From: a virus
Reading direction: 5' to 3' (one strand)
Length of the DNA: 26,346 bases
IMG/VR virus record: IMGVR_UViG_3300009029_000002
Location: 1 to 26,346 of that record
Numbering within the stretch: position 1 is the stretch's first letter; every line of letters starts with the position of its first letter. Below are positions 1-26,346 of this stretch, piece after piece. The notes below the pieces were generated by a model. That model was not told where the DNA came from and made no database searches. It worked only from the letters and a program-made list of their open reading frames with translations. The position numbers were made by a program, and so were the translations under genes.

Positions 1-1963
1 GAGTGGCACCAATGAAGTCGGAGCCGGGGAATGTTGTGGTGACCACAGAGACTGCCGTGGTGAGCGTGCCGAGGTTGGTCATCGTCCCGGTGACAGATGC
101 CGTCCCAAGCGGGGTGCTCGCTGCGAGTGTTCCGCTATTGACTGCGGCGCCCGTGAGCGCGGCGGTGGGTACGGGCACCGAGGTAGTCATGGTGCCCGCG
201 TTGATGGAACTCCCCGTGAGCGTGGCGGTCACGACGGGGGTAGCAGCAGTGAGGTTATCCCCGTCCGTCTGCGCGCCTGCGATGCTCGCGGTGGCGAGCG
301 GAGCCTGAGCCGCCAGCGTGCCAAAGACGGTTGCTTGGTCGGTGAGCGTTCCGGCGACCATGGGGGTAGTGGCAGTCAGCGTGCCGGGATTGGTGGACTG
401 GCCACTCATCTCGGCAACAACCACCGGCATGGTGGCCGTTAGGGTTCCCGGATCGGTTGCCTGCCCACTCATGCTGGCTGTCGCCAGTGGTGCAGTTGCG
501 GTGAGCGTCCCTGGGTTGGTTGATAGTCCCGAGATCGTCGCGGTCGTCAGTGGCACCGAAGCGGCCAGCGCGTCCGTATCAACCTCTGTGCCGGCGAGCG
601 TTCCGGTGACCAGGGGGCCGGTGGCGGCCAGAGTTCCGGGGTTGGTGGACGTCCCAGCGAGCGCCGCAGCGAGGATCGGGCCTGCCGACGCGAGCGTGCC
701 AGTGTCAACCTGAACTCCGGCGATGCTCGCCGTGACGAGCGGCGTCGAGGTGGTCAGTGTGTCGAGGTCGGTCTGGGCGCCTGTTGTAGCGGTGGTGACC
801 AGAGGGATGGTGACAGTCAGGGTGCCCGCGTTGGTCGACGCTCCGGTGAGCGTGCCGGTGGCCAGCGGGGCGGACGCGGACATTGTGGCGGGGTTGGTCG
901 ACGTCCCGGTCAGGGTCGCCGCCATTAGCAGGGCGGTACCGGTCAGGGTGCCCGTGTCGACCTGTGTGCCGGTCAGTGCTGCGGTGGGCGTGATCGTGGC
1001 GGTGGTCAGCGTGCCCGGATCGATCGACGTTCCTGTGAGCGCGGCCGTCGCGCGTGGAACGGCATCGGTCAGCGTGCCCGGATCGGTCTGAATGCCGGTC
1101 AGGGTGGCTGTGGTCAGTGGGATCGGCGCCGTGAGCGTGCCCGCGATCGGGGGCGTGTCGGCGAGGACCGCAGTGACAAGGGGCGCTGATGCCGTCAGGG
1201 TTCCGGGGTTGGTTGATGTGCCAGCGATGGCGGCCGTGGTCCGTGGGACTGCGGCACTGAGCGTGCCTGCGACGGAGGTGGTAGCAGGGACCAGGGCCAC
1301 AATGCAGGCGCCAGAACTACTGCTTTGCGTGGGGTTGTAGGTCTGAACACCCGCGGCGGTGACAACCTTGTAAGCCAAGGTGCCGGAGACGTTGGTGGTG
1401 GCGCTACCACCAGTGGTGTTGACACTTGTTCCGGCCGACCATGTGCCGTTCGTAGTGTCGGTGTCGGCAGTAGGGCTAGTTGCGCTTTGGAATGATGCGC
1501 CACCAAGGACTAGGTCACCCGCGACGAGCGCCGTGCCTGAGGTAGATGCAGTAGGAGTTCCGCCTGTGCTGGTTCCCGTGCCCGCTGTGCCACGAATAGT
1601 GGTGGTGACGCCGGAAAACCCCAGCATCAACACCGTCTTCGCGGCCATTGCGGCACTGAAGTTTATGGTGATTACCGGGGCCGTCCATGCCTGCGTTGTG
1701 GTGATCGCCCACATCTCACCAACAACACCACTGGCAGCGGTTGCCGTTGATGAGTCGTGCGAGGCGATCATCACCCATGACGCGGTTTCACCGGCAGGCA
1801 CGGAGATGCTGGAAACTACTGGCGTGGACGTTCCGGTGTTGTCGAAACTCACCCAGCAAACGATGGTGTCACCGCTGCTGGAGTTCGATGGCCAGTAGGT
1901 CCCGGCAGCACCAGTGGATTTTGAGGCAGAAGCACACAAGGCTCCGGTATATGCAACAGCCAT
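1..1963 (-). CDS. Repeat-rich surface/tail protein, 3' end outside the window
   Basis: An open frame of 654 codons runs from an ATG at 1963 off the left edge with no stop. A GAGAGG ribosome site sits 8 bases before the ATG. Residues 1-232 form a Ser/Thr/Gly-rich, probably all-beta domain with few charges. Residues 233-652 are 20 head-to-tail copies of a 21-residue repeat (see the repeat entry). The composition (Thr, Ala, Leu, Pro, Gly, almost no Lys or Arg) suggests an extended beta-rich stalk on the virion, perhaps a receptor-binding fibre. It is the last visible gene of the late operon, after the cysteine peptidase-like gene and the 131-aa structural protein. I do not recognise a named family. 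The same repeat occurs in the hub protein at 9694-9819, which supports a structural or adhesion role. That role is inferred, not shown. Confidence 0.8.
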   Translation of the reverse strand, partial: MAVAYTGALCASASKSTGAAGTYWPSNSSSGDTIVCWVSFDNTGTSTPVVSSISVPAGETASWVMIASHDSSTATAASGVVGEMWAITTTQAWTAPVITINFSAAMAAKTVLMLGFSGVTTTIRGTAGTGTSTGGTPTASTSGTALVAGDLVLGGASFQSATSPTADTDTTNGTWSAGTSVNTTGGSATTNVSGTLAYKVVTAAGVQTYNPTQSSSSGACIVALVPATTSVAGTLSAAVPRTTAAIAGTSTNPGTLTASAPLVTAVLADTPPIAGTLTAPIPLTTATLTGIQTDPGTLTDAVPRATAALTGTSIDPGTLTTATITPTAALTGTQVDTGTLTGTALLMAATLTGTSTNPATMSASAPLATGTLTGASTNAGTLTVTIPLVTTATTGAQTDLDTLTTSTPLVTASIAGVQVDTGTLASAGPILAAALAGTSTNPGTLAATGPLVTGTLAGTEVDTDALAASVPLTTATISGLSTNPGTLTATAPLATASMSGQATDPGTLTATMPVVVAEMSGQSTNPGTLTATTPMVAGTLTDQATVFGTLAAQAPLATASIAGAQTDGDNLTAATPVVTATLTGSSINAGTMTTSVPVPTAALTGAAVNSGTLAASTPLGTASVTGTMTNLGTLTTAVSVVTTTFPGSDFIGAT
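8..1267 (-). repeat. 20 tandem copies of a 63-bp (21-residue) coding repeat
   Basis: Reading the minus strand from 1267, the frame divides into 20 units of exactly 21 codons. The consensus has G-T-L-T-A at unit positions 1-5, P-L at 8-9, T-A at 11-12, L-T-G at 14-16 and T-(N/D)-P at 19-21. Copies differ substantially in DNA, so the array is old or under diversifying pressure. There is no insertion or deletion between copies. The last copy (8-70) is degenerate after its first half, so the array may end close to the window edge. Confidence 0.92.
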
Positions 1964-2000
1964 TGTTGCCGCCTCTCGTCAGTACCTCAGATCGAGCGGG

Positions 2001-2396
2001 TCAGGCGACAGGGACAGTGATCGTCGGCACGCCAAGATCGACGTTCACCCCGGTGGTGATCGTGGTGCTCCCCAACTGCATGTCCCCACCACCACCGGTC
2101 GCGGTCACCGCACCGTCAGTGACCGCCGTGCTACCGGACGTCTTGACGCGGAAGTGCCCAGCGGTCCCGCTCGCGGCCGGGGACACCGATGCGGGGTCAG
2201 CGGCAGTCAGCACACCACCTGTCGAGGTGAACGACCCGGAGATCGCCACGGTCGCCAACAGCGTGCCGGATGCGGCGGTCTCGGGGGTTGACGGCTTTGT
2301 GCCGGACCGGATCTCGATAGTCGCACCGCTGCCGATGTTGGTCGCGAGCGCAACGCCCATCGCCTGAGCGCTGGCAACTGCAATGGTAAGGGCCAT
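2001..2396 (-). CDS. Conserved phage structural protein, 131 aa
   Basis: The ATG is at 2396, preceded by AGAGAG, and the stop is TGA at 2001. The protein begins MALTIAVASAQAM and carries an I-E-I-R-S-G-T-K-P segment around residues 27-35, then Gly/Thr/Ser-rich beta strands and an H-F-R-V-K-T-S-G motif near residue 80. This resembles a small protein seen in many phage structural regions, with an N-terminal helix, then a 'yxGtkP' motif, then beta-sandwich strands. Its exact role is not established; a virion decoration or tail accessory role is inferred. It lies 37 bases upstream of the repeat protein and 55 bases downstream of the cysteine peptidase-like gene. There is no signal peptide or membrane segment. 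Confidence 0.8.
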   Translation of the reverse strand: MALTIAVASAQAMGVALATNIGSGATIEIRSGTKPSTPETAASGTLLATVAISGSFTSTGGVLTAADPASVSPAASGTAGHFRVKTSGSTAVTDGAVTATGGGGDMQLGSTTITTGVNVDLGVPTITVPVA

Positions 2397-2451
2397 GATG
2401 ACTCTCTCTTTCGGTTGGGGTTATGCGGGTGGTGCGGAGTGGTGTTGTGGT

Positions 2452-3219
2452 TTAGCCGTGAATGGATGCGAGGTCGGCGGTGAGGGCTGCGATGTTGAAG
2501 CCCTCCACGGTTTTACCCGCCGTGTTGAACTCTTCGACGGCGATGATCGCGTATGCCTCATCGACGTAGTGGGCCCAGAAGTCCCAGCTCATATGCAGGG
2601 GTCGGCCCCAGGTGATGACGGTGACCCCGCTGGTGTCGTAGTCGACCACGTTGACTGCGTGCCCGCCCCAGGATCCGGGGTAGGCAGCCGAGCCCTGCTT
2701 CGGGTGGAACTCCCACGAGGATTGGCCTTGAGCGGTCGCGGGCAGCGCGACCCCGATGTACAACCCGTCGAACAACCACGCTGCGGTTTCCACGTGGGCC
2801 CGGTTGGTGATGTTGACTGCTGCGAACGCTTTCGCGTGGTGGCCGGCCACACCGTGCCGAGACCAGTAGCGGAGCACATCGAGCTCGACGGCGCCCGTGT
2901 CGGTAGAGGGGTCGGCCGGGTTGTACCCGGTGACGGCCCTGTACGCGGCGAGAACATTGGCGTCGGACAGGGTGTAGATCTTGTCTTTGCTCAGGCTCAG
3001 CCAGAACCCGATCATGTGGGCGAGTGCAGCGATAGTGCAGTCCCCCAACTGGTCGTTGAGGAACATCGGCCAACTGGTGACCGCTTCGCTCCGGTGGGTG
3101 CTGGCCGGCGGTGTTGGCAGGGCCGCCAGGTCCAGGTAGTTGGACAGTTTCAGGGTGCGCGGGTCGTAGACCGCGGCTTTCTTCCCCAACCGGGGTAGGG
3201 CGAACTCGGCCAGTGTCAT
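2452..3219 (-). CDS. Papain-like cysteine peptidase-like protein, 255 aa
   Basis: I chose the ATG at 3219 because it overlaps the stop of the holin candidate as ATGA. A longer in-frame start at 3597 would run through that gene. Candidate catalytic residues are Cys61 in N-D-Q-L-G-D-C-T-I-A-A, where a Q/D-rich stretch before the Cys and small residues after it are typical of papain-like folds, and His187 in W-G-G-H-A-V-N-V-V. A W-G motif at 204-205 and the S-W-D-F-W stretch may supply the third residue and close the fold. There is no signal peptide or membrane segment. The position next to a holin candidate and downstream of a GH25 endolysin fits a second wall-cleaving enzyme (amidase or peptidase). 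An intracellular or capsid-associated peptidase is also possible. The substrate is not visible. Confidence 0.72.
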   Translation of the reverse strand: MTLAEFALPRLGKKAAVYDPRTLKLSNYLDLAALPTPPASTHRSEAVTSWPMFLNDQLGDCTIAALAHMIGFWLSLSKDKIYTLSDANVLAAYRAVTGYNPADPSTDTGAVELDVLRYWSRHGVAGHHAKAFAAVNITNRAHVETAAWLFDGLYIGVALPATAQGQSSWEFHPKQGSAAYPGSWGGHAVNVVDYDTSGVTVITWGRPLHMSWDFWAHYVDEAYAIIAVEEFNTAGKTVEGFNIAALTADLASIHG

Positions 3220-3527
3220 ACCGAACCCTCGATTTGGGCGTAGTGGACGCTTGACAGGTACGCGAGTTTGGCGGCGGTCACCGTGTGGATCCCGTGCAGC
3301 TGGAACGCGGTCGCGATGGACGCTGCGAGCATCGCGAACGACGGAATGATCGCGTCTGCGATGTCGGAGCTGAACGGGTGCCCAACAAGGGTGCCGACAC
3401 CGATAGCCAGAGACACGGCCGTGGTCGCAGCCCACGTCCACCACGACGCAGAGGTGAGGACGGGTGGTTCGATCAGTGGTGGTGTCACAGGCACGGGTGC
3501 GACGGGTGATGGTGTGGGTTGGGTCAT
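3216..3527 (-). CDS. Small membrane protein, holin candidate, 103 aa
   Basis: The ATG is at 3527 and overlaps the upstream stop as ATGA. The protein has a Pro-rich N-terminal tail (residues 4-22), a hydrophobic segment at about 29-49 starting with W-W-T-W, a second hydrophobic segment at about 59-77, and a short C-terminal tail. Size, two membrane segments and position between other lysis-type genes fit a holin, which would permeabilise the membrane to release or activate the endolysin. Other small membrane proteins in the cassette (4317-4502, 4499-4612, 5131-5469) could be the holin instead. No family signature decides between them. Confidence 0.65.
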   Translation of the reverse strand: MTQPTPSPVAPVPVTPPLIEPPVLTSASWWTWAATTAVSLAIGVGTLVGHPFSSDIADAIIPSFAMLAASIATAFQLHGIHTVTAAKLAYLSSVHYAQIEGSV

Positions 3528-4303
3528 TTCGTCTCCTGGTGGTGGTATGCCGCGTGTGCGACGTGGTGGTAGGCGGGGAGGATTTCCCCAACCTCAAGGA
3601 CTATGAGCGGAGCACCAGTTTCGGTGAGGTGCTGGACATGGACCGAGGTGTCGACCCATGCGACACGGACCCTGCCGTCGCCGGACCCCCGCGGTGACAT
3701 GGGGACGACCGCGACACCCGGGGTGGGGAACAGGGTGAAGTCGTCCCGGCAAAACAGTCGAATGTCCACGATTGGTTTCGGTGCGTGGTGGTATCCGGGC
3801 AGTGACTTGGGTGGCATACCGGTGTGCATCGACTGCGGGAGCGGCACGGAAGCGTTCCAGAAGCTGTCGGTCCAGGTTGCGACCCCTGCCGCGTCCGTGA
3901 TGGGGGTGTCCAGGATCGCGAGGTCTGCCGCGGTCATGCCCAGACCACCCGCGTACCAGGTGCGGGTTCCGGTGAACGCACAGATCAGCGCCCGAGCAGC
4001 CTGTCGAAGTGGGTCAACCTTGGCTGGGTTGGCGGCGAACTGTGCGGACCATTCGATCCCGGCCGGGAGCAGGTACATGAGTGGGACTGGGTTGACACCA
4101 GATGGGAGCACCCAGCACGAACCTCCGTGATGGTCTTGGTAGGGAGGAGGTCCGGCGATCCACGGCTGCGCGAGCTTCACTGCGGCCACCATGTGTTTGC
4201 GGGACCGGGCGTAGAGCGGACTGTTGGTGCGTTCGGGATGGTCACCAATGTTCACCGTCCACGAGTCATCCTCATGCTCGGTGTGCGTGCTGGTGGTTGT
4301 CAC
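3524..4303 (-). CDS. Unknown phage protein, 259 aa
   Basis: It starts at a GTG (4303) with GGAAGG 7 bases upstream, and its stop overlaps the holin candidate. The sequence is rich in His, Pro and Trp. It contains a G-P-P-P-Y-Q-D-H-H-G-G-S segment near residue 55, a central Ala-rich stretch with W-Y-A-G-G-L-G-M, and a C-terminal half of probable beta strands ending in H-H-V-A-H-A-A-Y-H-H. There is no signal peptide, membrane segment or recognisable catalytic motif. It sits in the lysis/accessory cassette, translationally coupled to the gene downstream. I do not recognise the family. The repeated paired histidines could bind metal, but this is only a pattern. Confidence 0.75.
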   Translation of the reverse strand: MTTTSTHTEHEDDSWTVNIGDHPERTNSPLYARSRKHMVAAVKLAQPWIAGPPPYQDHHGGSCWVLPSGVNPVPLMYLLPAGIEWSAQFAANPAKVDPLRQAARALICAFTGTRTWYAGGLGMTAADLAILDTPITDAAGVATWTDSFWNASVPLPQSMHTGMPPKSLPGYHHAPKPIVDIRLFCRDDFTLFPTPGVAVVPMSPRGSGDGRVRVAWVDTSVHVQHLTETGAPLIVLEVGEILPAYHHVAHAAYHHQETK

Positions 4304-4316
4304 GGTGCGCCTTCCA

Positions 4317-4502
4317 TTAGTCGAGTGCCCAAGCCATGTATGCGACGACGGTCAGGGCGATGGCGGCGAAGAACATGACGGTGCCGGTCATACCCCAGCG
4401 CCAGTTATCCCCAACCACCCAGCAGGCCGTGATCCACAGGGTGGGCACGGAGACACAGGCGGCCCCGGCCAGGACGGACAGGACCCACTTGGCGAAGGTC
4501 AC
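4317..4502 (-). CDS. Small two-pass membrane protein, 61 aa
   Basis: The start is GTG at 4502 with AAGGAG 9 bases upstream. The stop of the preceding 37-aa gene overlaps as GTGA. Two hydrophobic segments, about residues 6-29 and 39-58, are separated by a short polar turn (G-D-N-W-R-W). It is probably an inner-membrane protein. Being next to another tiny membrane protein and downstream of the endolysin suggests a holin or antiholin-type role. That is inferred from context only. Confidence 0.7.
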   Translation of the reverse strand: MTFAKWVLSVLAGAACVSVPTLWITACWVVGDNWRWGMTGTVMFFAAIALTVVAYMAWALD

Positions 4503-4612
4503 GACTGGGACTCCTTAGAGGGCTGGGTGGTTGGCGTCAGGGCGATGGACAGCAGGATTAGGACAATCCCGAGAACGAACACGAACAGTGAGCGAGCGAC
4601 GATCGGATCCAT
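4499..4612 (-). CDS. Tiny single-pass membrane protein, 37 aa
   Basis: The ATG at 4612 shares one base with the upstream stop (TGATG) and the stop TGA at 4499 overlaps the next GTG start. The product begins MDPIVARSLF, has one long hydrophobic helix (about residues 8-25, rich in Val, Leu, Ile and Phe), then a polar tail ending K-E-S-Q-S. Perfect stop/start coupling on both sides argues that it is translated, despite its size. The function is unknown. It could be a lysis accessory (antiholin or spanin-like helper) or a membrane anchor. Confidence 0.65.
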   Translation of the reverse strand: MDPIVARSLFVFVLGIVLILLSIALTPTTQPSKESQS

Positions 4613-4833
4613 CACGGCCACCTGACCCGATCGACCCTGAAGCCGCTGGCGTGTTCACCTTCGTGGCCGGCGGCGCGTCGGCAGTAGTGGTCGACGGTGA
4701 ACACGTCCTTGCAGGAGTCACCCTTGGGCGTGAAGGCGAACTCCTGGTCTAGCTGCCAGTCCACGCTCGGGCGTATCGAGTCACTGATGCGAACCTTGAG
4801 CCGCCTCGGAAGAGGCGCTGTGATGTCAACCAT
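4612..4833 (-). CDS. Unknown small protein with Cys/His pairs, 73 aa
   Basis: The ATG is at 4833 and overlaps the stop of the LuxR-type gene by 8 bases. The protein carries a Cys at about residue 41, then D-H-Y-C-R-R and H-E-G-E-H-A-S-G-F. The spaced Cys and His residues (C-x9-C-x5-H-x3-H by eye) could form a small zinc knuckle, a common trait of short actinophage proteins with an H-x-G-x-H ending. There is no membrane segment. Lying just after a DNA-binding protein gene, it could be regulatory. The function is not recognisable. Confidence 0.68.
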   Translation of the reverse strand: MVDITAPLPRRLKVRISDSIRPSVDWQLDQEFAFTPKGDSCKDVFTVDHYCRRAAGHEGEHASGFRVDRVRWP

Positions 4834-5134
4834 GTGGGTGGTCCTCCGTGTCTGGGGTGAAGCCGGCGCGGATCGCGGCCATCAGGGTGTCCATGCGGTT
4901 ATGCGTCTTGAACTTCGTGGCGAGATTCCGTAGGTGGGTTTTCACGGTTCCCATCCCCATTCGCAACCTCATGGCGATCTCTTTATCCGAGTTGCCCTCG
5001 ATCAACCGAGCGAGTACCTCACGCTCGCGGACTGTCAGGTCGGGCGGCTGGCGCTGCGCTGCCAGGGCGCGTTCGAGGCGCCGGACCTCGGCCTCTAGGG
5101 ACTGGATCCTCGCGATGGCTTTGATGATGTTCAT
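4826..5134 (-). CDS. LuxR/GerE-type helix-turn-helix protein, 102 aa
   Basis: The ATG at 5134 overlaps the upstream stop as ATGA. Residues 1-28 form a charged amphipathic helix (I-Q-S-L-E-A-E-V-R-R-L-E-R), a likely dimerising coiled coil. Residues 33-92 match the LuxR C-terminal DNA-binding domain: L-T-V-R-E-R-E-V-L at 33-41, then S-D-K-E-I-A at 49-54 and G-T-V-K-T-H-L-R-N-L around 62-71. There is no receiver or autoinducer domain, so it is a stand-alone HTH like other short GerE-type proteins. Placement inside the lysis cassette suggests it controls late or lysis genes or a host promoter. The DNA target is not visible. The family call is strong; the role is inferred. Confidence 0.85.
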   Translation of the reverse strand: MNIIKAIARIQSLEAEVRRLERALAAQRQPPDLTVREREVLARLIEGNSDKEIAMRLRMGMGTVKTHLRNLATKFKTHNRMDTLMAAIRAGFTPDTEDHPHG

Positions 5135-5469
5135 GAGGTCTTCCACTGAATCCAAACGCCGATGGCGGCAAGGATGAGAACACCGACGGCGATCAGGTGC
5201 GAAGGTGGTGTCCACCGTTCGGTGTCTTTGCTCCGGCGTTCATCGACCGCCTCTTTGAGAGCCTTGGCCAGGGCGACTGCCTTGTCGTCCCGGGCCAAGG
5301 CATCCTTCCCAAGCGAGGCCACCGTCAGTGTCAGCTGCGCCTCGATGTCGACCACCTTGGCGAGAGTGCTGGTCAGTTCCCGGAGCTGAGCGTCGTGGCC
5401 GTCCAGTCGTGTGTTGACCCGGCCGGACTCGTAACCACGAGTGAATGCTTGCTGGGTGGTCTCAGGCAT
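5131..5469 (-). CDS. XhlA/holin-like coiled coil with C-terminal membrane anchor, 112 aa
   Basis: The chosen start is the ATG at 5469 with GAAGGG 6 bases upstream. A second in-frame ATG at 5493 has GGAAGAG very close to it, so two starts are possible. Residues 1-85 are helical and charged with heptad-like spacing (L-R-E-L-T-S-T-L-A-K-V-V). Residues about 91-108 are a single hydrophobic helix followed by a short W-K-T-S tail. This plan, a cytoplasmic coiled coil plus one C-terminal membrane helix, is that of XhlA-like haemolysin/holin partners found beside phage endolysins. It follows the GH25 gene and overlaps the LuxR-type gene. It is probably part of the lysis apparatus; membrane tethering of another protein is an alternative. 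Confidence 0.72.
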   Translation of the reverse strand: MPETTQQAFTRGYESGRVNTRLDGHDAQLRELTSTLAKVVDIEAQLTLTVASLGKDALARDDKAVALAKALKEAVDERRSKDTERWTPPSHLIAVGVLILAAIGVWIQWKTS

Positions 5470-5540
5470 GTCAGTCCCTTCGTGGACTCTCATATCTCTT
5501 CCGGTGGTCAGAACGTTTTGGGTGGGTGTGGTGGCACAGG

Positions 5541-6323
5541 TCAGGCGAAGAGGACGCGCCAGGTTAGTGCCCCGACAATGCCGTCGATGGTCAGGTGGTG
5601 CTTGCGTTGGAAGTCTTCGACGGCCAGCGTCGTCAGGTGGCCGAAGTTGCTATCCACGACGAGTTTGTATCCGAAGGCGTTGAGCCGGGTTTGGATCTCA
5701 GCGGCAATGAACGGCAAGCAGTTGCCCTGCGATACGGGCGGAATGCCGATGTAGGGGACTACTGGTGGGACAGGTTGCGGGTGTGTGCCGGTCAGCGCCT
5801 GCAGCTGCGCGAGGGTGCCGTTGAACACCGACCCGTCACACAGGCCACTGATCCCGGCGAAGGACTGCGCATTGGTGAACTGCCACAGTTTGTGGGCGTC
5901 CGTGGGCTCGGACTGCCCGTAGGCGGCGAGCCATTCCACCCCAACCCCCGGCAGGTGGGCGCGAGCGAAGTACACCCCGCTGTAGGTCCACTCGACAGGG
6001 TCCTTCAACGCGGCCAGCCACGCGGCGCGGCGGGCGCGCTGGTCGCCCAACCCCTCTTCAAGGTCGAGGATAGCTACTTCTCCGGGCAGCAGAGGGCCTG
6101 TCGTTGCCTGGAACGCGTGGGCGGCTGCGACAGGGTCTGCGCCTGCGGTGAGGTACTGGTAAAAACCGCGCCACGGGCAGTGGGCTCGCGCGCCGGCGAT
6201 GTTCACCTTGGCAAAGTTGTCAGGACGCGAGGAGTTGTGGACACGAATGATGCCGGGGTCCACAACCGCCGGCCAGTTGATGACGTTCTGGAACTCGGAG
6301 GCATCAAACACTTTAATTGTCAT
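5541..6323 (-). CDS. Endolysin: GH25-type muramidase with C-terminal peptidoglycan-binding domain
   Basis: The 260-aa protein starts at an ATG at 6323 that overlaps the upstream stop as ATGA. The N-terminal domain (about 1-190) has GH25 features: F-D-A-S-E-F-Q with Asp7 near the N-terminus, G-F-Y-Q-Y at about 53-57, and the acidic strand I-L-D-L-E-E-G, where Asp87 and Glu89 correspond to the D-x-E catalytic pair. W-Q-F-T follows later, as in many GH25 lysozymes. A Pro-rich linker (H-P-Q-P-V-P-P-V-V) leads to a PG_binding_1-type domain at about 200-260, with I-Q-T-R-L-N-A-F-G-Y, F-G-H-L-T-T-L-A-V-E-D-F-Q and D-G-I-V-G-A-L-T-W. It would cleave the wall glycan at the end of infection. With no signal peptide, it needs the holin-like neighbours. 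Confidence 0.88.
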   Translation of the reverse strand: MTIKVFDASEFQNVINWPAVVDPGIIRVHNSSRPDNFAKVNIAGARAHCPWRGFYQYLTAGADPVAAAHAFQATTGPLLPGEVAILDLEEGLGDQRARRAAWLAALKDPVEWTYSGVYFARAHLPGVGVEWLAAYGQSEPTDAHKLWQFTNAQSFAGISGLCDGSVFNGTLAQLQALTGTHPQPVPPVVPYIGIPPVSQGNCLPFIAAEIQTRLNAFGYKLVVDSNFGHLTTLAVEDFQRKHHLTIDGIVGALTWRVLFA

Positions 6324-6550
6324 GGTGTGGCCTTTCCTGTGGGTTTTTTGGTGGTGGGTGTGAGTGCGTCGATTTGTGCGGTCAGCTCGGCGATCTTTGC
6401 TGCGGTTGCCGTTTGGGTGTCCTCAAGGATCGCGATGAGGTAGAGGCGGTTTTCGTTGAGGCGGATGATCTCCTGGCTCATAACCCGTAGTGATGTTGCC
6501 GTGCTGGGCTGCGGGTTTTGTTCCTGCACCGGATGGGTTTGCTCGCTCAT
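6320..6550 (-). CDS. Small coiled-coil protein, 76 aa
   Basis: The ATG at 6550 has AAGGAG 6 bases upstream, and the stop of the hub gene overlaps as ATGA. A longer reading from 6712 would lie inside the hub gene and is rejected. Residues 1-18 are Pro/Gln-rich and disordered. Residues about 20-64 form a helix with hydrophobic heptads (I-I-R-L-N-E-N-R-L-Y-L-I, then I-A-E-L-T-A-Q-I-D-A-L). The tail is Lys/Thr/Pro-rich. It lies between the tail hub and the endolysin. It may be a minor tail or chaperone-like oligomerisation protein. The function is not recognised. Confidence 0.75.
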   Translation of the reverse strand: MSEQTHPVQEQNPQPSTATSLRVMSQEIIRLNENRLYLIAILEDTQTATAAKIAELTAQIDALTPTTKKPTGKATP

Positions 6551-9500
6551 GCGCTCTCCTTGGGTTGTCTCGCGTCGAGTTGTTTGATGGCTTCCCAGAG
6601 GATCGCGACCGCACCAACGAGGTCGTACCCATCGCTGACGCGAATCCAGTCGGGCATGTTGTCGGCAATAAGACCAACTCCACCAGTGGTCGGTTTCGCT
6701 TTCCAATTCCATGCGTGCAGGCCGTTGTTTGCGACCAGGCTAAGCGCGTCAACGGTAAGCGGAGTGACGTTATCCTTCAGTGCCAGTGATGAAGGAGGGG
6801 CGAACGCATTCGCCACCAGGGTGCCGTATACCGTGTCGCCAGAATCGCGGGCTTGTATTATTGCGGCGGAGTTTAGAGACTTGAGCCCCGACAGCCCGAA
6901 CTGGATAAAATGGTCTCCACCACCAGAGGGAGCCGAGCTGAAAATAAACTCGTTGCCCCCCCCAGACCCTTCCCAAGTAGCCATTTGAAGTGCTCCGGGG
7001 CGTGCGTCTGGGTTTCGGATCGAGGATACCGTACTATCGCCGTTGAACATGCGAATCTGGTTTATGGAATACCCGCCACTAAGTCCTATGTCCACCCTGG
7101 ACCCGGACCCGCCCGAGGTGGAGAAGGTGCTGGCCGTAATCACCGAGTCAGAAACGTTTGAAGCACTGACCCATGACCCGCTGATGTCTCCACTGCTGAT
7201 GGTGCCACCACTAATCGCACCACCGGTGACGGTCCCGCCGCTAATGTCTCCGCCGGTGATCGTCCCGCCGCTGATAGCGCCGCCGGTGATCGTCCCGCCG
7301 GTGATTGTCGTACCAGTGATGTCTCCACCAGTGATGGTGTTACCGCTGATGGTGTTACCGCTGATGGTCCCGCCGCTGATGTAGCTACCATCGATCGTCG
7401 TACCAGTGATCGCACCACCACTGATGGTGTTGCCATAGATGGTGTTACCACTGATGGTCCCGCCACTGATGTAGCTACCATCGATCGTCGTACCAGTGAT
7501 CGCACCACCACTGATGGTCCCGCCACTGATTGTTGACCCGGTGATGGTCCCGCCACTGATCGCCCCACCAGTGATGGTGCCACCACTAATCGCACCACCG
7601 GTGATGGTCCCGCCGGTGATCGTGCCACCGGTGATCGTGCCGCCACTGATCGAGGATCCGCTGATGGACCCAATGAACGACGCGGACCCGTCCACCGCGT
7701 TGATCGCAACCGTGACCGCGTTGATCGTGTTGTACGCCCGGAGCCCGGCGTCGTTGATCTCCACCCGGGCACCGGTGTCAGCGGTTTTGATCCGGGCAGA
7801 CACGGTCAGGTCCGCGACCAAGCTCCCCGCGAGGAGCTTCGCGATGTTCATGTGGGCGATCTGACCGTCCTGCACGGTGGTCGGTGTCGCGGTGGCCTGC
7901 GCCGACTGCAACGACCGGTACCCGGCTGTTTCCACAGCGACGAACCGCACGAAGTACGGGGTACCGGCGACGAGCCCGGTGATCGGGGAGGTTCCGGAGG
8001 CGCGCAATGCGTCAACGAGGGTCGCCTGGGTGGGGGTGAACCCGCTGGTGGTGGACAGGTGAACTTCGAGGTAGTCGAAGTTGTCCGGGTAGGCCAGGAC
8101 GCTGCTGTCTTTCCCGTCCCAGGTGGCCCGGATGCACAGCGGGAACGTCGCCACGTCTAGGGTGGGCATGCTGGGCGGGTTCAGGGTGGACACGGGCACC
8201 CCGGGGGTGATTCCCGTGAACACGGTCCATGCACTGGGGGTGCCGCTGCTGTTGACCGCGCGGACCTGCGCGGAGAACGCCGTCCCGGGTGGCATTGGTG
8301 CACTGACCAGGGTGGTGCTGATGGTGGTGCCGGCGTCGATCCACGCGTGGATGCCCAGCCGGTACTGCACCTCGTAGTGGTCGAGGTCGGTCAGGATCGA
8401 CCCGTCCATTTTGGTCGTGGACGCAGCCCACGCGAACGTCAAGTATTCGACGTGGTTGCCGTTGCCGTCCAGGACGTCAATGCCTGTCACGGTCATGGAC
8501 GCCGGCGCGACAGGCGGAACCATGTCCAAACTGACAACAGGGGTGACGGTGCCGCGCGGTGTACCGGACGGCAGCGCCGACGACAGGGCGAACGCACTCG
8601 TGTTGATCGTTAGCGTGCTCAAGGCCGGCTCAAGCAGGTTCAAGGTGCGCTGCACCACCCGGGCGAACGTGTTCAAAGCGAGTGGTTTGTCCCACACCCG
8701 CACCACATCGCCCAGACCGGGAATAGTGTCGCTGGTCAACATCACCGGGGTAACCGTGTAGGTGACGCGGGGGATCGCGAGCATCGCCAGCTGGGAGATG
8801 CCCCACGCTTTCAGCAGTGCAGGGTCGGTGAGGGTGTCGTTGGTGCTCGTCGCGGCTTTGATGACGTGCGGCCAGGCTGGGACTTGCGCGTCATACCACG
8901 AATAGTCCTCGACGTATCCGACACCACCATTGACGGTGGTGATGTCCAACCCGGCCGCACCAAGCGGATACAGACGGGTCGTGAGTTGGGTGGTGTCAAC
9001 AACCCTGTTGTCGGAGCCGACGTTGGACCCTGCCGCGTACAAGGCGATCGGGTAGGTTTCGCCGCGCACGTCGAACAGGGACACGGTGCGGTGAACCGTG
9101 TCGAAGGCGAGCTCGCCACCGAACACCCCGGGCAGTGCCCTGATCGCAGCCAGCGGTGACGCGAACGTGTCGATCTCGAAGGTGCGGGTCGGACCACCCG
9201 ACACCGCCGGGTCAATCGTCCCGATGGTCCACCCCGACCCGACCAGGATTGCGGTGAGCGCGTCTGCGGTGGTGTTCACGAACGGGGTGACGGTGATCGG
9301 GTCCGCGGTGCCGAGGTCGTACCAGAGGCCATCCGCTGTAACGTTGAAGATTTTCGCCCCGGAGTTGTCGGTGCCGGTGGTGACGGTGCGGATCACAAAC
9401 ACGTCCTGTGCCTGCCCGCCGGCCGCGACCGGGTAGTTGATCAGGACACACATCTCGTTTTTGAGCAACCCCGCCTTGAGGTCCCCGGCGGGGAGTGAGA

Positions 9501-10383
9501 AGTTGAGGATGAGCTGGCCGGTGCCACCACTGGTGGACGACGGGTTGGTTGTTGACCCGTCATCCAGAACCTGCTCTGTGACGACCACGCCGTACGCACT
9601 GTCGAGGACGGCTTGCCTGTGGGTACCGGTCGAGTCGTACAGCTGTGGCCATTTGCTGGTGGCCGCCCGGTCAGCCGTGGTGCTGAGCGTGTCTGCGATC
9701 GGAGCCGCCTCGGAGAGGGCCGCGGTGACAAGGGGCGTTGATGCTGTCAGGGTGCCGGGGTTGGTCGACGTCCCAGCGATGGTGGCCGTGGTCCGGGGGA
9801 CTGCGGCGGCAAGTGTCCCGGAGTTGGATGCCGTGTAGGTGTCGGTGGAGGTGGACGCGCCAGCCGTGCCAGTCCAGGCGTAAACGTCTGTCGATGTGCT
9901 GGTGGTGTCTCCGTCGAAGTAGGGGTCAGTGGCAACTCCGACCCCGCCTACCACCTCAAGTAGTGCGTTTGTGACGGTCAACATCTGCCCGGAGGTCCAC
10001 GCGCCACCCGTCGCGGTAGGGACCACTGCGATGCGCTCATTGCTAGCTGTTACAGGGGCGGTACTCGTCACAGCGACGGTCTGTGGGGTGCCCGTCAGGG
10101 TGGTGGTGATGGGGTACGGAGTGAAATATAAGCCGCTGTTGTCCTGAAGCCCGATGGTCACGGTTCGCCCAGCCGGTCCAGACACGACGATCGAACCAGA
10201 CCAGTACTGACCCGCGACACCTGCGAGGAAGGGAGAGACTAGCCATTGAGAGCTAGCAGACCCGTCTACCTGAAAGGCCCACCCGGCGCCTTGAGCAACC
10301 CGCGTGCCCCCTACTCCGGCGGTCCACCCGGTTGCATCAACATCCAGTTTCGGGTTCGTGCACAGGTTGGTCCGGACCGTCAT
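6547..10383 (-). CDS. Tail hub/fibre protein (Tal/Gp37-like) with binding head, Fn3 domains, pentad shaft and S74 chaperone
   Basis: The protein is 1278 aa. The ATG at 10383 shares one base with the Dit stop. Domain order by eye: about 1-185, a jelly-roll-like domain starting M-T-V-R-T-N-L-C-T-N-P, as in carbohydrate-binding modules; 189-230, two copies of the 21-residue repeat of the left-end gene; about 243-615, the siphovirus hub core, starting P-Q-L-Y-D-S-T-G-T; about 620-835, two fibronectin-III domains; about 845-900, a conserved linker with A-K-L-L-A-G-S-L; 906-1085, 36 pentads; a beta-rich region; and 1198-1278, an S74-type intramolecular chaperone with Ser1198 and Lys1203. It directly follows tape measure and Dit, the standard Tal position. 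It probably trimerises at the tail tip and binds the host. The N-terminal 240 residues look fused onto a normal hub. Confidence 0.85.
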   Translation of the reverse strand: MTVRTNLCTNPKLDVDATGWTAGVGGTRVAQGAGWAFQVDGSASSQWLVSPFLAGVAGQYWSGSIVVSGPAGRTVTIGLQDNSGLYFTPYPITTTLTGTPQTVAVTSTAPVTASNERIAVVPTATGGAWTSGQMLTVTNALLEVVGGVGVATDPYFDGDTTSTSTDVYAWTGTAGASTSTDTYTASNSGTLAAAVPRTTATIAGTSTNPGTLTASTPLVTAALSEAAPIADTLSTTADRAATSKWPQLYDSTGTHRQAVLDSAYGVVVTEQVLDDGSTTNPSSTSGGTGQLILNFSLPAGDLKAGLLKNEMCVLINYPVAAGGQAQDVFVIRTVTTGTDNSGAKIFNVTADGLWYDLGTADPITVTPFVNTTADALTAILVGSGWTIGTIDPAVSGGPTRTFEIDTFASPLAAIRALPGVFGGELAFDTVHRTVSLFDVRGETYPIALYAAGSNVGSDNRVVDTTQLTTRLYPLGAAGLDITTVNGGVGYVEDYSWYDAQVPAWPHVIKAATSTNDTLTDPALLKAWGISQLAMLAIPRVTYTVTPVMLTSDTIPGLGDVVRVWDKPLALNTFARVVQRTLNLLEPALSTLTINTSAFALSSALPSGTPRGTVTPVVSLDMVPPVAPASMTVTGIDVLDGNGNHVEYLTFAWAASTTKMDGSILTDLDHYEVQYRLGIHAWIDAGTTISTTLVSAPMPPGTAFSAQVRAVNSSGTPSAWTVFTGITPGVPVSTLNPPSMPTLDVATFPLCIRATWDGKDSSVLAYPDNFDYLEVHLSTTSGFTPTQATLVDALRASGTSPITGLVAGTPYFVRFVAVETAGYRSLQSAQATATPTTVQDGQIAHMNIAKLLAGSLVADLTVSARIKTADTGARVEINDAGLRAYNTINAVTVAINAVDGSASFIGSISGSSISGGTITGGTITGGTITGGAISGGTITGGAISGGTITGSTISGGTISGGAITGTTIDGSYISGGTISGNTIYGNTISGGAITGTTIDGSYISGGTISGNTISGNTITGGDITGTTITGGTITGGAISGGTITGGDISGGTVTGGAISGGTISSGDISGSWVSASNVSDSVITASTFSTSGGSGSRVDIGLSGGYSINQIRMFNGDSTVSSIRNPDARPGALQMATWEGSGGGNEFIFSSAPSGGGDHFIQFGLSGLKSLNSAAIIQARDSGDTVYGTLVANAFAPPSSLALKDNVTPLTVDALSLVANNGLHAWNWKAKPTTGGVGLIADNMPDWIRVSDGYDLVGAVAILWEAIKQLDARQPKESA
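6550..6792 (-). other. S74-type intramolecular chaperone/auto-processing domain of the hub
   Basis: Residues 1198-1278 carry S-S-L-A-L-K-D-N-V, then W-N-W-K, G-G-V-G-L-I-A-D-N-M-P, G-Y-D-L-V-G-A-V-A-I-L-W-E-A-I and a closing K-Q-L-D-A-R. This matches the order of peptidase S74 domains, in which a Ser and a Lys five residues later form the self-cleavage dyad (here Ser1198 and Lys1203). Cleavage just before the Ser would release an 81-residue chaperone after trimer folding. The motif is read directly; cleavage is inferred. Confidence 0.78.
7129..7668 (-). repeat. 36 tandem 15-bp units encoding I-x-G-x-x pentads
   Basis: Residues 906-1085 of the hub divide into pentads of the form T-I-(T/S)-G-G, with Ile (rarely Val) at position 2 and Gly at position 4. 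The last three units are degenerate. The units from 7381 and 7471 are nearly identical over about 60 bp, showing a 90-bp (six-pentad) tandem duplication. The regular period suggests a beta-solenoid or triple-stranded shaft between the Fn3 domains and the tip. The fold is inferred. Confidence 0.9.
9694..9819 (-). repeat. Two 63-bp repeats matching the left-end array
   Basis: Hub residues 189-230 read G-T-L-A-A-A-V-P-R-T-T-A-T-I-A-G then T-S-T-N-P, followed by a second unit ending A-P-I-A. They align without gaps to units 1-2 of the array at 1142-1267. By hand count there are about 22 differences in 126 bases. The next hub residues (D-T-L-S-T) look like the start of a third unit. Confidence 0.88.
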
Positions 10384-11162
10384 CAGATGCTGCGTTCGTT
10401 GTAGGTGACGGTGACGGTGGCACCAAGGTTGCTGGTGTCATACCAGGTGATGGGGACGGCAACACCGGGTGGCAGGAGCGGAAAGTCGTCGCCACCCCAG
10501 TGGGCGATGTCGTTGATTCCGTTCTTGGTGATGGTGTAGTTGCCGGTGTCGATGTCCATGTAGTCGGCGCCGGTGAGGCCGCCCGTGTAGGTGACCGTGG
10601 ACCCGCCGTAACCGATGGTGATGCTCGCCGCTACCCCTACCGGGGGCCCGACAAGGTGGAAGTGCAGCGGCGTGGAGGTGTTGCCGTTGCTGTTGGAAAC
10701 CACCAACGGTGTTGCGTTGCTGGCAGCCCACGAGTACGACCGGGGTGTGACGTAGTACCAGTGTGGGTCGCACGCCTCGAACACGACGTCCATGTCGGCT
10801 TTGATCAGTTTCGGGCTCGTCGGGACCTCACTGTTGGGGACGACCCAGATGAAATAGTTGGGGTCGTCGTCGGTCAGGCACAGATTGTGGGGGCCACTGC
10901 GGGGGTCCACCGCGGCGGCAAACGCACGCAGGTTCGCCATCAGCGCGGCCCTATCTGGGTTCACGCAACTCAGTGCCAGGTGCACGATCCTGGAGTCGAT
11001 CTCAGTGCCGGCCGACTTCTTCCCGACCCGGCCGGGGACACTGACCAGGTTGAGACGCAGGGATGGGATGACCGCAACCGTCCAGTCCAAGAGGTACATC
11101 TGCCATGTGTCGGAGTGGGTGCCGTCGATGGTGAAGCCACCGCCTGCCGGAAACAGTCCCAT
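10383..11162 (-). CDS. Distal tail protein (Dit), 259 aa
   Basis: The ATG at 11162 lies just after the tape measure stop. The protein starts M-G-L-F-P-A-G-G-G-F-T-I-D-G-T-H-S-D and has, in order, a beta-rich N-terminal ring domain (about 1-130, with K-S-A-G-T-E-I-D-S-R and F-A-A-A-V-D-P), an E-A-C-D-P-H-W-Y-Y motif at about 129-137, and a galectin-like C-terminal half (about 150-259) with Gly/Thr-rich strands. Size, the D-P-H-W-Y motif and position between tape measure and hub fit the siphovirus Dit family. Dit forms a hexameric ring at the tail tip and anchors the hub trimer. The stop overlaps the hub start (TGATG), so the two are translationally coupled. Confidence 0.82.
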   Translation of the reverse strand: MGLFPAGGGFTIDGTHSDTWQMYLLDWTVAVIPSLRLNLVSVPGRVGKKSAGTEIDSRIVHLALSCVNPDRAALMANLRAFAAAVDPRSGPHNLCLTDDDPNYFIWVVPNSEVPTSPKLIKADMDVVFEACDPHWYYVTPRSYSWAASNATPLVVSNSNGNTSTPLHFHLVGPPVGVAASITIGYGGSTVTYTGGLTGADYMDIDTGNYTITKNGINDIAHWGGDDFPLLPPGVAVPITWYDTSNLGATVTVTYNERSI

Positions 11163-11165
11163 GGC

Positions 11166-14100
11166 TTACCGACCCATCCCGGTGGCGCGCTTCTGTGCGG
11201 CGTTCATCTGGTACAGGCCCGCCTGGATCTTCGTCAGGTCGCCTTCGTTGCGGATGACAAGGTCGCCGTTGATGTTCATCAGTGGTGCGGTTGCGGTGGT
11301 GGCGGCCGTGGGTGTTGCAGGGGTGCCGTTGGAGGCGTACCCAATACCGTTCGGGCCCGCCCCGGGCAGGCCAATGTGGTTGCGGGGTCTGCGGGGTGCA
11401 GGCCCGTTGAGGGTGGGGGCACCGATTGATGCGGCTGTGCCGGACAGCGCCCCACCAACCGCACCCAACACCCCACCGGTGCCAAGGGGACCCGCCGCGG
11501 AGGAGAACGCGCTGATTTGTGACTCAAGGCTTTGGATCGCCAGGATCGCCGCTGTGAGCCGGCGCACGGCAGGGTTTGAGAGAACAGTCTCGCCGCCGTG
11601 GAACAACATGATCTCGGGCCCGTTCTCACCCACGACCGCAGCACCGGGTGCGGCGTTGCTGGTACCACCCGCATAACCTTTCGGTGTCGCGCCTACTGCC
11701 TGTTGGACATTGAAGATGCCGCCGTACACGGCCTGGATGTACCTGAACGACGACGCCAGGTTGCTGACCGGGTCCCAGATGTTGTTCACCAATGCGGGGT
11801 TGCGATACGCCTGGTAAGTAGAGTCGATCATCTGCGCGATGCCCTTTGACGGCGTGCCTTTCATGGCGTTGCTGTCAGTGTTATTTTGGGCCGTGGGGTT
11901 CCCGCTCGACTCGCGCATCACCAGGGTGGCTGCCGGGCCAGCCCATGTCATCGGGAGACCGTCAGCTTTCAACGCTGCGGCGATCCAGGCATTCACCTGG
12001 GCGGGGGCAGCGGCACCGCCGCCGGCGGGGGCGGCTCCGGATGCGGCTGCGGCTGCGGGCGCGGCTTCTTTGCCTTTGATGAACGCCAGTAGCTTGTCCA
12101 GGACGTCATCAGCCATGTGGTCCATGCCGACCCCGACCGGCCCAAAATGGTCCATGCCTTTGGCGACGAGTTTCAACGGACCGATCACGACTTTGTCGAG
12201 CGCTATTGCCGCCCCGGAGCGCAAAACCCCAGCAACGTCACCGACCCACGACGACAAGGTGCTGCCCACGTTACTGGCCAGCGTTTTGGCCGCATTCAAT
12301 TCGGTGGATGCCACCTTACCGATCGCACCCGCGACCGGGGTGATCCCGGTCGCTTTGCCGACAACACCGGCTGCGTTCTTCAACCCGCCCAACAGCCCAC
12401 CGCCTGCGAAGTGACCGCCGCTCGCACCACCACCGAACCCGAGGGTGGACATGAGCTGGTCTGAGCCGCCGAACGCGGACACGATCCGCTTCGGCACCAC
12501 CACCTCACCGGGTGTCCCGAAGAACGGGACATCGTCCCGGTTGTGGCTGCCGGGGATCGCGCCACCCTTAGAGAAGTGGGGGATCGACCCTTCCGGGATT
12601 TGCGGGATGCTCAAGCCCAGGTGGGACAGGAGGACGTTAGCCCCACCGATCAGCGGGTTGATGACGGAGTGCACCACAAACCAGACCGGTTCACCGAACA
12701 CCTTCTTGATCCCGTCCCAGATCGTTTTGATCCCAGACACGGTGGTGTTGAACAAGCCCTTGAACCCGTCAAGGGCTGTCGACGCGGTGCTTTTCAGGGT
12801 TGACCACGCCGAGGACGCAAGGCTTTTCAGGTCATTCCACAGGCTGTTCCAGATCCCTTTGATGGAGGTCCAGACGCCCGTGAACAGGTTCTTGTACGCG
12901 GTGAAAATGGCGCCGAGCTGGGTTTGGATCCAGTTCCAGGCTGCCGAGGCCAGGTTCTTGATGTCCGTCCACAGCGAGTTCCAGGTGCTCTTGACTGCTG
13001 TCCACAACCCGGTGAACAGGTTCTTGTACGCGGTAAAGACGGCGGTGAGCTGAGTTTGAACCCACGTCCACGCTGCGGACGCGAGGTTCTTCACGTCCGT
13101 CCACAGTGAGTTCCACGTGGCTTTGACCGCGGTCCACAACCCGGTAAACAAAGTTTTGTAGGCGGTGAAGATGGTCGTCAGCTGAGTTTGGACCCACGTC
13201 CACGCTGCGGACGCCAAATTCTTAATGTCGGTCCACAGGCTCGTCCACGTGGCTTTGATCGCAGTCCACAACCCGGTAAACAAGGTTTTGTACGCGGTGA
13301 AGACAGCGGTGAGTTCAGTCTTAACCCAGGTCCACGCGGCTGATGCGAGGTTTTTGATGTCGGTCCACAGGCTCGTCCACGTGGCTTTGATCGCAGTCCA
13401 GTTGCCTTTGAACAGGTTCTCGAAGGTGGTGAAGATGGCAGAAAGTCCGGCTTTCACCACGTTCCACGCTGCGGACGCGAGGTTCTTGATATCCGTCCAC
13501 AGGCTGTTCCAGATGCTCTTGACGGCAGTCCACAACCCCGTGAACGAAGTTTTGTACGCGGTGAAGATGGTCGTGAGTAGGTTCTGGATCCAGGTGACCG
13601 CGTCGGAGAACAGCTTTTTGATGTCCGTCCACAGGCTGCCCACAACCGTTTTCAGGGTTGTCCACAACCAGGTGAACAGTTTGATCTCCAGATTCAACCA
13701 GTCCAGGACCAGGGTTTTCACCCAGGTGATCGCGACCTGGAAGATCTTCTCCAGGTCCGCCCATAACTTCGTGAATAGCACTTTCAGGTCCGTCCACAGC
13801 TTCGTGAACAGCTTGACCGCATCGAGCAGCCACACGCTGATCAGGTTTTTCACCCAGGTGACCCCTGCGGTGAAAACCTTAAGGACGTCCTTCCACACGG
13901 TGGTGAGCAGCGCACTGATCGTGCCCCAGTGCTGGAAGATCAGCAGGGGGATCGCAATGAATGGGGCGACAGCGGCCAACGCTGCCGGCCCCCACGTTTT
14001 CAGTAACCCCCAGATCTTCGCCCAGATCCCCGTGATATCCGACCACAACACCGACAAGGAGTGACCGATCCAGGTGATGGAGTCCACGAACGCGACCTTC

Positions 14101-16526
14101 AGCACCTTCCCCACAGAGTCGACCAGGTCGTGGAACGGCTTGAAATGGTTGTAGGCCAGGTAGACGGCTGCGGCCAGCGCGACGATGGCGACAACAACAA
14201 CGCCGATCGGGGACATCGCCCATGCCGCGTCGAGGAGTTGGGTTGCTGCCGCCCATCCTTTGGTGGCAGCGGAGGCGATGTTGCCGGCACTGGCCAACTT
14301 GGCCGCAGACGTCACCGCCTTGCCGACCTTGCCAATGATTCCGGTTTCGATGATCGCCCCAACACCCATCAACGCCGGGCCGGCGGTGACGAGCATCCCA
14401 CCGAACTGTTTCCCGATCGAGGAAACCCCGTCCTGAACCTTGGCTTTCAGCCCGGACAGCTTCCCGGTGAACGTGTCCACGGCGGCGGCGGCCTGACCGT
14501 TGAGTGTTTTCCCGCCATTCTTCATGGCGGCGTCGAGCAGTTCCGTGCCGGTTTTCGCTTTGCCCTGCGCGGCGTTCATGGTGTCGGTGGACTTGCTGAC
14601 CTTGCCTTGTGCCGCGGTGACCGCGTCGTGGGCGTTACGCAACGCGATCTGCTCACTGGTGGACAGCTTGCTGCTGGCTACCAGTTTGGTCTGAATGTTG
14701 TGTAGGTTCGTTTCGGCGGTGACGGCCTGCGTGGATCCTGCACCGTGGGCTTTGACCGCCGCGGTGACCGCGTCCTGCGCTTTACCCAGCGCGATCTGAG
14801 AGCTCACGGACAGCTGCGTTTTGCTGGCATCCACAGCGGTCAGGTCGGTGAGCTTCTTCTGTGCCGTAGCAAGGGCGTCCACGGCGGTCTGGTGTGCTTT
14901 GGTGGCGGTGGCCGCGGTTGTGACACTCTTCGAGCCGGCGTCAACAACAATCCCGTACTGCTTCAACGCCTTCGACGCACCACCACCGAGGTAGATACCC
15001 AGTTTCTGCGCGGCCGAGCCCAGGTCCACATGCTTGACCGCGGCCATGTTCAACGTGAGCCCGAACGACTTCATCGCTACGTCCGGGCTGTGCGTGGTCA
15101 CCGCGAGCTTCTGCAACGCGCCCATCGTCTGGTCGGCGGTGTACCCGTACTTCTCACCGGTCTTGATGGACGCCTCGACCTGGCCTTTGTATTTGTCCCA
15201 GGACCCGCCGCTGGCGGTGATGGTGGCCTTCAGCTGGTTCTGTGCGGCCTCGTCTTTGCTGCTCGCGGTGGACAGCATCGCCCCCGCAGCCGTGGCTGCG
15301 GCACCAATACCCAGAAGCGCCTTCCCGGACTTGGTGCCGGCCGACTCGAACAGGGTGCCCATGCCCTGCATTTTCATCATCAGGTCGGAGATCGGTGACA
15401 TGACACCACCGGCGGAACTGGCGATGATCCCGAACGCGCCCTGCCCTGCGATCCCCGCCCGTTTCAGGCTGCCGCCGGATGCTGTGGCTTTCGCGTCCAC
15501 CTTCGATAGTGCGGTGTCAACCCCGCGGGCCGCCGTGGCGAGGTCGTTCTGTGCGGTCCTGGCCTGCAGCGAGTCTTTCCCGAACTGGGTGACGGCCGTG
15601 CTGTGCCGCTGCTGCGCGGCCAACAGTTTGTCCTGTGCCGCCACCTGCTCCGCCGAGAACCGTTTGGATGCGTCAGCGGCTGCCGCGGTGGTCTTCGCCA
15701 AAGCGTCAACAGCCTTGCTGGACTTACCGAGCGAGTCCTGGATCTTGGTGCCGTTGAACGCAGAGTCCAGGCTGGTCCCCGCCTTCTTCGCAGACGCACT
15801 GACCGCCTTCTCAAAGGCAGCGCCGCCAGCCGTACCAGACTTACCAAGCGAGTCTTGAATCTTCGACCCGTTGAACGCGGAGTCAAGAGATGTGCTGGCC
15901 TTCTTGCCGGACGCACTGACCGCTTTCTCAAGGGCGGCGCCACCTGCCGTACCAGACTTGCCCAAAGAGTCCTGAATCTTGGTGCCGCTGAACGCGGAGT
16001 CAAGAGATGTGCTGGCCTTCTTCGCGGACGCACTGACCGCTTTCTCTAGTGCTGTACCGCCAGCCGTACCGGATTTGCTGAGCGAGTCCTGGATCTTCGA
16101 CCCGCTGAAGGCGGAGTCAAGGGATGTCCCCGCCTTCTTCGCGGACGCACTAACGGCCTTCTCCAAGGCTGCGCCACCTGCCGTACCGGACTTGCTGAGC
16201 GAGTCCTGGATCTTGGTGCCCTTAAACGCATCATCCAGGCTGACTCCGGCTTTCTTCGCAGACGTACTGACCGCTTTCTCAAGGGCAGCACCGCCGGCTG
16301 TACCGGACTTGCTGAGTGAGTCCTGGATCTTGGTGCCCTTAAATGCGTCATCCAGGCTGGTCCCCGCCTTCTTTGCGGACGCACTGACTGCCTTCTCCAG
16401 TGCCGCACCACCTGCTGCACCAGCAGCACCAAGGTTCTTCGTCAGGGCGTTGCTGACAGACGCGTCAACACCTTTGGAGATCGCCTTGATCTCGATGTAC
16501 GCAGAACCCAGGACGTCGGTGCTCAC
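11166..16526 (-). CDS. Tape measure protein with lysozyme-like domain, 1786 aa
   Basis: The start is GTG at 16526, overlapping the chaperone stop as GTGA. Domains in order: residues 35-268, six copies of a 39-residue repeat; about 280-700, Ala-rich helical tape-measure core with S-K-D-E-A-A-Q-N-Q-L-K-A-T; hydrophobic segments near 770-790 and 845-865; about 870-1260, Trp/Phe-rich 11-residue-type repeats including five 44-residue units; about 1300-1480, a Gly-rich region with P-G-E-V-V-V-P-K; about 1515-1610, a goose-lysozyme/transglycosylase-like domain with R-E-S-S-G-N-P (Glu1539), K-G-I-A-Q-M-I and a D-P-V-S-N helix; then a tail with R-R-L-T-A-A-I. It sets tail length, and the lysozyme domain probably opens the wall at entry. 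It is the longest gene here, right after the chaperones. Confidence 0.93.
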   Translation of the reverse strand: MSTDVLGSAYIEIKAISKGVDASVSNALTKNLGAAGAAGGAALEKAVSASAKKAGTSLDDAFKGTKIQDSLSKSGTAGGAALEKAVSTSAKKAGVSLDDAFKGTKIQDSLSKSGTAGGAALEKAVSASAKKAGTSLDSAFSGSKIQDSLSKSGTAGGTALEKAVSASAKKASTSLDSAFSGTKIQDSLGKSGTAGGAALEKAVSASGKKASTSLDSAFNGSKIQDSLGKSGTAGGAAFEKAVSASAKKAGTSLDSAFNGTKIQDSLGKSSKAVDALAKTTAAAADASKRFSAEQVAAQDKLLAAQQRHSTAVTQFGKDSLQARTAQNDLATAARGVDTALSKVDAKATASGGSLKRAGIAGQGAFGIIASSAGGVMSPISDLMMKMQGMGTLFESAGTKSGKALLGIGAAATAAGAMLSTASSKDEAAQNQLKATITASGGSWDKYKGQVEASIKTGEKYGYTADQTMGALQKLAVTTHSPDVAMKSFGLTLNMAAVKHVDLGSAAQKLGIYLGGGASKALKQYGIVVDAGSKSVTTAATATKAHQTAVDALATAQKKLTDLTAVDASKTQLSVSSQIALGKAQDAVTAAVKAHGAGSTQAVTAETNLHNIQTKLVASSKLSTSEQIALRNAHDAVTAAQGKVSKSTDTMNAAQGKAKTGTELLDAAMKNGGKTLNGQAAAAVDTFTGKLSGLKAKVQDGVSSIGKQFGGMLVTAGPALMGVGAIIETGIIGKVGKAVTSAAKLASAGNIASAATKGWAAATQLLDAAWAMSPIGVVVVAIVALAAAVYLAYNHFKPFHDLVDSVGKVLKVAFVDSITWIGHSLSVLWSDITGIWAKIWGLLKTWGPAALAAVAPFIAIPLLIFQHWGTISALLTTVWKDVLKVFTAGVTWVKNLISVWLLDAVKLFTKLWTDLKVLFTKLWADLEKIFQVAITWVKTLVLDWLNLEIKLFTWLWTTLKTVVGSLWTDIKKLFSDAVTWIQNLLTTIFTAYKTSFTGLWTAVKSIWNSLWTDIKNLASAAWNVVKAGLSAIFTTFENLFKGNWTAIKATWTSLWTDIKNLASAAWTWVKTELTAVFTAYKTLFTGLWTAIKATWTSLWTDIKNLASAAWTWVQTQLTTIFTAYKTLFTGLWTAVKATWNSLWTDVKNLASAAWTWVQTQLTAVFTAYKNLFTGLWTAVKSTWNSLWTDIKNLASAAWNWIQTQLGAIFTAYKNLFTGVWTSIKGIWNSLWNDLKSLASSAWSTLKSTASTALDGFKGLFNTTVSGIKTIWDGIKKVFGEPVWFVVHSVINPLIGGANVLLSHLGLSIPQIPEGSIPHFSKGGAIPGSHNRDDVPFFGTPGEVVVPKRIVSAFGGSDQLMSTLGFGGGASGGHFAGGGLLGGLKNAAGVVGKATGITPVAGAIGKVASTELNAAKTLASNVGSTLSSWVGDVAGVLRSGAAIALDKVVIGPLKLVAKGMDHFGPVGVGMDHMADDVLDKLLAFIKGKEAAPAAAAASGAAPAGGGAAAPAQVNAWIAAALKADGLPMTWAGPAATLVMRESSGNPTAQNNTDSNAMKGTPSKGIAQMIDSTYQAYRNPALVNNIWDPVSNLASSFRYIQAVYGGIFNVQQAVGATPKGYAGGTSNAAPGAAVVGENGPEIMLFHGGETVLSNPAVRRLTAAILAIQSLESQISAFSSAAGPLGTGGVLGAVGGALSGTAASIGAPTLNGPAPRRPRNHIGLPGAGPNGIGYASNGTPATPTAATTATAPLMNINGDLVIRNEGDLTKIQAGLYQMNAAQKRATGMGR
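12888..13547 (-). repeat. Five tandem 132-bp repeats in the tape measure gene
   Basis: Units of 44 residues contain F-T-G-L-W-T-A, S-L-W-T-D-I-K-N-L-A-S-A-A-W and I-F-T-A-Y-K. Trp and Phe recur at 11-residue spacing, typical of tape measure proteins. A degenerate sixth unit follows to about 12756. The array contributes 220 residues of helical length. Confidence 0.88.
15723..16424 (-). repeat. Six tandem 117-bp repeats in the tape measure gene
   Basis: Units of 39 residues are recognised by A-L-E-K-A-V-S-A-S-A-K-K-A-G and T-K-I-Q-D-S-L-S-K. They occupy residues 35-268 with no indels between copies. DNA identity between neighbouring units is high, so the array is recent or homogenised. Confidence 0.92.
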
Positions 16527-16798
16527 CCTTGCTCACCACCAGGGATGCCGCCGGCGAACCGCATCGCGTTGTCCGCGCCGGCCTGATGCTCCGGGAGTAG
16601 ACCCCACGTTTCGGCGGCTGTGTTCGCGGGTGCCCGATGCTCAGCGGCTGCCGCGTTCTCCTCAAGCCACGCATCGACTTTCAGCCGACCGGTACTGCGC
16701 GCCTCCTCCGCAGGGTTGAACGACTCACCGACCAGCAGGGAGTACACGACAGCCAGAGCCTGCGGCCCAGGCATTTCAAGGATGTCCAAACCTGCCAT
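16523..16798 (-). CDS. Second tail assembly chaperone ORF, 91 aa
   Basis: The ATG at 16798 has GGGAGG 7 bases upstream, so it can be translated alone. Its stop overlaps the tape measure GTG. The protein (M-A-G-L-D-I-L-E-M-P-G-P-Q-A-L-A-V-V-Y-S-L-L) is acidic, helical and ends Gly-rich. In tailed phages the two short genes before the tape measure are the chaperones, usually joined by a programmed frameshift. Here the frame is open upstream of the ATG to about 16912, across the stop of the first ORF in the -1 frame, so a fused product is possible. No canonical slippery heptamer is seen. Confidence 0.75.
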   Translation of the reverse strand: MAGLDILEMPGPQALAVVYSLLVGESFNPAEEARSTGRLKVDAWLEENAAAAEHRAPANTAAETWGLLPEHQAGADNAMRFAGGIPGGEQG

Positions 16799-16845
16799 CG
16801 TGCACCTCCCTTCGACGTCGTCCCAGTTCGCAACAGCCCAAGCGC

Positions 16846-17235
16846 TTAAGGCTTGGACTGCTCCGTAGGGCGTTTCTCGCTGTAGGTTTCGATCAGCCAG
16901 TTGGTGACCTCAGCGAGCAGGTCCATGTCCATGACGTTTTTGGTATCGCCCATGACCTGTTTCCAGCGGGGTTTCTCCGCAGGAACAATGACCCGGTCCA
17001 GGAACGTGTTGATCGCCGCGACCCGGTCGGACTCCTCACCGGCCATCGACGCCCCAACCTCGAGGAGCCATTTCCCGGGGACCTCCGGGACTGCGTTGAA
17101 CCCGGCGGCGGCGGGCTGTGTCGTCTTGGCCTCACCCTCTTTCGGGTGCGGGTTGGTGACCTTGTCGTAGGTGATTTCAAACGGAATGGGTTTCGCGGTG
17201 ACCTTGCGGGCACGGAACTGCTTGATGCTGGCCAT
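16846..17235 (-). CDS. Tail assembly chaperone, first ORF, 129 aa
   Basis: The ATG at 17235 has AGGAG 8 bases upstream. The protein starts M-A-S-I-K-Q-F-R-A-R-K and contains a basic beta-rich N-terminal part, an acidic helical middle (D-R-V-A-A-I-N-T-F-L-D-R-V-I) and W-L-I-E-T-Y near the C-terminus. Length and position immediately before the tape measure match the gpG-type chaperones, which coat the tape measure during tail assembly. The stop TAA at 16846 lies in the possible frameshift zone. Confidence 0.78.
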   Translation of the reverse strand: MASIKQFRARKVTAKPIPFEITYDKVTNPHPKEGEAKTTQPAAAGFNAVPEVPGKWLLEVGASMAGEESDRVAAINTFLDRVIVPAEKPRWKQVMGDTKNVMDMDLLAEVTNWLIETYSEKRPTEQSKP

Positions 17236-17253
17236 GGGGTGCTCTCCTGTTGG

Positions 17254-17748
17254 TTAGATGGCGAGGTGAAGGTTGTCGGTCAAATACCGGTTGGGTTGGG
17301 TGCCGGGGTGGTGGACGACGTGCCGGAACACGAGGGATCCGCCGGCCCAGAACGCGAGGATCTTCGCGTTGCGGGGCCGGATGATGTGCGGTTTGGTGCC
17401 TTCGTGGTGCAGCAGTGCGATCGGGTTGTCTGAGCCGACAAGGATGCTGGGCATCCCGTCGCTGCCTTCGATGACCCGTTTGACGATGCTGTAGCGCAGG
17501 TTCGCTCGGGCTTTCGGTGCGGACTTGGCGAACCCGCCCATCGCTTCCCCGCCACCGACATGCCCCAACCGGACTTGTTTGGAGGCAGCCTCCTGTACTC
17601 GGGTCGCACGCACAGTCAGGTCCCGCATGACGGGCCCGTTGCGGTCGGCCATGAACGCGTGGATCGCGGCCGGGTCCATGATCACGCGCAGGTCCGCGGT
17701 GTCGTTGATCGGCCCGAACGTGTCACCCAGCAGGACGGCCGAGCTCAT
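17254..17748 (-). CDS. HK97 gp10-like head-tail/tail completion protein, 164 aa
   Basis: The ATG at 17748 overlaps the stop of the upstream gene as ATGA. The C-terminal half shows the family pattern: L-L-H-H-E-G-T-K-P-H-I-I-R-P, then a small aromatic turn (I-L-A-F-W-A-G-G), V-V-H-H-P-G-T-Q-P-N and Y-L-T-D-N-L. The N-terminal half is helical and Ala/Arg-rich. HK97 gp10-type proteins act at the neck or tail end in siphovirus assembly. Position between the terminator candidate and the chaperones is consistent. There are no membrane segments. Confidence 0.78.
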   Translation of the reverse strand: MSSAVLLGDTFGPINDTADLRVIMDPAAIHAFMADRNGPVMRDLTVRATRVQEAASKQVRLGHVGGGEAMGGFAKSAPKARANLRYSIVKRVIEGSDGMPSILVGSDNPIALLHHEGTKPHIIRPRNAKILAFWAGGSLVFRHVVHHPGTQPNRYLTDNLHLAI

Positions 17749-18221
17749 GACAGCACCTGGATCTGTAGCGACAGGACCGCGGCCAACATGGCACCCTCAG
17801 GGCCCTGCGTGGTGCACGCTCCGATCGCGAACGGGGTCGCGTAAGGCACCCACAGTGCCTGGGCTTTGACCTGCTCCGCCCCGGCCTGTAACGCCGCCAC
17901 GTCACTCATGTTCGCGATCACGAACGGGGCCATGTGTGCGGCTGTTGGGGGGATACCGTAGTCGTCAGGGACAGGGATGCTCCTCACGACGCTGACCGCG
18001 AACTCCGCGCTCCTGGTGGTGAACCCGCTCGGCTGCACCGGGGTTTCCGCGCCAGGCATGCCCGTGAACACCCGTACGAGGTGCACCGCGAACTGGTCAA
18101 AATCCCACACTGGCAGCGGGCCCGCACCAACGAACTGCTGTGTCGGTAGGGTCACACCGGCAGCGGCAAGCTGCCCACCCATGACGGTGAGCAGCTTGCC
18201 GGCGAGCCCGTACAGGTTCAT
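17745..18221 (-). CDS. Tail terminator candidate, 158 aa
   Basis: The ATG at 18221 shares one base with the upstream stop (TGATG). The protein starts M-N-L-Y-G-L-A-G-K-L-L-T-V-M. It contains W-D-F-D-Q-F-A-V-H-L-V-R-V-F, S-A-E-F-A-V-S-V-V-R-S-I-P-V-P, and a helical C-terminal half ending in a strand (L-S-L-Q-I-Q-V-L-S). Size, alpha/beta pattern and position before the gp10-like gene fit tail terminator or tail completion proteins. No single motif proves it, so the call rests mainly on context. Confidence 0.6.
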   Translation of the reverse strand: MNLYGLAGKLLTVMGGQLAAAGVTLPTQQFVGAGPLPVWDFDQFAVHLVRVFTGMPGAETPVQPSGFTTRSAEFAVSVVRSIPVPDDYGIPPTAAHMAPFVIANMSDVAALQAGAEQVKAQALWVPYATPFAIGACTTQGPEGAMLAAVLSLQIQVLS

Positions 18222-18667
18222 CAGTCGTCGGACTCTGCGATCGCGGACAACGCTGCGGTCAGGCTGACCCGGTTCTTGTTCGCCAGCTCGTGCGCGAGAG
18301 CATCCGCGGCCCGGTCCGCGTCGCCGGCGACATGGGCGAGAACCTCCTCCACGGTGCCAACCACCGCGACAGGTTCGGACTGTTCCAGGGCGGTGTTGAC
18401 CAGGTCGTCGGTCTGCTCGGTGGCGATGATGTCAGCAGCCGCAGGCGTGGCCAGGTCGTCGCGCAGATGGGTGTCAGACACGGACGCGACCCGGCGCCCC
18501 TCCGAGGCCTGTTCCACCGGGGCCATCGCTGCGTGCACCCGTGCCAGGTCGGCCAGTTGCGTCTTGCTGGCACCGACCCGCTTCCACCTGGCTCGGTCGA
18601 ACGGGGCATACGTGTCGTCGTCGCCGTTGCTGGCGAAGTTGTTGCCGGGCCCGCCTGTGTACGTCAT
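18221..18667 (-). CDS. Small head-tail region protein, 148 aa, function unknown
   Basis: I place the start at the ATG at 18667 because GAGGAGA lies just before it, around the upstream stop. An upstream in-frame ATG at 18715 would overlap the previous gene by 38 bases. The N-terminus is Gly/Asn-rich and disordered. The C-terminus (about 105-140) has T-V-E-E-V-L-A-H-V, D-A-D-R-A-A-D-A-L-A-H-E-L and S-L-T-A-A-L-S, a helical motif frequently seen in actinophage head-tail proteins. It is probably a structural or assembly factor. The specific role is unknown. Confidence 0.72.
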   Translation of the reverse strand: MTYTGGPGNNFASNGDDDTYAPFDRARWKRVGASKTQLADLARVHAAMAPVEQASEGRRVASVSDTHLRDDLATPAAADIIATEQTDDLVNTALEQSEPVAVVGTVEEVLAHVAGDADRAADALAHELANKNRVSLTAALSAIAESDD

Positions 18668-18677
18668 GCTGCTCTCC

Positions 18678-19502
18678 TCATGGGTAGGTCGTCCCGGCGC
18701 GCCGCCGGGTTTCAAGGTCGGGGGACCACACCAGTGACGGGAACTTCTGCTTGCCCGGGTTCACACTGCGGATCCAACTGTCGACGTCGTACAGGCCGGT
18801 CAGTCCCTCATCCAGGAACTGCATCGGGTCCAACATGGCGAAGCTGACGCCCTGCCGGGTGATTGACTGCACCCGAGCAGGGAGCCGGTTCGTTGACCCC
18901 GTGTACATGCGGGCGAACTCCAACGCCAACGACGTCGCAGCGGTCACACCACCCGCCGGAGGGTCCTCACCGAAGTCGAAGCTGACACTGAACGTTCCCG
19001 CCTCCGTGTCAGGCAACATCATGTTCTGCACCCGGGGCCACCCCGAGCGCTGTGTCGCCTGCGCTGTCGCAGACGGCAACGTGCGCACCAGGTAACGGAA
19101 GTCGTCAATGCGGTACTCGTCGCTCGGGATGGTCACCCCGTCGATCTTCACCACGTTCACGGCCCGGACCGGGTACGCACCGAGGTCGATCTGTACGGTG
19201 TCCGGGCCCTCAGTGCCCTGCCCGAACCAGCCACCACCGGTCGCCCACGACATCGCCGCCCCAACCCCCGAAAGGGTTTGCAGGTACTGGCTCCACGACC
19301 GGATCGTCATAGAGCTCGGCCGCGCTGACGGGCGCACCAGGAGGGTCGCCAGCCCCGGGTAGCGCCGCCCCGACGCCGCATAGGCCAGGTCCGACGCCTG
19401 CTGGCACGCCGCGGTGAGTGTCGCCCGCGGTGCCCCGGCCAGCGACGCGTCGCGGGCCGTGACCATCGCAGAGGTGCACCAGATGGTGCTGACGCCACTC
19501 AC
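18678..19502 (-). CDS. Head-tail connector/adaptor protein, 274 aa
   Basis: The start is GTG at 19502 with AGGAG 8 bases upstream, formed right at the preceding stop. The N-terminal helical part (L-T-A-A-C-Q-Q-A-S-D-L-A-Y-A-A-S-G-R-R-Y-P-G) resembles the helix bundle start of gp6/gp15-type adaptors. The rest is beta-rich, with V-N-V-V-K-I-D-G-V-T-I-P-S-D-E-Y-R-I-D-D-F at about 124-144. G-E-D-P-P-A-G-G-V-T-A-A-T-S-L-A-L-E-F follows at about 185, and then W-S-P-D. Such connectors sit under the portal and join head to tail. Ring position (adaptor or stopper) cannot be told. Confidence 0.75.
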   Translation of the reverse strand: MSGVSTIWCTSAMVTARDASLAGAPRATLTAACQQASDLAYAASGRRYPGLATLLVRPSARPSSMTIRSWSQYLQTLSGVGAAMSWATGGGWFGQGTEGPDTVQIDLGAYPVRAVNVVKIDGVTIPSDEYRIDDFRYLVRTLPSATAQATQRSGWPRVQNMMLPDTEAGTFSVSFDFGEDPPAGGVTAATSLALEFARMYTGSTNRLPARVQSITRQGVSFAMLDPMQFLDEGLTGLYDVDSWIRSVNPGKQKFPSLVWSPDLETRRRAGTTYP

Positions 19503-19514
19503 CCCAGCTGCTCC

Positions 19515-20153
19515 TTAGTGGGGTGCCGCTGAGACGGCCGTCGTCGCAGCCGGGATCGCGGTGTCCCGCATGACGTTGACCACGCGACTCGTGTCGTAGA
19601 TGAAGTCACCGGCTGGCCCGGCACCCCACTGCGCGTTCTGGAAACCCCAACCGTCATACTGGTTGGCCATCCGGTTGGTGTCCGCGGTGCGGTTCGACTT
19701 GCGGAGCTGAATCTTCGGCAGTACCCAACGCCAGTACGGGAAGTCGAGCGGCTGGGCACCGTTCACAACAGCCCGGGTCCACGCCTCGATGGACACCCCG
19801 TTGGGGTTGCCCTCCACCATGATCGGCGGGTACTGGAAGCCCTGCACGTTGCTGCCCGAAGTGAACACGGTTCCGCCGGTCAGGAGAACCTCGAGGACCG
19901 GGTCCGGTTTCAGCGTCTCCACCTGGCAGGTGAGGCGCTTCATCACGTCCATGATCTTCCATGTCACCGCGAGGACCCCACCGGCGTTGCGGTCGCTGAT
20001 CTCGGGCCCGGTCTCGATGTCCGGGTTGAACTGCAAGTGCACCAAGTCCTGGGTGACGTACATGTTCTGCGCGAGGGTGGTGCCGGTGGCGGTCAGCTGG
20101 CAGACACGCAACGCGACGAGGTGCAGGGACGCCGCACCATCATTATCGGGCAT
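19515..20153 (-). CDS. Probable major tail (tube) protein, 212 aa
   Basis: The ATG at 20153 has AAGGAG 7 bases upstream. The N-terminal part has T-T-L-A-Q-N-M-Y-V-T-Q-D-L-V-H-L-Q-F-N-P and I-E-T-G-P-E-I-S-D-R-N-A-G-G. Next comes V-T-W-K-I-M-D-V-M-K-R-L-T-C-Q-V-E-T-L and P-D-P-V-L-E-V-L-L-T-G-G. This gly-rich loop, then 'K-R-L' strand, then 'P-D-P..L..L-L-T-G-G' series is the pattern of actinophage tail tube proteins. The C-terminal half is W/Y-rich beta. Against the call, the gene lies before the connector genes and not just before the chaperones, so a neck or decoration role is the alternative. Confidence 0.6.
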   Translation of the reverse strand: MPDNDGAASLHLVALRVCQLTATGTTLAQNMYVTQDLVHLQFNPDIETGPEISDRNAGGVLAVTWKIMDVMKRLTCQVETLKPDPVLEVLLTGGTVFTSGSNVQGFQYPPIMVEGNPNGVSIEAWTRAVVNGAQPLDFPYWRWVLPKIQLRKSNRTADTNRMANQYDGWGFQNAQWGAGPAGDFIYDTSRVVNVMRDTAIPAATTAVSAAPH

Positions 20154-20168
20154 AATGAATCTCCTTGG

Positions 20169-21059
20169 TCATGAGTTGAGTACGGCTTGGATTCCTGCGT
20201 GACACTGGCCATCCCAGGACACGAGCGCTGCGCGCTCCGCGCGGACGGTGACGAGGTTGCCTGCGCGGTCGGTGGCTTTGATCAGCCAGTCGTCGCCGTC
20301 CTGGTCCGGGTCCGGGAACGTGCTGATCGGGCCCAACCGCACCTCGGTCATCCCGGTGGCGTACATCCACGTGGACCCGACCGGGGGGGCCACACCACCC
20401 GGCCCCGTGTTCGGGTAGCCGCTACCCGGGACGACGATGGTGTCCCTCGCGGTGAGGATGTAGTTCCCTACCCGCCGGGTGGTGATCGTCAGGTACGGCA
20501 GGGCTTCCGGGCGGACATGGATCATGCCGCGGGCACCAAGACCGGTGTCCGCGATGAACTGCTCCAACACCTCGAACGCCCGCTGGATCGTGGGGGTCGC
20601 CCCAGCCTCCGGGTAGGTGGCGTTCAGGTTCTGGAAACCCCACCCACCTGAGGCTGCCGATGAGGCGGCAAGGAACCTGTTCGGGTACCCCTGCGCCTGC
20701 GCCAGTGCGCCCGACCACAGCTCACACTCAAGGGCTTTCGCGGTCGCCACATCCAGGCGCCGCTTTGCCCTGTTGATGAAGTCGTGCTGCTCAAAACCGA
20801 ACGTGCTGTTCGTGTCGTCGGCGTTGATCAGGTACGGCAACCACTCCACCACCCCCGGTGGGGGCTCGATGTTGTCCGCGTTCGAGGAGGTGGTGTCACA
20901 GACGTCGGAAAGCCATGCCGCAGAACTGTTTTCGGGTTGGAACGCGATCCCGTCAATCCAGCGCCCGCCAGTGGTGTCCACAGGTAGGACACTGGACGTG
21001 ATGATCGACACCGCTGGTGGCTGAAGTTTCGGTGGTGCGACCGGGCTTCTGAGTGCCAT
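20169..21059 (-). CDS. Second capsid protein (candidate pentamer/vertex subunit), 296 aa
   Basis: The ATG at 21059 has AGGAGG upstream. The N-terminus is Pro-rich (A-P-P-K-L-Q-P-P-A-V). The middle carries R-A-K-R-R-L-D-V-A-T-A-K-A-L-E-C-E-L-W-S-G-A-L-A, G-W-G-F-Q-N-L-N, and a helix V-L-E-Q-F-I-A-D-T-G-L-G-A-R-G-M-I-H. The C-terminal half is beta-rich with T-W-M-Y-A-T-G-M-T-E-V-R-L-G-P-I. Helix-then-strand order and position right after the major capsid gene resemble the paired capsid genes annotated as hexamer and pentamer proteins in some actinobacteriophages. I therefore infer an HK97-like vertex protein; a minor head protein is the alternative. Confidence 0.68.
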   Translation of the reverse strand: MALRSPVAPPKLQPPAVSIITSSVLPVDTTGGRWIDGIAFQPENSSAAWLSDVCDTTSSNADNIEPPPGVVEWLPYLINADDTNSTFGFEQHDFINRAKRRLDVATAKALECELWSGALAQAQGYPNRFLAASSAASGGWGFQNLNATYPEAGATPTIQRAFEVLEQFIADTGLGARGMIHVRPEALPYLTITTRRVGNYILTARDTIVVPGSGYPNTGPGGVAPPVGSTWMYATGMTEVRLGPISTFPDPDQDGDDWLIKATDRAGNLVTVRAERAALVSWDGQCHAGIQAVLNS

Positions 21060-21083
21060 GGGTTTCTCCTCCTACCTGCTGGC

Positions 21084-21152
21084 CTGGACCGGTGTCGGGG
21101 CGGGCGCGGAGAGCACCACACCCACCCCGACAGAAAAGGGGTGACCGGTCAG
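21084..21152 (-). promoter_or_regulatory. Strong intergenic hairpin between the two capsid genes
   Basis: Arms at 21121-21132 and 21093-21104 pair over 12 bp with a single G-U, around a 16-base loop. Short outer arms (21145-21152 and 21084-21092, core CCGG) extend the fold and touch the stop codon of the major capsid gene. No T-run follows on either side, so it is not a standard terminator. It lies just upstream of the ribosome site of the second capsid gene. Confidence 0.7.
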
Positions 21153-22855
21153 TAGGTGTTGGTGTCCTTGGTGCCCGCACTCAGACCGTTCGGGCGGATC
21201 GAGGAGATGATCTCCAGGCTCTCGAAGCCCCGGAACGCGATGCCCTCGAAGGACTCCACGAACGTCTGGTAGTCGTTGGTGCCGTCCAGCACGGAGTCGC
21301 GGACCACCCCGATGTCCAGGCGGCCACCGTCGAGACGCTGGAACGTGCCCTCGGCGAACAGGTGCCACTGGACGGTGTGCGGGAAGTCGAGGAGGCCGGC
21401 GCCGGTGCTTTGCGCCCCGAACCCCTGAGTGGCGAACGCGATGTTGTTGTGGGTGGCGCCGGTGGTCCCGTCGAGCATCCACACCGGGCTGATCCCGCGT
21501 GCCGCAAGCAGCGAGTCCACCTGGGCGTCCGAAAGGCTGAACGACTCAGTAACATCCTGCCCGTGCGCCATCTCACGGAGCAGGTCGGACCGGATCAGGT
21601 CCCGCAAGAAGTCAGGCAGGACCGCGCGCAGGTTCACGCCACGGTTGAGGCGGGACCGGTACCGGTACGCCGCAGATGCCTGATCCAAGGTGGCCAGGAA
21701 GTCGCGGGCTGCACCCAGAAGCTGACCGGACGACACCGTGATGGACGCTGTGCTGATCTTGCCCAACCTGTTCAGCTCACGAACCCGGCTGGCGTTGGCC
21801 ATGGCCAGGTCCGTGTTCGCGGCCACCATCTCCGGGTAGAACCGGGACCCCATGTTGCCGAACTGCAGGCGGGTGGGGATGGCGTCAACGTAAACCTCAA
21901 CCTCAGACCCGCACGCGATCGTCTGCACGGGCTTGGTACTGGTGCCGGGGGAGGTGTCGATCGCCTCGGTCCACACTGTGGTGCCCGTGCGCCCGACACC
22001 GGTGAACGTGGGGGGTTGCATGAACCGCAGGCCACCACGAGTGGCACCGAACGTTGGCAGGCTGTCACCCAGGGGCTCGTCGTCCACCGACAGGACCATG
22101 GAGAGGGAGAAGTCGACGTCGACCGGGTTGCACACACCACCGGAGGCGATGATCGCCTGCGGTGAGATGACCGCGGTAAGTTTGCGTTCGTTCTCCGCCA
22201 CGTCGGCGCCGAGGGTCCGATCCTCCGGGTAGGACCACTGCGCGGAGGCGACCAGGCGCTGCTCCCCGTCGCCACGGCCCAGGCGGGACACGACTTCGGA
22301 CATCATCTGGGCGAGGGCCTCACGGCTGCTGATCTCATCCCCGGACTGGATGTTCCCGGAGGGGCGCTGCGCGAACAGGTGCGCCCGGTTCGTGCCGTCG
22401 CCGGCGGCGCGGGGTTTGGAACGCCCGGTGTGCTGGTTCGCCACACCGAGGGCGGGGCGCTTCACCGCCAGGGTGGTGGGGGTCTTGGTGGAGGCCGCCA
22501 CAGCCACAGGGGCTGCGTCATCCTCCGCGTCGACCTCGGTGTCATCCTCCGCCACCTCGGTGGCGACATCCTCGACGTCGCTGTCCTCACCCTCATCCTC
22601 GTCGTCTGAGGCTTCCGCGTGGACAGCGGTGCGCAGCTCGGCGGCGCGAGCGTTGCTCGTCTCCGCTTCCTGCTCACGCACCGTCTGGGTTTCGCTCACC
22701 CGGGCGATCGCCCCGTGGTACTCCTCCATCAGCGCGACGTTGTTTGCCTCGTCGGCTGCGTCGAACGCCGATACCAGGTCGGTGTACAGGGTGGCGAGGT
22801 CGTCGTCGGACAGCTCTTCGATGGTGGCGAGCCGGTCAATCAGTGCTTGATCCAT
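21149..22855 (-). CDS. Major capsid protein, HK97-type, with long acidic N-terminal arm, 568 aa
   Basis: The ATG at 22855 has AGGAG 11 bases upstream. Residues 1-75 are helical (D-D-D-L-A-T-L-Y-T-D-L-V-S-A-F and a heptad-rich stretch). Residues about 80-120 are extremely acidic (D-D-E-D-E-G-E-D-S-D-V-E-D), a scaffold or delta-domain-like arm. After a basic, flexible stretch (K-T-P-T-T-L-A-V-K-R-P) the capsid domain begins near 190. It shows V-D-V-D-F-S-L-S-M-V-L-S, helices around L-P-D-F-L-R-D-L-I-R-S-D, V-W-M-L-D-G-T-T-G-A-T-H-N and the final strands. The arm is probably removed or acts as internal scaffold, since no separate scaffold or protease gene is visible here. The gene leads the head operon. 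Confidence 0.82.
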   Translation of the reverse strand: MDQALIDRLATIEELSDDDLATLYTDLVSAFDAADEANNVALMEEYHGAIARVSETQTVREQEAETSNARAAELRTAVHAEASDDEDEGEDSDVEDVATEVAEDDTEVDAEDDAAPVAVAASTKTPTTLAVKRPALGVANQHTGRSKPRAAGDGTNRAHLFAQRPSGNIQSGDEISSREALAQMMSEVVSRLGRGDGEQRLVASAQWSYPEDRTLGADVAENERKLTAVISPQAIIASGGVCNPVDVDFSLSMVLSVDDEPLGDSLPTFGATRGGLRFMQPPTFTGVGRTGTTVWTEAIDTSPGTSTKPVQTIACGSEVEVYVDAIPTRLQFGNMGSRFYPEMVAANTDLAMANASRVRELNRLGKISTASITVSSGQLLGAARDFLATLDQASAAYRYRSRLNRGVNLRAVLPDFLRDLIRSDLLREMAHGQDVTESFSLSDAQVDSLLAARGISPVWMLDGTTGATHNNIAFATQGFGAQSTGAGLLDFPHTVQWHLFAEGTFQRLDGGRLDIGVVRDSVLDGTNDYQTFVESFEGIAFRGFESLEIISSIRPNGLSAGTKDTNTY

Positions 22856-22980
22856 GAGGGGTGTGCTCCTACGTTGCGATGGGATGACGGTGTGCGCCGA
22901 TCCGGCTCGCGGTGTAGGGGGACTACGCCCTCAACTCTGCTCTGACCCTCTACGAGGACCCTGCCGTACTACTTGCGGAA

Positions 22981-23004
22981 ATCATAGCCTGTGAAGGCTG
23001 TAAA
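22981..23004 (-). promoter_or_regulatory. Possible promoter or operator before the capsid operon
   Basis: On the minus strand TTTACA (23004-22999) and TATGAT (22986-22981) resemble -35 and -10 boxes, but the spacing is only 12 bases. Between them lies a small inverted repeat, AGCCT-TCAC-AGGCT. The position, just after the terminator and 126 bases before the capsid ATG, suits a late promoter. The short spacing keeps confidence low. Confidence 0.3.
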
Positions 23005-23017
23005 CGGGGAAAGACGC

Positions 23018-23047
23018 AAAAACCGCCCGTTCCCGAGAGACGAGCGG
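23018..23047 (-). terminator. Rho-independent terminator after the tailspike genes
   Basis: On the minus strand, CCGCTCGT (23047-23040) and ACGGGCGG (23030-23023) pair over 8 bp with one G-U around a 9-base loop, followed immediately by TTTTT (23022-23018). It would stop transcripts coming from the tailspike genes before the capsid gene, splitting the cassette into two transcription units. Confidence 0.78.
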
Positions 23048-23120
23048 CTTCTGTCGTGCGGGTCGGGTCAGGGGACGGGCGGCACCACTCAATCGGGGTA
23101 GGAGTCGTGGTGGTGGTGGA

Positions 23121-23137
23121 CGGCACTTATGGGTGGG
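23121..23137 (-). repeat. Conserved post-stop box, copy 2
   Basis: CCCATAAGTGCCG on the minus strand, extended by CCC(R) to 17 bases, starts 2 bases after the stop of the beta-helix spike. The same 17-mer, with one difference, follows the SGNH gene at 25124-25108. Confidence 0.75.
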
Positions 23138-23139
23138 GT

Positions 23140-24972
23140 CTATGACGTTGAGTCGCAGTTGGTGAGCACGTTGCCGGTTCGGACATTTCCGACCAAGGAA
23201 TATCCGGGAGAACCACTGTAGGCCTCGACGGAGAATCGGAGATCACAACGCTGCAAGGTGTTGTTCGCCACGATGTTATTGACGGCCGGGGCTCGACCCA
23301 ACCGGGTGGTAAACCTGCTGGTTGCTGCGACCAGGCCATCCAGACCCCATACCTCGACCCCTCCTTGTGGCCCGCCTGTGTTGGCGTTGGTGCCGGTCAG
23401 GGTAGAGATGCAGGTGTTTCCTGTGATGATGTTGCCGATGCAGAAGCCCCATAGATCAATCGAGTAGGTGCCCGCGTCTTCTATGGTGTTGCCGCTGATC
23501 GTGTTGCCTACCATGGGCAGTCCGATCACTACCTCATCACCAACGCTGATCCCGGTCCAGACCGACACGCGACAACCGTTAGCGAGTTGAACCGCCCCGC
23601 TTGAACCAGTTATATCAAGTACGGTCCCAGCACATGCGCCTGTCGTTATGACCATTGTTTGGAAGTAGAAATAGTTACTCGGTAGAGTCGAGAACGCAGA
23701 GTCAAGAGTGATCGCGAGTTGCCCACCCGGAACGCCGCTGTTGAAGCCCTTGGCCGCGACGGTTCCCCAGTCGACGACGCACACACCAGCGGCGTCGTTG
23801 CCGAGGGAGTCGAGGCTGATTCCCTCCTCAGAGGGGCTGACGATCCGGTTACCCATGATCGTGTTGCCCTGAATGTTGACCGTCCCGGCCACGTTGTGTC
23901 TAGCCAGTCCGAGGATGCCGGTGACGCCACCCTCGGTGGTGTTGCCTATGAACTGGCAGCCTTGCGCTGCATAGAAGATGAAATGACGTCCTGTGGCAGC
24001 GGCGTTTACGGATGAGTTATTCGACACCCGGCAGTTGAAAACTGTTTCCATAAGCACGGCAACGGCACAGTCTTGGAACTGATTGCCGTCCACGACAATC
24101 CGGGCGGGACCTCCCCCGGTACAGTTATTCAAGTAGACCGCTACGCCGTTCGGGAACGTCGTGAACGCACACCTGTTCACGTTGCCATCTGTTGCGGCTG
24201 TCGCCGTGCGCATTCTTATCGCGGCGCTGCCCGTAGCGACATTTGTTCCGGTGAAGGTGATACCCGTGACGGCGTTGTTGGTGGTGAACTCGAAACCGGG
24301 ACCATCCCAAATGGTGACGCCGCGGCCTTGGCCCATGATCTGCACACCGTCAGGCAGTGAGATTTCGCCGCCAGTGTTCCTTATCCGACCCGGTGGCAGC
24401 AGAACCGTAAAACCGCCTGCGGCTTGTACTGCTGTGATCGCTGCGACCACGGCCGCTCGGTCGTTCGTGGTCCCGTTAGCCACCACGCCAGAACGTCGAG
24501 CGTCGTAGGGGCCGATCAGCCCATAGGTGTTACTAGCGACCGTGGGTGTGAGGAACGATGAGGTCAGCGTCCACTTGGCCACGTCTGTGGCATACGCAGC
24601 CGCCGAGGTGTGGGCGACGTTCGCCGTCACGATGTCGTTGTTCGGGCTGACGATCTGCTGACCGAGGGTGTAGGCGGTGGTCGGCGCCCAGCGCGGGACC
24701 ATCGTTGTGGACAGGTTCCACTTCCCGGCCTCGGTGGGGGTGTACGTGCTCGCCGAGGTGTGGGCGACGTTACAGGTGGCGACGTCGTTGTTCGGGCTGG
24801 CGACCTGCCGGCCGAGGGTGTACGCCGTGGTCGGTGCCCAGCGCGGGACCATCGTTGTGGCAGCGGCAGCGGCAGCCCCAGCGACGTCCGCGCCGATCGC
24901 GGCAGGGGTGAGAACGTCCGCACCACCAGAGGCGTGACGGGCCGCGTGGACGCCGTTCGGGAAAACGGCCAT
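23140..24972 (-). CDS. Tailspike with two binding-like modules and a parallel beta-helix, 610 aa
   Basis: The ATG at 24972 has GGAG 8 bases upstream. The N-terminus (H-A-S-G-G-A-D-V-L-T-P-A-A-I-G-A) is a common phage fibre start. Residues 42-86 and 92-135 are two copies of an aromatic module with W-A-P-T-T-A-Y-T-L-G, S-P-N-N-D, A-H-T-S and a closing W, like small chitin/carbohydrate-binding modules. From about 150 a pectate-lyase-like beta-helix begins (G-V-V-A-N-G-T-T-N-D-R-A-A-V, then V-L-L-P-P-G, I-M-G-Q-G-R-G-V), followed by many short N-x-I/V strands such as V-S-N-N-S and I-T-G-N-T. It probably binds or degrades a host surface polysaccharide. Catalytic residues cannot be assigned. The terminator follows it. 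Confidence 0.85.
   Translation of the reverse strand: MAVFPNGVHAARHASGGADVLTPAAIGADVAGAAAAAATTMVPRWAPTTAYTLGRQVASPNNDVATCNVAHTSASTYTPTEAGKWNLSTTMVPRWAPTTAYTLGQQIVSPNNDIVTANVAHTSAAAYATDVAKWTLTSSFLTPTVASNTYGLIGPYDARRSGVVANGTTNDRAAVVAAITAVQAAGGFTVLLPPGRIRNTGGEISLPDGVQIMGQGRGVTIWDGPGFEFTTNNAVTGITFTGTNVATGSAAIRMRTATAATDGNVNRCAFTTFPNGVAVYLNNCTGGGPARIVVDGNQFQDCAVAVLMETVFNCRVSNNSSVNAAATGRHFIFYAAQGCQFIGNTTEGGVTGILGLARHNVAGTVNIQGNTIMGNRIVSPSEEGISLDSLGNDAAGVCVVDWGTVAAKGFNSGVPGGQLAITLDSAFSTLPSNYFYFQTMVITTGACAGTVLDITGSSGAVQLANGCRVSVWTGISVGDEVVIGLPMVGNTISGNTIEDAGTYSIDLWGFCIGNIITGNTCISTLTGTNANTGGPQGGVEVWGLDGLVAATSRFTTRLGRAPAVNNIVANNTLQRCDLRFSVEAYSGSPGYSLVGNVRTGNVLTNCDSTS
24570..24699 (-). repeat. 130-bp direct repeat, copy B
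   Basis: It differs from copy A (26207-26336) at a single base by hand comparison. It encodes the second binding-like module of the beta-helix spike. Confidence 0.93.
24717..24849 (-). repeat. Divergent third copy of the module repeat
   Basis: It is homologous to copies A and B but with many substitutions and a 3-bp insertion. It encodes the first module of the beta-helix spike. The T-E-A-G-K-W ending and a Cys-containing strand set it apart. Confidence 0.88.
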
Positions 24973-25000
24973 GGTCAGGCTCCGATCGTGACGGTATGGG

Positions 25001-25066
25001 CTAAGTGAGGATCTTGGCGTAGATGGGTTGACCCGTGACGGTTGCGACGCCTGCTGGAATGGTCAC
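25001..25066 (-). CDS. Possible 21-aa ORF between the two spike genes
   Basis: The start is GTG at 25066 with GAGAGG about 6 bases upstream, and the stop is TAG at 25001. The product reads MTIPAGVATVTG followed by Q-P-I-Y-A-K-I-L-T. The A-G-V-A-T-V-T-G-x-P-I-Y-A-K sequence looks like the N-terminus of a larger beta-structured tail protein, so this may be a remnant left by cassette exchange rather than a functional gene. Confidence 0.4.
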   Translation of the reverse strand: MTIPAGVATVTGQPIYAKILT

Positions 25067-25107
25067 GATGGCCTCTCAGTGTTAGACGGGATCGGGGCAG
25101 GCTTAAC

Positions 25108-25124
25108 CGGCACTTATGGGCGGG
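25108..25124 (-). repeat. Conserved post-stop box, copy 1
   Basis: The same 17-base sequence as at 23121-23137, one difference. It starts 3 bases after the stop of the SGNH gene. Confidence 0.75.
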
Positions 25125-25127
25125 AGG

Positions 25128-26342
25128 TCAGTGCAGCCCTGAGCGGTAGGGCATCCGCACGGCTGTCCGGAAGATCGTCTGAGCCAAAGCCTCGTGGCCT
25201 GAGTCGTTGCGGTGCCACACGTCGGAGTACATCATTGTGACGTTGGTGTACCCCTCGCCTGCGTGGACAACCCGCACGTAAGGGTCGCCCCCCCATTCGG
25301 GTTCGGCCAGTACGGATGCGACGACGGCGTTGTGACCGGCGAGTAAGTCGTTGCCCTGCGCCGTAGTGAAGGGAAGCGCCGGATAGGACGCGAGTTCGCC
25401 GTCCTGAATGACGACGATGCTCGGCGGCGCGGTCGAGGCCGGGTAGAGATATCCGTCAAAGAAGAACGAGTTGTTGCCCCCACCGCGATTGGTGACGACG
25501 ACGCTTTTGGACCCGGATGGTAGTCCGGTGACCCGGTAGGCGTTCAGTTGGTAGCCTGCCGGGTTGACCCCGGAAGTATCGGCCGAAGAGACGTCCGATG
25601 TCAGGAGGGTGCCGCCGTAGACCGTGCTACCCACGATCACATCGAATGTTGATGATGGTGACCATGCGGCACACATTCCGTAGACCATGATCGTGATCTC
25701 GGTAGGGATGTAGCCAGCGATGGTTGCTGTCGCTCCGATGGTAGACGTGGTACGACATTGGCCGAGCCGACTTCCCGTGGGCACGGGGAGCGTCCACGTT
25801 GCGCCCGCATAGGTGATACTCGCGTCACCGCCGGGGACATACTGGCTGGTCCGTAGGACCCGCAGGATGGTGCGCAGGGCATTGGTGAACCCGATGAGGT
25901 CTTGGGGTGCGCTGGTCAAGGTGGTGTGGAGCACGTCATTCAAGACGGAATCGAGAACGACCAGACTGGCGGTGTTGGGGGTCCATGCCGTCACGTCAGC
26001 CCCGCCGATGACCTCAAAGAGTGTCTGGATCATGGAATCGCCGGAGTGACCTCTGTTGGACACTGAGGCTGCGCCGATCAGCACGCCGAGGCGCTCTACG
26101 AACCGGTGCGCCTGATCGGATGCGCCGGTCCCCGAGACGTAGGAATGGCCGTACCCGATCAACGCGCAACCCGTCAGCGCCGTAACGGGTGCTCCGTTGA
26201 TACCGTTCCACTTGACCACGTCTGTGGCATACGCAGCCGCCGAGGTGTGGGCGACGTTCGCCGTCACGATGTCGTTGTTCGGGCTGACGATCTGCTGACC
26301 GAGGGTGTAGGCGGTGGTCGGCGCCCAGCGCGGGACGGCCAT
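25128..26342 (-). CDS. Tailspike-type SGNH hydrolase with N-terminal binding-like module, 404 aa
   Basis: The ATG at 26342 is 4 bases from the window edge, so its ribosome site is not visible and a start further upstream is possible. Residues 3-46 are the aromatic module shared with the beta-helix spike. The SGNH fold follows: Ser67 in G-Y-G-H-S-Y-V-S-G (block I, G-H-S in place of G-D-S), Gly98 in N-R-G-H-S-G-D-S (block II), Asn135 in L-D-S-V-L-N-D (block III), and Asp374 and His377 in S-D-V-W-H-R-N-D (block V). A beta-rich insert lies between about 175 and 300. It probably removes acyl groups from a host surface glycan, as phage esterase spikes do. The substrate is unknown. Confidence 0.85.
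   Translation of the reverse strand: MAVPRWAPTTAYTLGQQIVSPNNDIVTANVAHTSAAAYATDVVKWNGINGAPVTALTGCALIGYGHSYVSGTGASDQAHRFVERLGVLIGAASVSNRGHSGDSMIQTLFEVIGGADVTAWTPNTASLVVLDSVLNDVLHTTLTSAPQDLIGFTNALRTILRVLRTSQYVPGGDASITYAGATWTLPVPTGSRLGQCRTTSTIGATATIAGYIPTEITIMVYGMCAAWSPSSTFDVIVGSTVYGGTLLTSDVSSADTSGVNPAGYQLNAYRVTGLPSGSKSVVVTNRGGGNNSFFFDGYLYPASTAPPSIVVIQDGELASYPALPFTTAQGNDLLAGHNAVVASVLAEPEWGGDPYVRVVHAGEGYTNVTMMYSDVWHRNDSGHEALAQTIFRTAVRMPYRSGLH
26207..26336 (-). repeat. 130-bp direct repeat, copy A
   Basis: It encodes the N-terminal module of the SGNH spike. One base differs from copy B (24570-24699) by hand comparison, whereas copy C is clearly older. Confidence 0.93.
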
Positions 26343-26346
26343 AGCC

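Follow-up and report, generated by a model that had tools for sequence, protein, structure and literature searches.

Separate proteins for the pentamers and the hexamers of the capsid are rare among well-studied tailed phages, T4 being the textbook case, and in HK97 the delta domain is a scaffold fused N-terminally to the core of the capsid protein. In most well-studied phages, one protein occupies both the pentamer and the hexamer positions (PMC9958956). In T4, gp23 forms the hexamers and gp24 occupies eleven vertices; the two proteins are about 20% identical, 65 residues are removed from gp23 during maturation and only 10 from gp24, and in the presence of gp24-bypass mutations in gene 23 it is gp23 that forms the pentamers (PMC9958956). 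Hexamer and pentamer proteins have also been described for Gordonia phages of cluster DR (PMC9413003). For phage Rosebush, map EMD-21122 at 6.7 Å was described with a single major capsid protein (MCP) forming pentamers and hexamers; according to the authors, no atomic model was possible at this resolution, the neighboring gp16 is not mentioned in the text, and gp17 was proposed as a decoration protein based on a gel band (PMC7150772).

Here, we analyze two adjoining genes in a stretch of viral DNA of 26,346 bp (referred to as the window), which comprises the entire virus record and is probably a fragment of a phage genome. We report that the two genes belong to a known type of capsid gene pair that is annotated in many phages, and that they represent a new and divergent case of it.

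Results

Two adjoining capsid genes and their neighborhood

The MCP (proposed hexamer protein; 568 aa; 21149..22855, minus strand, ATG start) matches phrog_777 ('major head protein') over its full length (E 7.9e-63; residues 10-562 on positions 8-572 of the 580-position profile). The second capsid protein, which is the proposed pentamer or vertex protein (296 aa; 20169..21059, minus strand, ATG start), likewise matches phrog_779 ('unknown function') over its full length (E 4.2e-18; residues 7-285 on positions 14-265 of 284). The two open reading frames (ORFs) are 89 nt apart, and an AGGAG-type ribosome-binding-like stretch precedes the start of each. Judging from the PHROG matches and from homologs in hundreds of phages, both ORFs are real genes. 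The coordinates agree with a previous sequence-only reading, which had proposed two adjoining capsid genes for 568 and 296 aa at 20169-22855.

The capsid genes are followed by those for a major tail protein (212 aa; 19515..20153, minus strand; phrog_792, E 4.9e-06) and a head-to-tail adaptor (274 aa; 18678..19502, minus strand; phrog_783, E 1.3e-47), and further on, past the adaptor, by those for a tape measure protein (1786 aa; 11166-16526, minus strand) and a distal tail protein. Residues 335-1022 of the tape measure protein also match phrog_971 ('endolysin'), and this protein may carry a lytic domain or, alternatively, the family may owe its name to tape measure proteins that are fused. The tape measure gene is preceded by two small ORFs (16523-17235, minus strand) at the position where tail assembly chaperones are usually encoded. 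The two frames overlap at 16846-16909, and a search of this overlap for a canonical slippery heptamer (X XXY YYZ) found none.

Directly upstream of the MCP gene, at the position of the protease and portal genes in relatives, the window has two spike-like genes. One encodes a protein of 610 aa (23140-24972, minus strand) in which two CBM5/12-like stretches are combined with a NosD-like beta-helix, and the other a protein of 404 aa (25128-26342, minus strand) in which a single CBM5/12-like stretch accompanies a GDSL-hydrolase-like domain; in both cases, the Pfam matches are weak and mostly below the cut-off. The two proteins have a stretch in common with the tail protein family phrog_11373. Close relatives encode a portal (phrog_776) and portal/MuF/protease-type proteins (phrog_859 and phrog_18402) upstream of the MCP, and annotated phages likewise have portal/protease-type genes at this position. 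We considered a phage lacking portal and protease and rejected this idea because the record stops in the region upstream of the MCP, where relatives encode both; the genes for portal and protease probably lie past the end of the fragment. Because the window is a probable fragment, the absence of a protease gene is uninformative about the phage. The previous observation that no scaffold or protease gene is visible applies to the window.

Predicted structures of the two proteins

An AlphaFold2 model of the 296-aa protein, generated from 86 aligned sequences, had a mean pLDDT of 86.5 and a pTM of 0.85. Using Foldseek, this model matched 273 PDB chains at E<=0.001, and the 50 listed of these comprise encapsulins and the capsid proteins of phages or of elements related to them; T4 gp24 is not among the fold matches listed, which carries no weight either way. 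In VIA-align, the model aligned with HK97 Head II (2ft1_G; Z 13.0, 237 residues, 4.2 Å) and with 3jb5_G (Z 13.0, 238 residues, 3.9 Å). Among predicted viral proteins, the nearest to the model were uncharacterized proteins of actinobacteriophages, and major capsid proteins came next. Based on the model and these matches, the 296-aa protein is predicted to have an HK97 fold.

For the 568-aa protein, a model generated from 71 aligned sequences had a mean pLDDT of 78.3 and a pTM of 0.58. The core of this protein (residues about 228-562) is also predicted to have an HK97 fold: in the model, it aligned with HK97 (8cfa_G; Z 15.0, 222 residues, 3.6 Å) and, as the best match, with the Pyrococcus virus-like particle (2e0z_A; Z 15.8), 215-222 residues being aligned in both cases. 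Structure prediction and fold search had been suggested previously as a check of both proteins; with best Z scores of 13.0 for the 296-aa protein and 15.8 for the core of the 568-aa protein, the HK97-like fold that had been guessed for the smaller protein is borne out by its predicted structure.

The modeled N-terminal domain of the 568-aa protein (residues 3-83) consists of helices at residues 3-10, 17-36 and 40-83 with a pLDDT of about 86-97. Residues 88-154, by comparison, have a pLDDT below 50, and the acidic linker (residues about 85-156) is predicted to be disordered. The acidity peaks at residues 81-116, where 20 of 36 residues are D or E, a density that was unmatched in 2000 shuffles of the protein. 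In relatives, the linker varies from 60 to 250 residues with a median net charge of -43, and the segment past the linker has a constant length of 394-423 residues. Because the alignments with HK97 begin near residue 228, residues 157-227 represent an extra conserved segment. It had been suggested that the acidic arm (residues about 80-120) may serve as an internal scaffold. The acidic stretch exists, but the prediction is that it forms a disordered linker. The natural reading is that the helical part (residues 3-83) and not the acidic linker would be the folded element of a fused scaffold, which would be cleaved off during maturation, and a scaffold role for the N-terminal domain is likely. 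The 296-aa protein has neither the N-terminal helical domain nor the acidic linker and, because there is an in-frame stop five codons upstream of its start, it has no scaffold domain.

Homologs in actinobacteriophages

In tblastn searches, the 568-aa protein had relatives in 654 phage records, and most among the matches listed are annotated as 'major capsid hexamer protein'. The 296-aa protein had relatives in 14 records, while the second protein of Gordonia phage Twister6 (gp22) had relatives in 245 records and gp13 of Mycobacterium phage Thora in 501, with most among the matches listed for the latter annotated as 'major capsid pentamer protein'. Named phages are at best about 42% identical to the window MCP over its core and 29-35% identical to the small protein. 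Pairs of phrog_777 and phrog_779 proteins annotated as 'hexamer' and 'pentamer' are present in Thora (gp12/gp13), Kheth (gp15/gp16) and LittleFortune (gp28/gp29); in Kheth, which belongs to the same species as Rosebush (Rosebushvirus rosebush), the gp15/gp16 pair is followed by gp17. Therefore, the hexamer/pentamer gene pairs of actinobacteriophages that the sequence-only reading had mentioned correspond to phrog_777/phrog_779 relatives, which are so annotated in hundreds of records. Of note, these GenBank names are annotation and not tests. The window pair shares with the actinobacteriophage pairs the protein families, the gene order and a large protein made up of an N-terminal region, an acidic linker and a conserved core; it differs in that its proteins are divergent and that the MCP gene is immediately preceded by two spike-like genes.

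No homology between the 568-aa and 296-aa families was detectable in a profile comparison. Sequence and profile searches of the PDB with both families gave chance-level matches only and no solved relative that would place the small protein experimentally. Pfam scans of members of both families gave no convincing match, and single-sequence scans of viral contigs gave no confirmed relative. Alignments of 18 sequences were too divergent as search queries; smaller alignments retrieved relatives.

Conserved pairing and gene order

The second gene follows the MCP gene in all of the 159 loci that have both, with a median gap of 71 nt and a gap of <=150 nt in 156, and in 147 of the 147 loci in which all four genes were recognized, they are arranged as in the window (MCP, second protein, major tail protein, adaptor); we note that some contigs are represented both among the loci retrieved with the second protein and among those retrieved with the MCP and that these counts are, therefore, not fully independent. 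Among 80 viral-contig loci fetched by MCP similarity, only one (L021) is without the partner, and this locus ends 30 nt past the MCP gene. In the sole GTDB match (L171, a contig of an Acidimicrobiia MAG), the MCP relative is split over several ORFs (7630-9037) and no pentamer gene was found nearby; this locus resembles a prophage in decay or an assembly with frameshifts. The distances of the MCP and the second protein correlate with r 0.84, compared to r 0.96 for the MCP and the tail protein and r 0.91 for the MCP and the adaptor. Because the correlation within the pair does not exceed those with neighboring genes, co-evolution offers no specific support.

Insertions in relatives of the small protein

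In several close relatives of the window MCP, the second protein is ~430 aa long and has an insertion of 113-128 residues at the position of window residue 62, which is absent from the 296-aa protein itself. Relatives of the 296-aa protein with this insertion are encoded at L019:9720-11018, L022:9233-10528, L035:4032-5330, L020:9246-10271 and other loci. Because this insertion precedes the long helix, it is probably in the E-loop, and by eye it looks Ig/Fn3-like. In L020, the insertion has weak matches to phrog_752 and phrog_8040 and resembles a domain of other phage head proteins. We rejected the weak phrog_752 ('major head protein') match as evidence because it lies within the inserted domain (residues 56-178) and, thus, outside the capsid fold. 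Other relatives have an insertion of 63-65 residues at window residue 220 (L039:9917-11011, L046:9256-10353, L087:9538-10629 and L045:9092-10183); the L039 protein has a weak E1_FCCH match.

Discussion

Besides the actinobacteriophage pairs, the closest known systems are those of T4 and HK97. As in T4, there are two shell proteins with an HK97 fold (predicted here) that are encoded by separate genes, and only the larger one has a long N-terminal region, which is a propeptide in T4 and a proposed propeptide here. Inserted domains occur in both systems, here probably in the E-loop and in certain relatives of the 296-aa protein. The systems differ in that the inserted domain of T4 was described in gp23 and in that T4 has separate scaffold proteins, of which none was seen in the window. 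HK97 gp5 shares with both window proteins the (predicted) HK97 fold and with the larger one a helical domain located N-terminally of the core; it differs in that one protein forms pentamers and hexamers instead of the products of two genes, and in the window MCP the core is preceded by about 70 additional conserved residues.

We suggest that the capsid of this phage is probably built from two HK97-fold proteins, with the 568-aa protein in the hexamers and carrying a removable built-in scaffold, and the 296-aa protein in the pentamers at the vertices. In this scenario, the 568-aa protein would assemble into hexamers, and its helical N-terminal domain, held on the acidic disordered linker, would act as a built-in scaffold inside the procapsid; a maturation protease encoded beyond the end of the fragment would then remove this domain. 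The 296-aa protein, consisting of the HK97 core only, would assemble into pentamers that occupy the 11 vertices without a portal, similar to T4 gp24 alongside gp23. Our analysis shows the two genes, the predicted folds of both proteins, the conserved pairing and order, and that the small protein has no N-terminal domain; we infer the vertex position of the 296-aa protein, the scaffold function and the proteolytic removal.

We also considered that the 296-aa protein could be an HK97-fold accessory protein of the virion located off the fivefold vertices, for example near the portal vertex or as a minor shell component, with pentamers and hexamers alike made of the 568-aa protein. The use of one protein for both positions in most well-studied phages (PMC9958956) and the Rosebush map, described with one major capsid protein in pentamers and hexamers, favor this alternative, but that 6.7 Å map came without an atomic model and without mention of gp16, and a full HK97 core together with strict pairing fits a capsomer better; we consider this arrangement unlikely. 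Both proteins might instead be able to enter pentamers, with the small protein as a facultative vertex subunit, similar to the T4 gp24-bypass mutants in which gp23 fills the vertices (PMC9958956). Because no intact locus with enough space for the second gene was without it, which argues against dispensability over evolution, we regard a facultative subunit as improbable. We found no published proof of any homolog in virions, as would be expected if the small protein were an HK97-like assembly factor that leaves the virion; such a role is very improbable for a full HK97-fold protein encoded between capsid and tail structural genes, and the inserted domain of some relatives also occurs in other phage head proteins. 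Vertex pentamers of the 296-aa protein beside hexamers of the 568-aa protein, therefore, remain our preferred arrangement.

More tentatively, it is possible that the corner protein was recruited independently of the hexamer protein or diverged from it beyond recognition, and that the pair represents a second two-gene capsid solution besides that of T4, with Ig-like domains in the presumed E-loop of some members. If so, the shells built in this way would hold genomes that range from about 53 to 195 kb, based on record lengths. The pair is present in hundreds of sequenced actinobacteriophages, with neither a convincing Pfam match among scanned members nor a solved structure that can be found by sequence, and the vertex placement is currently assumed in annotation. 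If confirmed, vertex occupancy would provide a function for phrog_779, now of 'unknown function', and a system for relating a separate vertex protein to capsid size across this range of genome lengths.
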